Shown: positions 1 to 64,000 of the stretch, piece after piece
Position numbering within the stretch: position 1 is the first letter of the stretch
Layout of the letters: the number at the start of each line of letters is the position of its first letter
Assembly: GCA_003569165.1 (NCBI GenBank)
Contig: BGOI01000001.1
Coordinates: 208,501 to 272,500 of the forward strand
Source of the DNA: Opitutia bacterium
GTDB taxonomy: Bacteria; Verrucomicrobiota; Verrucomicrobiia; Opitutales; UBA953
Direction: 5' to 3'
Length of the DNA: 64,000 bases
Translations under genes and position numbers: made by a program
Notes under the pieces: model-generated
Databases searched by the model: none
The model's input: only the letters and a program-made list of their open reading frames with translations
Told to the model about the DNA's origin: nothing

Positions 1-890
1 CCGAGAAGACGGCGCCGCCGGTATCGAGGGCGAGGTCGGTCGCGCGGACATCGGCGTCCGCGGCGACACCGAAGGTAATCACCGTACCGCGACGGCGACA
101 GGCTTCGGCGAGCACGCGTCCGGCCGGGTCGTCGATGTTGATGACGCAGACGTCGGGAACGGTGCCGATACGGCCGTCGAAGAGCGCCGTCTTCGCGTCG
201 AGGTATGAGGCTAGGTCGCCGTGATAGTCGACGTGATCGCGGGTCAGGTTGGTGAAAGCGGCGACGCGGAAGTGGAAGCCATGCACGCGGTCCTGATGGA
301 GCGCATGGGAGCTCACCTCGAGGCAGGCGCCCGCGCAACCCGCGTCGACCATTTGGCGGAAGAAGCCGGAGAGGTCAGCCGATTCCGGCGTCGTCTTATA
401 AGAGGGGATCGAACGTCGCCCGAGGTGATAGCGCACCGTTCCCACGAGGCCCCACTGGGAACCATCGGACTGCAACAAGTGGCGAAGGAGCGTCGAAATC
501 GTTGTCTTACCGTTGGTACCCGTCACGCCGACAAGCTGCAGGGCGGCTTCCGGGTGGCCGAAGAAACGGCGGGCGACTTCGGCCAGGGCTCGACGCGGAT
601 CAACGACTTGGGCGGCGGCGACCGCGGGCAGGCCGGCGACGGGTTCGCCCGAGATGATGGCGGCGGCGCCGCGGGCGATGGCATCGTCGAGGAACACGTG
701 CCCATTGGCGCGCAGGCCGGGTAACGCGAAGAACAGCGAGCCGGGGATGATCCGGCGGCTATCGGTGACGAGCGAGGAGATGCGGACGGAGCCATCGCCA
801 GTGCGGCCAAGGACGGGGAGGCCTTGCAGCAGCGAGTTGAAAGTGGGGCGCTCCATGGCGGCGGGCATCATCGCGAGAGGAGGCGTCATC
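1..890 (-). CDS. murE: UDP-N-acetylmuramyl-tripeptide synthetase (MurE), C-terminus beyond window
   Basis: Reverse-strand translation from ATG at 890 reads MTPPLAMMPAAMERPTFNSLLQGL...GVTGTNGKTTISTLLRHLL...CLEVSSHALHQDRVHGFHF..AAFTNLTRDHVDYHGDLASYLDAK, with the Mur ligase ATP motif GTNGKT. Overlaps the ftsI stop. Confidence 0.9.
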
Positions 891-2682
891 GGCCGAGGTC
901 GGCGACGTGGGCACGCGGCACGGTGGAGACCGGAGGGATGTCGAGCCAGCGGATGCATTTCTCCGCGACGTCGCGGAAGATGGGAGCGGAGACCTTGCCG
1001 CCGTAGCCGACGCCCTCCCCTTGCGGCTCGTCGATGATCACCGTGATCGCGAGCTTCGGGTCGTTGACGGGGAAGAAGCCCGCGAAGGAGGCGACGTGGT
1101 GCGCGGAAGAGTAGCGGCCGTTAACAATCTTCTGCGTCGTGCCGGTCTTGCCCGCGACCTCGTAGCCCGGGATATCGGCGATCGGCGCCGTGCCGCCCTT
1201 GCCGCAGACCGCGCGCAAGAGCGTGGCCATCTGCGCGGCGGTCGCGGCGGAGACGGCACGGCCGCGCGAGCGCGGTCCGTAGTTGAGGACGGTTGCCTTC
1301 GTCTTCGGATCCTCGACGCGGAGGACGAGCTGCGGCTGCATCAGCAGGCCCTCGGCCGCAACGACCGACATCGCAAAGTGCATCTGCATCGCCGTGACGC
1401 TGACCGAATGGCCCATCGGCACGCGCGAGATCGTCAGCCCGTCCCAATCCTTCGGCGTGATGAGCAGGCCCGGAATTTCGGCACCGGTGATCAGGCCCGT
1501 CCGGGCACCGAAGCCGAAGGACTTAATGAGCGCGAAGAACTTATCTTCGCCGAGGCGTTCCGCGTACTGCATCCCGACCTGGACCGTGCCGCGGTTGGAG
1601 GATTCGCGGACGATCTGCCGGATGTCGGCGGCGCCCATGGCGTGCGAGTCGGCCGGCATGGAGACCATGCGGCCGCGGTAGGGGACCGTGGTGGCACCGC
1701 AGTCAAAGACCGAGTTCGGCGTGATGAGGCGTTCCTCGAGCGCACCGGAGACCGAGACAATCTTGAAGACCGAGCCGGGCTCGTAGACGTCGGACACGGC
1801 GCGGTTACGCTGACTATCCATCGGCGCGGCCTTCGGGTCGAAGAAACGGTTGAGATCGTAGGTCGGCCAGTTGGCGAGGCCGAGGATGCGGCCCGTGCGT
1901 GGCTCGCTCACGATGATGATGCCGCCTTTCGGATTATAGCGGGCCGCGGCGGCGGCAAGGGCGTCCTCGCAGGTCTTCTGGATGAGGCTGTTGATCGTCA
2001 GCACGATCGTGCTGCCGTCGACCGGTGCGACCTCGCGGAGGCGATTGCTCGTGATCTCGCGACGGCGGCCGTCGCGTTCAGATTCGATCCAACCCTTCTG
2101 ACCGAGGAGCAGGGGATTCATCACACTCTCAATCCCAGAAGCGGGGATGGCCTCCTTATTCACGTAGCCGAGCACGTGCGCGGCGAGCTGACCCTTCGGG
2201 TAGTTGCGGCGGTACTTCAGTTCCGCGCGGAGCGCCTTGATGCCGAGCGCCTTGATGCGCTTCATCGTGGCCTCATTGACCTCATGGGCGAGAACGGCCC
2301 AGCGGATCGTCTTTTGCTCGCCGGCCTCATTAAGGCGCGTCGTGGTCTCGAAGGCCTCGCGGACCTGGGAAAAAGGCAGATTAAGGATGGTCGCAACTTC
2401 CAGCACGCGCTCCTGCTCGCCTTTAACGAGCGAATCCGGATCCACGCCGATGTCCCAGACGTCCTCGGACACCGCCAGAAGGTTATCCTGTGAGTCGCGG
2501 ATCTCTCCGCGACGGCACGGGATCTCCTGGAGCACTCGGCGAGCCTGCAGCGCTTCCGCGCGCAGACGAGGGGCGTCGACCCAATGCAACCAAACCAGCC
2601 GCGAGATTACGGCCAGGAAGCAGAGGGAAACGGCCCAAGCCAGGAAACGGTAGCGCGTTCGCCTGGCGTGGGGGAGGCTCAT
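886..2682 (-). CDS. ftsI: Penicillin-binding protein / FtsI-type peptidoglycan transpeptidase
   Basis: ORF track; PBP motifs YEPGSVFKIVS (SxxK), SSN, KTGTTQK. dcw context. Start chosen at MSLPHARRTRYRF. Confidence 0.9.
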   Translation of the reverse strand: MSLPHARRTRYRFLAWAVSLCFLAVISRLVWLHWVDAPRLRAEALQARRVLQEIPCRRGEIRDSQDNLLAVSEDVWDIGVDPDSLVKGEQERVLEVATILNLPFSQVREAFETTTRLNEAGEQKTIRWAVLAHEVNEATMKRIKALGIKALRAELKYRRNYPKGQLAAHVLGYVNKEAIPASGIESVMNPLLLGQKGWIESERDGRRREITSNRLREVAPVDGSTIVLTINSLIQKTCEDALAAAAARYNPKGGIIIVSEPRTGRILGLANWPTYDLNRFFDPKAAPMDSQRNRAVSDVYEPGSVFKIVSVSGALEERLITPNSVFDCGATTVPYRGRMVSMPADSHAMGAADIRQIVRESSNRGTVQVGMQYAERLGEDKFFALIKSFGFGARTGLITGAEIPGLLITPKDWDGLTISRVPMGHSVSVTAMQMHFAMSVVAAEGLLMQPQLVLRVEDPKTKATVLNYGPRSRGRAVSAATAAQMATLLRAVCGKGGTAPIADIPGYEVAGKTGTTQKIVNGRYSSAHHVASFAGFFPVNDPKLAITVIIDEPQGEGVGYGGKVSAPIFRDVAEKCIRWLDIPPVSTVPRAHVADLGR

Positions 2683-3059
2683 CGAGAGCGCGGTCCTCCC
2701 TGCCCACCCCAAGAGAGGGAGGCGATTTCGCGGGCCGTCATCCGAGGGCTCGCGGAAAGCATGGGCGGCGGGGATGCGACCGCCGGGAAATAACGTACCC
2801 ACACCACCTGTTCGGGGACCGGAGGCTTCAGCGCATCACCAATGCGCTGCTGGAGCTCGAGGGTATTGAGGAGCTCATCGCGCGTGCGGCGGAGTCTCTC
2901 GAGCTCCTTCTTAGAGAGGGAGATGTCGCGCTCCATGCGCTGGATGCGACTACCGATGGTGTCAGCCTCAACGCGCAAGCGCATGATGTTGATCGTCCCA
3001 AGAGCGAAGGCACCGACGGCGGCGAAAACGAAAACCCAGGTGAAGATACGCGGGCTCAT
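2679..3059 (-). CDS. FtsL-like small cell-division membrane protein
   Basis: 126 aa, one N-terminal TM segment followed by a coiled-coil-like stretch, located between rsmH and ftsI. Confidence 0.6.
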   Translation of the reverse strand: MSPRIFTWVFVFAAVGAFALGTINIMRLRVEADTIGSRIQRMERDISLSKKELERLRRTRDELLNTLELQQRIGDALKPPVPEQVVWVRYFPAVASPPPMLSASPRMTAREIASLSWGGQGGPRSR

Positions 3060-3973
3060 ACGGCGAGGCGGCGCACGGCGCGGAGGCGAGCCGAGCGGCT
3101 GCGGGGGTTGCGAACCTGTTCGGCGTCCGAGGGCTGGACCGCCTTGCGGGTGAGGAGGTCGGCCTGCTTCACGCGGTCATCCTGATTACGCGCGTCGTCG
3201 CGGTCGACGGGGCGGCCGGCGACCTCGTTCATGTAGCGCTTGACCATCCGGTCCTCAAGGGAGTGGAAGGAGATGACGGCGAGCACGCCACCAGGGGTGA
3301 GCTTGCCGAAGGCGAGCGGAAGGGCGTCGGCCAGGGCGCCGAGCTCATCGTTAACCGCGATGCGGACGCCTTGGAAGGTGCGGGTGGCCGGGTGCGGGCC
3401 GCGCGGCCCCGGAGCGGGGGGCGCGGCTTCCGCGACCAGTTCGGCGAAGGTGGAGGTGCGGGCGAGGCGGCCGGTGCCGCGGGCGGCGATGATGGCATTG
3501 ACCACGCGGAACCAGCGAGGCTCCTCGCCGTAGTCGCGGACCGCGCGTTCGATCTCGGTGCGGTCGCCGCGTTCGAGGAATTCAGCCGCGCTGCGGCCGA
3601 CGCGCGTGTCCATCCGCATGTCGTTCGGCGCGTCGAAGCGGAAAGAGAAACCGCGTTCCGGGACATCCAACTGGTACGAGGACACCCCAATGTCCATCAG
3701 AACACCGTCGAATCGCCCCGGAACGCGGTCAAGGTTACGAAAATTCTCAGAATGGAAACGCAGGTGGCCGGGATGGGCGGCGAGCAGCGCGCCGGAACGT
3801 TCCGCGGCGGCGGGATCGCGATCCATCGCGTCGATGGTGCAGAGCGGCGCGCGCGCGAGAATTGCCGCCGCGTGGCCGCCTCCGCCGAAGGTGCAGTCCA
3901 GGTAAGCACGGCCGTCCTGCGGAGCGAGGAGCGTCAAGCACTCCTCAAGCAAGACTGGAACGTGGCTGGTCAT
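3056..3973 (-). CDS. rsmH: 16S rRNA (cytosine(1402)-N(4))-methyltransferase RsmH
   Basis: MTSHVPVLLEECLTLL..YLDCTFGGGGHAAAIL..DRDPAAAERSG..GVLMDIGVSSYQLD..RGFSFRFD..MRMD; start trimmed to MTSHVP. Confidence 0.95.
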   Translation of the reverse strand: MTSHVPVLLEECLTLLAPQDGRAYLDCTFGGGGHAAAILARAPLCTIDAMDRDPAAAERSGALLAAHPGHLRFHSENFRNLDRVPGRFDGVLMDIGVSSYQLDVPERGFSFRFDAPNDMRMDTRVGRSAAEFLERGDRTEIERAVRDYGEEPRWFRVVNAIIAARGTGRLARTSTFAELVAEAAPPAPGPRGPHPATRTFQGVRIAVNDELGALADALPLAFGKLTPGGVLAVISFHSLEDRMVKRYMNEVAGRPVDRDDARNQDDRVKQADLLTRKAVQPSDAEQVRNPRSRSARLRAVRRLAV

Positions 3974-4025
3974 TCGGCGGGCTGTGAATAAAGTGTGAGT
4001 AGTGTAAGTAACTCTTGGATACGCC

Positions 4026-4478
4026 TCACAAGCCAAGCTCGCGCAGAGCGCGGAGGATGGTGAGCGCAGACTCGGATTCGCGATCGGCCTTAGGCGGCGT
4101 CGGCGAAGAGAGGTGGAAGGTGGTGAAACCGCCGCGGAAGATCACCTCGTGCTCGAGCTTCGCTTCCTTGACGATGTGGTCGTTGAGCGTGATGCGGCCG
4201 GCCTTGTCACACGCGACCTGAATGCTGTTCGTCGCGAGAAGGCTGAGCGCATCCATCTTCACCGGGTCACTCACCGTGACCTGCTGAGCCGCGTCGCGAA
4301 TGCGTTCAGCCATCGACGGCGGGAACACGACGATCGATCCCAACGCGGGGTGGAACATCGCGAGAAAAGTCGCTTCCGCATCGAAACGCCAGGCCGCCGG
4401 GATGGTGACACGGTTCTTCTCATCCAACTTTCCGTTGTGGATGCCGGTGAAGAGACCGTTGTTGGCGCCAATAGACAT
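4026..4478 (-). CDS. mraZ: Transcriptional regulator/division protein MraZ
   Basis: 150 aa; GIHNGKLDEKNRVTIPAAWR...FPPSMAERI; first gene of the dcw cluster. Confidence 0.9.
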   Translation of the reverse strand: MSIGANNGLFTGIHNGKLDEKNRVTIPAAWRFDAEATFLAMFHPALGSIVVFPPSMAERIRDAAQQVTVSDPVKMDALSLLATNSIQVACDKAGRITLNDHIVKEAKLEHEVIFRGGFTTFHLSSPTPPKADRESESALTILRALRELGL

Positions 4479-4596
4479 TGCATATGGGGAGTTGCCCCCA
4501 GTTCACCCACTTTTCCCCACACCCCTCCACCCGTCAAGATTTTAGCCCCAGATCTGCCCAATTTCTTGTTCACAGCGCGGCCAGGGACATTTAAAT

Positions 4597-4610
4597 GACT
4601 GAATTCAGTC
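4597..4610. promoter_or_regulatory. Perfect 14-bp palindrome GACTGAATTCAGTC upstream of mraZ
   Basis: Read directly from sequence; in an AT-rich intergenic region, preceded by TTTAAAT. Confidence 0.4.
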
Positions 4611-4741
4611 CTTATTTTATGTAAGTAACTAAATTACAGCATCTTAAGTGTATAAAAGTACAAAACAGCGATTTCTGGCGCCCCCCTCCCCGCCTCCAGG
4701 CCGCCCCCGGGGATCGGTCCGGTGCCAGGCGCGACCGCCGA

Positions 4742-4764
4742 TTGTAATGGTTTTACCATTACAA
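4742..4764. promoter_or_regulatory. 23-nt inverted repeat TTGTAATGGTTTTACCATTACAA, GntR-like operator
   Basis: 10-bp perfect arms around TTT; contains TGGTnnnACCA; about 100 bp upstream of the lipoprotein start. Confidence 0.45.
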
Positions 4765-4861
4765 AAAGACGCCTTGGGCGGCGGCGGGGCGAGGGCGAAA
4801 CTGTTTGCCAACGGACCCCGGCTGTGCTTTGACTCCAACCACTCAACCACGACTCTTGCAC

Positions 4862-5278
4862 ATGAAAACCGCTATCGCCCTCCTCGCCGTCCTCGTCCTC
4901 TCCGGATGCTCCACCCAGCTCGGCGTGGACAACTCCCAGAACAACGAGGCCTCCTACTCCAACGTCACCGGCATCCTGACCACCCGCTACACCGCGGACA
5001 CGACCGCCGTCTTCAACGCCGTGAAGCGCACCATCGACGCCATGCCCGGCACGCTTCGCACCGGCGAGACCGACGAAATCGGCGCTAACAAGGAACTGCT
5101 CAGCGTCGTGACCTACGCCCGCACCATCGGTGACCTTGAAATCAAGATCACCATCGAGAAGGCTGAAGACGAAGTCACCAAGGCCGTCTTCACCCAGGTG
5201 AAGGTCAAGTACGGCTTCTTCGGCAACCTGCCGGAGAGCCAGAAGATCGTCTCCAAGATCACTTCTAACCTGCGCTAA
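4862..5278 (+). CDS. Small lipoprotein, DUF3568-like
   Basis: Lipobox [19 protein letters not shown]; 138 aa; followed by a strong terminator. Confidence 0.7.
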
Positions 5279-5304
5279 ACGCCGGGGCGGAACCGCCAAA
5301 CGGA

Positions 5305-5341
5305 CGCCGCCCAGCCACCTGGCTAGGCGGCGTTCTTTTTT
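5305..5341 (+). terminator. Rho-independent terminator
   Basis: ACGCCGCC-c-AGCC-acct-GGCT-a-GGCGGCGT followed by TCTTTTTT. Confidence 0.85.
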
Positions 5342-5354
5342 AACCACTTTCCCA

Positions 5355-6464
5355 ATGGGCAACATCCACGGACACAGTTTCCGCATCACCACCTTCGGCG
5401 AAAGCCACGGTCCCGCCCTCGGCGTCATCATCGATGGCTGCCCTCCCCGCGTGCCGTTCGACGCCGCCTTCCTGCGTAGCGAGCTCGCCCGTCGCCGCCC
5501 CGGCCAGAGCGCCCTGACCACGCAGCGCAAGGAAGCGGACGTACCGGAAATCCTCTCGGGCGTCTCGCAGGATGGACTCACCCTCGGCTCACCCATCGCT
5601 ATCGTCATCCGCAACGGCGACCAGCGCCCTCAGGCCTACGCCGAGATGAAGGCGGCCTATCGTCCGTCGCACGCCGACTTCACCTACGACGCCAAGTATG
5701 GCATCCGCGCCGTCGAAGGCGGGGGCCGTTCGTCCGCCCGCGAAACCGCTGCGCGCGTCGCTGCCGGCGCCGTCGCCAAAACGGTACTCAAACACGCCTG
5801 CGGCGCCCGCATCATCGCTTGGGTTGAAAGTGTCGGCGACGTGCGCATGCCCGCCGCCGCCAAGGCACCGACGTTGAAGCAGGTGGAGGCCACGCCAACG
5901 CGTTGCCCGCATCCCGCCACCGCCGGCAAAATCGATGCGCTCATCCGCGCAGCTCGCGCCGACGGCGATTCCGTCGGTGGCGTCATCTGCTGCGTCATCG
6001 AGAATCTTCCCGCCGGACTCGGCTCACCGGTCTTTGATCGTTTCGAAGCTGACCTCGCCAAGGCCATGCTCTCGCTGCCTGCAACCAAGGGCTTCGAAAT
6101 TGGCAGCGGCTTCGCCGGCACTGTCCTCCGCGGCAGCGCGCATAACGATGAGTTCATCCGCAAGGGTGGCCGCATCCGCACCGCGACCAACCGTTCCGGC
6201 GGCACGCAGGGCGGCATCACCAACGGCGAAGACGTTGTCTTCCGTATCGCTTTCAAGCCCACCGCCACCGTGCTCAAGCCGCAGAAGACGGTCCGCCCCG
6301 ACGGCAAGGCCACCGAGCTCAGCGCCAAGGGTCGCCACGACCCGTGCGTGCTCCCGCGCGCCGTGCCCATCGTCGAAGCCATGGCCGCCCTAGTGGCCGT
6401 GGATCACTGGATCCGCGACCGCGGACAGAACGCCCCCTTCGGCCGCTGCGGACGTAAGGCATGA
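5355..6464 (+). CDS. aroC: Chorismate synthase
   Basis: [32 protein letters not shown]... canonical N-terminus; 369 aa. Confidence 0.97.
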
Positions 6465-7192
6465 CCCCGATCATCATCATCCTCGGTCCCACTGGCGCCG
6501 GCCGGGCCGACACGGTGCGCGAGCTGGCTGAGAACGCCTGGCCCGAAGGCCGCAAGATCCGCATCCTCCGCGAAGCGCGCGAAGGCGGCATCGCTCCTGA
6601 CCAATGGGAATTCAAAGACGGACAGGCCATCCTGCCTGCACCGGGTGACGAAGACGCCGCCATCCTGGTGACCAACGGCTCCCTTCACATGATTGACCAG
6701 ATGGAAGCGCTCCACCGCACCATCCGGCCAATGATGCCCGATGCCGTATGGCGCGTCGCGCGCATCATCACCGTCGTCGACTGCCCCCTGACGATGAAGC
6801 ACAAAGCCATCGAGGAATGGTACCGCACGTGCGTCCACTTCTCCGACGCGGTCATCATCAATCGCCGCTGGGAAGTCCCCGGTCAGTGGGTCACCAAGTT
6901 CCTCGAGCCGTACGAGAAGGAATTCTACCCCTGCCTTTTCTTCAACCTGACGAAGATTGGCGCGATCGCCAACCCGCCCGCCGTCATCGACGGCGAGCCG
7001 CTGCGCCTGTCACATATCTTCGACGACATCGATGCCGTCGATGAGATGGAATTCGACGAGGATAATCTCCCCGACGAACCGTTCGACCTGGTCCGCCAGG
7101 TGGACAAGTATTTCGCTCGCGACGAACTCGGTCGCCGCAACATCCTCGTCCCCGAGATCGGCGACCTGCTCAAGCAGGAGGGCCGCGGCTGA
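6461..7192 (+). CDS. Conserved hypothetical P-loop NTPase-like protein
   Basis: N-terminal [10 protein letters not shown] Walker-A-like motif; ATGA overlap with aroC; 243 aa. Confidence 0.6.
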
Positions 7193-7203
7193 AGGCTTTC
7201 CTG

Positions 7204-8076
7204 ATGCGGCCGCTGATCGTCACCTACGCCTGGCTGCTCACCCGCCTTCCCGAAGCGTTCGCCCGTCTCAACGCCGCGCTCCTCGGTCAGGTCCTCTGGC
7301 TCCTCCGCGGCAAGGTCATCCGCCGCAATCTCACCAAGGCGTTCCCTGACAAGGATGCCGCCTGGGTCCTCCGCGTCGGCCGCGTATCATGCCGTCGCAC
7401 GGCCGAGATGGGCCTCTTCTCCATCGCCTCGCCCTTGATGCCGGAAGCCGAAATCCGCGACCGTATCGTCGTGGATGAAAGCATGCTGGGTTCCGAACAC
7501 GGGATGCCGCCTAAGGGCACTGGCGCAGTCCTCTTCGTACCCCACTTCGCCCTGATGGAGATGATGACCGCCGCCCCGCTCCTGAGCCCCGAACTGGCGA
7601 AACGCGAATGGGTCGCCGTCTACCGACCACTCGATCAGCCCGCCGCCGAAAGTTGGGTCAAGGAAGCCCGCGAGCGCTTCGGCATGAAGCTGGCCTCGCG
7701 CCGCGAAGGCTTCGCGCGCGCGATGAAGGCCGTCCGCGAGGGACATGTGGCCGCCATCCTTTTCGATCAGACGACGCAGAGCGGTTCCATCTGGCAATTC
7801 CTCGGTGCACCCTGCGCCGTCACCGAACTACCCGGCATCATCGCGCAGCGCTTCAAGTGCCCGAGCCGTATCTTCTGGGCGGATCGCACGGGCTTCTGGC
7901 GTTGCCGACTGCGCATGGAAGCCCTGCACGCGACGGATTCCATCGGACTGACGATCGAATCGAACGCCTGGCTCGAGCGGAAGCTACGCTCCGGCGATGA
8001 CGCCTGCGCCAACTGGCTCTGGGCACACGACCGGTGGAAGCACGGCCAGCTCCCGTTCAAGAAGCTCGGCGAATAA
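7204..8076 (+). CDS. Lysophospholipid acyltransferase family (LpxL/HtrB-like)
   Basis: RNLTKAFPDKD ... PHFALMEMM ... AILFDQTTQSGSIWQFLGAPCAVTELPGIIAQRFKCP; 290 aa. Confidence 0.8.
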   Translation: MRPLIVTYAWLLTRLPEAFARLNAALLGQVLWLLRGKVIRRNLTKAFPDKDAAWVLRVGRVSCRRTAEMGLFSIASPLMPEAEIRDRIVVDESMLGSEHGMPPKGTGAVLFVPHFALMEMMTAAPLLSPELAKREWVAVYRPLDQPAAESWVKEARERFGMKLASRREGFARAMKAVREGHVAAILFDQTTQSGSIWQFLGAPCAVTELPGIIAQRFKCPSRIFWADRTGFWRCRLRMEALHATDSIGLTIESNAWLERKLRSGDDACANWLWAHDRWKHGQLPFKKLGE

Positions 8077-8079
8077 GCC

Positions 8080-8624
8080 TTACTTCTTTGGGGCGACGGC
8101 CGGCGACGCCGAGGCTTCGCCTTCAGCTAGCTTACGGCGCTTCTTCTCCGCTTCCTTAGCGTCGCTCGACTTGCCTTTTTCCTTGTCGATCTCCGGTCCA
8201 TATTTCTCGGCAAGCTTACGGAGGAATTCCATCCGCTGCTCCGTCGTGAGGGCCTGGATACGCGTGCGTTCGGCCTTGGCCTCCGCCGGGCTCAGCGTCT
8301 TGAAGTGGTGCTCGAGCACGCGGGAACCGTAGCCGCCGCGTTCGCGCATGTCCTTCATGATCTTCTTGCGCTCCTCGGGGTGGCAGCCTCGTACTTGGCC
8401 AGATGGGTCGCGAATTCGCGACGGGACTCGGGCGACATGCGCTCCATCTTCTCGATGGCCGAGCGCATGCGGGTGAGACGCTCGGGCGGAAGCTCGAGAA
8501 TCTTGCGGATGGTCTGGATCTCCTCGGCGGTCGGCTCGGATTCGGGCGGACGGCCGGAAGCCTGCTGGGCAAAAGAACCAGCGGCCGCCAAGAGGAGAAC
8601 CGCGAGAAGGGAAAACTTCTTCAT
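8080..8624 (-). pseudogene. Exported hypothetical protein split by an apparent frameshift (ORFs 8355-8624 and 8080-8358)
   Basis: MKKFSLLAVLLLAAAGSFAQQ... stops shortly after ..EAATP; adding one C to the C4 run (G4 at 8377-8380 on +) gives ..EAATPEERKKIMKDMRERGGYG.. continuous with the downstream ORF. Confidence 0.7.
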
Positions 8625-8628
8625 CGGA

Positions 8629-8991
8629 TTAGGAGCCGGGGGCGTTGAGCACTTCGGCCACGCTGGACTTCTCCACCGCAGGCGAAAGGAGCGAAAGGTC
8701 GGCGGAGGCGCCAAGTAGATCAGCGAACTGAGCGGACTCGTCGTGGGCGAAGAGGGCAAACGTCTGGCGGTTGAGCGCTTCCTCGGAAGGCGCGGACAAG
8801 GTCAGGACGGCGACGAGGCAGGCGGCAGCGGCCGTGGCCACGGAGCTCCAGCGGATCACGACGCGGCGACGACGGTCGGCGCGGACCGCCCCGACGACGC
8901 GTTCGGCGAAGCCGGTGACGGCGACGGAACGGCCACGGCTGAGCGCAGCGGCGAGTTCCTGGTCGAAGGCTTTGTGTTGAGGGTTGTCCAT
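8629..8991 (-). CDS. Putative anti-sigma-like membrane protein
   Basis: 120 aa, single central TM (VVIRWSSVATAAAACLVAVLTLSA), directly downstream of an ECF sigma gene. Confidence 0.5.
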   Translation of the reverse strand: MDNPQHKAFDQELAAALSRGRSVAVTGFAERVVGAVRADRRRRVVIRWSSVATAAAACLVAVLTLSAPSEEALNRQTFALFAHDESAQFADLLGASADLSLLSPAVEKSSVAEVLNAPGS

Positions 8992-9040
8992 GGCTCAGTT
9001 CATAGGGTTAAACACCGCCGGTGGCGGCAAGTTGCAGGGT

Positions 9041-9613
9041 TCATTCGTTTCCATAGAAGTCTTTCAGGAGCTCGCGCAGGCGGCTCCGGGCGCGGTGGAT
9101 CCAGGTCTTCACCGAGGAGACGGGTACGCCCATGATCTCGGCAATCTCCTCGTAGGGTAGCTCCTGCTGGACAACCAGAAGGATGGCGGTGCGTTGCTCG
9201 GGGGGGAGCTGAGCGATGGCCCGCTGAAAAGCTTCGTCGAGTTCGGCCACGCGCCGGGCGGACTGCTGCGACGAATCGCCGGGCTCGGCCGCGAACTCCA
9301 AGGCCGTGGTGGGCTTGCGGCCCCGGCGGCGCCACTCGTTGAGCACGAGGTTGTGGGCGATATGGATGAGGTAGGTGCTCAGCTTGGCCTCTGGACGCCA
9401 GCGGGAAGCGGCGCGGTGGAGACGGATGAAGACCTCCATCGCCAGCTCTTCGGCGGTAGCCTGGGAACCGACCTCGCCGCGCAGATAGCCGACCAGACGG
9501 GCATGGTGGCGATGGACGAGCAGACGGAGCGCATCGTCATCACCAGCTGCGACCAACGCCATCAAGCGCTTGTCGTCCTCGTCGTCGGGGAGCGTGGGCT
9601 CTTCCTGGGACAT
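9041..9613 (-). CDS. RNA polymerase ECF sigma factor
   Basis: Sigma70 region 2 (EELAMEVFIRLHRAASRWRPEAKLSTYLIHIAHNLVLNEWRRR) and region 4 (LPPEQRTAILLVVQQELPYEEIAEIMGVPVSSVKTWIHRARSRLRELL). Confidence 0.92.
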   Translation of the reverse strand: MSQEEPTLPDDEDDKRLMALVAAGDDDALRLLVHRHHARLVGYLRGEVGSQATAEELAMEVFIRLHRAASRWRPEAKLSTYLIHIAHNLVLNEWRRRGRKPTTALEFAAEPGDSSQQSARRVAELDEAFQRAIAQLPPEQRTAILLVVQQELPYEEIAEIMGVPVSSVKTWIHRARSRLRELLKDFYGNE

Positions 9614-9645
9614 CTCTTTGATATAACTCCGGGAAAGGGATAAAG

Positions 9646-10581
9646 TTACGCCGCGCGGGGACGCAGAGCAAAGGCGCGCAGGGTACGCAGAAGGAACTGC
9701 TCGAAGGCAGCCACGACCTGGTAGTTGAGCTCCATGCGATGGCGGGCGTCCTCGAGGTAGCCGACCGACAGCGCGACCTGTTCGGCGCAACCGGGATGGG
9801 TCCGGCCGATCAGCCGGAGCTTTTCCTCGACCGAGACGAGCATCCGCGCACGGACGCCGCGGCGGACGGACTCCTCGTAGGCGAGTTCGGCGTCATCCTC
9901 GTCCTCGTCGGTCGGCGGAGGCGGCGGCGCAGCCTTCAAGGCTTCGTCGACGAAGAGTTCGAGCAGCACCTCGAGCCGGGCGCACAGGGCGTAGAGCGGA
10001 ATGAAGACCTCGGAGACGCGCGCCGTCGGCGAAGCCGGACCCTTGACCATGCGGGCGAGCAGTTTCTCCATCTCCCGCAGCCAGTCGGACCAGGAGGGGT
10101 CGGCCAGCACGGGAGCATCGCCGGCGACATGGAAACGCAGGCAGCGGCTCAGGATCGTCGGGAGGACGCGATAATAATTAGCTGTCTGGAGAATGATGAG
10201 CGTACCGGGCGGAGGCTCCTCGAGCGTCTTCAGGAAAGCATTGGCGGAATCGGGCTGAAAACGGTCGGGCTCATTGACAATCACGACGCGGTGCGGCGAC
10301 AGGGAACTCAGACGGAGCGCGGCGACGACCTCGAGCGTGTTATCGATGGTGATGCGGCGCGACTTCTTCGCTGGGCGCAGCACGCGGCAATCCGGATGGC
10401 TTAGCGGGTCGGCCTCGCCGAGATGCAGCGCGGCGAGCTGTTCCGCGGCGCGGGCTAGCACGGTACCGTCGGCGCCGGTGAGCAGGACGGCGTGCGGCAT
10501 GCGACCCTCGGCGCGGGCACGGGCCAGCACCTTGAGGACCGGGAGGTCAGCGAGGTTACCGGAAGCGGCGGGCGATTTCAT
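9646..10581 (-). CDS. holB: DNA polymerase III delta' subunit
   Basis: HAVLLTGADG...RVVIVNEPDRFQPDSANAFLKTLEEPPPGTLIILQTANYYRVLPTILSRCLRF; overlaps tmk. Confidence 0.85.
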   Translation of the reverse strand: MKSPAASGNLADLPVLKVLARARAEGRMPHAVLLTGADGTVLARAAEQLAALHLGEADPLSHPDCRVLRPAKKSRRITIDNTLEVVAALRLSSLSPHRVVIVNEPDRFQPDSANAFLKTLEEPPPGTLIILQTANYYRVLPTILSRCLRFHVAGDAPVLADPSWSDWLREMEKLLARMVKGPASPTARVSEVFIPLYALCARLEVLLELFVDEALKAAPPPPPTDEDEDDAELAYEESVRRGVRARMLVSVEEKLRLIGRTHPGCAEQVALSVGYLEDARHRMELNYQVVAAFEQFLLRTLRAFALRPRAA

Positions 10582-11185
10582 GCCAGATCTCCTCTTCGAT
10601 AACTTCGGGCGGGCGGGCGGCGTCGACCACGAAGAAACGCGCCGGCTCCTCCTTCGCGAGCGTGTGGTAAAGGTCGCGTACCTTTCGGTGGAAATCAGCG
10701 CCGAGGACCTCGAATCGGTCGGCTTGGCCATGGTCGCGCACCGAGGCACGGCCGAGACCGCGGGAAGAGTCGAGGTCGAGCAGGACGGTCAGGTCCGGGC
10801 GGACGGCCCCGCAGGCGAGGCGATTGGCGGATTCGATGAGCGCGCGGTCGAGGCCCCGGCCGCCCGACTGATAGGCAACCGTGGAGTCGATAAAACGGTC
10901 GCAGAGCACGACCTGGCCGGAAGCGAGGGCCGGCGCGATGACCTCGGCGACGAGCTGAGCGCGGCAGGCCGCGAAGAGGAGGGCCTCAGCGGCCGGCTGG
11001 ATGACCGAGCCAGGGTGTTTGAGGACATCCCGCATCTTCTCGCCAAAGGGCGTACCGCCGGGCTCACGGAGGCTAAGCACCCCCTCACCGGAAGCACGGA
11101 GACGATCCGCCAGACGGGTCAGCTGCGTGGACTTTCCCGCGCCTTCCCCTCCTTCAAATGTGATGAATTTACCGGCGATCGGCAT
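10556..11185 (-). CDS. tmk: Thymidylate kinase
   Basis: GKFITFEGGEGAGKSTQ...LREPGGTPFGEK...CDRFIDSTVAYQSGGRG. Confidence 0.95.
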   Translation of the reverse strand: MPIAGKFITFEGGEGAGKSTQLTRLADRLRASGEGVLSLREPGGTPFGEKMRDVLKHPGSVIQPAAEALLFAACRAQLVAEVIAPALASGQVVLCDRFIDSTVAYQSGGRGLDRALIESANRLACGAVRPDLTVLLDLDSSRGLGRASVRDHGQADRFEVLGADFHRKVRDLYHTLAKEEPARFFVVDAARPPEVIEEEIWHEIARRFR

Positions 11186-11212
11186 GCGTTCTCAAGATGC
11201 CCGCCGAAAGGC

Positions 11213-12361
11213 TCAAAGCGAGCGGAGAAACCCTCTGCGAATAAAAAGGCCCGGCATCAGCCGGGCCTTTCCAAAGGAAGAGAAGGTCTTAGACGCCGCT
11301 GGGGTGATCTGCTTCTGCTCGACCGTGCGGTCGACGTTATCGGTGATCTTCTTAAGGGTGTCGTCGAGGGACGAGCTTCCACCGGTGGTAGTGGTGGTCG
11401 GTCCGTTAGGAGCACCAGGCTTACCCTTGACGACGGGAACCGGCGCCTGATCGGTGATCACCGTGACGTAGCGCTTGTCCGGGGCAACGCCGGGGCCATT
11501 CGGGAACATCTGCGCGCGGGTCGGCATGGTCTGAGCCATGGCGTTGATGGTCGTGGCGACTTCGACGTTCAACGTGGAGTTCGCACCGAGCAGAGCGGCG
11601 ATCGCCGCCATGTCTTCGGCCGGAATCGGGTAGACCATGATCTGGATCGGATTGGAGAGGACGGCCAGCGTAGCCGCAGAAAGAGCGGGGGGCTTGGGCG
11701 CGCCCGGAGCGGCGGCAGAAGCCTTGGTGAGGATGTCGATGAGGGCGGCGGAGGCGACGGCACTGGAGGCCTGCATGCCGGGCTCGACGGTGACCGGACC
11801 GGCGTTGGAGCTGAAGACGGTGGTCTCGACGGAACCGCGAACGCAATCAACGACGATGCGTCCGATACCATCAGGGCCGACGCGATACTCGACGGTGAAG
11901 ACCGTACCGCGAATGCGGACGAGGCCAGCCGGAGTCTTGACGGTGAAAGTCGAAAGGGCGTTCAGCTTACGGACTTCGCCGATGATCTTGCCACGCGGCA
12001 CTTCGAGTTCGGTAACGGACGGGCTCGGGTCTTTCTCGATTTGGCGGTACGGATCAGTAATGTCGGCGGAAGGAACCTGACGGAAAGTGCGCAGCTGGAG
12101 CAGGGTGTTCGGCGTAAGCACGACGGAAGCTCCGTTGGAGAACACGAGTTCGGCGGTGGAATTGACGCCGGTCTCGACGAGGGAGCCTTCCTGGAAGGTC
12201 GCGCCGTTCGCGAGGGGCTTACGCTGGGCCTTGGCGTCGATGATGGTGACGGTGCCGCTGACTTTACCGACCTGGACCTTGCCGCTCTGGAGGGCCGCGG
12301 AAGAAAGGATAGGGAGGAGCGCAAAGGCAACCATTCCTAGGTGCTTGAAAAAGGAACTCAT
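11213..12361 (-). CDS. FecR-domain exported protein
   Basis: Signal peptide; KVQVGKVSGTVTIIDAKAQRKPLANGATFQEGSLVETGVNSTAELVFSNGASVVLTPNT..; the ORF 3' end probably artefactual (see findings), true stop may be 11289. Confidence 0.8.
   Translation of the reverse strand: MSSFFKHLGMVAFALLPILSSAALQSGKVQVGKVSGTVTIIDAKAQRKPLANGATFQEGSLVETGVNSTAELVFSNGASVVLTPNTLLQLRTFRQVPSADITDPYRQIEKDPSPSVTELEVPRGKIIGEVRKLNALSTFTVKTPAGLVRIRGTVFTVEYRVGPDGIGRIVVDCVRGSVETTVFSSNAGPVTVEPGMQASSAVASAALIDILTKASAAAPGAPKPPALSAATLAVLSNPIQIMVYPIPAEDMAAIAALLGANSTLNVEVATTINAMAQTMPTRAQMFPNGPGVAPDKRYVTVITDQAPVPVVKGKPGAPNGPTTTTTGGSSSLDDTLKKITDNVDRTVEQKQITPAASKTFSSFGKARLMPGLFIRRGFLRSL
11245..11270 (-). terminator. Rho-independent terminator
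   Basis: 11-bp stem AAAGGCCCGGC/GCCGGGCCTTT with T-run on the minus strand; lies inside the nominal FecR ORF end. Confidence 0.8.
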
Positions 12362-12423
12362 AGAGACTGTGGGGAAAGGGAAAACTAACCCAGCGAGGAA
12401 CCGAGGCAACCCCTTTAAAACAA

Positions 12424-12448
12424 AAAGACCCCAAAAACGGGGGTCTTT
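12424..12448 (-). terminator. Rho-independent terminator downstream of pfp
   Basis: AAAGACCCC/GGGGTCTTT stem, followed by T-rich tract on minus strand. Confidence 0.8.
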
Positions 12449-12471
12449 GTTCACAACCGGAACGGTCAGAT

Positions 12472-13773
12472 TCAGGCCGTGACGTACTTCTCGAGGCGGC
12501 GCTGGACGGCGATTGCGGAGAGCTGGGCGTACTTCGGAAGTCCCTGATCGTAAGGAAGTTGCATTTCACCCTGAATGAGGGGAAGCGCGTAGCGCACGAA
12601 GTCCGGGTGGATGGACATCTTGTCTTCACCAATCCACTTTTCCGGGAAGACCTTCACGCCGTTGGCGATCTGGTCGAGCGGGGCGAGCATGGTCTGGACA
12701 GCGTAGTTTTCCTTTTCGGAGCGGGTCAGGATCACCATCTTGCCGGACTCGCCTTCGAGGGCGGCCTTGACGGCGGCGCCACCACAGAGTTCGGCTTCAT
12801 CGACGTCGGTCTTCGAAGCGTTGTGCGAAGCGGCGCGTTGGGTGATGCCGAGCTTGGAAGAGCGGGCCTTCACGCCATCGAAGCGGGATTCGACGAGGGT
12901 ACGGAGGTATTCGCCGGCGCCGCCGAGGACGGCGTGACCGAATGCGTCGGTGCTGGAGGTGTCGGCGCCGAGGTAGTTGCCGGTGGCGTCCTGGACGCCC
13001 TCGGAGACCACGACGAAGCAGTGACCGTTGCCCTTGAGGACTTCTTCGACGCGGCGGATGAAGTTGTCGGCATTGAAGGCGACTTCCGGGAGCAGCACGA
13101 TGTGCGGCGCGGTATTGTTGTAGTGGGTATTCTTGACGGACTTGTCTTCGCCCTTGTCGCGGCGCTGCGCGAGGACGGACGAAGCGGCGATCCAGCCGGC
13201 GTTGCGGCCCATGACTTCAAGGATGGAGACGAAGTCGTTCTGGCCCATGGCGGCGTTATCGAGAGCGGTCTCACGGATGGTCACGCCAATGTGCTTGGCG
13301 ACGGAGCCGAAGCCAGGGCAGTGGTCGGTGAGCGGGAGGTCGTTATCGATGGTCTTCGGCACGCCGACGACGCGGAGTTCGTAGCCGCGCTCTTTAGCGA
13401 GGGCGTCGATCTTGGCGGCGGTGTCCTGAGAGTCGTTGCCACCGATGTAGTGGAAGTAGCGGATGTTGTGCGCCTCGAAGACCTGGAGGATGCGGTCGAA
13501 GTCTTCGGTCTTCTTCACCTTGTAGCGGCAGGTGCCGAGGGCGGCGCCGGGCGTGTGACGGAGGGCGCGGAGGGTCTGCTGGGACTCGGCGGCGAGGTCG
13601 ACGAGCTCTTCGTTCAGGATGCCCTGGATACCATTGAGGCCACCATAGATTTCGACGATTTCGTCCTCATGCTTGAGCGCTTCCGAGATCACCCCGGCGA
13701 GGCTAGCGTTGATGACGGGGGTCGGACCGCCGCTCTGCGCGACGAGAAGATTGCCAATGAGAGGAGAAGACAT
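12472..13773 (-). CDS. pfp: 6-phosphofructokinase, PPi-dependent type
   Basis: LLVAQSGGPTPVINASLAGV...YIGGNDSQDTAAKI...GVPKTIDNDLPLTDHCPGFGS; GGNDS and PKTIDND are typical of the PPi-type active site. Confidence 0.85.
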   Translation of the reverse strand: MSSPLIGNLLVAQSGGPTPVINASLAGVISEALKHEDEIVEIYGGLNGIQGILNEELVDLAAESQQTLRALRHTPGAALGTCRYKVKKTEDFDRILQVFEAHNIRYFHYIGGNDSQDTAAKIDALAKERGYELRVVGVPKTIDNDLPLTDHCPGFGSVAKHIGVTIRETALDNAAMGQNDFVSILEVMGRNAGWIAASSVLAQRRDKGEDKSVKNTHYNNTAPHIVLLPEVAFNADNFIRRVEEVLKGNGHCFVVVSEGVQDATGNYLGADTSSTDAFGHAVLGGAGEYLRTLVESRFDGVKARSSKLGITQRAASHNASKTDVDEAELCGGAAVKAALEGESGKMVILTRSEKENYAVQTMLAPLDQIANGVKVFPEKWIGEDKMSIHPDFVRYALPLIQGEMQLPYDQGLPKYAQLSAIAVQRRLEKYVTA

Positions 13774-13866
13774 GGGAGTGAACGAGTTGAAAAGTGGGTT
13801 GTGGGAAGCCCCACCCCCCTTGGCAACACGGAAAACCCTCCCCTGCCCGCACCCCCCAATTAAGGC

Positions 13867-15297
13867 CTACAAAATGCGTCCGGCTTTGACCTGGGCCGAC
13901 TCGGGGACCTTCTGGGTCCACGCCGCAGCCTGCTTCACGAAAGCGTCCACCTGGGCACCGGCGGAACCGGTCAGCTCGCCCGCCTTGGTCACGGCGTCGA
14001 GAAGGACGGACTTCGGGAGGCGGAGGCGGCTGTCGGCCGCGAGGCGTTCAACGAGGTCATTGCGCTCGGTCTTACCCGAACGGAGGTCCTTGGCGACGGC
14101 GACCGCATGCTCCTTGATGGCCTCGTGGGCCTCTTCGCGACCCGCACCAGCCTTGACGGCCTCCATAAGGAAAGTCGTCGTGAGGAGGAACGGGAGGTAG
14201 TGGCGCGACTCGCGCTCGATGACGGGGCGATTGACCTCCATCTGGCCGAGCACGGTGAGGAAGGCCTCGAAGAGACCGTCGATGGCCAGGAAGGCGTCCG
14301 GCAGCAGCACGCGGCGCACGACGGAACAAGAGACGTCGCCTTCGTTCCACTGTTCGCCGGAGAGCGACGCTGCCATCGCGAGGTGACCGCGGAGGATCAC
14401 GTGGAAGCCGTTGATGCGCTCGCAGGTGCGGGCATTCATCTTGTGCGGCATAGCAGACGAGCCGACCTGGCCAGGGAGGAAGCCTTCGCTAGCGAGCTCG
14501 TGGCCAGCCATCAGGCGGAGGGTCTTCGCGAAGGACGACGGACCAGAAGCGGCGGAAAGCAGCGCGGCCACGACTTCCATGTCCATCGAACGCGGGTAGA
14601 CCTGGCCAACGGCGCCGAGGGAGTGCGGGATGCCGAGGTGCGCGAGTACGCGGCCCTCGAGCTGGGAGACCTTGGCGATGTCGCCGGAGAAAAGCGTGAG
14701 CTGGTCGAGCTGCGTGCCGACGGCACCCTTGAGCCCGCGAGCAGCGAAGGCGGCCAGCGCGGCGTCGACCTGCGCGATCCCGCGGAGGCATTCTTCGCCG
14801 AACATCGCCCAGCGCTTGCCGACGGTGGTGGGCTGCGCGGCGACGTTGTGCGTGCGGGCGGCGATGAGGACGTCCCGGTCGAGCTGCGCGCGACGGGCGA
14901 GCGCGGCGAGCGCGGCCACGCCCTTGGCGCGGACGAGCTGAAGTGAGCGGAAGACCTGGAGCTGCTCGACGGATTCGGTGAGATCGCGGCTGGTCAGTCC
15001 CTTGTGGACATGCTGGTGGCCGGCGAGGGCGCAGAACTCGTCGATGCGCGCCTTGACGTCGTGACGGGTCTCTTCCTCGCGCTTACGGATGGATTCAAAG
15101 TCGACCTGGTCCTTGACCTTCTCGTAGGCGGCGAGCGCCGCGGTGGGGATATCGAGGCCGAGGTCGCGCTGGGCCTTCATGACGGCGATCCAATATTCGC
15201 GCTCGAGGACCACGCGGCCACGGGTGGACCAGACGGCCTTCATCGCCGGGGAGGCGTAGCGATCGGCGAGGACATTAGGGACGTTATCGGATTCCAT
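13867..15297 (-). CDS. purB: Adenylosuccinate lyase
   Basis: SSAMPHKMN signature; TSRDLTESVEQLQ; 476 aa. Confidence 0.92.
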   Translation of the reverse strand: MESDNVPNVLADRYASPAMKAVWSTRGRVVLEREYWIAVMKAQRDLGLDIPTAALAAYEKVKDQVDFESIRKREEETRHDVKARIDEFCALAGHQHVHKGLTSRDLTESVEQLQVFRSLQLVRAKGVAALAALARRAQLDRDVLIAARTHNVAAQPTTVGKRWAMFGEECLRGIAQVDAALAAFAARGLKGAVGTQLDQLTLFSGDIAKVSQLEGRVLAHLGIPHSLGAVGQVYPRSMDMEVVAALLSAASGPSSFAKTLRLMAGHELASEGFLPGQVGSSAMPHKMNARTCERINGFHVILRGHLAMAASLSGEQWNEGDVSCSVVRRVLLPDAFLAIDGLFEAFLTVLGQMEVNRPVIERESRHYLPFLLTTTFLMEAVKAGAGREEAHEAIKEHAVAVAKDLRSGKTERNDLVERLAADSRLRLPKSVLLDAVTKAGELTGSAGAQVDAFVKQAAAWTQKVPESAQVKAGRIL

Positions 15298-15317
15298 CGG
15301 TTTGAAAGGGGTTTATA

Positions 15318-16487
15318 TCACGCGGAACGCTTCACGGCAAGCGCTCGAAGGAACATCGCGCGGACGGAGGACTCGTCCTCGCCACGATTAGAAGCGTCAA
15401 AACAGTCGGCACAGGCGAGCTGGAGGTCGACAAGTTCGGCGAGGGTGTAGCGGGCCGCGGCCGGCGCGACCTTGTTGCTCACGTACCAAGCGTTCTGCGA
15501 GAAGAGATTGGCGGAAGACTTCGCGGCGGACCCGAAAGTCGGGCCATGGCGGCCGCTGGCGGCCTCGAACTGCCCCTTAGGCAGACCCGCATCGCTGACG
15601 CGGAAATCGCCAGAGTCGGCGAGGCAGCGGATCTGGATGAGGAGTCGCAGGCGGTTCTGCAGGACGATGAGGAGCGGACGGCTGGAATCCTCGTTGAAGA
15701 AATATCGGTCGAGCGACTCCATCCCCCACTTCAAGTCGCGGGCGGCAAGCGCCTCAATGGGCTCGAAGAATTCACCTTCACCGAAGGTGGGGACAATCAG
15801 ATGGACGTCGGCTTCCTTGATAGTGCCGCCGGCGCCGACGTACGTCGCCAGCTTCTCGACTTCGCCGAGCACGAGGCGCGTCGACTGCCCGACGCGTCCG
15901 ACGAGAACCTCAGGTACGCCGCGTTCGAACTTCACGCCGAGGGTCTTGAAACGCTCGACCGCCAGTGCGACCTGCGCGTCGGCCTGCGCATCGCCCTTAT
16001 CGAACGGGCTCTTGGACGGTGAAGCATGCAAAATGAAATCGGTCGCCTCTGACTTGAGGTTAGCCAGGTCCTTGCGACGTCCGTCGTAAGGCGTGGCGGA
16101 GATGATGATCGAGACGGCGGGATCGGACTCCACGACGACCTTCAGCATGTTCGCGAGGCTCTCCTTCACTTCCTCCGACTTGGCTTGGACGGAATCGGAG
16201 ACGAGGTTGAGGTTGCGCAGCCAGATGACGCGCTTACTGCCGAACATCGAGAGGGTCTTCACCGATTCGGTGAACTGCACCTCGAGCACCCGGGCGTCGT
16301 CGACGCGGATGATCTGGCCCGTGATGACCTCGGCCTCGGCATCCGCGCCAGCGGCCTTCTTGGCCTTCTCGAAACAGGCGCGCCCGTCCTGATCGACGAG
16401 GAATTCGTCCTTACCTGCGATGATGGCGAGATAACCGGGCACGCGCCTAATCTTCCTCCCTGCCCCCTCGTGGCAATCCTTTGTCAT
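15318..16487 (-). CDS. holA: DNA polymerase III delta subunit
   Basis: Domain order of HolA (Rossmann-like N-terminus ..LSMFGSKRVIWLRNLN.., C-terminal LVDLQLACADCFDASNRGEDE). Confidence 0.8.
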   Translation of the reverse strand: MTKDCHEGAGRKIRRVPGYLAIIAGKDEFLVDQDGRACFEKAKKAAGADAEAEVITGQIIRVDDARVLEVQFTESVKTLSMFGSKRVIWLRNLNLVSDSVQAKSEEVKESLANMLKVVVESDPAVSIIISATPYDGRRKDLANLKSEATDFILHASPSKSPFDKGDAQADAQVALAVERFKTLGVKFERGVPEVLVGRVGQSTRLVLGEVEKLATYVGAGGTIKEADVHLIVPTFGEGEFFEPIEALAARDLKWGMESLDRYFFNEDSSRPLLIVLQNRLRLLIQIRCLADSGDFRVSDAGLPKGQFEAASGRHGPTFGSAAKSSANLFSQNAWYVSNKVAPAAARYTLAELVDLQLACADCFDASNRGEDESSVRAMFLRALAVKRSA

Positions 16488-16500
16488 TCGCAGGCCCGGA

Positions 16501-16796
16501 GACAGGCCTACAAGGTGTCTGCGGTTAGCGGTAAGCGGATAGCGGTAAGGCTGAACACACGGGCCTCTGGTCTCGGCGTCCAGGTTCCAGATACGGGCTA
16601 GCAGGCACGGATACGGACCCGGAATAGGGAATCAAACCGCCATCCGTCATCTGTCATCGATGCAACCATCTACCCCAGCCCTAACCCCTATTTCAATTCA
16701 GTCCTCCATTCAGACCTCAACGCAGACCTCAACTCAGTCCTCCAAATACAAACCATCCGCCAACCGCCAACACCCTCGGCGGCCGGCAGGCCGCCG
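16501..16796. repeat. Intergenic low-complexity repeat mosaic
   Basis: GCGGTTAGCGGTAAGCGGATAGCGG; CCATCCGTCATCTGTCATC; ATTCAGTCCTCCATTCAG; CCGCCAACCGCCAA; related modules recur at 19597-19925 and 39540-39720. Confidence 0.6.
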
Positions 16797-18077
16797 TCAG
16801 GCGCCGTGGATGAGGTCTTCGACGCGGTACTTGTTCAGCTGACGGCGCATGAAGTCCAAGGCGGTGTTCACGGCGCGCAGCTTGACCTGACGGCGGTCGC
16901 CCGGGAGGACGACGCGACGAGACCAAACACCGGCGGGGGAGGCATAGCCAATATAGACGGTGCCGACCGGGTCGGCATCGGTACCACCGCCGGGTCCGGC
17001 GTAGCCGGTCACGGAGATGGCGTAGTCGGAGCCGAATTTCTCAATGGCGCAGGTGGCCATGGCAGCCGCGCATTCGGCCGAGACGGCACCGTGCTGGGCG
17101 ATCAGGCACTCGGGGATGCCGAGCAGGTTGACCTTGGCGTCGTTGGCGTAACAAACCGCCGAACCAGCGAAGACCTTGGAGGCGCCGGGTACGTCGGTGA
17201 AAGAATTGGCAAGCAGGCCGCCGGTGCAGGACTCGGCGAGGGCCACGGTGCGCTCCATGCTACGCAGCTGCTCGACGACGAGCGAAGCGAGGCAGGCGTG
17301 GCCGGTGCAGACGAAGTCATGGCCGACGGCGTCTCGCACTTGGCGGGCGACGTGGCAAAGGTCGTCGGCGGTGAAGCCACTACCAGCGGAAGAGATGCGG
17401 GCATCAACGACGCCGGTGTGCGTGCCGAAGGAAAGCACCATCCCCGGCTTGAGGAACGGGCGGACAATCGCTTCGAGTGGCACGGCGCCAATCCCGAAGG
17501 TACGGACCTGCACGTAGGCTTCGCCCTGACAAGCGCAACCGACATCACGGAGACGCGGGATGACTTCCTCTTCGAACATCGGACGGAGTTCGAGCGTCGG
17601 ACCAGGCAACATCACGAGGGCCTTGCCATCGCGATGATAGAAGACGCCGGGGGCGGTGCCGCGCGGATTGGGCAAGGCCTCGGCACCGGCTGGGACGAAG
17701 CACTGACTGAGATCCGCTTCGGAAAGTTTGCGACCGATCAGCTTGAAGCGCTCGCGCAGCGCGGCCTCGGCGGACGGCACATGCTCAAGCTTCAGCCCGA
17801 GCGCGGAGGCGATGGCGGCGCGCGTGTAGTCGTCGGAGGTCGGACCGATGCCGCCGGTGGTGACGATCAGATCGTAGGCACCCCAGGCTTCGCCGACCTC
17901 ACGGGCAATCTCCTTGGCATTATCGCGGACGACGATCGACCGGGTGATGGGCAATCCGCGGCGGGCGAGGTGCTCGCCCAGCCAGAGGAGGTGGCCGTTC
18001 TCGCGGATACCGTCCAACAGCTCGTCGCCCACGTTAATGACGAGGACCTGACGAGGGCGGCTGTTGCAGGAAAGCAT
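16797..18077 (-). CDS. cinA: CinA family nicotinamide-nucleotide amidohydrolase / competence-damage protein
   Basis: VGDELLDG...TTGGIGPTSDD...LAESCTGGLLA...SVTGYAGPGGGT; 426 aa. Confidence 0.93.
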   Translation of the reverse strand: MLSCNSRPRQVLVINVGDELLDGIRENGHLLWLGEHLARRGLPITRSIVVRDNAKEIAREVGEAWGAYDLIVTTGGIGPTSDDYTRAAIASALGLKLEHVPSAEAALRERFKLIGRKLSEADLSQCFVPAGAEALPNPRGTAPGVFYHRDGKALVMLPGPTLELRPMFEEEVIPRLRDVGCACQGEAYVQVRTFGIGAVPLEAIVRPFLKPGMVLSFGTHTGVVDARISSAGSGFTADDLCHVARQVRDAVGHDFVCTGHACLASLVVEQLRSMERTVALAESCTGGLLANSFTDVPGASKVFAGSAVCYANDAKVNLLGIPECLIAQHGAVSAECAAAMATCAIEKFGSDYAISVTGYAGPGGGTDADPVGTVYIGYASPAGVWSRRVVLPGDRRQVKLRAVNTALDFMRRQLNKYRVEDLIHGA

Positions 18078-18123
18078 TTGCGGAAACGGGGTGCCTGAGC
18101 AGGGTTAACGAACCAGGCCCAAA

Positions 18124-19593
18124 ATGCAAACCGACCGGGAAGAACTTTCGCCCAAGGCCAAGGCCCGGCGTGCCCCCCATACCCCAGGCGTCTACCTGAT
18201 GAAGGACGCCGCGGGGCTGGTGGTCTATGTCGGCAAGGCCAAGGACCTGAAGAAGCGCCTGGCCTCCTATTTCGTACCCCGCCAGCGGATGACCCCCAAG
18301 GTGGCCGCGATGATGGACACGGTGGCCGACATGGAGTGGCACGAGGTCCGGTCCGAGACCGAGGCCCTCCTTTTAGAAGGGAAGCTGATCAAACGCTGGC
18401 GTCCCCGCTGGAATATCCTCTTCCGCGACGACAAGCAGTTCCCTCAGGTCCGGGTCGACCTCGCCGACGCCCTCCCGAAGTTCCGCATCGTCCGCGCCCG
18501 TACCACCGATGCCTGCCGCTATTTCGGTCCCTTCCCGCACCAGCAGGCCGTCCGCCGCACGCTCAACGAGATGCGCAAGAAGTTCGGCATCCTCCTCGCC
18601 GACAGCACACCGACCGCGCTGCCCGACGGCACGTGGAAACTTTACGACGACGCCCGCTCCGAGATCCAGAAGCACGCCAACGTGGTGACGGCCGAGGAAT
18701 ACGCCGCCCGCGTGACCGAGGCCTGCGCCTTCCTCGAAGGCAAGGTCGAGAGCTGGGGCGAACAGGTCGAAGCCGACATGCGCAAGGCCGCCGCCGACCG
18801 TGACTACGAAAAAGCCGCGAGCCTGCGCGACCTGCTCGATGCACTGAAGCGCACGACGGAGAAATCCCGCCGCTTCCTTCGCGAGAACCCCCTGCCCCGC
18901 CGCGACGAAGCAGGCGCCCTGACCTCACTCGCCGCCGCGCTCGGCCTCGAACGCCCGCCCGCCACGGCGGAGTGCTTCGACATCTCGCACATCTCGGGCA
19001 CGCTCGCGGTCGCTTCGATGGTGCGCTTCGTCGACGGCCAAGCCGACAAATCCGGCTACCGGCGCTTCAAGATCAAGTCCTTCGAAGGCAATGACGACTT
19101 CCGCTCCATGCAGGAAGTGGTCGGCCGCCGCTACACCCGCCTGCACGAAGAACACCGAGCCTTCCCCGAACTGGTCATCATCGACGGCGGCCTCGGCCAG
19201 GTCGGGGCCGCGCTCGCGGCGTTCAAGGAACACGACCTCGCCCCGCCCCCACTCATCGGCCTCGCCAAGCGCGAAGAAACGATTGTCTTCCCCGATGGCC
19301 GCGAACTGAAACTGCCGCGGCATGATGTCGGGCTCGCGCTGCTCATGCGTATCCGCGACGAAGCCCACCGCTTCGCCAACGACTTCAACGCCGAACTCCG
19401 CAGCCGCAAACTGCGCGAGTCGCTGCTCGACGAGATGCCAGGGCTGGGGCCCAAGCGCAAAGACGCCCTGCTCGCACACTTCGGGAGCATCCAGAAACTG
19501 CGCAAGGCCACCGTCGAAGAGATCGCCGAAGTCGCCGGCCTCAGCGACAAACTCGCCGGCGAAGTGAAAGCGTATCTGGAAGCGAGAGGGTGA
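18124..19593 (+). CDS. uvrC: Excinuclease ABC subunit C
   Basis: GVYLMKDAAGLVVYVGKAKDLKKRLASYF (GIY-YIG), UVR motif, C-terminal HhH. Confidence 0.93.
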   Translation: MQTDREELSPKAKARRAPHTPGVYLMKDAAGLVVYVGKAKDLKKRLASYFVPRQRMTPKVAAMMDTVADMEWHEVRSETEALLLEGKLIKRWRPRWNILFRDDKQFPQVRVDLADALPKFRIVRARTTDACRYFGPFPHQQAVRRTLNEMRKKFGILLADSTPTALPDGTWKLYDDARSEIQKHANVVTAEEYAARVTEACAFLEGKVESWGEQVEADMRKAAADRDYEKAASLRDLLDALKRTTEKSRRFLRENPLPRRDEAGALTSLAAALGLERPPATAECFDISHISGTLAVASMVRFVDGQADKSGYRRFKIKSFEGNDDFRSMQEVVGRRYTRLHEEHRAFPELVIIDGGLGQVGAALAAFKEHDLAPPPLIGLAKREETIVFPDGRELKLPRHDVGLALLMRIRDEAHRFANDFNAELRSRKLRESLLDEMPGLGPKRKDALLAHFGSIQKLRKATVEEIAEVAGLSDKLAGEVKAYLEARG

Positions 19594-19715
19594 GAATCTG
19601 CGGTAAGCGGTTGGCGGTTAGCGGATAGAAAAGACAAAGGGGCGCGGCGGCTATATTGTCCCCAGCCAATCATCCGGTCTCCGGTTTCCCTTTGAGTTGT
19701 GAATCTCTGCCTTGG

Positions 19716-19831
19716 GTAGGGGCGCCACTGCGTGGCGTCCGTTTGTAGAGGCGCGCGCGTTGAGCCGGGCAAGATCACCGGCCATTCCAAAATCCGTCCG
19801 CCCACGGACGTGATGGCAATCACGTCCCTAC
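19716..19831. repeat. GTAGGG...CCCTAC inverted-repeat doublet (E1, REP/BIME-like)
   Basis: Arms GTAGGGGCGCCAC-TGC-GTGGCGTCC and GGACGTGAT-GGCA-ATCACGTCCCTAC. Confidence 0.7.
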
Positions 19832-19905
19832 CCATTGCCCCTCCTCTATTCAGCCCTCCACTCAGTCCTCAACGCAGCACTCCATTCAGTGCTCCACTCA
19901 GCCCT

Positions 19906-20994
19906 CTACCTCCTAACCGCCATCTCGCGCTCCACCAGATCCGCCACGCGATCGGCCCCACCGGCATCGCCGAGTCCGTCGACGGAGGCTTTCCACTTCT
20001 TCCAAACGGCCCAGTCGCCACTGAAGGCTTCGGCGATGATCGTGCGCGCAGAGTCCGGAGTGAGTCCGTAGGCGCCGGCACCATGCTCGGCGATGAGACG
20101 GCCGTTGCCGGCTTCCTGGCCGGGAATGACCTGGGTGATGATCATCGGCACGCCCGCCGCGACGCACTCGTGCGTGGTCGCGCCACCAGCCTTGCTGACG
20201 ACGAGGTGGCTTGAAAGCATCAGTGACGGAATACGGTCGGTCCAGCCGAGCACTTCGGCGCGGCCGTCGACGGCACGTTCGACGGCTTCCTTGAAAGACG
20301 CATCCTTGCCCACGGTGATGGTGAGCTCGAGTCCGAGCGTCGAAAGGGCCGTGGCGAGCTCGACGGCGTCGCGCTTGCCGGGATTCAGCATCAGGAGCAC
20401 GCGCGGACGTTCGCCGACCTTGGCCGAAGAACGCGGGGCGAGGCGCGACGAGACCGGGAAGCCGTAAGGCAGGACCTTCGCAGCGGGCACGCCCTGACGG
20501 ATCATGACGTCGGCCGTAGCTTGGTTCGGGGTGACGTACCAATCGGAGTGAGCGCGGTGCCAGGCGCGATTCACCGAAATGGAATCCGTGACGACGGTGA
20601 TCAGGCGCGGGCGGGCGGGATCGTCGCGATGCCAGCGGCGGGCCATCATGTAGTTATAGAGCGGATAGGCCGAAACCACGACGGGCGGGCGGGTCGCGTC
20701 GAGCATCTCGTTCAGGGTCTTCTCAACCGGACGGACGAACGGGAGCGAGGCGCGGACGAGCGGCAGGCAATCGAGCGCGGTGTACATGCAACCCCAGAGG
20801 CGCGGATACTTATTGGCGACGCCGATATAGCTGTCGCGCTGGCTCTTGGCCTTCTCGGCACCATAGGCCTCGAGAAAGAGGTCGTGCAGTTCTCCGTTCA
20901 GTCCCGGCTTGCGGCCGAGGGCCTCGATGATGGAACGCGCGGCGGCGTTATGCCCTTCTCCGAAGCCGGCCGTAAGGACTGGGATGACGCTCAT
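19906..20994 (-). CDS. MGDG synthase/GT28-family glycosyltransferase
   Basis: VLTAGFGEGHNAAARSI; PYGFPVS; SKAGGATTHECVAAGVPMIITQVIPGQEAGN. Confidence 0.8.
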   Translation of the reverse strand: MSVIPVLTAGFGEGHNAAARSIIEALGRKPGLNGELHDLFLEAYGAEKAKSQRDSYIGVANKYPRLWGCMYTALDCLPLVRASLPFVRPVEKTLNEMLDATRPPVVVSAYPLYNYMMARRWHRDDPARPRLITVVTDSISVNRAWHRAHSDWYVTPNQATADVMIRQGVPAAKVLPYGFPVSSRLAPRSSAKVGERPRVLLMLNPGKRDAVELATALSTLGLELTITVGKDASFKEAVERAVDGRAEVLGWTDRIPSLMLSSHLVVSKAGGATTHECVAAGVPMIITQVIPGQEAGNGRLIAEHGAGAYGLTPDSARTIIAEAFSGDWAVWKKWKASVDGLGDAGGADRVADLVEREMAVRR

Positions 20995-21863
20995 CAGGCG
21001 ACGAACGAGATCGTGGAATTAGCTTCGGTGGCGGCAGGGGCCGCTCCGCCCTTGGCGGCCTCAAAGGCGGCGCGACGTTCGGCAATGCGCTGGAGGAGTT
21101 CCTGACGCTCAACGACCCGCAGGCGACCGTCGTCCTCTTCCACAATTGCGGTCAGCGACTCGACCCAGTCGCCGGAATTGATGTAGCGGACATTGCCGAT
21201 CATGCGGTCCTCGGCCTTGTGAATGTGGCCGCACATCACGCCTTCGCAGCCGCGTCGAGCGGCCAGCGTCTGGAGGTGCTCTTCGAAGCTCGAGATGTAG
21301 CTGACCGCAGTCTTGACCTTGGCCTTAATGGCCTGGGAGAGGGAGAAGTACTCCTTGCCGCGCCAGGCACGCCACTTGTTATAGACGCGGTTCAGATCGA
21401 GGAGAATTTGGTAGCTGATGTCGCCGATGACGGCGAGCCAGCGTAGATTCACCGAAACGGTGTCGAACGCATCGCCGTGGATGCAGAGATACTTGCGGCC
21501 GTCCTGCGCCACGTGGATGTGCTCTTCGGCGAGCTCGATACGGTCGAGCACGAGGGGAATCAGGCGGCGGATGAAGTCGTCGTGGTTACCGCGCAGATAA
21601 ATCACTTTGGTACCATCCTTCTCCGCCATCTTCATGATGCGACGGATCACGGCCGTGTGGGCCGGCGACCAGTGGTTCTTACGCTGAAGAGACCAGAGGT
21701 CGATGATGTCGCCGTTCAGGATGAGCTTGTCGCAGCGGATGCCGCGCAACACGTCGAGTAGCTCGCGGGCTTGGGCGTCCTTGGTGCCCAGATGCAGGTC
21801 GGACAGAATCAACGTCCGGAAATGGATCTTATGTTGCCCAGGGACCTTAGTGGTTTCTTCCAT
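20994..21863 (-). CDS. LpxH-like metallophosphoesterase
   Basis: LILSDLHLGTKDA ... LNGDIIDLW ... YLRGNHDDF ... IHGDAFD ... CGHIHKAE. Confidence 0.85.
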   Translation of the reverse strand: MEETTKVPGQHKIHFRTLILSDLHLGTKDAQARELLDVLRGIRCDKLILNGDIIDLWSLQRKNHWSPAHTAVIRRIMKMAEKDGTKVIYLRGNHDDFIRRLIPLVLDRIELAEEHIHVAQDGRKYLCIHGDAFDTVSVNLRWLAVIGDISYQILLDLNRVYNKWRAWRGKEYFSLSQAIKAKVKTAVSYISSFEEHLQTLAARRGCEGVMCGHIHKAEDRMIGNVRYINSGDWVESLTAIVEEDDGRLRVVERQELLQRIAERRAAFEAAKGGAAPAATEANSTISFVA

Positions 21864-21948
21864 GGGACAAGAAAGTAACATCCATTTATGGCAATCCTGC
21901 GTCGAAACCGCCTTATTGCGGAAACGTGAGGGAATTCTGCCGCTTAAC

Positions 21949-23601
21949 CTAGCGGGATCCGAGGTCGACGCCGACCTGCTTAGCCCACGCTATCCATGCG
22001 TCCGCCAGCTCCTTGAGCTTGGCGGGGTGCGTGGCGGCGAGGTCGTGCTGCTCGGACGGATCCTTCGAGAGGTCGAAGAGCTGCCACGTGACGGGCGTGT
22101 TCTGACGCTTGCCCCAGACGATCTTCCACTGGCCGAGACGATAGCCGCGCGCGCCTTCATGGGCGGTCGGGATGCCGCGTTCGGGCACCGCTTCGCCGCG
22201 CAGGTCGGGCAAGAGCGAACGACCCGAAGCCGGCCGGATGGGCTTCCCTGCGCGCTCCCGCGGATAGGTCGCCCCGGTGGCCGCGGCGACGGTCGGCAAT
22301 AGGTCCATGACATGCGCCGGCGAACGGATCCACGCCGTCGAGGGCTTCAACCCCGCCGGCCAGGAAACGATCAGCGGCACGCTGATGCCGCCCTCGTGGC
22401 AGAAGTGCTTATACATCGCGAGGGGCGTATTGCCGAGATTGGCCCACGCGGAGCCATAGGAAGAGTGCGTGCCGGCCTGGCCCATGCCCGCCAAGGCGTC
22501 GCCGACATGGAGGTCGGTGCGACCAGCTCGCGAAGCGCCGTCGAAACCAAACGGGCCCCACTCATAACAGGCGCCGTTGTCGGAAGTGAACACGACGAGG
22601 GTGTTTGCGAGTTCGCCGTTCCGCTCAAGGTCAGCGAGGACCCGCCCGACGCCTTGGTCGACGTGCTCGACCATCGCGGCGAAGGTGGCCATGCGACGCG
22701 CCAAGTCCTCGCGCCGATCCGCCGGGAGGCTGTCCCACGCAGGGTTCGGCTTACCCGAGAACCCGTTGGCGATGGCGTTGTTCGCCTCGACAGGCACCAG
22801 CGAGAGCGGCGGCAGCACGGCGTCCGCAGCGATGAGCCCCAGCGCCTGCATGCGCGCGAAGCGTTCAGCGCGCAGGACATCCCAGCCACGACGATACGTA
22901 GCCATGTGCCGATCGATCGACTCCTTAGGCGCCTGCACGGGGAAGTGCGGAGAAGAATGCGCGAGGTAAAGGAACCACGGCTTGTCCTTCTGCGTCCGCG
23001 CCTGCCGCAGGAACTCGAGGGCGTAATCGGTAAAGACGTCGGTGACGTAGAACTTGCCGGGCGCATAGGACAGCTCGGCGGGCGTGCTGGCGGGCAGACG
23101 GACGTAGTCGGCCGGATTCCACTGGTCGTTGGAATGGGCCTGCAGGTTCTTGTAGCCGTAATAAGCGTCGAAGCCGCGCTGGATTGGTCCGGGCGAACCC
23201 ATGTGCCACTTGCCGACCATCCACGTGCTGTAGCCGGTCTGCTTCAGGAGTTCGGGGATGGTGATGTTGTCGTCGAGCAGATGACCCGTGTAAGCGGGGC
23301 CGCGCTTCGGCGCCGGCTTGGCGGAGACGAAGTCACCGATGCCGGCCTCATGCGGATGGAGGCCGGTGATGAGCGAGGCGCGCGTGGGGCAGCAGCGCGC
23401 GGATGTGTACGTCTTCTCGAAGCGCGCTCCCGACTTCGCGAGGCGGTCGAGGTTCGGCGTGGGGATTTCGCCGCCGAAGCAGCCGAGGTCGGAATAGCCG
23501 AGGTCGTCAGCCAGGATGACGAGCACGTTAGGACGACATGTCTCGGCGGCCGCGAGTAAGGCGGCACCGACCAACAAGACCGCGGACGCCCAGGCCTTCA
23601 T
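21949..23601 (-). CDS. Type I sulfatase, exported
   Basis: Signal peptide; NVLVILADDLGYSDLGCFGGEIPTPNLDRLA; formylglycine motif CCPTRASLITG. Confidence 0.92.
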   Translation of the reverse strand: MKAWASAVLLVGAALLAAAETCRPNVLVILADDLGYSDLGCFGGEIPTPNLDRLAKSGARFEKTYTSARCCPTRASLITGLHPHEAGIGDFVSAKPAPKRGPAYTGHLLDDNITIPELLKQTGYSTWMVGKWHMGSPGPIQRGFDAYYGYKNLQAHSNDQWNPADYVRLPASTPAELSYAPGKFYVTDVFTDYALEFLRQARTQKDKPWFLYLAHSSPHFPVQAPKESIDRHMATYRRGWDVLRAERFARMQALGLIAADAVLPPLSLVPVEANNAIANGFSGKPNPAWDSLPADRREDLARRMATFAAMVEHVDQGVGRVLADLERNGELANTLVVFTSDNGACYEWGPFGFDGASRAGRTDLHVGDALAGMGQAGTHSSYGSAWANLGNTPLAMYKHFCHEGGISVPLIVSWPAGLKPSTAWIRSPAHVMDLLPTVAAATGATYPRERAGKPIRPASGRSLLPDLRGEAVPERGIPTAHEGARGYRLGQWKIVWGKRQNTPVTWQLFDLSKDPSEQHDLAATHPAKLKELADAWIAWAKQVGVDLGSR

Positions 23602-24791
23602 CGCGGCGCGAGGAGCTGCAGGCGCTTGCTGCGGTGGTCGGAATATTCCTTCAGGAGCGATTCGTAGCGGGCGTCACCGGTGGCGAGCGCCGCCGCCCGC
23701 AGGACCGGGAGTACATCGTCGTCGTTGCTCTCGTGAATCTGCTGCATCGTCCAGGGCTTGGGATTCTTGCCGAGATACGGGACAAGGAAATCAAGGGCGA
23801 CAACGAGGGAACGGCCGTCGGCGGAGCGATACTTCCAAAGATCGACGCCGGCATGCTCGCCAAGGCCGGCGAGGACGGACAACGCGCGGAGATTGAAGCA
23901 GGAATAGCTGAACGAGGCCGTGCGGACCAGTTCCAGAGGCTGCTTTCCGTCCGGCTGGATCTGCACGCCGATGCGGCCGTGGCCGGCGGCGACGCAGATT
24001 TCCTTAGCCTTGTCCTTACGGCCGAGCACCAAAGCCCATTTGACCGCCTGCACGTCATACCACGTGCCGTGATTATTCTTCGCGGCGCGTTCGTCTTGGC
24101 CGTTCTTGCTACCGAGGAGCCACTCGAAATAGACCTCGCCCCAGGCGAGCAACGCCTGCTGGTCCGCGGCGGACCAATGCCTGGAACCCACGAGCAGGAT
24201 CGCGGCGTCAGCAGCGTCGGCCAAGGCACGTGCCTCGATGAGGCCAGTGCCGCGTCCATCGTTCACGCCGGGAATCGCCTGGGCGAAACGGAAGTGCGGC
24301 GTCATCTTCGTAGCCGGATCGAGGAACCAGGTGCGTAGTACCTTGGCCGCATGCTCGGCGTATTTCTCGTCGCGGGTGAAATAATAACCCAGCGCCAAGG
24401 TCTCGACGGTCGTGCCGACCAGACGCGCGCGCAGGGTGTCGTTGGCGGCCTCGGCGCGGGACTCTGGGTTTACCTTACCGTCTTTGCGCACATACGGGAG
24501 CCCGTCCTTCGTCGCCGGATTAGGCCAGAAGTAAGGGGCGATGCTCATGTAGTCGTGCTTGTCGCCACTCGGCGGGACTTTCGTCTTCTGCATCACCGAA
24601 GGGGGCGTCACGGCCAGGGCCTTATCGGCGTCAGCGATGAGCTTCTTCAAAGCCTTGCCGGCGGCTTCGTCGGTGGTGACCGCGAGCTTCGCCTTTTCCA
24701 GGGCACCTGGGCGGGCTCCGAAGAACGGGCGACTCGGCTCGGCCGCGAAGAGCGCGGACGTGACGAACAGGAGGGAGAGACGCCAGATCAT
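23598..24791 (-). CDS. Alginate_lyase-domain exported polysaccharide lyase
   Basis: Signal peptide; DKHDYMSIAPYFWPNP...NNHGTWYDVQAV; overlaps the sulfatase ORF. Confidence 0.75.
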   Translation of the reverse strand: MIWRLSLLFVTSALFAAEPSRPFFGARPGALEKAKLAVTTDEAAGKALKKLIADADKALAVTPPSVMQKTKVPPSGDKHDYMSIAPYFWPNPATKDGLPYVRKDGKVNPESRAEAANDTLRARLVGTTVETLALGYYFTRDEKYAEHAAKVLRTWFLDPATKMTPHFRFAQAIPGVNDGRGTGLIEARALADAADAAILLVGSRHWSAADQQALLAWGEVYFEWLLGSKNGQDERAAKNNHGTWYDVQAVKWALVLGRKDKAKEICVAAGHGRIGVQIQPDGKQPLELVRTASFSYSCFNLRALSVLAGLGEHAGVDLWKYRSADGRSLVVALDFLVPYLGKNPKPWTMQQIHESNDDDVLPVLRAAALATGDARYESLLKEYSDHRSKRLQLLAPR

Positions 24792-26689
24792 GGGGTCGTG
24801 ACGCTGAGACCGAGGACGACTCCCTGCAAGACGATGAGCTTGCCGTAGAGCCCCACGGCCTTGGCGGTGTCGTGGCCCACACAGAAATCCTCGGCGGGCT
24901 GACGCGGCAGCGCACCCTTGGCCTTGCCCGACACGGCGTCCTGACCGGCGACGACGAGCTTCATCGCGCCGTCGGCGGCGAGGCTGGCGGTCACGGCGAA
25001 GGATCCTTTGACCTCGGCGGGCGAGACGATCTCGACGACTTCATCCGCACCATGGCGGACGGCGAACGCGACGCGTCCCCCTTTGAGGTAGAGCGCATGA
25101 CCGATGAGGCCGCCTTGCGCGACAATCACAGCGTCACGCTGCGCGGTCTCGACGGTGACGGAAACAGTGAAGGCGCGCTGGCCGACCTGTGGAGCGGAAG
25201 CAGAAGCGATCGTGTCGCCGGACTTCGCCTGCGCGAGTGCGACGGGCTTCGCCGCCGCCTTCTTCGCGGCAGGCTTCTTGGCATCGTCCTTCTTCACGTC
25301 GTTCGGCACGTAATCGATGGTCGGATAAAGCGTCTTCGCGCCCTTCACCTCGCCGGCAGGGCGACGCGCAGTCGGCTCTTTACCGCCGATTTCGGCGGCG
25401 ATCTTATCGGCGAGCGCCTTCAACTTCGCGACGACCTCGGGATGCTGCGCGGCGACGTCGGTCTGCTCGCCGATCTCGGCATCGAGGTCATAAAGACGCA
25501 GGCCAGCGGTCACTTTAGGACCGTTTTTGTTATTCATGCCCTCCGACTGCGGCGCGAGGGCGAGCTTCCAGCGGCCCTGACGGACCGCCTGTAGATTGTA
25601 TCCGGCAAAGTAGTAATGGGCTTCGCGCGCCGACTCCTTGGACTGACCCAGGAGGATCGACGTGATATCGCGGCCATCGATCACCGGCGTCGCGGGCACG
25701 GTGCCGCCGGCAAGCGAGACGAAAGTCGGGAGAAGGTCGATCGTCGCGGCGACGGCGTCGTTGACCGAACCCGCCGGCACGTGGCCCGGCCACCAGGCGA
25801 GGGTCGGCACGCGCACACCGCCTTCCCAAGTCGAACCCTTGCCGCCGCGGAGCGGACCGGCGCTGCCGCCGTCGGTGCCCTTGGTCAGCCACGGGCCGTT
25901 GTCGGAAGTGAAGATCACCAGCGTATCCTTATCGAGGCCTTGCGAGCGCAGCGCGTCGAGCACCTGACCGACGCTCCAATCGACTTCCTCGACCCAATCG
26001 CCGAAGCGGCCGTTCTGGGATTTACCGGCGAACGCGGCGCCAGGGTAGATCGGCGTGTGGACGGCGTTGTGGGCGTAGTAGAGGTAGAAGGGCTTGTCCT
26101 TGTTACGTCCGATGAAGTCGACGGCCTCCTTGGTGTAGAGCTCGACCATGCGGCGCTGACCCTCTCCGTCCATCAGCTCGGCGATCTTCTCATCCCGGAG
26201 GAGGGGGACGACCGGGACCTTGGTGTCGGCACTCTTCTTGAGCATATCATTGGAGTACGGGATGCCCAGGTAGTGGTCGAAACCCTGCCGGGTGGGCAGG
26301 AATTCAGGCTGGTCGCCCAGGTGCCACTTGCCAACCATCTGGGTAGCATAGCCTTTTTCCTTAAGTCTTTCTGCTACAGTTACTTCAGCAGGATTTAACC
26401 CTACGGATTGACCCGGGAAATAGACCCCCGGGACCGAGACTCGGGCGCCGTAGCAGCCGGTCATCATCTGGGCGCGGGAAACCGAGCAGACCGGGGTGGC
26501 GTAGAAGCTGGTCAGCTTCATGCCCTCCTTGGCCATCCGGTCGAGGTGGGGGGTACGCTGCTTGGTGGCCCCAAAGGGTCCGATGTCCCCGTAGCCCATG
26601 TCATCGATGAAGATCACCACCACGTTGGGCGGGCGGGCGGAGGCTGCGGCCGAAAGCACGGCAGCCAGCAGAAGGAAAAGCGTCTTCAT
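24788..26689 (-). CDS. Type I sulfatase with C-terminal accessory domain
   Basis: MKTLFLLLAAVLSAAASARPPNVVVIFIDDMGYGDIGPFG; CSVSRAQMMTG motif; Lys/Ala linker then a beta-rich C-terminus. Confidence 0.9.
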   Translation of the reverse strand: MKTLFLLLAAVLSAAASARPPNVVVIFIDDMGYGDIGPFGATKQRTPHLDRMAKEGMKLTSFYATPVCSVSRAQMMTGCYGARVSVPGVYFPGQSVGLNPAEVTVAERLKEKGYATQMVGKWHLGDQPEFLPTRQGFDHYLGIPYSNDMLKKSADTKVPVVPLLRDEKIAELMDGEGQRRMVELYTKEAVDFIGRNKDKPFYLYYAHNAVHTPIYPGAAFAGKSQNGRFGDWVEEVDWSVGQVLDALRSQGLDKDTLVIFTSDNGPWLTKGTDGGSAGPLRGGKGSTWEGGVRVPTLAWWPGHVPAGSVNDAVAATIDLLPTFVSLAGGTVPATPVIDGRDITSILLGQSKESAREAHYYFAGYNLQAVRQGRWKLALAPQSEGMNNKNGPKVTAGLRLYDLDAEIGEQTDVAAQHPEVVAKLKALADKIAAEIGGKEPTARRPAGEVKGAKTLYPTIDYVPNDVKKDDAKKPAAKKAAAKPVALAQAKSGDTIASASAPQVGQRAFTVSVTVETAQRDAVIVAQGGLIGHALYLKGGRVAFAVRHGADEVVEIVSPAEVKGSFAVTASLAADGAMKLVVAGQDAVSGKAKGALPRQPAEDFCVGHDTAKAVGLYGKLIVLQGVVLGLSVTTP

Positions 26690-26848
26690 GGGGTACTCCA
26701 GTAGAACAAACCCATCTGGGTTTAGTTGCAAGGTTCCGTCCGGACCCGCGCTGAGGCACCCGACCCCGATTAGAAGCGATAAAAACGGCCTTTTTGCCCC
26801 TTCCCGCTTGCTCCCATGGGGGGCTGTCCTAACTTGCGGCCAACGACC

Positions 26849-27382
26849 ATGGTCAAATCCGATTTCGGTTATAACAGCAAGGTGGAGGGCGAGGTCATCG
26901 TGACCCGCGCCGATGCCGTCGTGAACTGGGTGCGCAGCCACTCGGTCTGGCCGATGCCGATGGGCCTCGCCTGTTGCGCCATCGAGCTCATGGCCGCCGG
27001 CGGCTCCCGCTTCGACATCTCCCGCTTCGGCATGGAGGTCATGCGCTTCTCTCCCCGCCAGGCCGACTGCATGATCGTCGCCGGCACGGTCACCTACAAG
27101 ATGGCCGAAGTCGTCCGCCGCATCTACGACCAGATGGCCGAACCGAAGTGGGTCGTCGCCATGGGTGCCTGCGCCTCCACCGGCGGCATGTACCGCTCCT
27201 ACGCCACGTTGCAGGGCGTCGATAATATCGTCCCGGTGGATATCTATATTTCCGGCTGCCCGCCCCGCCCTGAGGCCCTCCTCGATGGCATGATGCTGCT
27301 CCAGGAAAAGATCCGTAACGAAGGCGGCTCGCTGCGTCGCACCTTCCGCGGTCGCACGGTCGAAACGAAGATCGTCAGCTAA
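26849..27382 (+). CDS. nuoB: NADH-quinone oxidoreductase subunit B
   Basis: [16 protein letters not shown]...[10 protein letters not shown]...[14 protein letters not shown]. Confidence 0.97.
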
Positions 27383-27449
27383 GCACGGACATGGACGCCG
27401 CTGCGCTCACCTCCGTTTCCCTGCCACGCAGGACCTCGCCGGCAAGGAC

Positions 27450-27977
27450 ATGCCGACCTTCCGCGTCGCGGGTACCGACCTCCTCGCCGTCGTCAGCGCG
27501 CTGCGCGACGAACAGGGTTTCGACCTGCTCGCCGACCTCTGCGGCCTCGAGCTGCAAGGCCGCCCGGTCCGCTTCGGCGTCGTGATTCATCTCCTCAGCA
27601 CGACGCATAAGGAATACGTGCGCCTGCATGTCGACGCCGTCGATGACCGCGTCCCGAGCGTCTCTTCGCTGCATCCCGGCGCCAACTGGCACGAGCGCGA
27701 AGCGTTCGATATGTTTGGCATCGTCTTCGAAGGCCACCCGGACCCTCGCCGCATCCTGATGTGGGATTCGTATCCGTATCACCCGCTCCGCAAGGACTTC
27801 CCGCTCGCCGGTATCGAAGTCCCCTTCCCCGCCGCCGACGTCGCGGAAGTCACCGGCCAGAAGGTCGAGCCCGCCCCGATGATGGGCGGTCCGTTCGTCT
27901 CGCACGGCGGCAAGCTTTCCGAAGGCGAACCCTCCGCGCTCGACCAGTCCTGGACCGAGGAAAAACCCAAAGCCTGA
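27450..27977 (+). CDS. nuoC: NADH-quinone oxidoreductase subunit C
   Basis: SLHPGANWHEREAFDMFGIVFEGHPDPRRILMWDSYPYHPLRKDFPL; the start may lie upstream if a frameshift exists near 27420. Confidence 0.92.
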   Translation: MPTFRVAGTDLLAVVSALRDEQGFDLLADLCGLELQGRPVRFGVVIHLLSTTHKEYVRLHVDAVDDRVPSVSSLHPGANWHEREAFDMFGIVFEGHPDPRRILMWDSYPYHPLRKDFPLAGIEVPFPAADVAEVTGQKVEPAPMMGGPFVSHGGKLSEGEPSALDQSWTEEKPKA

Positions 27978-27983
27978 TTCAAC

Positions 27984-29210
27984 GTGAAGATCACCAAGGA
28001 AATCTCCATCGGCGACGTCGCCGCCCGTTCGGAAGAACTGCGCGGAGAGAACATGACCCTCAACATGGGTCCGTCCCACCCGGCCACGCACGGCGTGCTC
28101 CGCCTGAGCCTCGAGCTCGACGGCGACAAGGTCGTGAAGTGCGACCCGGTCATCGGCTACCTGCACCGCGGCGACGAGAAGATCGCCGAGAACATGACGT
28201 ATAACCAGTTCGTCCCATATACGGACCGCCTGGACTACCTCGCCCCTCTCGCCAACAACGTCGCCTACGCCATCGCCGTCGAGAAGCTCGCCGGCCTCAA
28301 GCTGCCGCCCCGCTGCGAAGCGATCCGCGTGCTCACCTGCGAGATGGCCCGCCTCTCGTCGCACCTCCTCGGCATCGGCGTCTACGCGATGGATACCGGA
28401 GCCTGGACGGTGTTCATGTACACCTTCAACGAGCGTGAGAAGCTCTACACGCTCTTCGAAGAGCTCACCGGCGCCCGCTTCACCACGAGCTACACCCGCA
28501 TCGGCGGCGTGACGCGCGACATCCCCGACGGCTGGCTCGCCAAGGTCTCGGCCTTCTGCGACGGCGTCGAGCGCACCATCGACGAGGTCGACAAGCTCCT
28601 GACCCGCAACGGCATCTTCCTCGAGCGCACCGAAGGCATCGCGACCATCTCGAAAGAGATGGCGCTCGCCTACGGCCTCACCGGTCCGAACCTCCGTGCT
28701 TCTGGCGTGCCGTTCGACCTCCGCAAGGACAAGCCCTACTCGGGCTACGAGCAGTATGACTTCGACGTCCCCGTCGGCGCCAAGGGCGACTGCTTCGACC
28801 GCTACCTCGTCCGCATGGAAGAGCTCCGCCAGTCCGTGCGCATCATCCGCCAGGTCGTGAAGACGATGCCGGGCGGCGCCTGGTACGCCGAAGACGCGAA
28901 GAAGATCTTCCTTCCGCCCAAGGCGAAGGTGATGACGAAGATGGAAGAGCTCATCCAAAACTTCATGCTGGTCACCGAAGGCCCGCAGATCCCGGCCGGC
29001 GAAGTCTACTTCGAAGCCGAGAACCCGAAGGGCGCGCTCGGCTTCTACGTCGTCTCCAACGGCGGCGGTGTCCCTTACCGTCTCCGCATCCGCGGACCGA
29101 GCTTCGTCTCGCTCTCGATCCTTCCCGCCATCGTCCCCGGCAACTTCCTCACCGACGTCGCTTCCATCCTCGGTTCGCTCGACTTCGTCATGGGCGAATG
29201 CGACCGCTAA
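27984..29210 (+). CDS. nuoD: NADH-quinone oxidoreductase subunit D
   Basis: MTLNMGPSHPATHGVLRLSLELDGDKV...YLHRGDEKIAEN; C-terminal DFVMGECDR. Confidence 0.97.
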   Translation: MKITKEISIGDVAARSEELRGENMTLNMGPSHPATHGVLRLSLELDGDKVVKCDPVIGYLHRGDEKIAENMTYNQFVPYTDRLDYLAPLANNVAYAIAVEKLAGLKLPPRCEAIRVLTCEMARLSSHLLGIGVYAMDTGAWTVFMYTFNEREKLYTLFEELTGARFTTSYTRIGGVTRDIPDGWLAKVSAFCDGVERTIDEVDKLLTRNGIFLERTEGIATISKEMALAYGLTGPNLRASGVPFDLRKDKPYSGYEQYDFDVPVGAKGDCFDRYLVRMEELRQSVRIIRQVVKTMPGGAWYAEDAKKIFLPPKAKVMTKMEELIQNFMLVTEGPQIPAGEVYFEAENPKGALGFYVVSNGGGVPYRLRIRGPSFVSLSILPAIVPGNFLTDVASILGSLDFVMGECDR

Positions 29211-29215
29211 ACCCC

Positions 29216-29782
29216 ATGCACGAATCTCCTTCTACCACCGCCCCCGCCCGCGCGCTCAAGCCTGAGACGCTCGCCAAGGCTCCCGCCATCATCGCGCAGT
29301 ATCCGCAGAAGCGCAGCGCGACGATGCCCCTCCTGCACCTCGTGCAGGAAGACCGCGGCCATATCACCCAGGACGACATGCACTGGGTCGCCGAGCTCGT
29401 CGGCGTGACTCCGATGCAGGTGCTCGAAGTGGTGACGTTCTACCCGATGTTCCGCCAGTCGCCGATCGGCCGCCGCCACGTGCGCGTCTGCCGCACGCTG
29501 TCCTGCGCCCTCCGCGGTTCCTACGCGCTGATGGAGAACCTCGAGAAGTCCCTCAACTGCAAGCGCGGCGAGACCTCGCCCGACGGCGACTTCACCCTGG
29601 AGTTCGTCGAATGCATCGCCGACTGCGGCTGCGGCCCGGTCGTCCACGTCGACGCCTCGATGCACGAGAACGTGAAGCCCGAGGACGCCGCCCAGTTCAC
29701 CGCCCACCTCAAGGCCACGCTCAAGGATCCGTCCTACGGCCAGAACCCTCCCGTCCCCGGCACGCCCGAGTGGAACGGCTAA
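29216..29782 (+). CDS. nuoE: NADH-quinone oxidoreductase subunit E
   Basis: 24-kDa [2Fe-2S] subunit; VRVCRTLSCALRGS ... ECIADCGCGPVVHVD. Confidence 0.95.
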   Translation: MHESPSTTAPARALKPETLAKAPAIIAQYPQKRSATMPLLHLVQEDRGHITQDDMHWVAELVGVTPMQVLEVVTFYPMFRQSPIGRRHVRVCRTLSCALRGSYALMENLEKSLNCKRGETSPDGDFTLEFVECIADCGCGPVVHVDASMHENVKPEDAAQFTAHLKATLKDPSYGQNPPVPGTPEWNG

Positions 29783-29801
29783 CCTCCCAACCTTAAGCGA
29801 C

Positions 29802-31151
29802 ATGCCCGCCGTCGAACGCCCTCTCATCTACGCCAACCTCCGCAAGCCGGGGTACACGGTCGACATCGACTGCTACCTGCGCAACGGCGGTTACGAAGCC
29901 CTCAAGAAAGCCGTCGCCCTCAAGCCCGAGGAAGTCTGCAAGGAAGTCGAAGTCTCCGGCCTGCGCGGCCGCGGCGGCGCCGGCTTCCCGACCGGTATGA
30001 AGTGGAAGTTCCTCGACCGTAAGTCGGGTAAGCCCATCTACCTCGTCGTCAACGCCGACGAGTCTGAACCCGGCACCTACAAGGACCGCCAGATCATCTA
30101 CCAGGACCCGCACCAGATGCTGGAAGGTATCGCGATCACCGCGTGGGCCATCCAAGCCAAGCAGGCCTTCATCTACATCCGCGGCGAGTTCATCCATGGC
30201 GCCAAGATCCTCGAGCGCGCCATCGCCGAAGCGAAGGCCAAGGGCTTCCTCGGTCAGAACATCCTCGGCTCGGGCTACTCCTGCGAAGTCGTCATCCACC
30301 GTGGCGGCGGCTGCTACGTCTGCGGCGAAGAGACCGGCCTGATCGAATCCCTCGAAGGCAAGCGTGGCTACCCGCGTATCAAGCCCCCGTATTTCCCCGC
30401 AGTCCTCGGACTCTACAACTGCCCGACCATCGTCAACAACGCGGAGACGATGGCGCAGGTGAAGCACGTGATTGCCTTTGGCGGCGCGGAGTTCGCCAAG
30501 ATTGGCATCCCCGGCGACAGCGGTACGCATATCTGGTGCGTCAGCGGCTTGGTGAAGCGCCCCGGCCTCTACGAGATTGAAGCCGGCAAGGCCACTTTCG
30601 GTGAACTGCTCCACGACCTCTGCGGCGGTCCGCTCGACGGGCGCAAGATTAAGGCGATCATCCCCGGCGGCTCCTCCACCAAGATCCTCAAGATCGGCGA
30701 ACGCTTCAAGGGCAAGCTCGCCAACGGCACCGAGTTCGACTGGGCGGTGGAAGACATCCCCCTCGACTCTAACAGCATCGCCGCTTGCGGCACGGGCCTC
30801 GGCACCGGCGGCACCATCGTCATCGACGACTCCGTCGAGATGATCCAGGCGCTCTCCAACCTCAACGCCTTCTACGCCCACGAGACCTGCGGCCAGTGCA
30901 CGCCCTGCCGCGAAGGATCCCTCTGGCTCTCCCGCGTCACGAAGCGCATCACGACCGGCGGCGGCCTCGAGACCGACGTCCCGTTGCTGCTCGACATCGC
31001 GAACCAGGTGGCCGGCCGCACGATCTGCGCCCACGGCGAAGCCGTCGCGTGGCCCGTGCAGTCCGCCGTCCCGAAGTTCAAGGACGAGTACCTCGAGTCC
31101 ATCCGCAAGCGCCAGAAGGGCGAAGCGGTACCCACGCTGAAGCTGATCTGA
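29802..31151 (+). CDS. nuoF: NADH-quinone oxidoreductase subunit F
   Basis: GLRGRGGAGFPTGMKW; NADESEPGTYKDR; ESCGQCTPCREG-type motif (HETCGQCTPCREGS). Confidence 0.97.
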   Translation: MPAVERPLIYANLRKPGYTVDIDCYLRNGGYEALKKAVALKPEEVCKEVEVSGLRGRGGAGFPTGMKWKFLDRKSGKPIYLVVNADESEPGTYKDRQIIYQDPHQMLEGIAITAWAIQAKQAFIYIRGEFIHGAKILERAIAEAKAKGFLGQNILGSGYSCEVVIHRGGGCYVCGEETGLIESLEGKRGYPRIKPPYFPAVLGLYNCPTIVNNAETMAQVKHVIAFGGAEFAKIGIPGDSGTHIWCVSGLVKRPGLYEIEAGKATFGELLHDLCGGPLDGRKIKAIIPGGSSTKILKIGERFKGKLANGTEFDWAVEDIPLDSNSIAACGTGLGTGGTIVIDDSVEMIQALSNLNAFYAHETCGQCTPCREGSLWLSRVTKRITTGGGLETDVPLLLDIANQVAGRTICAHGEAVAWPVQSAVPKFKDEYLESIRKRQKGEAVPTLKLI

Positions 31152-31161
31152 TTAGGCTAAG

Positions 31162-31231
31162 GTAGGGATGCGATGACATCGCATCCGCTGAATCGATAGG
31201 GCGAACGGAGGCGATGTCATCGCCTCCCTAC
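31162..31231. repeat. GTAGGG...CCCTAC doublet (E2)
   Basis: GTAGGGATGCGATGACATCGCATCC ... GGCGATGTCATCGCCTCCCTAC. Confidence 0.7.
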
Positions 31232-31283
31232 CCTAGGCATCTCGACTCTTTACAACCACATCCCTGTTTCCTAACAAATAGCC

Positions 31284-31598
31284 ATGGAATTCAAAAACGT
31301 CACCGCCATCGCCAAAGCCAACATCTACTTCGATGGCAAGGTCGTCTCCCACTCGATCCTCACCGCCGATGGTGCCAAGAAGACCGTCGGGCTGATCTAC
31401 GCCGGCACCTACCACTTCGGTACCGACAAGGCCGAGATTATGGAAATCACCGATGGCTCGTGCGTCGTGGTCCAGGACGGTTCCAAGGAAGAGAAGACCT
31501 ACGGCGCGGGCACCCACTTCACCGTGGCCCCGAAGTCCGGCTTCACGATCACCGTGAGCTCGGGCATCTGCCAGTATATCTGCAGCTTCATCGGGTAA
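31284..31598 (+). CDS. ppnP: Pyrimidine/purine nucleoside phosphorylase (DUF1255/YaiE family)
   Basis: ANIYFDGKVVSHSI...KKTVGLIYAGTYHFGTDKAEIMEITDG..; 104 aa. Confidence 0.9.
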   Translation: MEFKNVTAIAKANIYFDGKVVSHSILTADGAKKTVGLIYAGTYHFGTDKAEIMEITDGSCVVVQDGSKEEKTYGAGTHFTVAPKSGFTITVSSGICQYICSFIG

Positions 31599-31651
31599 TC
31601 TGACCCGTCGGAGCGGCCGGGGCTTGCCAACGGGCAAGCCTCCCCGAACCT

Positions 31652-32869
31652 GTGGGCATGTCCGAGCCGACCAGCATGCTGCCCAACATCCCCGCGCCCA
31701 TCGCGCGCGAGAAGCCATGGGTGCAGCTCAAGACGTTCACCTCCAAGCCCGCGATCTTCCGTTCGATGGTCGGCGAGGTGTCGCCCGACGCCCGCCAGGG
31801 CGACGTGGTGGCCGCCTACGATAAGCAGGGTTCCTTCATCGGCTACGGCTTCTGGAACGCCGGCGCCCCCATCGCCCTCCGCATCCTCAAGGCCACCCCG
31901 GGCAAGCCCGATGACGTGTGGTTCGAACAGGCCATCCGCCGTGCCGCCGCCCTCCGCAAGGATGTCCTTAAGCTCGACGAAAACACCGACGCTTACCGTG
32001 TGGTCAATGCCGACGCCGACTTCCTCTCCGGCCTGATCGTCGACCGCCTCGGCGATGTGCTCTCCATCGAGGTCTCCTCCTATGCGGTCATGCGCCGCCT
32101 CCCCCGCTGGATCCCCATCCTGCACGACGCCGTGGGCACCAAGCGCGAGATCGTCCAGGTCGACCCGCATGTCGCCCGCATCGAAGGCATCATGCCGACC
32201 GATGTCCCGAAGTCGTCCGTGCGCTTCGTGAAGATCAAGGAGTTCGGCATGATTCAGGAGGTCGACTTCGCCGAAGGCCACAAGACCGGCTTCTTCTGCG
32301 ACCAGCGCGATAATCGACGTCGCTTCGGCGCCCTCGCCAAGGGCCTCAAGGTCCTCGATCTCTGCTGCTACTCCGGCGGTTTCTCCATCGCGGCCAAGCT
32401 CGCCGGCGCCACCGAAGTCACCGGCGTCGACCTGGATGAAAAAGTCATCGAGATGGCCAAGCGGAACATGAACCTGAACAACGTCCGCATCGACTTCGTG
32501 CATGCGGACGCCTTCACATGGATCCGCCAGATGCAGAAGAACGGCAAGACCTGGGACCTTGTCCTCTGCGACCCGCCCAAGTTCGTCGACAGCCGCGACG
32601 AGGAATTCGAAGCCGAAGGCCTTAAGAAGTATAACGACCTCAACGTCCTCGCCATGCAGCTCGTCGCCCCCGGCGGCCTCTTCGTGACCTGTTCGTGCTC
32701 CGGCCTGGTGTCCCCTGAGGCCTTCGAGGACCTCGTCAGCAAGGCCGCGCACCGCTACCAGAAGCGCCTCCAGATCTTCGATCGCACCGGCCCCGGCGGC
32801 GATCACCCCAACGCCTCCAACCACCCCGAGGGACGGTACCTCAAGGTGCTTTGGAGTAGGATTGCGTGA
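31652..32869 (+). CDS. RlmI-like class I SAM-dependent rRNA methyltransferase
   Basis: LDLCCYSGGFSIAAKLAGATEVTGVDLDEKVIEMAKRN; LCDPPKF; N-terminal PUA-like domain. Confidence 0.88.
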   Translation: MGMSEPTSMLPNIPAPIAREKPWVQLKTFTSKPAIFRSMVGEVSPDARQGDVVAAYDKQGSFIGYGFWNAGAPIALRILKATPGKPDDVWFEQAIRRAAALRKDVLKLDENTDAYRVVNADADFLSGLIVDRLGDVLSIEVSSYAVMRRLPRWIPILHDAVGTKREIVQVDPHVARIEGIMPTDVPKSSVRFVKIKEFGMIQEVDFAEGHKTGFFCDQRDNRRRFGALAKGLKVLDLCCYSGGFSIAAKLAGATEVTGVDLDEKVIEMAKRNMNLNNVRIDFVHADAFTWIRQMQKNGKTWDLVLCDPPKFVDSRDEEFEAEGLKKYNDLNVLAMQLVAPGGLFVTCSCSGLVSPEAFEDLVSKAAHRYQKRLQIFDRTGPGGDHPNASNHPEGRYLKVLWSRIA

Positions 32870-32870
32870 G

Positions 32871-33247
32871 GTAGGGATGCGATGACATCGCATCCGCCTG
32901 TCTCTTGGTAGGGACAGCACCACGTGCTGTCCTATCTGCATCACGTTCGCCGCAGGGCGAACGCAGGTAGGGGCACGATTCATCGTGCCCTCTTCCATCG
33001 GAGGGCGCGGCGTAGCCACGCCCCTACCCTCGGCCGCCCTGCGGCGGCCAGGCAGGGATGCGATGACATCGCATCCGCTCCTATGTCGTGACGCGGTCCC
33101 GACCCTACTCAAAGCAACACACCCGCATCCTATCCGGTTTCCGGTCTCCCTTTGGGATTCGCCACTCCCCCGTGCCCCCTTGTCACCATGCCCACGTGCC
33201 CCCTCGCGGCTCCGCCGCGCTAGGCAGGGTCGGGACCGCGTCACGAC
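32871..33247. repeat. Dense array of GTAGGG-type hairpins with at least five different stems
   Basis: Hairpins at 32871-32895, 32908-32932, 32967-32990, 33003-33027(-), 33052-33076, 33085-33108(-), 33222-33247. Confidence 0.7.
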
Positions 33248-33292
33248 CTAGCGGCAACTTGGGGAGCGGCGCGCTCGGAGAGCAAACCCCGC

Positions 33293-34048
33293 CTATAGGT
33301 GCCACTCGGGCGGAGGTCCAAATTCACCCGATGAATCTGTCAATCGCGGCGGAAACTGAGCTTTCTCCAGCTGGGCCCAGGTGACGCCGCCCCGGTAATA
33401 CGAAGCCACCTCCTTGAGCGCGATGCTTCCCCTGCATCGACGCCGACTAGGACCCGACAAACGCTGCGGGTTAATCACACCCACTGGCTTGCCGATATTC
33501 CGGGTCACCATGCGAATGGGCGTAACCAGATCTGAATCACCAGAGATAACCAAGGCCACGTCGAATGATTCGCCAAAAGCATCATAAAGCAGATGTGAGG
33601 CTAGGTTAACATCTGAGCCCTTCTCCTCTGCCCTCACAATTTCAACCATGTCCGGCGGCGGATTCGCGGACTTGGCCCAAGTCTTCCTCACGCGGAAGTG
33701 ACCTTCGATGATTTGGGCCACAGATATGGTCATCAAAGCCCTCCAGTAATTGGCCTGACGCTTAGCCTTCCCGTCTAAGTCTTTAGCTTCAGCAATCTTT
33801 GCGGTAAAATACTTGCAGCCGACGATCTCGAAAGCCGGGAACAACTGACTAGATAAAGCGACAGGGTTCAGCCATCGCAACGGCGTCGCCTTCAACGCTC
33901 CGTAGTATAAATTAAAACCATCCACATAAACGATAGCCTTACGCCGTCTGTGATTAAAACAAAAGGGGGCGGCACCTTCCGGAGCCGCCCCACGACCAGC
34001 CGAGTAATCGGCATGGAGGGATGTGAAGATAGGTTCGGGCATGAGCAT
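33293..34048 (-). CDS. NYN-domain (PIN-like nuclease) protein
   Basis: KAIVYVDGFNLYYGAL ... GSDVNLASHLLYDAFGESFDVALVISGDSDLVTPIRMV ... GVINPQ. Confidence 0.85.
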   Translation of the reverse strand: MLMPEPIFTSLHADYSAGRGAAPEGAAPFCFNHRRRKAIVYVDGFNLYYGALKATPLRWLNPVALSSQLFPAFEIVGCKYFTAKIAEAKDLDGKAKRQANYWRALMTISVAQIIEGHFRVRKTWAKSANPPPDMVEIVRAEEKGSDVNLASHLLYDAFGESFDVALVISGDSDLVTPIRMVTRNIGKPVGVINPQRLSGPSRRRCRGSIALKEVASYYRGGVTWAQLEKAQFPPRLTDSSGEFGPPPEWHL

Positions 34049-34198
34049 TACAGTTTCAAGATTTTTGTGACGCTTGAGCCAGCCAATGGAAACAAGACAC
34101 CCGTGGGTAGTTTATCCTGACAAGATGTGCCTAGGTTATATCGCGTCTTCCCCTGCTTCGTCGTAACGCAGAGCTATACATTCAAGGCCCCAAATGAA

Positions 34199-34222
34199 AA
34201 CGGAGCGCTTTCGCGCTCCGTT
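34199..34222 (-). terminator. Terminator-like hairpin, orphan
   Basis: AACGGAGCGC-TTTC-GCGCTCCGTT; T-tract on minus strand; no obvious gene ends here. Confidence 0.45.
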
Positions 34223-34336
34223 GGGAGATATCTCGGCCGAGCGAGTCGGCCTACACACCTGAAGGAGATGAAATTAACCGCGTGCCGTGATGCAAACTGA
34301 AAAACACCCCAGTACGCAGCCCCAAGCTGTATCCAG

Positions 34337-34451
34337 GTAGGGGCGCGACTGCGTCGCGTCCGTTCGCAGAGAAACGTGCCCTGAGCCGGGCGGAGACAGC
34401 CTGATTCCCACGATCTGTCCGCCCACGGACGCCACGCAGTGGCGCCCCTAC
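34337..34451. repeat. GTAGGG...CCCTAC doublet (E4), 115 bp
   Basis: GTAGGGGCGCGACTGCGTCGCGTCC ... ACGCCACGCAGTGGCGCCCCTAC. Confidence 0.7.
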
Positions 34452-34551
34452 CCGTGACAGGTGTCTGCGGTTAGCGGTTGGGCGCGGCAGAGAGACAGCG
34501 GATGCGATGTCATCGCATCCCAACCCGATACAGAGTTCTAGGTAGGGCGGG

Positions 34552-34598
34552 TTCTCCGAACCCGCCGCCGAACGGACGGCTCGGAGAGCCGTCCCTAC
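34552..34598. repeat. GTAGGG...CCCTAC short doublet (E5), 47 bp
   Basis: GTAGGGCGGGTTC-TCC-GAACCCGCC then GGACGGCTC-GGA-GAGCCGTCCCTAC. Confidence 0.7.
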
Positions 34599-34742
34599 CT
34601 AAAAGGTATCCCTCCGGTACTCTGGTCCTCTGGCCCTCGGGTCCTCGGGTGCCACCCCTACCCCTAATAGGAGCCCCTTTTCCCGCCTTTCCCCTTGCGG
34701 CAGGAGGGGGGTCACCTAACTTGCGGTCATCTTTCCAGACCC

Positions 34743-36401
34743 ATGGTCACGGACAACAAACCTTCTTTGGTCACCATCAACGTCGATGGCGTCGAACATC
34801 AAGTCCCGGCCGGGGCCAACCTGGTCGATGCCTTGGGCAAAATCGGGAAGGAAGTCCCCCACTATTGCTACCACCCGAAGCTCCCGGTCGCCGGCAATTG
34901 CCGCATGTGCTTGGTCGAGCTCGGCTCGCCGATGCGCGACCGCGCGACCAACGAGCTGGTGATGGAAAACGGCCTGCCGAAGATCGGTTGGCAGCCTAAG
35001 CCGGCCATCGCCTGCGCCACCAACGTCTCTGCCGGCCTGCACGTCCGTCTCGAATCGCCCGGCGTCAAGGCCTGCCGCGAAGGCGTGACGGAGATGCTCC
35101 TCCTCAACCACCCGCTCGACTGCCCGATCTGCGACCAGGCCGGCGAGTGCAAGCTCCAGGAGTTCTCCGCCGAATACGGCCGCGGCTATTCGCGCTACGT
35201 CGACGAGAAGAACGCCAAGCCGAAGAAGACCCGCCTCGGGCCGCGCGTCACGCTCGATGACGAACGCTGCATCCTCTGTTCGCGCTGCGTGCGCTTCTCC
35301 AGCGAGATCGCCAAGGACCCCGTCCTGGGCTTCGTCAACCGTGGTTCCTACAACACGCTGACCTGCTTCCCGGGCCGCGAACTGGACAACAACTACTCGC
35401 TCAACACGGTCGACATCTGCCCCGTCGGCGCGCTCACGAGCACGGACTTCCGCTTCAAGATGCGCGTCTGGTTCCTGAAGCAGACCCCGAGCATCGACAC
35501 GGAATCCTCCGCCGGCGCGAACACGACCGTCTGGTCCCGCGAAGGCAAGATCTACCGCATCACGCCGCGCCAGAACGACGCCGTGAACGACACGTGGATG
35601 GCCGACTCCGGCCGCGAACTCTTCAAGTCCGTTGACGCCCCGAACCGCGTGACGCATGCCACGGTGAAGAACGAGAAGGCGACGCTCGAAGCCGCCCTCG
35701 CCGCCGCCGACGTGGCCCTCTCCGCCGGCGCGCTCGCGATCGTCGGCTCGTCGCACATGTCCGTCGAAGAGCAGCGCCTGCTCGCGCGTCTGGCCAAGTC
35801 CAAGAACGCCTCCGTCTACATCCCGGCCCACGTGGGCAAGGGCGACGGCCTCCTGGTCTCCGAAGACCGCACCCCGAATTTCCGCGGCGCTCTCGTCACG
35901 GGTCTCACCGACCGCGCGCCCGTCGCCGACCTGAAGGCCCTCGCGGCCGACATCGACGCTGGCAAAGTGAAGTCCGTCCTCATCGTGCGCGAAGACGCCG
36001 CGATGCTCGGCCTGCCCGCCTCGACGCTCGCCAAGGTCCGCAGCGTCGTCCTCGCCACGCATCACAACGTCACTACCGCGGCCGCCGAAGTCGTGCTGCC
36101 CGCGCTGACGGTCTTCGAGCGTAGCGGCTCGTTCATCAACTGCCAGTTCCGCCTGCAGTCCTTCGCTCAGGCCGTCCCCGGCCCGACTGGCGTGCTGCCG
36201 GACGCGCTCGTACTCGCCCGCCTCGCCGGTGCCGACGCCGCCGCGGTCTGGTCCGAACTCTCCGCGAACATCCCGATGCTCGCCGGCCTCGACGGCCGCC
36301 TGCTCCCCGCTGAGGGCGTGCAGCTCGACGGGGCCGCGTTCGCTGCCCATAAATTCCCTGAAGGCAAGCTGCTGAAGTTCGCCCCGGTCGCCACCGCCTA
36401 A
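34743..36401 (+). CDS. nuoG: NADH-quinone oxidoreductase subunit G
   Basis: N-terminal [2Fe-2S] CRMCLVEL; CPICDQAGECKLQE; CILCSRCVRF; VDICPVGALTSTDFRF. Confidence 0.93.
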   Translation: MVTDNKPSLVTINVDGVEHQVPAGANLVDALGKIGKEVPHYCYHPKLPVAGNCRMCLVELGSPMRDRATNELVMENGLPKIGWQPKPAIACATNVSAGLHVRLESPGVKACREGVTEMLLLNHPLDCPICDQAGECKLQEFSAEYGRGYSRYVDEKNAKPKKTRLGPRVTLDDERCILCSRCVRFSSEIAKDPVLGFVNRGSYNTLTCFPGRELDNNYSLNTVDICPVGALTSTDFRFKMRVWFLKQTPSIDTESSAGANTTVWSREGKIYRITPRQNDAVNDTWMADSGRELFKSVDAPNRVTHATVKNEKATLEAALAAADVALSAGALAIVGSSHMSVEEQRLLARLAKSKNASVYIPAHVGKGDGLLVSEDRTPNFRGALVTGLTDRAPVADLKALAADIDAGKVKSVLIVREDAAMLGLPASTLAKVRSVVLATHHNVTTAAAEVVLPALTVFERSGSFINCQFRLQSFAQAVPGPTGVLPDALVLARLAGADAAAVWSELSANIPMLAGLDGRLLPAEGVQLDGAAFAAHKFPEGKLLKFAPVATA

Positions 36402-36414
36402 GCCGACGCCGACC

Positions 36415-37524
36415 ATGGAAAAACTCCTTCACGATCTCGTCCTCTCGCCGGAATGGTATTTCACCGCGGCCCGCGGCCTGACGCTGATCCTGATCGTGAT
36501 GACATTGGCCGGTTACAGCGTGCTGCTCGAGCGCAAGGCTTCCGCTTGGATCCAAGGCCGCATCGGCCCGAACCGCACCATGCACCCGCTCATCGGCTGG
36601 ATCCCGTTCGTCGGGACCTTCCTGGCGAAGGGCGGTTTCATCCAGCCCGCCGCCGACGGCGGTAAGTTCCTCTTCAAGGAAGACGCTCTCCCGGGCCACG
36701 TGCGCAAGTTCTACTACGTCCTCGCGCCGATCATCGCCCTCGCGCCCGCGCTCGCAGTTCTCGTAATGCTGCCGTTCGGTGAGTTCCTCTACGAAGGTAA
36801 GCGCTACGCCATCTCGCTCACGCAGGGCGCCGACGTTGGCGTGCTGTTCATGTTCGCGGTCAGCTCCCTCGGTGTTTACGGCATCGCCCTCGCCGGCTGG
36901 TCCGCCAACTCGAAGTTCCCTTTCCTCGGCGCGGTCCGCGGCGCCGCCCAGCTGATCTCGTACGAACTCGCGATGGGCCTCTCGGTGCTCACCGTCTTCC
37001 TCGCGACCTCCGCCCCGGGCCAGGACCACGGCCTCAGCCTCGTCGCGATGGTCAACGCCCAGAGCGGCGCTTGGAACATCCTCACCCAACCCATCGCCGC
37101 GCTGGTCTTCCTGATCTGCGTGTTCGCCGAGACGAACCGCCATCCGTTCGACATGCCAGAATCCGAGACCGACCTCGTCGGCGGCTTCCACACCGAATAC
37201 GGCGCCTTCAAGTTCGGCATCTTCTTCGTGGCCGAGTACAGCCACATGATCATCGGCTCGACGTTGTTCATCCTGATGTTCCTCGGCGGCTGGCACGTGC
37301 TGCCGTGGATGCCGACGGTCGGTGAAGGCTGGGTCGGCTCGCTCATCGGCGTCGCCACGTTCTTCCTCAAGCTCTGCTTCTTCCTGTTCTTCTTCGTCTG
37401 GGTGCGCTGGACCCTTCCGCGCTTCCGGTATGACCAGGTGATGCGTATCGGCTGGCGCGTGCTCCTGCCCATCGCTGTCCTCAACCTTCTCGCGTACTTC
37501 GCATGGTACGCCCTCCGCGGATAA
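36415..37524 (+). CDS. nuoH: NADH-quinone oxidoreductase subunit H
   Basis: ERKASAWIQGRIGPNR; ETNRHPFDMPESETDLVGGFHTEY; multiple TM segments. Confidence 0.96.
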   Translation: MEKLLHDLVLSPEWYFTAARGLTLILIVMTLAGYSVLLERKASAWIQGRIGPNRTMHPLIGWIPFVGTFLAKGGFIQPAADGGKFLFKEDALPGHVRKFYYVLAPIIALAPALAVLVMLPFGEFLYEGKRYAISLTQGADVGVLFMFAVSSLGVYGIALAGWSANSKFPFLGAVRGAAQLISYELAMGLSVLTVFLATSAPGQDHGLSLVAMVNAQSGAWNILTQPIAALVFLICVFAETNRHPFDMPESETDLVGGFHTEYGAFKFGIFFVAEYSHMIIGSTLFILMFLGGWHVLPWMPTVGEGWVGSLIGVATFFLKLCFFLFFFVWVRWTLPRFRYDQVMRIGWRVLLPIAVLNLLAYFAWYALRG

Positions 37525-37532
37525 CCCACACC

Positions 37533-38078
<546 letters not shown>

Positions 38079-38099
38079 GCGGAGGTTCAAGTGATCAAG

Positions 38100-38350
38100 G
38101 TAGGGACAGCACCACGTGCTGTCCTTTTTTGTGGAAACCATTCTCGGGTGGCGGGTGGCAGCCCCGGGTGGCAGGTGGCGGGACGGGGATAGGTAGGGGC
38201 GCGACTGCGTCGCGTCCGTGGGCGAACGGAGGTCCGAATGGTCGGCGACCTGGCCCGACTCGACGCACGTGCCTCTGCGAACGGACGCCACGCAGTGGCG
38301 CCCCTACCCACTACAGATACAACGAGGGCAGCACGCGGTGCTGCCCCTAC
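38100..38350. repeat. ~250-bp composite intergenic element, copy 1
   Basis: Outer inverted ACAGCAC hairpins (38100-38124, 38326-38350), a GGGTGGCGGGTGGCAGCCCCGGGTGGCAGGTGGCGGGA module and an internal 115-bp doublet (38193-38307). Confidence 0.7.
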
Positions 38351-38394
38351 CAACATTACCTATCCCTGCCCCTACCCCAATCCCTCCGCGGCGA

Positions 38395-39474
38395 TTACTT
38401 CGCCGCGGGATAATCCGTATATCCCTTCGCGCCGGAGGCGTAGAAGGTGGCTTCGTCGGGGGTGTTGAGCGCGAGGTTCTCCCGCAGGCGACGCGGGAGA
38501 TCGGGATTGGCGAGGAACGGCACGCCATAAGCGACGGCGTCCGCCCAGCCCTCGGCGATGGCCTGCTCGGCCTGCGCGCGATCGAAGCCGCCGGCGGTGA
38601 TGAGCACGCCTTTGAAATCCTTACGCAGCTCCTTGGGACCGACGCCGTCCTTGGCGCCGTGCGCGATATCCTGGGCGGTAACGCGCGTGACGTGGGCGTA
38701 GGCGAGTTCGAGCTTGGAGAGTTCGCGGAGAAGGTAACCGAAGGTCTCGGTCGGATTGGCGTCCGACATGTCATTGAACACGCCGCCAGGCGAGAGGCGG
38801 ATGCCCACGCGATCGGAGCCCCAGATGGAGATGACGGCATTAGCGACCTCGATCGTCAGGCGGGCGCGCGCGGCGAGGGAATTGCCGTAGCCGTCGGTGC
38901 GGGTGTTGGTTCCGCTGCGGAGGAACTGGTCGAGCAGGTAGCCGTTGGCGTTGTGAATCTCGACGCCGTCGAAGCCGGCTTCCTTGGCGAGGCGGGCGCC
39001 CTTGACGTATTCGGCGACGATGCCGGGGATCTCTTCGATGTGCAGGGCACGGGGGACGACGTAGTCGGCCATCTCCTTGCCGGTCCAGAGCTGGCCCTTC
39101 GGCTTGATGGCAGACGGGGCAACGGGGAGTTCGCCGTTCGGCTGGTAGTCGGGGTGCGAAATGCGGCCGACGTGCCAGAGCTGCAGGAAGATGCGGCCGC
39201 CCTTGGCGTGCACGGCGGAGGTGACCTTCTTCCAGCCCGCGACCTGCTCGTCGGTGTAGATGCCCGGGGTATTCGGGTAGCCATGGCCGCGGGGCGAGAC
39301 CGTGGTGGCCTCGGCGATGATCAGGCCGGCGCTGGCGCGCTGGGCGTAATATTCGGCCATCAGGTCCGTCGGGACGTTGGCGCCTTCGGCGCGGCAACGG
39401 GTAAGCGGAGCCATCAGGACGCGGTTCGGCAGCGTGAGGGCACCTACTTTGAAAGGAGAAAAGAGGGAGGACAT
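38395..39474 (-). CDS. NADH:flavin oxidoreductase / Old Yellow Enzyme family
   Basis: MSSLFSPFKVGALTLPNRVLMAPLTRCRAEG ... LWHVGRISHPDYQPNG; FDGVEIHNANGYLLDQFL. Confidence 0.92.
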   Translation of the reverse strand: MSSLFSPFKVGALTLPNRVLMAPLTRCRAEGANVPTDLMAEYYAQRASAGLIIAEATTVSPRGHGYPNTPGIYTDEQVAGWKKVTSAVHAKGGRIFLQLWHVGRISHPDYQPNGELPVAPSAIKPKGQLWTGKEMADYVVPRALHIEEIPGIVAEYVKGARLAKEAGFDGVEIHNANGYLLDQFLRSGTNTRTDGYGNSLAARARLTIEVANAVISIWGSDRVGIRLSPGGVFNDMSDANPTETFGYLLRELSKLELAYAHVTRVTAQDIAHGAKDGVGPKELRKDFKGVLITAGGFDRAQAEQAIAEGWADAVAYGVPFLANPDLPRRLRENLALNTPDEATFYASGAKGYTDYPAAK

Positions 39475-39539
39475 TTGAGTGAAGAGAAGGGAGAGGGGGT
39501 AGGGATAGGGGTGGGGGTGGGAAAGGCAAGGAGGTGAAG

Positions 39540-39865
39540 AAGGTGGTGGCGGTTGGCGGATTGCGGTTAGCGGATAGGGAGAGGCAGAGGTTTCGAGGAC
39601 CTGAGGGCAGGAGGACTCGAGGACTCGAGAATTCAATGGAGGGCTGAGTTGATGACGGATGACAGAATACCCGAACCTGCACCTGAACCTGAAAACCCGT
39701 ACCAAGTACCTGACGGCCGAGACCTGAGACCTGAAAGTGTTTCTGACCCCAGCCAATCATCCGGTCTCCGGTTTCCCCTTGAGCGGGCAACATCCCGCCA
39801 CCTGCCACCCAGGGCTGCCACCCGCCACCTGAAATGAATTCCACCTAGGTCGTGACGCGGTCCCG
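39540..39865. repeat. Intergenic repeat mosaic, inverted relative to 16501-16796
   Basis: GGCGGTTGGCGGATTGCGGTTAGCGG; GAGGACTCGAGGACTCGAG; GATGACGGATGACAGA; CCCCAGCCAATCATCCGGTCTCCGG; inverted GGTGGC module; GTCGTGACGCGGTCCCGACCCTAC. Confidence 0.6.
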
Positions 39866-40048
39866 ACCCTACCCACGCAATGCATACCTGCCGATCGACT
39901 TCACAAAGGTTCAATTAGGTTCATCGCCCAACCGCTACCCGCTAACCGCCCACCGCTATCACCCCGAAGCCTCCGGCTTCGCCCCATTAATCTTCCCTCT
40001 CTAGCCGTAGACCCCTAAAAGTGCCTTACGCCTCCCGCGTCGTCTGTC

Positions 40049-41752
40049 ATGTCCGTCCCTCCTCCCCTTCCCTTGGCCCGTACCACCCAACCTACCTATA
40101 TCATCGGCCACAAGAATCCCGATGCCGACGCGATCTGCTCCGCCCTCGCCTACGCTGCCTTCAAGGAAGCTTCCGGTCAGTCCGGCTTCAAGCCCGCCCG
40201 TTGCGGTAACTCTAACGCGCGCATCGACGCGATTCTGCATCGTTTCGGCGCTACGCTCCCGGAATTCGTCGGCGACGTCATCCCGCGCATCGAAGACATC
40301 ATGCACCGAGACCCTTTTAAGGTCAGCGTCGATGACACGTGCGCCCGCGCGCTTGAGCTCCTCGACCTGCATGACGTCCGTGCCCTGCCGGTCGTCGGCA
40401 CCGACGGCCGTCTCGAAGGCTACGTCTCCATCTTCAGCCTCGGCGACTACTTCATCCCGAAGCCCAAGCGCGCCACGGCGATGCGCAAGGTCACCAGTTC
40501 GATCAACGCGATCATCCGCTCCATCGGCGGCGTCGAAGTGGTCTCCTACGATGCCACGTCCGTCGACGAACTGTATGTCCGCGTCGCGGCCATGGAACTC
40601 GAATCCTTTGGCAAGTCGGCGACCGTCGAAGGCATTCCGAACAACAAGAGCGTCATCGTCGTCGGCGATCGTTCCGACGTGCACCTACGCGCCATCGAGA
40701 TGGGCGTACGCATCATCATCGTCACCGGCGGCCACCGCATGAAAGCCGACGTCCTCGAGCGCGCCAAGGCCGCCAAGGTCTCCGTCGCCTATGCCGACAC
40801 CGACAGCGCCACGACCGCCTGGGCCGTCCGCGCTTCAACCCTCGTCGGCGGACTCGTGCAGCGCGACGCCTTCACCTTCAAGCCGCAGGAAAAACTCTCC
40901 GTGGCCCGCCGCCGCATCGTCCAGAACCCGGCCCTCATCTGTAATGTGGTCGACGAGGATGGCCACCTGCTCGGCGTCTTCACCAAGACCGACATCATCA
41001 ACCCGCCGCGCGCCAAGCTCGTGCTCGTCGACCACAACGAGCTCTCGCAGGCTGTCGATGGCGCCGCGGAAGTCGAGATCACCGAGGTCGTTGACCACCA
41101 CCGCCTCGGCAACGCGCCGACGCATCAGCCCATCCTCTTCATCAACCGACCGCTCGGCTCCACCTGCTCGATCGTCGCGGACATGTTCCGCACCGCCGAC
41201 CTGAAGCCCACGCCGCAGATCGCCGGCCTGATGATGTGCGGCATCATCTCGGACACCCTACTCCTGCAGAGCCCGACCACCACGCCGCTCGACGCCGACC
41301 TGCTCCAGTGGCTCTCCCGCCTGGCCGACGCCGATGCGCGCTCGCTCGCTGACATGATCTTCAACGCTGGCTCGGTCTTATCGACCCTCAGCCCCGCCGC
41401 CGCCGTCCGTGCCGACTGCAAGCTCTACACCGAAGGCGAACGTCGCTTCTCCGTCTCACAGGTCGAAGAACTCGGCTTCACCAACTTCTGGAAATGCGAA
41501 GACGCGCTCCTCGAGGCCCTCGAGCAATACCGCATGGAGAACGGCCTGAGCTTCTCCTGCCTACTCGTGACCGACATCGACACCCAGAGCTCGCTCTTCC
41601 TGATCCGCGGCGACGCCGAAGTCGTCCAGGCCATCACGTACCCGCAGAAGCGGCCGCCGGACATCTTCGACCTGCCTGGTATCGTGAGCCGCAAGAAGCA
41701 GCTCATGCCCTACCTGGGTAGTCTCCTCGGCAGCACGAACGAAAGCGCATGA
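40049..41752 (+). CDS. Putative manganese-dependent inorganic pyrophosphatase with CBS and DRTGG-like insert
   Basis: DHH-family IIGHKNPDADAICSALAYA; VVDHHRLGN; CBS-like IMHRDPFKVSVDDTCARALELLDLHDVRALPVVGTDG. Confidence 0.88.
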   Translation: MSVPPPLPLARTTQPTYIIGHKNPDADAICSALAYAAFKEASGQSGFKPARCGNSNARIDAILHRFGATLPEFVGDVIPRIEDIMHRDPFKVSVDDTCARALELLDLHDVRALPVVGTDGRLEGYVSIFSLGDYFIPKPKRATAMRKVTSSINAIIRSIGGVEVVSYDATSVDELYVRVAAMELESFGKSATVEGIPNNKSVIVVGDRSDVHLRAIEMGVRIIIVTGGHRMKADVLERAKAAKVSVAYADTDSATTAWAVRASTLVGGLVQRDAFTFKPQEKLSVARRRIVQNPALICNVVDEDGHLLGVFTKTDIINPPRAKLVLVDHNELSQAVDGAAEVEITEVVDHHRLGNAPTHQPILFINRPLGSTCSIVADMFRTADLKPTPQIAGLMMCGIISDTLLLQSPTTTPLDADLLQWLSRLADADARSLADMIFNAGSVLSTLSPAAAVRADCKLYTEGERRFSVSQVEELGFTNFWKCEDALLEALEQYRMENGLSFSCLLVTDIDTQSSLFLIRGDAEVVQAITYPQKRPPDIFDLPGIVSRKKQLMPYLGSLLGSTNESA

Positions 41753-44085
41753 GCGCCGAAGAAGTCCTGCTGAAGTTCCTCGGTAAGCCCGGCTACAAGC
41801 CGATGCGTCTCGAGGCCATCGTCCAAGCCCTCGGTGGCGATAAGGAAGACCTCCGTCGCCTGAGCAAGACGATCCCGCGCCTCATCAAGGCGGGTGCCGT
41901 CGTGACCGTCAAAGGCCACCTGCTCGCCCTGCCCTCCGCCGGTTTCTCCCCCGTCGGCGCCGGCGCTCCGGCGCGCAAGCAAGCATCCGATCTGCTCGAA
42001 GGCACCATCCTCTTCCGCCCGAGTGGCTCCGCCCGCGTGGTCTTCGACGCCGTCCCTGGCTCGCCGCCTCGCGAACAGTTGCACATCGACGCTGACGATA
42101 CGCACGTCGCGCTCCACGGCGATCGCGTGCTCATCAAGCTCAACGCCAATCGCCGTGATCGTAACGGCGACGACTGGGGCACGGGCACGGTGGTCAGCAT
42201 CGTCAAGCGCGCCCTCACCCAGCTCACCGGCACGATCGGCAACAACCGCCTGCAGTGGTTCGTCGTCCCCGACGATCCCCGCATCTCGCGCGAAATCATC
42301 GTGCGCGACCCTGCCCGCGCCGGCCTCACGCCCGCCCCGAAGTCTGGCGACAAAGTCGTCGTCCGCCTCGACGTCTGGGAACGGCGTAACCTCAACCCCA
42401 CCGGCACGGTCACCGAAGTCCTCGGCGTCACGCACACGCCGATGGCCGAGTACCTCGCCATCCTGCGCCGCTACGGCCTCCGCCCGGAATTCCCGCCCGA
42501 AGTCGCCGCCGCGGCCAACTCTTTCGGCAAGACGGTGCAGAAGGCAGATTGCGTCGGCCGCGAAGACTTCCGCCAGATTCCGACGATTACCATCGACCCA
42601 GATGACGCCAAGGACTTCGACGACGCCCTTTCGGTCGAACGCACGGCCAACGGCAACGTCCGTGTCGGCATCCACATCGCCGACGTGTCCTCCTATGTGA
42701 AGACCGGCTCGCCCCTCGACGTCGAGGCGCGCGAACGCGGCAACTCCACCTACCTCGTCGGCACGGTCATCCCGATGCTCCCGCACGCGCTCTCGAGCGG
42801 ACTGTGCTCGCTCGTCGAAGCCGAAGACCGCCTGGTGAAGACCGTCATCTGCGAGTTCACTCCGGACGCCCGCCTGGTGAAAACCGAGTTCGCGAACTCC
42901 GTCATCCGCAGCGTCAAGCGCCTCACCTACAAGCAGGCCTACGGCTTCCTGCAGCATCTCACCAAGGACGAGATCCGCGCCCTGCCCGCGCCTCCGCCGC
43001 ACCAAACCGGCTCGCCCGGACGCCCGCTCGCTGAGCTGACCGACGCCGAACTGGATCTGATCCAGGGCATGATTGATGACCTCTGGAGCATCGGCAAGAT
43101 CCTCCGCGCCGAACGCTTCCGCGCCGGGTCGCTCGACCTGGAGATGAAGGAGATCAAGATCTACTGCGACAAGGACGGCTGGGCCGACCGTACCGAGGTC
43201 GTGCAGCACGACGAATCCCACCAGCTCATCGAGGAGTTCATGCTCCTCGCCAATGAGAGCGTCGCGACCGCCCTCGACAAGGTCTCCATCCCTCACGTCA
43301 ACCGCGTGCACGACGACCCCGACCCCGAGAAGCTCGCCGCCCTCCGCGAAGAACTCGCCGGTAATGGCTTCCAGGTCGGCGACCTCACGCACCGTTCCGA
43401 GATGGTCAAGTTGCTCGCCAGCCTCAAGGACCGCGAAGACGGTTACACCATCCGCATCCAGCTCCTGCGCTCACTCAAGCAGGCCTGCTATCGCCCGTCG
43501 CCGGATGGCCACTTCGGACTGGCGAAGCTGCACTACTCGCACTTCACGTCGCCAATCCGGCGTTACTCCGACTTGCTCGAGCACCGCATCTTCGACGCCT
43601 ATATCCAGAAGCACGGCGTGCGTTCCGCCTCCAAGGAACCGCTGCGTTCACCGGGTATCGGCGAACTGACGCGTTCGTGCGAACACATCTCGATTACCGA
43701 GCGTAACAGCTCCGAAGCCGAACGCGATTCGGTGAAGATCAAGCTCCTCGAGCTCTTCGAACGCGAGGCCGCCCGACCCGACAAGCGCCCGTTCGAGGCC
43801 ACGATCACCGACGTGAAGCCCCACGGCCTCATGGTCGAGCTCAACGCCTCGCAGGCTTACGGCCTTGTACACATGTCGACGCTCACCGACGACTACTACC
43901 GCCTGAACGACCGGGGCAATATGCTCGTCGGTAGCCGCACTGGACGGAAGTTCATGCCCGGCGGCGTCATCCAGGTGACCGTCGACCGCGTGGATCGCTT
44001 CAAGCGCCAGGTCGATTTCCGGCTCTACGACGGACGCTTGGCCCAGAAGCCGCGCGGACCGGAACGGAGGAAAGGACAACGCTGA
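41749..44085 (+). CDS. rnr: Ribonuclease R
   Basis: ITIDPDDAKDFDDALSVE; HIADVSSYVKTGSPLDVEARERGNSTYL; C-terminal S1 domain; 778 aa. Confidence 0.95.
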   Translation: MSAEEVLLKFLGKPGYKPMRLEAIVQALGGDKEDLRRLSKTIPRLIKAGAVVTVKGHLLALPSAGFSPVGAGAPARKQASDLLEGTILFRPSGSARVVFDAVPGSPPREQLHIDADDTHVALHGDRVLIKLNANRRDRNGDDWGTGTVVSIVKRALTQLTGTIGNNRLQWFVVPDDPRISREIIVRDPARAGLTPAPKSGDKVVVRLDVWERRNLNPTGTVTEVLGVTHTPMAEYLAILRRYGLRPEFPPEVAAAANSFGKTVQKADCVGREDFRQIPTITIDPDDAKDFDDALSVERTANGNVRVGIHIADVSSYVKTGSPLDVEARERGNSTYLVGTVIPMLPHALSSGLCSLVEAEDRLVKTVICEFTPDARLVKTEFANSVIRSVKRLTYKQAYGFLQHLTKDEIRALPAPPPHQTGSPGRPLAELTDAELDLIQGMIDDLWSIGKILRAERFRAGSLDLEMKEIKIYCDKDGWADRTEVVQHDESHQLIEEFMLLANESVATALDKVSIPHVNRVHDDPDPEKLAALREELAGNGFQVGDLTHRSEMVKLLASLKDREDGYTIRIQLLRSLKQACYRPSPDGHFGLAKLHYSHFTSPIRRYSDLLEHRIFDAYIQKHGVRSASKEPLRSPGIGELTRSCEHISITERNSSEAERDSVKIKLLELFEREAARPDKRPFEATITDVKPHGLMVELNASQAYGLVHMSTLTDDYYRLNDRGNMLVGSRTGRKFMPGGVIQVTVDRVDRFKRQVDFRLYDGRLAQKPRGPERRKGQR

Positions 44086-44136
44086 CGCATGGAGGACTCG
44101 AGGACCAGAGGCCCCGAGGACAGGAGTAATTTGAGG

Positions 44137-44382
44137 GTGGGACAGCACCACGTGCTGTCCTTTTTTGGGGGCATCATTCTCGGGTGGCAGGTGGCAGCCC
44201 CGGGTGGCAGGTGGCGGGATGCACCGGGGTAGGGGCGCGACTGCGTCGCGTCCGTGGGCGGACGGAGGTTGGAATATCGAAAAAGTCCGCCCGGTGAGTC
44301 GCACGTTCCTATGCGAACGGCGGCCATGGCAATGGCCGCCCTACCCGAGGCAGGCTAGGACAGCACGTGGTGCTGTCCCTAC
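44137..44382. repeat. ~250-bp composite intergenic element, copy 2
   Basis: Same module order as 38100-38350; internal doublet 44229-44344; outer inverted ACAGCAC hairpins. Confidence 0.7.
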
Positions 44383-44409
44383 CTAAATACACCTCCGGCC
44401 CTCCTGTCC

Positions 44410-45135
44410 TCAGGCCCTCGAAATAAGCCTCCCCCAAGCTCTCGCGTAATCGCCAGCGGCTTTGCCGAGGCGGATGCGGCCGGCGTCATCGTCGGTCCAC
44501 TTGACGGAAATCTCGACGAGCCTGGCGCCCGTGCGCGCGAGGCGCACGAAGGCTTCGGCGCCGAAAGAGAAACCGCGCGCGTCGGCAGGTATCTGCAACG
44601 CCGCAAAAGTAGAACGACGGACGAGCTTCAGCCCGCAGCCGGGATCGGTCATGCGCGCCCCAGGCAGCATCCGCCAGAAACACGAAAGCGTCGCGGAGAT
44701 GAACGAACGTTTCCACGTACGACCGATGACCTGCGAATCGCGATGCCAGCGCGAGCCCGCGACCAGGTCGGCCTTGCCTTCGGAGATCAGGCGATAACCT
44801 CGCACGAGCGCTTCGGGATCCGTCGCCATGTCGGTATCGCAGTAAGCCAGGACGTCGTAACCTTCTGGGGCGGACTCCCAGGCTGAGAAAATTGCGACAC
44901 CCTTGTCGCCATGGTCGCAAGCGCGATGGTAGACGACGCGATAAGGAATCTTAGCGGCGGACTCGATGGCCACGGCCCGCGTCCAATCAGTAGAGCCGTT
45001 GTCCGAGACCACGATGAGCACGTCCGGGCACTGGTGGGCCTGCAGGCTTTCGGCCAGCCGAGCTAGGCCAGGACCGAGGCGGCGCTCCTCATTGCGCACA
45101 GGAATGACGATCAAGAGGGGCATCCGGGAGCCCAT
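44410..45135 (-). CDS. Family 2 glycosyltransferase (dolichyl-phosphate-sugar synthase-like)
   Basis: LLIVIPVRNEERRLGPGLARL...VSDNGSTDWT...AYCDTDMATDPEALVRGYRLI. Confidence 0.85.
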   Translation of the reverse strand: MGSRMPLLIVIPVRNEERRLGPGLARLAESLQAHQCPDVLIVVSDNGSTDWTRAVAIESAAKIPYRVVYHRACDHGDKGVAIFSAWESAPEGYDVLAYCDTDMATDPEALVRGYRLISEGKADLVAGSRWHRDSQVIGRTWKRSFISATLSCFWRMLPGARMTDPGCGLKLVRRSTFAALQIPADARGFSFGAEAFVRLARTGARLVEISVKWTDDDAGRIRLGKAAGDYARAWGRLISRA

Positions 45136-45181
45136 AAAATCTCTGATTTCCCGAATGATTACAACCTAAGTCTCAACAAGA

Positions 45182-45227
45182 TGAGACTGATTCTCAATTA
45201 TTATTTGACATATGAGAGTGAGTCTCA
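45182..45227 (+). promoter_or_regulatory. Two Fur-like 7-1-7 inverted repeats around a TTGACA -35
   Basis: TGAGACTgATTCTCA (45182-45196) and TGAGAGTgAGTCTCA (45213-45227); TTGACA at 45205-45210. Confidence 0.6.
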
Positions 45228-45250
45228 TTATCAAGAGGGTCTTCAACCCT

Positions 45251-46060
45251 ATGAAAGCCCTCCTCACCACACTCACGCTCGCTTCGGCTGCCACGGCCAT
45301 CGGTTGCGACAACCCCTTCGGCTACTCCTACCTCACGGAAACTCTCAAGCCCGGGAAAATCGAAATCGTCCAGTGGGTGACCGGCCGCCTCGGCCGCAAC
45401 CTCGGCAGTGGCTATGATGCGCGCTACCGCGGCTTCGACCTAAAGACGGAAGTCGAATGGGGCATTTCGGAAAACGAGCAGCTCTCCGTCTACGTCAACT
45501 CCCGCTACTTCGAACAGACTTCGCGCGACGGCCTGCTCTTCGATGGCTTCCAGATCGCGTATAAGAAGATGCTCTCGAATCCGGACACTCAGGATTGGGG
45601 CGTGGCGTTCTACATCGAGCCAGGCTATTCGCAGGTGAGCTCGAAGAACGGCGCGCACCGCGACCAGCTCAAGCTCGAGACCAAGCTTCTCCTCCAACAT
45701 AATTTCGGCACGAGCGACGCATGGATCTACGCCGCCAATATCATCGGCGAACTCGAGCACGAGACCGCCACGCACGCCGACACGGTGAAGTTCAAGCTTA
45801 CCCAGGGCCTAGCCTGCGCCGTCGGAGCTAACTGGTATCTCGGGGCTGAGGCGATCGTCGAAGCCGAATGGGCCGAACTCAACGACCATCAATACACCGC
45901 CGTACTGGCTGGACCGTGCGTGCGCTACCAGAGCGGCGGCTTCTTCTCGACGTTCACCGTCTTGGCTCAAGTGACCGCCACCCCAGCGAACAAAGGCGAC
46001 CTTAACGTCACCAAGAAATCGCCTTACGAAACGCGCCTCCGCGTCGGCTACGAGTTCTGA
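45251..46060 (+). CDS. Exported outer-membrane beta-barrel-like protein (DUF6662-like)
   Basis: Signal-like N-terminus; alternating beta pattern; C-terminal ..RLRVGYEF ending in F. Confidence 0.65.
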   Translation: MKALLTTLTLASAATAIGCDNPFGYSYLTETLKPGKIEIVQWVTGRLGRNLGSGYDARYRGFDLKTEVEWGISENEQLSVYVNSRYFEQTSRDGLLFDGFQIAYKKMLSNPDTQDWGVAFYIEPGYSQVSSKNGAHRDQLKLETKLLLQHNFGTSDAWIYAANIIGELEHETATHADTVKFKLTQGLACAVGANWYLGAEAIVEAEWAELNDHQYTAVLAGPCVRYQSGGFFSTFTVLAQVTATPANKGDLNVTKKSPYETRLRVGYEF

Positions 46061-46136
46061 GGAACGCCTAACGTCGGTCGTTCAATGGGTAAGGACAGCA
46101 CCACATGCTGTCCTATTTTGTTGGGTTCGCATATAG

Positions 46137-46190
46137 GTAGGGCCGAGCATCCCTGCTCGGCCGCGGCCGGCCAAGGATGGCCAGCCCTAC
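46137..46190. repeat. GTAGGG...CCCTAC short doublet (E10)
   Basis: GTAGGGCCGAGCA-TCCC-TGCTCGGCC ... GGCCAAGGATGGCCAGCCCTAC. Confidence 0.65.
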
Positions 46191-46252
46191 CCGAGGCAGA
46201 GATACTCAACTCAAGAGGAGACCGGGAACCGGATGATTGGCTGGGGCCGGAG

Positions 46253-46369
46253 GTAGGGACGTGATTGCCATCACGTCCGTGGGCGGACGGAGGTTGGAAT
46301 ATCGAAACAGTCTGCCCGGCGATACGGACGTGCCGCGGCGAACGGCGGCCATGGCAATGGCCGCCCTAC
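46253..46369. repeat. GTAGGG...CCCTAC doublet (E9), 117 bp
   Basis: GTAGGGACGTGAT-TGCC-ATCACGTCC ... GGCGGCCAT-GGCA-ATGGCCGCCCTAC. Confidence 0.7.
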
Positions 46370-46519
46370 CCATAACAGGTAACAGCGGTTGGGCACTCAA
46401 AGCGAGACTGTAAACCCGAGTTAATGCTGCGGGAAAATGTCCCCAGCAAACCATCCGGTCTCCGGTTTCCCTTGTCTCTTACAAACCGCCAACCGCTAAC
46501 CGCCACCACCTATCAAAGC

Positions 46520-48403
46520 CTATTTCAGCCCCGCCTTCACCGTCGCCAGCATCTGGTCGGGCGAGAGGCCGTTGGCCGCGCGGAGGGTCTTCACGTCGCT
46601 CGCATGGCCGACGAATCGATCGGGCCAGCCGAGGCGGACCATCGGCGTGCGCACGCCGTGTTCGGCGAGCACCTCGAGCGCGCCCGTGCCGAAACCGCCG
46701 GTGACGGCGCCGTCTTCGAGCGTGACGATGAGCTTGGCCGACTTGGCCTGCTCGACGAGTAAGGTAGCGTCAATGGGCTTGGCGAAACGCGCGTTAACGA
46801 CGCCGACGGAAAGACCGGTCTCGGCAGCGAGCTTATCAGCAAGCGCCTGGGCTTCGGGTACCAGCGTGCCAAGCGCCCATAACTGGACGTCGACACCGGC
46901 GCGGAGGACTTCGGCTTTGCCGAGCGGGATGAGCGCCGGCTGCGCTTTGATCGCCTTGCCGGCGGCGGCGCCGCGTGGGTAGCGGATGAACATCGGCGCG
47001 CCGGACTTAAGGGCGGTGTGGAGCATGTCCGAGAACTCGTCCTCGTCCTTCGGCTGCATCAGCGTGACGTTCGGGACGCAGCGCAGGTAGGCGATGTCGA
47101 AGAGACCGTGGTGCGTCGGGCCATCGCTCGGCGAGACGCCGGCGCGATCCATACAGAAGGTGACCGGCAAGCGCTGCAGGCAAACGTCATGGATGACCAT
47201 GTCGTAGGCGCGCTGCATGAAGGTGGAGTAGATCGCGCAGACCGGGCGGAGATCGCGGGCCGCGATGCCGGCGGCGAAGAGCGCGGCGTGCTCCTCGGCG
47301 ATGCCGACGTCATGATACTGCCCGGGGAGTTCCTTCTTCAGCTGGTTGAGGCCCGTGCCCGAAGGCATCGCGGCGGTGATACCGACCACGCGAGAGTCGG
47401 CCTTGGCTTCGCGCACGAGCAGCGCGCCAAAGACATCCTGCCACGCCTTGGGCGCGCCAGGGGCGCCGGAAGCGAGCGAGTCGCCCGTCTCCGGATCGAA
47501 GGCGCCCGTGCCGTGGAATTTTTCCGGGTTCTTCAGCGCGGCGCCGAGGCCGCGGCCCTTCTCCGTGCGGACGTGCAGGAGGATCGGACCAGTGGAGTCC
47601 TTACAGAAATTGAGGTAACGCTCGAGCGCACCGAGGTCATGCCCGTCAATCGGTCCGACGTAGCGCACGCCGTACTGCTCGAAGAGGGAGGAGCTGTGCG
47701 TATACCAGTTCTTCACGTGGCGCTTGAAGCTGCGGCCGAAGTCCAAGACCTTCGTACCGAAACGCGTCTTGCCGAGCAGTCGCTTCAAGCCCTGCTGCGA
47801 ATTATTATAGGGGCGCGTGACGATCAGGCGGCTCAGGATATCAGCGACCGCGCCGACGTTGCGGTCGATGGACCACTCATTGTCGTTGAGTACGATGACC
47901 AGGCGCTTGGTCGATTTCGCGGCGTTATTGAGCGCCTCCATCGTGACACCGCAGGTGAGGGCCGCGTCGCCGATGAGGGCGACGACGTGCGAATCCTCAC
48001 CGAGGCGATCACGCGCGTTGGCGAGGCCGACGGCGGCGGAGAGCGCCGTGCCAGCATGGCCGGCGCCGAAGACGTCGTGCAGGCTCTCCTCGCGGTTGAG
48101 GAAGCCGCTCAGGCCACCCGTCGTGCGGATACCGTCGAAGTCGGTGCCATTACGACCGGTGAGGAGCTTGTGCACGTAGCCCTGGTGGGCCACGTCGAAG
48201 ACGAACTTGTCCTGCGGCGTACCGAAGACGCGGTGCAGTGCGATCGAGAGCTCGACCACGCCGAGATTGGGACCGATGTGACCGCCGTTCTTGGCGGTGA
48301 CGGCGACGAGACGTTCGCGGATCTCCTGGGCGAGCAACGGGAGTTGCTCGGGAGCGAGGGCCTTGACGTCTGCCGGCCCGCGGATGGACGCGAGGAGCGA
48401 CAT
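46520..48403 (-). CDS. dxs: 1-deoxy-D-xylulose-5-phosphate synthase
   Basis: KNGGHIGPNLGVVELSIALHRVF; GDAALTCGVTMEALNNAA; VCLQRLPVTFCMDRAGVSPSDGPTHHGLFD. Confidence 0.96.
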   Translation of the reverse strand: MSLLASIRGPADVKALAPEQLPLLAQEIRERLVAVTAKNGGHIGPNLGVVELSIALHRVFGTPQDKFVFDVAHQGYVHKLLTGRNGTDFDGIRTTGGLSGFLNREESLHDVFGAGHAGTALSAAVGLANARDRLGEDSHVVALIGDAALTCGVTMEALNNAAKSTKRLVIVLNDNEWSIDRNVGAVADILSRLIVTRPYNNSQQGLKRLLGKTRFGTKVLDFGRSFKRHVKNWYTHSSSLFEQYGVRYVGPIDGHDLGALERYLNFCKDSTGPILLHVRTEKGRGLGAALKNPEKFHGTGAFDPETGDSLASGAPGAPKAWQDVFGALLVREAKADSRVVGITAAMPSGTGLNQLKKELPGQYHDVGIAEEHAALFAAGIAARDLRPVCAIYSTFMQRAYDMVIHDVCLQRLPVTFCMDRAGVSPSDGPTHHGLFDIAYLRCVPNVTLMQPKDEDEFSDMLHTALKSGAPMFIRYPRGAAAGKAIKAQPALIPLGKAEVLRAGVDVQLWALGTLVPEAQALADKLAAETGLSVGVVNARFAKPIDATLLVEQAKSAKLIVTLEDGAVTGGFGTGALEVLAEHGVRTPMVRLGWPDRFVGHASDVKTLRAANGLSPDQMLATVKAGLK

Positions 48404-48636
48404 CAGCCCTGCGAATCTTCGCCGCGCTTACCCAGCTGCTCGATGCGGAGTTCCGCGGCCTCGAGCGACTTCTGGCAGGACTTCAGCAGGCGCATGCCTT
48501 CCTCATATTTCGCCACGAGCTCGTCGAGCGAGACGTCGCCGGACTCGAGGGATTCGACGAGCTGCTCGAGCTTCTTCAGTTCGGCCTCGAAGCCTTCCTT
48601 GCCGGAGGCCGAGGCGGGTTTCTTGTCCGCGCACAT
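48403..48636 (-). CDS. xseB: Exodeoxyribonuclease VII small subunit
   Basis: FEAELKKLEQLVESLESGDVSLDELVAKYEEGMRLLKSCQKSLEAAELRIEQL. Confidence 0.93.
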   Translation of the reverse strand: MCADKKPASASGKEGFEAELKKLEQLVESLESGDVSLDELVAKYEEGMRLLKSCQKSLEAAELRIEQLGKRGEDSQG

Positions 48637-48744
48637 GGACCTACTGTCAGCGGAGCCCCCTCCCCTCTCAAGCGGATTGTGCAGATTCAGGCCAGAAGAC
48701 GCGCCCGGCACCCGCGACTGGGCGGGGGCGACAGGAAATGCCGC

Positions 48745-49827
48745 TCACAGAACCTGCGTGAGGCTCTTTACCGTCTTCGCATCGAGGCGCCGGACAAGCG
48801 CGACGGAAAGGTCGACGCACGCCTGGAGGTCCGCGAGGTCGATGACGGCATTGTGCGTATGGATATAGCGCGCGGGGACGCCGAGCACGATGACCGGCAC
48901 GCCCAATTCGTGCGCTTGGAAGGACCGCGCATCGGTACCGCCCGTGCGACGGACCGCGAGTTGGCAAGGGATGCCCTTCTCCGCCGCGACCGCGAGGGTC
49001 AGGTCGACGAGGCGCGGATTCATGATCGCCGTCGGATCGTAGGCGCGCACCTGCACGCCACCGCCGAGGGCGCCCTGGGCTTCGCCATGCGGAGCGAGGC
49101 CGGGCAGATCGTCAGCCGGCGGGCCTTCAAGGACGATGACGACGTCGGGCTTCGCGAGACGCGCGGCGACGACCGCTCCGCGGCAGCCGACTTCTTCCTG
49201 CACCGTCGCGACCGCGAGCAGATTGCACGGGGTCGCGGAGGCGTCGAGCTCATGCGTCGCGAGCGTGAGCGCGGCCATACCGACGCGATTATCGAAAGCT
49301 TTCGCCGAATAAAGACCCGGCTCCGCGAGGGCCGTGAAGGGGCCTTCGGGCACCACGGGGTCGCCCGGGCGGATGCCGAGACGCGCGACGGATTCTGCCG
49401 AGCGCGCGCCGATATCGACGAGCACCTTATCGGCGGAGGCGGCCTGGGCGCCGCCTTGGTGAGGCGGGAGCGCGGCGACGATGCCGATGAATTCCTTCTG
49501 CGCCGAGCGCGACCAGATGCGGAGACGTTGGGCAGCGAGGACGCCGTCCGGCCAGCCGCCGACCGGAGTCAGGCGAAGAAAGCCGTCGGACGTGACCGCC
49601 TGAACGAGAAAACCAATCTCATCCATGTGGGCCGTGAGCACCACGCGGGGGCCCTGCTTCTCTTTAGAGGGCGAGGCGAGCACGCCACCGAGGCCATCGG
49701 CCTGCAGCGTGCGGCCGCGGAGTTCGCGGACGAAGATCGCGCGGACCGCGTCCTCGTGGCCGGACGTACCGTGGGCTTGCGTGTAATCCTCCAGCAGGCG
49801 GAGGGCTTCGGAGGATCGCTTGGACAT
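48745..49827 (-). CDS. M42 family metallopeptidase
   Basis: AHGTSGHEDAVR; TAHMDEIGFLVQAV; GGTDARSFQ. Confidence 0.9.
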   Translation of the reverse strand: MSKRSSEALRLLEDYTQAHGTSGHEDAVRAIFVRELRGRTLQADGLGGVLASPSKEKQGPRVVLTAHMDEIGFLVQAVTSDGFLRLTPVGGWPDGVLAAQRLRIWSRSAQKEFIGIVAALPPHQGGAQAASADKVLVDIGARSAESVARLGIRPGDPVVPEGPFTALAEPGLYSAKAFDNRVGMAALTLATHELDASATPCNLLAVATVQEEVGCRGAVVAARLAKPDVVIVLEGPPADDLPGLAPHGEAQGALGGGVQVRAYDPTAIMNPRLVDLTLAVAAEKGIPCQLAVRRTGGTDARSFQAHELGVPVIVLGVPARYIHTHNAVIDLADLQACVDLSVALVRRLDAKTVKSLTQVL

Positions 49828-49833
49828 GGAAAA

Positions 49834-50235
49834 TTAGCGCGGCTGACGGGTCTGTAGGCGCGGCTTCAGTCCTGCCTTAGCGACCGCATCGAGTGCGCCG
49901 ACCGCGGCGCCGGTGAGCGAACGCTCGTCGGCAACGATCACGACCTCCGTACGCGGCGACTTCAGCGCGTGGTCGACGAGGGCCTTGGCAAGCGCGGCGG
50001 AAGCGATCTCCTTACCTTCGAGATAGAGTTTCCCGTCGCGGTCGACGCCGACGACGAGCGTCGTGGCCGGCGTGCCTTCAGAGCCGGCGGAAGCCGTCGG
50101 CGGGATGATTGCCATCGTGCTGGATTGGTCGAGCCGACTACTGATGAGCAGGAAGAATACCAGCACCACCATCACGTCGATGAGCGGCACCACGTTGATG
50201 TCGGCGCGACGGCGGCGGGCGACGACGAGGCTCAT
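49834..50235 (-). CDS. ExbD/TolR-type biopolymer transporter
   Basis: RRRADINVVPLIDVMVVLVFFLLISS. Confidence 0.93.
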   Translation of the reverse strand: MSLVVARRRRADINVVPLIDVMVVLVFFLLISSRLDQSSTMAIIPPTASAGSEGTPATTLVVGVDRDGKLYLEGKEIASAALAKALVDHALKSPRTEVVIVADERSLTGAAVGALDAVAKAGLKPRLQTRQPR

Positions 50236-50807
50236 CGACGGCGGGCTTCCAGCGCTTCGACGAGCACGTCGAGGCGGGAAGAAAGAATCTCAAGGCGACG
50301 GCCGAGCCAGTTCGCGGCGATGAGCGCGGGAATCGCGATGCAGAGGCCGATCATCGTCGTGCTCAGCGCGAGGCCCACGCCGCGGGTGAGCGTCTGGGAA
50401 TCAGGCAGGCCTTGTTCGGGGAAAAGCGTCGCGAGGCCGGTGACGGTACCGAGCAGGCCGAGGAGCGGCGCGGCGGCGACGATGCTGTCGAGGAGGTGCA
50501 GGCCGCGATGGAGACGGATCAGTTCGTTGCGCGTCCACGCCTTGAGCACTTCGCCGGAGGTGCCATCCTTCCAGCGTTGCACCAGACGGCCCGCGACGGA
50601 CTCGCCGTCGGCTGGGCCGACTTGGTCGAGGTTACCGTTCAAGACCGACTTGAGAACGGAGTCTGGGGCCACGCACGAAACCCGGAGAGCCAGGGTGCGT
50701 TCCACGATGAGGAAGACCGCGAGCAGGGAGCAGAGCGCGAGCGGCCAGATGAAAATGCCGGCACCTTGGAGTAGGGTTTGCACCCCATGAGCGTCCCCAA
50801 ACCCCAA
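50232..50807 (-). CDS. MotA/TolQ/ExbB proton channel family protein
   Basis: Three TM segments; LLGLLGTVTGLATLFPEQG; ALSTTMIGLCIAIPALIAANWL. Confidence 0.9.
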   Translation of the reverse strand: MGFGDAHGVQTLLQGAGIFIWPLALCSLLAVFLIVERTLALRVSCVAPDSVLKSVLNGNLDQVGPADGESVAGRLVQRWKDGTSGEVLKAWTRNELIRLHRGLHLLDSIVAAAPLLGLLGTVTGLATLFPEQGLPDSQTLTRGVGLALSTTMIGLCIAIPALIAANWLGRRLEILSSRLDVLVEALEARRR

Positions 50808-50964
50808 AGGGTCGCAAGCCCGCTCTTTAAATGCCAGTTTTATGAGTTTAAATGCGATTTAAATGATTTTAAATGACTTTATTCAGTCTTTTGGAACAAA
50901 TGCGAATAACCAATCCTTTGACTTTCCCCTAGGGTGGTTTACCGTGATTTTACCCCAATCTACT

Positions 50965-53637
50965 ATGAGACTTAAACGCTCAGGTTTCTCCCTCGTTCTG
51001 TCGCTTACCATCATGGCAGCCATGGTGATGATGGTGATCGTCCTCGCTTCCTTCCTGCAGGTCGAGAGCCGCTTAGCCCAGAGCCACGCCGGCTACCTGA
51101 GGGCGCGCTTCAACGCCTTGGCTTCCGCTCGTATCGCCATCGGCCAGCTGCAGCAGCTCGCCGGCCCTGACCAACGCGTGACCATGCGTGCGGACATGTA
51201 CGCCGACAATGATAAAGCCGTCGGCGACAATGACGCCGCCACTATCGACCCGATCCGCGACCTCCCGAATCGCGCCAACAATAACGCTCCGAAAAGTGGT
51301 AAAATTTCACACCAGAAGCGCTACCTCACCGGCGTGTGGGCGACTGGCGGTGCGGACGCCACGCGCGTCCGCGACTGGGATGTCACCAATCCCGCCGACT
51401 CGCGTCTCTTCCTGGGCTGGTTGGCCTCACCGTTCGACGTCAATGCCTCCCCCGAACTCTCCGGCACGCTGCCGAACTACGTCCCGAATCGGAGCTATTT
51501 TGAGTCGAATGATGACGCCACGTCGCGCACCAGTCTCCGCCGCGTGGAGGTGGCGACGAAAGCCCAGGAAGCCCAAGCCTACATCGACGATCTTGCCAAC
51601 CCGATCAGTACCGTTCCTTCGGAAATCGTGCCGCTCGTCTCCTACGGTTCGGTCAACCTGCCCGCCGGACTGACCGCACTGCAGCGCAATTACATGGGCG
51701 CGGTCGACGCGCGCCCGCAGCCGCTGCCCGGCCCCGCCTTCAGCGACACCAAGTCGCTGGGCGCCAACGGGCGCTACGCGTTCTGGATCGGCGACGAAGG
51801 CGTGAAGGCTAAGGTCAACCTGCCGGACTACTACGCCTCGACCAGTGGCGGCTCGTGGCTCTCCACCGAAAATTGGGACAAGGGCTTCGCCGGCTCCGCC
51901 AATCAGCGCAACTCCATCGGCGTCATCGGAGGCTCCGGCGAAACAATCAAAGAGGGCGTGAATTCAAAGGGCCAACTGCCGGCCGGCTTCAATTTTGATG
52001 TCTGGCGGGCGAAGGACCTCACCGACGCGGCCGGTAATCCGCAAGCCTACCAGCTCTCCAAGGCTGTCGGCATCTCGGGCCTTTCCGCCTGGGCCGCCAA
52101 GCAGGGAGGCGTCTCGGCCGGCAATGCGATGAACGACGCCGCCAAACTCCTCTGGCACGACATCACCACTTATTCTTACTCGACGCTGACCGACACCTAC
52201 AACGGCGGCGTGAAGATCGACCTCTCGACTGCCTTCGAACTGCCCTATGCGATGTACCGCGGCATCGAACTCTATCCCGGGCAAAAAGAAACGGCGATCC
52301 AGTTCCCGGCGCCAAGCTCGAGCGTCATCAAGCTGAGGGAAAGCAAGCAGTCTCTCTTCCACGGTTCGCCTAACGCCGCCGTTACCACGGCCGGACTCGG
52401 CGCCGCCGGCTTCGCGGTGGACCTCGATTACAACCGCCCGAACCTCGTCGACAAGCTCGGCTCTGACAATCAATTGCTGCTCGCTTCGCCCCGGGCCTCC
52501 GAATGGGCGCCGCGCTCCCTGAGGAACCTGCTGGGCTCATCCTACACCGACCTGAAGACCCGCAACGGAGGGGAAACTCCCGAACGCCTCGGCTTCGTCT
52601 ACGAGGCGCCGCTGCGCTCGGCTTTTTACGGACACAACAACGACGGGGTGCGGATTGCGGCCAACACCGAGCTTAGCCCCAACGCGACCCAGACCACTTG
52701 GAGGACCGACAGCGGACGGCCTGCCCTTCAAGAACGTCGCAATGTCCTGCCTTGGGCAGAGCTTCCTGCCACCCACCCAGAAAACCTCACCGGGCGCATC
52801 ATCCGCGGCCCGACTTGGGATCTCTACCGCAATTATTACCGGATGTACAAACGCGAGATCGAGCAAGCTGGCCAGTCCTCGGGCGCGCTCCGTGGCCAAG
52901 AGGCCGCCGCGGACGACGCCGTGGTCGCCCGCGGGGTCGAACCGTTGACCTTTGCCTCAGGCAACCGCAACTCCCCGATGCAGCGAGGGCGCAACGCATC
53001 GGGCGCAGGGAACGCGCCTTACGAAAAAGCCCCCACGCCAAACGGGTTTTACGCCGCCGGCGGCAGCCCGCCCGCCAACCGTTATTTTTACCGCAACAAT
53101 TTCACCGCCCCGACCGCCTCGCCGAGTTTCCAAGGCGAGCAGCGCCTACGCTACCCCGAGATCCTTCGGCATGCCTTCAACAATCAAGCCGGCGGGGGGG
53201 GCACCTCCACCGCGGGGGACATCATCACCAACTTCGATCGCATGGGCTTGGCCAACCCAGCCCGGACGGTCGACGATGCTTATTTCGAACTCGCCGACGG
53301 CAAGAAAAGCGTCGAACTGACCACGCGCACCTGGCCCACCTCGATGAGTTTGATGCCGTCGATTGTCCGCTTCTCGATGGTGTTTTCCGGTGTGTTTTCA
53401 GGCCAGACCTCGGGCGACCCGCATGGCACCATCGGCCTAACCATCGACCCCGTCGTCATGGTGCACAATCCCTACGATGTCGCGATTGAGTTCGAGGGCA
53501 TCGCGATGGTGACCAACGGAGACTCGCTGCCCTACATCGTCGATGTTCAGCTCAGGGACTGGGTTTTTAATAGCACGGAATTACAATACTTCGACCCAGA
53601 GCGCCCGAGCAATCCCCATACGGACAAGAGCCCCTGA
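50965..53637 (+). CDS. Verru_Chthon cassette protein A-like giant prepilin-type protein, N-terminal part
   Basis: RLKRSGFSLVLSLTIMAAMVMMVIVLASFLQVESRLAQSHAGYLRARFNALASARIAIGQLQ; ends at TGA directly after a C4 run. Confidence 0.75.
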   Translation: MRLKRSGFSLVLSLTIMAAMVMMVIVLASFLQVESRLAQSHAGYLRARFNALASARIAIGQLQQLAGPDQRVTMRADMYADNDKAVGDNDAATIDPIRDLPNRANNNAPKSGKISHQKRYLTGVWATGGADATRVRDWDVTNPADSRLFLGWLASPFDVNASPELSGTLPNYVPNRSYFESNDDATSRTSLRRVEVATKAQEAQAYIDDLANPISTVPSEIVPLVSYGSVNLPAGLTALQRNYMGAVDARPQPLPGPAFSDTKSLGANGRYAFWIGDEGVKAKVNLPDYYASTSGGSWLSTENWDKGFAGSANQRNSIGVIGGSGETIKEGVNSKGQLPAGFNFDVWRAKDLTDAAGNPQAYQLSKAVGISGLSAWAAKQGGVSAGNAMNDAAKLLWHDITTYSYSTLTDTYNGGVKIDLSTAFELPYAMYRGIELYPGQKETAIQFPAPSSSVIKLRESKQSLFHGSPNAAVTTAGLGAAGFAVDLDYNRPNLVDKLGSDNQLLLASPRASEWAPRSLRNLLGSSYTDLKTRNGGETPERLGFVYEAPLRSAFYGHNNDGVRIAANTELSPNATQTTWRTDSGRPALQERRNVLPWAELPATHPENLTGRIIRGPTWDLYRNYYRMYKREIEQAGQSSGALRGQEAAADDAVVARGVEPLTFASGNRNSPMQRGRNASGAGNAPYEKAPTPNGFYAAGGSPPANRYFYRNNFTAPTASPSFQGEQRLRYPEILRHAFNNQAGGGGTSTAGDIITNFDRMGLANPARTVDDAYFELADGKKSVELTTRTWPTSMSLMPSIVRFSMVFSGVFSGQTSGDPHGTIGLTIDPVVMVHNPYDVAIEFEGIAMVTNGDSLPYIVDVQLRDWVFNSTELQYFDPERPSNPHTDKSP

Positions 53638-56600
53638 TGCCCGCCGCCACTGGTCCTTGGCTTGGCTACCAAGTGAGTCGCACCCTGACCATCGGCGAGA
53701 TCGCCTTAGGCGACGGGGCTTACGAGAACCGTTCGTTCTCCTTCCGACTGGTGAACCCGGGGAAAAAATTCCGCCTCGCGCCGGGCGAGGTCAAGACCAT
53801 CAGCACGAAATATATGGGCGGAGACTACCAGTCCAACCGTGCAGACAACACCACCATCACGACGACCGATTTCGGCTACGACCTCGGCGCCACCGCGGTC
53901 TACAAGATGACCCCGTTCTATAACGTCCGCCATCGCCGTGGGAGCGATATCAGTTCGCAGATGGAGGAAAAGCCGGCCGACGCCGTCGACGCGCGCCTCT
54001 GGACATGGGGCTTCATGCCCGCCAGAAGGGTGGACGGCAAACCGTACGCGGTGGCGGCACCAGCCGGCGTCGGGGCGATTCCCAAGGTCGGTTTCATCGG
54101 AAATTATTGTTACAACCCCGGGGACGGGGCGGCCAACCCCGCGAATTTCCACAGCGCCTTGGATATCTGGAGAGACGTCAAAAACTCCCGGGCGCTCAGG
54201 GATGCCCTACCCGGCTGGGACGGCACGGCGCGCAGTCTGAAACTCACCCTCGATGTCCCCCCTCCGCCCAACATCGGGGGGAAAACCTTGCAGTTCACCG
54301 TGCGCAACTCCGGTTGGGTGAATTACGATAACCGCGTGGTCGGCGAGGAAGGTGTGCCAAACACCGCGACCTACGTTTTTCCCCGCTTGCGCAATGGGAC
54401 GACCGCTGTCGGTGGTCACCAGAAATGGAATTTCTACCTGCTGAACAACAAGAGCATCGACGGGCAGAACCTGAGCCCCGATCGCCGTTGGTTCGGCTCG
54501 GCGAAAACGCCGAATCCGACCTATAACCCGAGCACCCGGCAGGTCACAAACTACGTCTACGAAGGCGCGGGCACGGCGCCCGGGCAGCACCTGGTCGACG
54601 AGCCCCTGCTGCTTAACTTCCAAGCCATGACTTCCGGCTGGCCGATGTACGGCAACGACAATGGCCACTGGCACAATATCATCCAGTATAACGAGGACTG
54701 GATGAACAGCATCGCCGGGCTGAGCGCCCGGCTTCCCGACTATCGTATCGCGACCGGGAGAAACCTCGGGGACTATCAAGGTGCGAATCGTTGGCGAGGC
54801 GACATCGACGTGAATGGCATCCAATTGTCCTTCGGGCCCGAGAATGGCGACCCGGAACTCGGCCGACCCAACATCATCAGCGGCCGGTCTGGCACCTTGA
54901 ATTCGCGTATTTTCGGGGATATCAGGAAGGACCTGGGCGACACCAAGCAGCCTTTCTTCCTCACGGACTTCGTCCTCCGTTCCGCCGAGATGACCGGAAA
55001 AACCCAGTCCATCTGGTATCCCGCGTCGCGGAGCGACGGGGCCTTCAAGTTCAACCCAGCTCTTACGACAAAGATAGAGACCCCGGTGGAAATCCTGCAC
55101 GCGCCGATGTCGCCCTTCTTCCTCAGCGTGCGCGCGCAGCAAGCCCACCTCTACGGCTACGACGGCAAGGCGCACACGCCCATCGGCTGGGTGCTCTCGC
55201 AACGCAAGATCGACTCCGAGCCCGAGATCGCCCTCTCGAGCAGCAACGAGAACGCCTACTGGGGCTCCAGCATCGACCCGGCGACCACCCAGCGCTCGGA
55301 CACCATCCTCTTCCCAGTACCCCGCCGCCCCTTGCTTTCCCTCGCGCAGCTAGGCTCCGCCGGTTTCGCGCAGGTTAACACCGATGCCGACCTCACGGTC
55401 GGCTCCTCGTTCGCCCATCCCGGCATCGAGGATCTGACCAAGATCACCGACTGGCCTGGCCCCAAGGAGGAGTCCGGCGCCGACAAGGCCATCCCCGAAC
55501 ACGGCTACGTCGCCGTCCACCAAGGGACGCGCGTCATCCGCAACGTCGCCAACGTGCGCACCGACCACGCGTTCGCCGCCAACCTGGCACTGTGGGACGC
55601 CTACTACTTCAGCGGGCTGAACCTCCAGGCCAACTCCTACTCGCTCACCGGAGGCAAGAACGCTTTCCCGGCTGGGCCTGACCTGCCGACCGACACGAAC
55701 GTCGCGACCGATCAGGCCGCGACGCTGAGAAAATCGTCCGGCAATCTGAGTTCCTTCGACCCCTCGTCCTTCCGCGACATCAAGGCCGCGCTCGAGGCCG
55801 GCTATAACCCCCTCGCCAACAAGCGGGTCGCCTTCCAGCCGGACAACAAGCCCGCGGTCGCCAACGGGGCCTTCCCGCGCTTCGACGAGTTTCCCCACCC
55901 GACTTACCTCGCGCGGAATGCGCTCTACGACGGCGGCTTCAACGTCAACTCGACCTCCAAGCAGGCCTGGAAAGCCGTGCTCGCAGGCATGCGCGGCCAG
56001 ACCCTGCCGGACGGCACGCTGGCCAGCGGCACCGTGCTGACGCGGTTTGCGCGCTCCTTCAAGCCAGCCACCGGCGCGAGCGGGGTCTGGAACAACTTCC
56101 GCGAGTTGACGGATGATGAGATCGACAAGTTGGCGGCCGAGGTGGTCAAGGAGGTCCGCGACCGCGGTCCCTTCATGTCCTTGGCCGACTTCGTGAATCG
56201 CCGGCTCCTGAGCACGGACCACGGTCTCAAAGGGGCGCTCCAGGCGGCCATCGATAAATCGGGCATCAACAAGGCCGCCATCGATAATAGCAGCGAGAGC
56301 CTGGCCAGCGGTATTTTCCCCGCACCTGACGCCCCCGGGACGGTCACCGACCCCCTAGGGAACAGCAACCGGTCGACGCGTAACTTCACGACCCTCAATG
56401 GGGATGAAGAAGGGACCTTCGGGGTCTATGGTGTCCTCAACAAAAAAGTCACCAACTTCGATAAAGCCGAGCGTTTCCCCAAAATCGCCTCGATGAGCGA
56501 GACGAATGATAAGAAAAAGGTGGTCGCTGGTCTCGGGGCACCGCAAATCGTGTCGCAGATGGATGTCCTCAACACCGTCGGGCCGAACCTGACGGCGCGC

Positions 56601-56951
56601 TCCGACACCTTCACCGTCCGGGCCTACGGAGAAGCTCTCGACAACGCCGGCAACACTATCGGCCGCGCGTGGGTCGAAGTCGTCGTCCAACGCACCACCC
56701 AGTTCATGCTACCCTCGGCGCGCGGGGCCCCCTACGAGGAACTCAACCGGCGCAAGTCCAACTACCGCGTGAACGGCGCCTTTACCCTCGAATACAACAA
56801 CGTGCCCGTCGTCGACATGTATGAGAGCAGTTTCAACCGGCTGCCAAACAATGCTACGGATGCCGAAAAGGAGAACTGGAATATCAATCGCCTCCTCGGT
56901 CGTCGCTTCAAGGCGACTTCCATCCGCTGGCTCAACGCCAACGAAATCTGA
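53637..56951 (+). CDS. Verru_Chthon cassette protein A-like, C-terminal part (probably same gene)
   Basis: TGATG overlap; no signal peptide; ..SFSFRLVNPGKKFRLAPGEVKTIST..; one added C fuses it to the upstream ORF. Confidence 0.7.
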   Translation: MPAATGPWLGYQVSRTLTIGEIALGDGAYENRSFSFRLVNPGKKFRLAPGEVKTISTKYMGGDYQSNRADNTTITTTDFGYDLGATAVYKMTPFYNVRHRRGSDISSQMEEKPADAVDARLWTWGFMPARRVDGKPYAVAAPAGVGAIPKVGFIGNYCYNPGDGAANPANFHSALDIWRDVKNSRALRDALPGWDGTARSLKLTLDVPPPPNIGGKTLQFTVRNSGWVNYDNRVVGEEGVPNTATYVFPRLRNGTTAVGGHQKWNFYLLNNKSIDGQNLSPDRRWFGSAKTPNPTYNPSTRQVTNYVYEGAGTAPGQHLVDEPLLLNFQAMTSGWPMYGNDNGHWHNIIQYNEDWMNSIAGLSARLPDYRIATGRNLGDYQGANRWRGDIDVNGIQLSFGPENGDPELGRPNIISGRSGTLNSRIFGDIRKDLGDTKQPFFLTDFVLRSAEMTGKTQSIWYPASRSDGAFKFNPALTTKIETPVEILHAPMSPFFLSVRAQQAHLYGYDGKAHTPIGWVLSQRKIDSEPEIALSSSNENAYWGSSIDPATTQRSDTILFPVPRRPLLSLAQLGSAGFAQVNTDADLTVGSSFAHPGIEDLTKITDWPGPKEESGADKAIPEHGYVAVHQGTRVIRNVANVRTDHAFAANLALWDAYYFSGLNLQANSYSLTGGKNAFPAGPDLPTDTNVATDQAATLRKSSGNLSSFDPSSFRDIKAALEAGYNPLANKRVAFQPDNKPAVANGAFPRFDEFPHPTYLARNALYDGGFNVNSTSKQAWKAVLAGMRGQTLPDGTLASGTVLTRFARSFKPATGASGVWNNFRELTDDEIDKLAAEVVKEVRDRGPFMSLADFVNRRLLSTDHGLKGALQAAIDKSGINKAAIDNSSESLASGIFPAPDAPGTVTDPLGNSNRSTRNFTTLNGDEEGTFGVYGVLNKKVTNFDKAERFPKIASMSETNDKKKVVAGLGAPQIVSQMDVLNTVGPNLTARSDTFTVRAYGEALDNAGNTIGRAWVEVVVQRTTQFMLPSARGAPYEELNRRKSNYRVNGAFTLEYNNVPVVDMYESSFNRLPNNATDAEKENWNINRLLGRRFKATSIRWLNANEI

Positions 56952-56955
56952 TCCT

Positions 56956-57858
56956 ATGATCTCCCGTGCCTTCCTGGCGGCGATACTCCTCGCCGCATTC
57001 TCCCTCGCACCCGTCCTCGGCGCCGATCCGGGGACCAAGCCCGTGACCAAGAAAGCCGGCGGCGCACGCTCCGCGCCTTCCGAGCGGACTTGCGCCCTCA
57101 CGATCACCTGGTGGACGGCTCCGACCCTCGCCGAGGGCGAGAGCCTCGAGCTCGGAGTCCAGACCGACCATGGCGTCACCCTAATCGGCCCTGGGACGAT
57201 GAACATGAGCGGTACGATTCTCTATGAAGGTCCGGCGCAAGTGGCCATTGTGCGACGCAGCCTAGCCCCCAACCCGAACGGTAAACCCGGAGCCGCGCCG
57301 GTCGAAGCTTGGTTACCCTTCGCAACCTTCGCCGTCGGCGAGAATGACCAGGAGGCCTTGGCGCTGCTTTTCGCCGTCGAGGGTACCAACAAGGTCATGG
57401 CCCGGACGTTCAACATCAACGTGGACACGTTTCCGTTCGGCGGGTTTGAGGTCCTCAATCTCAGCAAGTCACGCCTGCTTTGCAGCATGGCCGGCAAGGT
57501 CTTTTACGCCGAGCCGACGAAACGGGCGCGTAGCCCGGTCGTCATACAGCGGCGCGAAGTGGTGAATTTTTACATGGGCATCACGGATGCCAATGGAGCC
57601 CAGAAAATCATCTACCGGGCTCCTTTGATCCTCAACGAGAAGCTCCGTCGGCTCTATTTCGTGCAGGAAAGTCCCGTCGAGTCATCCAAAGGATTTGTCT
57701 CCCACACGCTGATCCAGCACGTCATGGGCCACGAGACGGTCGCCAGCCTCAAGGCCAAGGCCGCGGGAGACCTGCCAGAGGGGGCGAAAAAAACCGGCGA
57801 CGACAAGCCGAAGCCGGCCGAGCCGAAGAGCGAAGTCGTGAAGACGGTCGGCGCTTGA
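56956..57858 (+). CDS. Exported protein of unknown function
   Basis: Signal peptide MISRAFLAAILLAAFSLAPVLGAD; starts 5 bp after the giant ORF. Confidence 0.6.
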   Translation: MISRAFLAAILLAAFSLAPVLGADPGTKPVTKKAGGARSAPSERTCALTITWWTAPTLAEGESLELGVQTDHGVTLIGPGTMNMSGTILYEGPAQVAIVRRSLAPNPNGKPGAAPVEAWLPFATFAVGENDQEALALLFAVEGTNKVMARTFNINVDTFPFGGFEVLNLSKSRLLCSMAGKVFYAEPTKRARSPVVIQRREVVNFYMGITDANGAQKIIYRAPLILNEKLRRLYFVQESPVESSKGFVSHTLIQHVMGHETVASLKAKAAGDLPEGAKKTGDDKPKPAEPKSEVVKTVGA

Positions 57859-57862
57859 TAAC

Positions 57863-58582
57863 TCAGAGGCCGGCGGCGGCCTCTTGATCGGCGAGCCAGG
57901 TGACCCGGGACACGTGCGCACGCAGCACCTGCCCCGGGTGCAGCTGGGGCGCGAATTCTCCGCAGGCAATCTCGCGTAAGGCCGGGGCCTTGGCGGCGCC
58001 GCCGACGAGCACGACGATGGCAGCGCACTGCGCGAGGCCCGTTTCGGTGATGGTCAGGCGCCAGCCGCGGCCCGGCCACTCCGTGGCGGTGAAGCGAGGG
58101 CCGGTCTGCTGACCGATCAGCGGGCATTGCGGCCAGAGCGAAGCGATATGACTGTCGTCGCCGAGCCCGAGGACACACAGGTCGAAAGCCTTGGCGGGCG
58201 AACGCTGGGCCCAGCCGGCCTCATAGGCGGCCGCGGCTTGGACCGGGGCGAGCTCGACGGGCCAAGGGAAGCGACGGGCGGCGGGGACGCCGAGCGCATC
58301 CAGCATACCGCGGACAGCGTGGCCGAAATTCGAATCGTCGGAGGACAGCGGGACGCAACGCTCGTCGCTCACGTGCCAGTCGATCCGGGCGATGGCTTCG
58401 GCCGTGAGGGCGCCGGTGCGGACGGCCCAGGCATAGAACGCCTTGGGCGTGGAACCGCCGCTGAGGCCGACGGAGGCGGGGCCACGGGCGGCGAGGTCGT
58501 TGATGCGGCGGGCGAGCTCAGCGAAGGAGTCTTCGCGGGACAGCACGCGGACCTTGCCGGCGGAAGTGGCGATGTCGGACAT
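57863..58582 (-). CDS. pgl: 6-phosphogluconolactonase
   Basis: VGLSGGSTPKAFYAWA; WHVSDERCVPLSSDDSNFG; LGLGDDSHIASLWP; start trimmed to MSDIAT. Confidence 0.92.
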   Translation of the reverse strand: MSDIATSAGKVRVLSREDSFAELARRINDLAARGPASVGLSGGSTPKAFYAWAVRTGALTAEAIARIDWHVSDERCVPLSSDDSNFGHAVRGMLDALGVPAARRFPWPVELAPVQAAAAYEAGWAQRSPAKAFDLCVLGLGDDSHIASLWPQCPLIGQQTGPRFTATEWPGRGWRLTITETGLAQCAAIVVLVGGAAKAPALREIACGEFAPQLHPGQVLRAHVSRVTWLADQEAAAGL

Positions 58583-58670
58583 GGGCACGAGAATAGAGGG
58601 CCGGAGGAAAAGAGGACAGGAGGAAAAATCGGGGGAGCTGCTGGCATGGTGAACAGCTGCGAAGCAGAAG

Positions 58671-58935
58671 GTAGGGACAGCACCACGCGCTGTCCTTTTG
58701 TGTTTCCTGATTAGGTAGGGCCGAGCATCCCTGCTCGGCCGTGGCGCCAAGGATGGCCAGCCCTACCTAAGACACCAAAGGGCGCTCAATGAAACCGGAG
58801 ACTGGTTGATTGGCTGCGGCCTTGAGGGTGGGGCGCGACGGCGTCGCGTCCGTTGACCAAAGTCACTGAGAATAGCCAAGCCGGTCTACCTCGCACGACA
58901 TGAGGCGAACGGACGCGACGCCGTCGCGACCCTAC
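58671..58935. repeat. Cluster of GTAGGG-type elements
   Basis: 58671-58695 ACAGCAC hairpin; 58715-58766 GGCCGAGCATCCCTGCTCGGCC doublet; 58827-58935 GTGGGGCGCGAC doublet; inverted CCGGAGAC..GATTGGCTG module at 58794-58818. Confidence 0.65.
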
Positions 58936-59017
58936 CCAAACAAGAAGGGCGTCCTGGCGGACGCCCTCATTTCTCCGGCCCTCCGGTCATCGGGCCCTCT
59001 GGCCCTCCACTCGTGTC

Positions 59018-62203
<3,186 letters not shown>

Positions 62204-62378
62204 ATTGAAGAGAGTGGTGAGGAAAAGGGAGGGAGGCGGAAAGGAAGAGACGAAGGTCGAAGTGCGTCGGCGGTGGCCGGCGCATGGTTTTTGGTGAAAG
62301 GAAAGTGGTTAAGTAAGAACAGGAAACGTGCCAAGTCAGGCGCTGCGGGGGTAACGCCTGAATTTGACCAGAGGACGA

Positions 62379-63470
62379 TTAAAGCTCGTCGTCGCTGACG
62401 GTACCGAGTGCACCCTGCTTTTGGTATTCGGTGACGCGGCCTTCGAAGAAGTTCTGCTCCTTCTTGAGGTCCATCATCTCGGACAGCCAGGGGAAAGGGT
62501 TGGTCGTCTCGGCGACGAGCGGCTCGAGGCCACAGTTGCGGAGGCGACGGTCGGCGATGAAATCGATGTACAGCTCGAACTCCTTGGAGGAGAGGCCGAG
62601 GCCGTTGACCGGCAGGCAGTCGCGGATGAACTCCTTCTCGAGCGTGACGGCGGTGGCCATGAGCTGGCGGAGTTCTTCCTTAAAGGCAGGCGTCCAGACA
62701 TCGGGGTTCTCCTTCACCAGCTCGGCGAGCAGGTTGCGGAAGAGGTCGATGTGGTTGGACTCGTCGCGCAGCGTGTAGCGGAACATCTGGCCGATGCCCG
62801 GGAACTTGTTTTGGCGGGCGAGGGAGAGCACCATGCCGAAGAGGCCGTAGAACTGGGTGCCTTCCATGCACTGACCGAAGAGGAAGATATTGTGGGCGAG
62901 GGCCTGCTTGTCTTCGAGCTTGGTGAGGTCGAGCTTGCGGCGCAGCGCGCGGGAATTGTTGACGACGAAGGCAGCCTTGTTGGCGATCGTCGGGATGTCC
63001 TCGAACATCGCCTCGCACTCGTGCGGGTTGATGCCGAGCGAGGAGATCATGTAGACGAGCGAGTCGGCGTGGATGTTCTCCTCGTGTGCGTGACGGCCCA
63101 GGACGAGTTTGAGCTCGGGGGCGGTGACGACTTCGCGGACAACGTGGATGATGTTATCACCGACGATGCCTTCGGCGGCGGAGAAATAACCGATAGCCAT
63201 CTTGACGATCCAACGGTCGATCTCGCTGATTTGGCCGGTCTGATCGCGCCACTGTTCGCAGTCCTTCTGCATCGGGATATCCTCGGGCTCCCAATGGTTG
63301 TTCTTCATCGTCTTGTAGAGATCGTAGGCCCACTGGTACTTCAGCGGGAGGATGTTGAAGAACATGGTCTCGCGACCGTTGATGACGCGCTTGTTCGCGA
63401 AGGCTTCCTCGGCTTTGGTCTTATCGAGGACGAAGGTTTTTTGACCTACTTTGATGGTGATGGTTTCCAT
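62379..63470 (-). CDS. nrdB: Ribonucleoside-diphosphate reductase beta subunit, radical-Tyr-less (class Ic-like)
   Basis: LKYQWAYDLY..IPMQKDCEQW..FFSAAEGIVGDN-type (GYFSAAEGIVGDN)..HAHEENIHADSLVYMISSLGI..YTLRDESNHI..NPFPWLSEMMDLKKEQNFFE. Confidence 0.94.
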   Translation of the reverse strand: METITIKVGQKTFVLDKTKAEEAFANKRVINGRETMFFNILPLKYQWAYDLYKTMKNNHWEPEDIPMQKDCEQWRDQTGQISEIDRWIVKMAIGYFSAAEGIVGDNIIHVVREVVTAPELKLVLGRHAHEENIHADSLVYMISSLGINPHECEAMFEDIPTIANKAAFVVNNSRALRRKLDLTKLEDKQALAHNIFLFGQCMEGTQFYGLFGMVLSLARQNKFPGIGQMFRYTLRDESNHIDLFRNLLAELVKENPDVWTPAFKEELRQLMATAVTLEKEFIRDCLPVNGLGLSSKEFELYIDFIADRRLRNCGLEPLVAETTNPFPWLSEMMDLKKEQNFFEGRVTEYQKQGALGTVSDDEL

Positions 63471-63546
63471 GGATGGAGAGTGGGGTAAAGGGTTTAGTTA
63501 GAGGCCGGAAAGGCCGCTAGGTGATTGGTATGTCCGGAAGTAAATT

Positions 63547-63589
63547 ACTAGATGTAGGGGCTGCAAATTTATTTCACCACTAGATGTAG
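63547..63589 (-). promoter_or_regulatory. Tandem NrdR-box-like pair upstream of nrdB
   Basis: ACTAGATGTAG at 63547-63557 and 63579-63589, 32 bp apart; the second is within CACTAGATGTAGTG. Confidence 0.7.
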
Positions 63590-63817
63590 TGTTTTTACGC
63601 AAGGTCCTGACATTTCGCTACTTAGGTAAAAAACTTTATTCACAATTGGGGTTTTTAACGAAAATTTGAGAAGGAGGCACAGTTAGGGTGAATCCCCCAA
63701 CAAAATCGGGGGCGGGACGAGTCGGCAAACGTCAGTTGTTGGTGTTGCTCACGGTGTTCACCAGGCCGGCGGAGGGCGGAGATTGCGGAGGGCGGTCCCC
63801 TGCCCCACTTTCAGCGC

Positions 63818-64000
63818 ATGAACAAGGGCCCCACCGCTGAATCACCGAGCGATCCACGCAGCCCCAGCTTCTTCGCCGCCAGCTGGACGCCGGAAGCGCT
63901 CGCGCAACGCGGATGGCGTGGAGGCCTGAAGGCTACCTGGCGCGTGCTCGCCACGACTTGGTACGGAGTCTTTGACAATCGACTGCCACAACAGTCCGCC
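63818..64000 (+). CDS. Partial CDS, possible YihY/BrkB-like membrane protein
   Basis: ATG at 63818 open to window end: MNKGPTAESPSDPRSPSFFAASWTPEALAQRGWRGGLKATWRVLATTWYGVFDNRLPQQSA. Confidence 0.35.
   Translation, partial: MNKGPTAESPSDPRSPSFFAASWTPEALAQRGWRGGLKATWRVLATTWYGVFDNRLPQQSA

What the first reader, a model, noticed from the sequence alone, without database searches (positions are those of the whole stretch)
38100..38350. ~250-bp composite repeat, duplicated at 44137-44382
Both loci share the order: ACAGCAC hairpin + T6; CATTCTCGGGTGGC[A/G]GGTGGCAGCCCCGGGTGGCAGGTGGCGGGA; GTAGGGGCGCGACTGCGTCGCGTCC doublet; inverted ACAGCAC hairpin ending CCCTAC. The outer hairpins are in inverted orientation, so small doublets nest inside a larger inverted repeat. 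The right arm of the internal doublet differs (ACGCCACGCAGTGGCG vs GGCGGCCATGGCAATGGCC), so arms appear to be exchanged as cassettes.
Basis: seen in the sequence. Interest (0 to 1): 0.65.

Follow-up and report, generated by a model that had tools for sequence, protein, structure and literature searches.

The report
Nested jumping palindromes between bacterial genes
The repeated 250-base stretch is a nest of small palindromic mobile sequences (REPs/REPINs) whose matching transposase genes sit elsewhere in the same bacterium; that class is known, but here the nests follow a strict inside-out order and facing that I did not find described.

Summary
Both stretches (38100-38350, 44136-44382) are clusters of GTAG-tagged REPs. 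Each has an outer inverted pair of unit A (GTAGGGACAGCAC-cac-GTGCTGTCC), a G-rich module B, and an inner 115-bp inverted doublet (REPIN). It is not a simple duplication: unit A alone has 60 copies (at most 3 mismatches) in this 2.03-Mb genome. So the A pairs are non-autonomous relatives of a REPtron, a known kind in Verrucomicrobia. 'Cassette exchange' is partly right: one REPIN body carries two stem classes; 32 of 35 copies have matched arms and 3 are hybrids, one being the 44-kb copy. Beyond the finding, intergenic clusters are concentric. Every module family, including non-palindromic short-word arrays, faces inward (441 pairs against 18) whether neighbouring genes are convergent, co-directional or divergent, in the layer order word arrays > A > B > D > REPIN. 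I infer repeated insertion into the centre of older inverted repeats. A new variant of a known kind.

The parts
38100..38124 (+). GTAG-REP unit A (GTAG + 9-bp stem + CAC loop), followed by T6; reads as an intrinsic-terminator-like hairpin 21 bp after the nuoI stop codon
38131..38183 (+). module B, G-rich with 7-nt words (GGTGGCA)
38193..38307 (.). R3 REPIN, two GTAG-REPs head to head, stems GGGCGCGAC-TGC / GGGCGCCAC-TGC
38326..38350 (-). GTAG-REP A' (GTAGGGGCAGCAC-cgc-GTGCTGCCC), inverted outer cap; identical to the ends of the RAYT element G000:C3:71666-72226
38350..38377 (-). word array E4 (6-nt words), outermost shell
44092..44126 (+). word array E2 (8-nt words GAGGACTC), outermost shell
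44136..44160 (+). GTAG-REP A with degenerate foot GGTG, followed by T6, 50 bp after the RNase R stop codon
44175..44219 (+). module B
44229..44344 (.). hybrid R3 REPIN: left stem GGGCGCGAC-TGC, right stem GGCGGCCAT-TGCC
44358..44382 (-). GTAG-REP A, inverted outer cap
44400..44419 (-). word array E2, inverted partner of 44092-44126
46089..46503 (.). further nest: A+ F4 D+ R3L+ R3R- D- E8- (convergent gene pair)
39549..39956 (.). further nest between divergent genes: E8+ E2+ E9+ E5- D- B- G- E8-
58671..59012 (.). further nest between co-directional genes: A+ F4 D+ R3L+ R3L- E2-
32871..33251 (.). further REP cluster: R2+ A+ H+ H2- R2+ G- D- G+ (one of the few with imperfect polarity)

Best explanation
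The stretches are nests of non-autonomous GTAG-REP elements mobilised by RAYT transposases resident in the same genome. Shown by sequence: unit A and its variant A' are the exact terminal repeats of about 560-590-bp elements that hold one RAYT gene each; A...A pairs with other contents are the same ends without the gene; they are high-copy, intergenic, and differ between related species at the same site. Inferred: RAYT recognises the GTAG-side hairpin in single-stranded DNA, cuts next to the CTAC end, and copies the pair elsewhere. Inferred, less sure: new elements land by preference between the arms of an existing inverted repeat (its single-stranded apex), so clusters grow from the centre and become concentric with all modules facing inward. 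Where the left A sits just behind a stop codon and has gained a T-run (nuoI, rnr), it has probably been kept as the transcription terminator, while the contents inside turn over.
For: A-RAYT-A in this genome at G000:C3:76201-76792, same site in G004 and G011. RAYT proteins match NF047646 REP_Tyr_transpos (E 6.9e-22, 2.7e-19, 6.2e-20) and the solved TnpAREP 4er8 (E 4e-11), with HUH PDHLH and Tyr ..YVLMNPVRAGL. A'-RAYT-A' at C3:71666-72226. RAYT and flanking REP change together: ACAGCAC, TCAGCAC, F4 (CTGACCA/TTGAGCG) and GCGTGCG types each flank a RAYT gene in the genus. Uniform architecture GTAG + 9-bp stem + 3-4-nt loop with compensatory stems; G precedes GTAG in 97-100% of copies, giving CTAC|C(T) outside as TnpAREP cleavage at CT would need (PMC8266576). 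Centre-growth: single orientation switch in 81 of 93 clusters (18.5 expected), pairs 441:18; non-REP modules alone 80 of 82, 200:3; independent of gene orientation, co-directional 34/34, divergent 18/19, convergent 46/54; fresh loci 10/11 against 4.6; layer order A outside B 45:4, outside D 38:1. A-T5/T6 kept at nuoI and rnr in nearly all repeat-bearing relatives while inner modules differ.
Against: No insertion event was resolved base by base at the two loci of the finding: relatives have rearranged or no modules, not a clean before/after pair. RAYT scores lie under the NCBIfam cut-off (69.5-77.9 against 80). The two arms of a shell are no more alike than arms of different loci (permutation p 0.07 to 1), which a recent one-piece insertion of both arms would not predict; arms may be replaced singly. 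T-run copies are not significantly more often behind gene ends than other A copies (5/6 against 29/44, p 0.65), so the terminator role rests on two sites. Without family labels the inverted excess is modest (53:25 beyond 140 bp). REPs of R3, R2 and F5 type have no RAYT identified here.
Confidence: 0.85

Rival explanations
1. One 250-bp composite (A-B-REPIN-A) moves or was duplicated as a unit; the two window copies are parent and child.
For: Same order and 88% identity over 142 bp; A directly outside B recurs (45:4).
Against: Inner right arms, caps and outer shells differ between the copies; modules occur in many other combinations and genome-wide; related species have other contents at the same sites.
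Confidence: 0.05
2. Nests are built by ectopic recombination or gene conversion between clusters through shared outer modules (A, B, D), which swaps inner contents and so preserves layer order; RAYT only supplied the first copies.
For: Layer order is kept while contents swap between species; hybrid and swapped REPIN arms; shell arms not locus-coupled.
Against: Does not by itself explain why all families face inward or how nests arose; shared tracts of 25-54 bp are short for homologous recombination.
Confidence: 0.3
3. The nests are transcription structures: long bidirectional hairpins kept by selection at gene ends, each gene carrying its own polar set of 3' modules, so that convergent pairs look nested.
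For: Clusters are commoner at convergent pairs (75 convergent, 70 co-directional, 25 divergent clusters, against 8:25:7 gene pairs in the window); A+T6 terminator-like hairpins.
Against: Inward polarity is as strong between co-directional (34/34) and divergent (18/19) genes; most A copies lack a T-run.
Confidence: 0.15
4. The inverted arms arise by fold-back copying at replication forks, one arm templating the other.
For: Concentric symmetry; one contig (L068) has long identical inverted arms.
Against: Arms of one locus are not more alike than arms of different loci in A, B, D, E3 (permutation p 0.5-0.97).
Confidence: 0.05

Closest known systems
GTAG-tagged REPs and REPINs / REPtrons with RAYT (TnpAREP) transposases (Di Nocera 2013 PMC3733652; PMC3686654; PMC8266576)
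   Same: GTAG foot, short perfect stem, head-to-head inverted doublets, homo- and heterodimers, high intergenic copy number, RAYT gene flanked by cognate REPs, several RAYT/REP pairs in one lineage. Opitutus terrae (Verrucomicrobia) is already listed as rich in GTAG repeats.
   Different: At least six stem families coexist with word-array families in one genome; clusters are concentric with fixed inward polarity and layer order, which these papers, as far as I read them, do not describe.
BIMEs (bacterial interspersed mosaic elements) of enterobacteria
   Same: Mosaic REP clusters between genes with REPs in both orientations and intervening motifs.
   Different: As described, BIMEs repeat doublets in tandem; here different families are nested one inside another, not in tandem.
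Insertion sequences that target REP palindromes (PMC1525189)
   Same: Precedent for mobile DNA entering existing REP palindromes.
   Different: Those are autonomous IS; here the guests are REPs and word arrays themselves. Targeting of the apex is inferred, not shown.

Membership tests
GTAG-REP / REPIN | 5' GTAG tetranucleotide directly followed by a palindromic stem-loop | tested here: met
   GTAG + 9-bp stem + 3-4-nt loop in nearly all of 97 units; 24 in window against 0.2 in shuffles
GTAG-REP / REPIN | Inverted (head-to-head) doublets with GTAG outside | tested here: met
   R3 doublets of about 115-117 bp; neighbouring A pairs +- 29, -+ 0
GTAG-REP / REPIN | High copy number, extragenic | tested here: met
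   60 A copies in 2.03 Mb; clusters in the window lie in predicted intergenic gaps
REPtron (RAYT + flanking cognate REPs) | RAYT gene with HUH and catalytic Tyr motifs | tested here: met
   NF047646 E 6.9e-22 to 2.7e-19, though 69.5-77.9 bits are under the 80-bit cut-off; PDB 4er8 TnpAREP hit E 4e-11; PDHLH and YVLMNPVRAGL motifs
REPtron (RAYT + flanking cognate REPs) | Gene flanked by the same REPs that are dispersed in the genome | tested here: met
   A at both ends of C3:76201-76792, A' at both ends of C3:71666-72226
REPtron (RAYT + flanking cognate REPs) | RAYT binds and cuts its REP as single-stranded DNA at CT | not testable with these tools
   Only a flank compatible with CTAC|CT was seen (71% of A copies)
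BIME | Tandem arrays of alternating REP doublets with short spacer motifs | tested here: not met
   Clusters are nested with one orientation switch; outward-facing order in 18 of 459 pairs
Intrinsic transcription terminator (A + T6) | GC-rich hairpin followed by a U-run just after a stop codon | tested here: inconclusive
   Met at 38102-38130 and 44139-44166, but only 6 of 50 A copies have a T-run; no transcript data

The most novel reading that the evidence does not exclude
In this clade, intergenic regions grow as ordered concentric nests: RAYT-borne REPs and several unrelated non-palindromic word-array families (6-, 7-, 8- and 12-nt words) all insert, with fixed inward polarity, at the apex of the inverted repeat already present, so that the hairpin tip is a shared target site and layer order records insertion history. 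The word arrays would be a mobile or templated element class of their own.
Probability: 0.3. Interest if true: 0.7.

Novelty: new variant of a known kind. Interest (0 to 1): 0.52.

Why it matters
How REPs spread is still open. One genome holding at least three RAYT elements, two of them with ends exactly matching dispersed REPs, plus dozens of derivatives and some 20 sister species, makes both RAYT/REP specificity and target choice testable by comparison and in vitro. If the apex-insertion reading holds, intergenic DNA in this clade carries a readable layer-by-layer record of mobile-element arrival.

Tried and rejected
Covariance model for a genome-wide REP count: the alignment put the loop-length gap inside the stem, so counts were taken by pattern and script. 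Rfam: no match in the window. Fold-back copying of arms: tested and disfavoured. Gene-end polarity as the cause of the inward facing: tested and rejected. T-run enrichment behind gene ends: not significant. Label-free nesting test: too few pairs (1 nested, 2 crossing, 1 disjoint). A first regular expression for REPINs found nothing and was rewritten. Pfam Y1_Tnp alone misses the A-type RAYT (17.9 bits, cut-off 23), so counts of RAYT genes by Pfam are lower bounds. Literature searches for nested REP clusters in this group found nothing; the library holds only open-licence papers.

Full report
What was claimed and what is there. The two stretches are as described, with exact limits 38100-38350 and 44136-44382. 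The one correction is the right cap of the first copy, which is the variant A' (GCAGCAC, loop CGC). The 'ACAGCAC hairpin' begins with GTAG, followed at once by a 9-bp perfect stem and a 3-nt loop. The hairpins of these clusters share this plan with different, internally complementary stems. This is the GTAG-REP plan of the literature (PMC3733652), where Opitutus terrae, a verrucomicrobium, is named as highly enriched.

Copy number and host. The window lies in a 2.03-Mb, 37-contig genome, 86.6% complete. The exact 25-base A unit was found in at least 111 stretches of public genomes; the 80 listed are all titled Opitutae, Opitutia, Opitutales, Opitutus or Verrucomicrobia/Verrucomicrobiota, apart from a few labelled Akkermansia, also verrucomicrobial. 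The module families are absent from about 130 kb of loci of other families of the order, and only one A hit lies in 85 kb of distant members of the same genus, so the set belongs to one clade. The own genome has 60 A copies with up to 3 mismatches and none for the reversed control.

The transposases. Pfam Y1_Tnp finds one gene in the genome, a 147-aa protein on C32 with head-to-head REP doublets on both sides (stems GGTCAGCAC / GGTCGGCAC). Looking for A pairs at larger spacing showed two further elements that the Pfam search misses: C3:76201-76792, 592 bp, A at both ends and a 163-aa RAYT inside, and C3:71666-72226, 561 bp, A' at both ends and a RAYT reading frame inside. The A-type protein matches the NCBIfam REP-associated tyrosine transposase model (77.9 bits, cut-off 80) and the solved TnpAREP 4er8. 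The C3:76201 element is in the same place in G004 and G011; in G015 the site holds a 167-bp inverted pair of other words, and in G023 a D-type nest. Across the genus, RAYT genes are flanked by REPs of their own type: A in G011, TCAGCAC in G000, G002 and G007, F4 in G001, G004 and G008, GCGTGCG in G023.

Arms as cassettes. In R3 REPINs one body of about 115-117 bp carries stems of two classes. Of 35 doublets with both arms classified, 32 are matched and 3 hybrid; in the AC class left and right stems also occur exchanged. The 44-kb copy is one of the hybrids. So arms do recombine, but rarely.

Concentric order. I annotated 18 module families with short seeds. Orientation labels were set from a few early examples, then counted in all clusters. 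Leaving out REPIN-type doublets, which are inverted by definition, 81 of 93 clusters have a single switch from + to -, against 18.5 expected; within the own genome alone, 27 of 29 against 6.6. With only the non-REP modules B, D and E, 80 of 82 against 29.0, pairs 200:3; E arrays alone 35 of 35. Twenty further loci fetched later for their A copies gave 10 of 11 against 4.6, mostly two-module clusters. The facing does not follow the genes: co-directional 34/34, divergent 18/19, convergent 46/54. Layer order is nearly fixed: A outside B 45:4, outside D 38:1, outside R3L 45:4, with E1-E4 mostly outside A and the others. When two families each have one inverted pair in a cluster, 9 of 9 are nested and none crosses. 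Caveats: orthologous sites of sister species are not independent, loci were chosen for containing A or its neighbours, and the label-free test is weaker (53 inverted against 25 direct beyond 140 bp, while between regions the ratio is 20703:20711).

Turnover. At the nuoI and rnr sites, relatives whose genes are about 93-95% identical carry different inner modules, while A with T5-T6 stays the first REP after the stop codon in nearly all that carry repeats; more distant genus members have short intergenic gaps without modules. This fits a terminator kept by selection with free space behind it, but only 6 of 50 A copies have a T-run and the tie to gene ends is not significant.

How it most likely works. 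Shown: REP class, resident RAYT elements with identical ends, high copy number, concentric polarity. Inferred from TnpAREP work (PMC8266576): recognition of the GTAG hairpin in single strands and cleavage at CT; here G precedes GTAG in 97-100% of copies and AG in 71% of A copies, so that CTAC is followed by C(T). Inferred and less sure: insertion into the apex of older inverted repeats as the cause of nesting. Ectopic recombination through shared outer modules is the main rival for the swapping of contents and may act in addition. What the word arrays are, and whether they move by themselves, stays open.

Verdict. A known kind (GTAG-REP/REPIN with RAYT), new members and a new variant in organisation.

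Noticed in passing
38395-39636: The FMN-oxidoreductase gene after nuoI is convergent in this genome and close relatives but co-directional with nuoI in distant members of the genus (L163-L168, L170, L171). In this genome it lies between inverted copies of B (38144-38183 / 39793-39832, 95%), so an inversion by recombination between repeats is possible.
   Followed up: partly
L274:767-1327 (G000:C3:71666-72226): RAYT element with A' ends only about 4 kb from the A-ended RAYT element on the same contig.
   Followed up: partly
window 16518-16742, 19597-19894, 39549-39956 and relatives: Families of degenerate arrays of 6-, 7-, 8- or 12-nt words (e.g. GCGGTTA, GAGGACTC, GAGGACTGAATA), often as outer inverted pairs; origin and function unknown.
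   Followed up: partly
L068:31-505: Long, nearly identical inverted arms (A plus about 60 bp) around about 300 bp; a real long palindrome or an assembly effect.
   Followed up: no
L224 (G010:C7) 8811-9492: A-D-R3 block repeated in direct orientation within one intergenic region, including a copied piece of the neighbouring gene end.
   Followed up: no
50863-53637: 924-aa predicted protein with an N-terminal hydrophobic stretch and no Pfam match.
   Followed up: no
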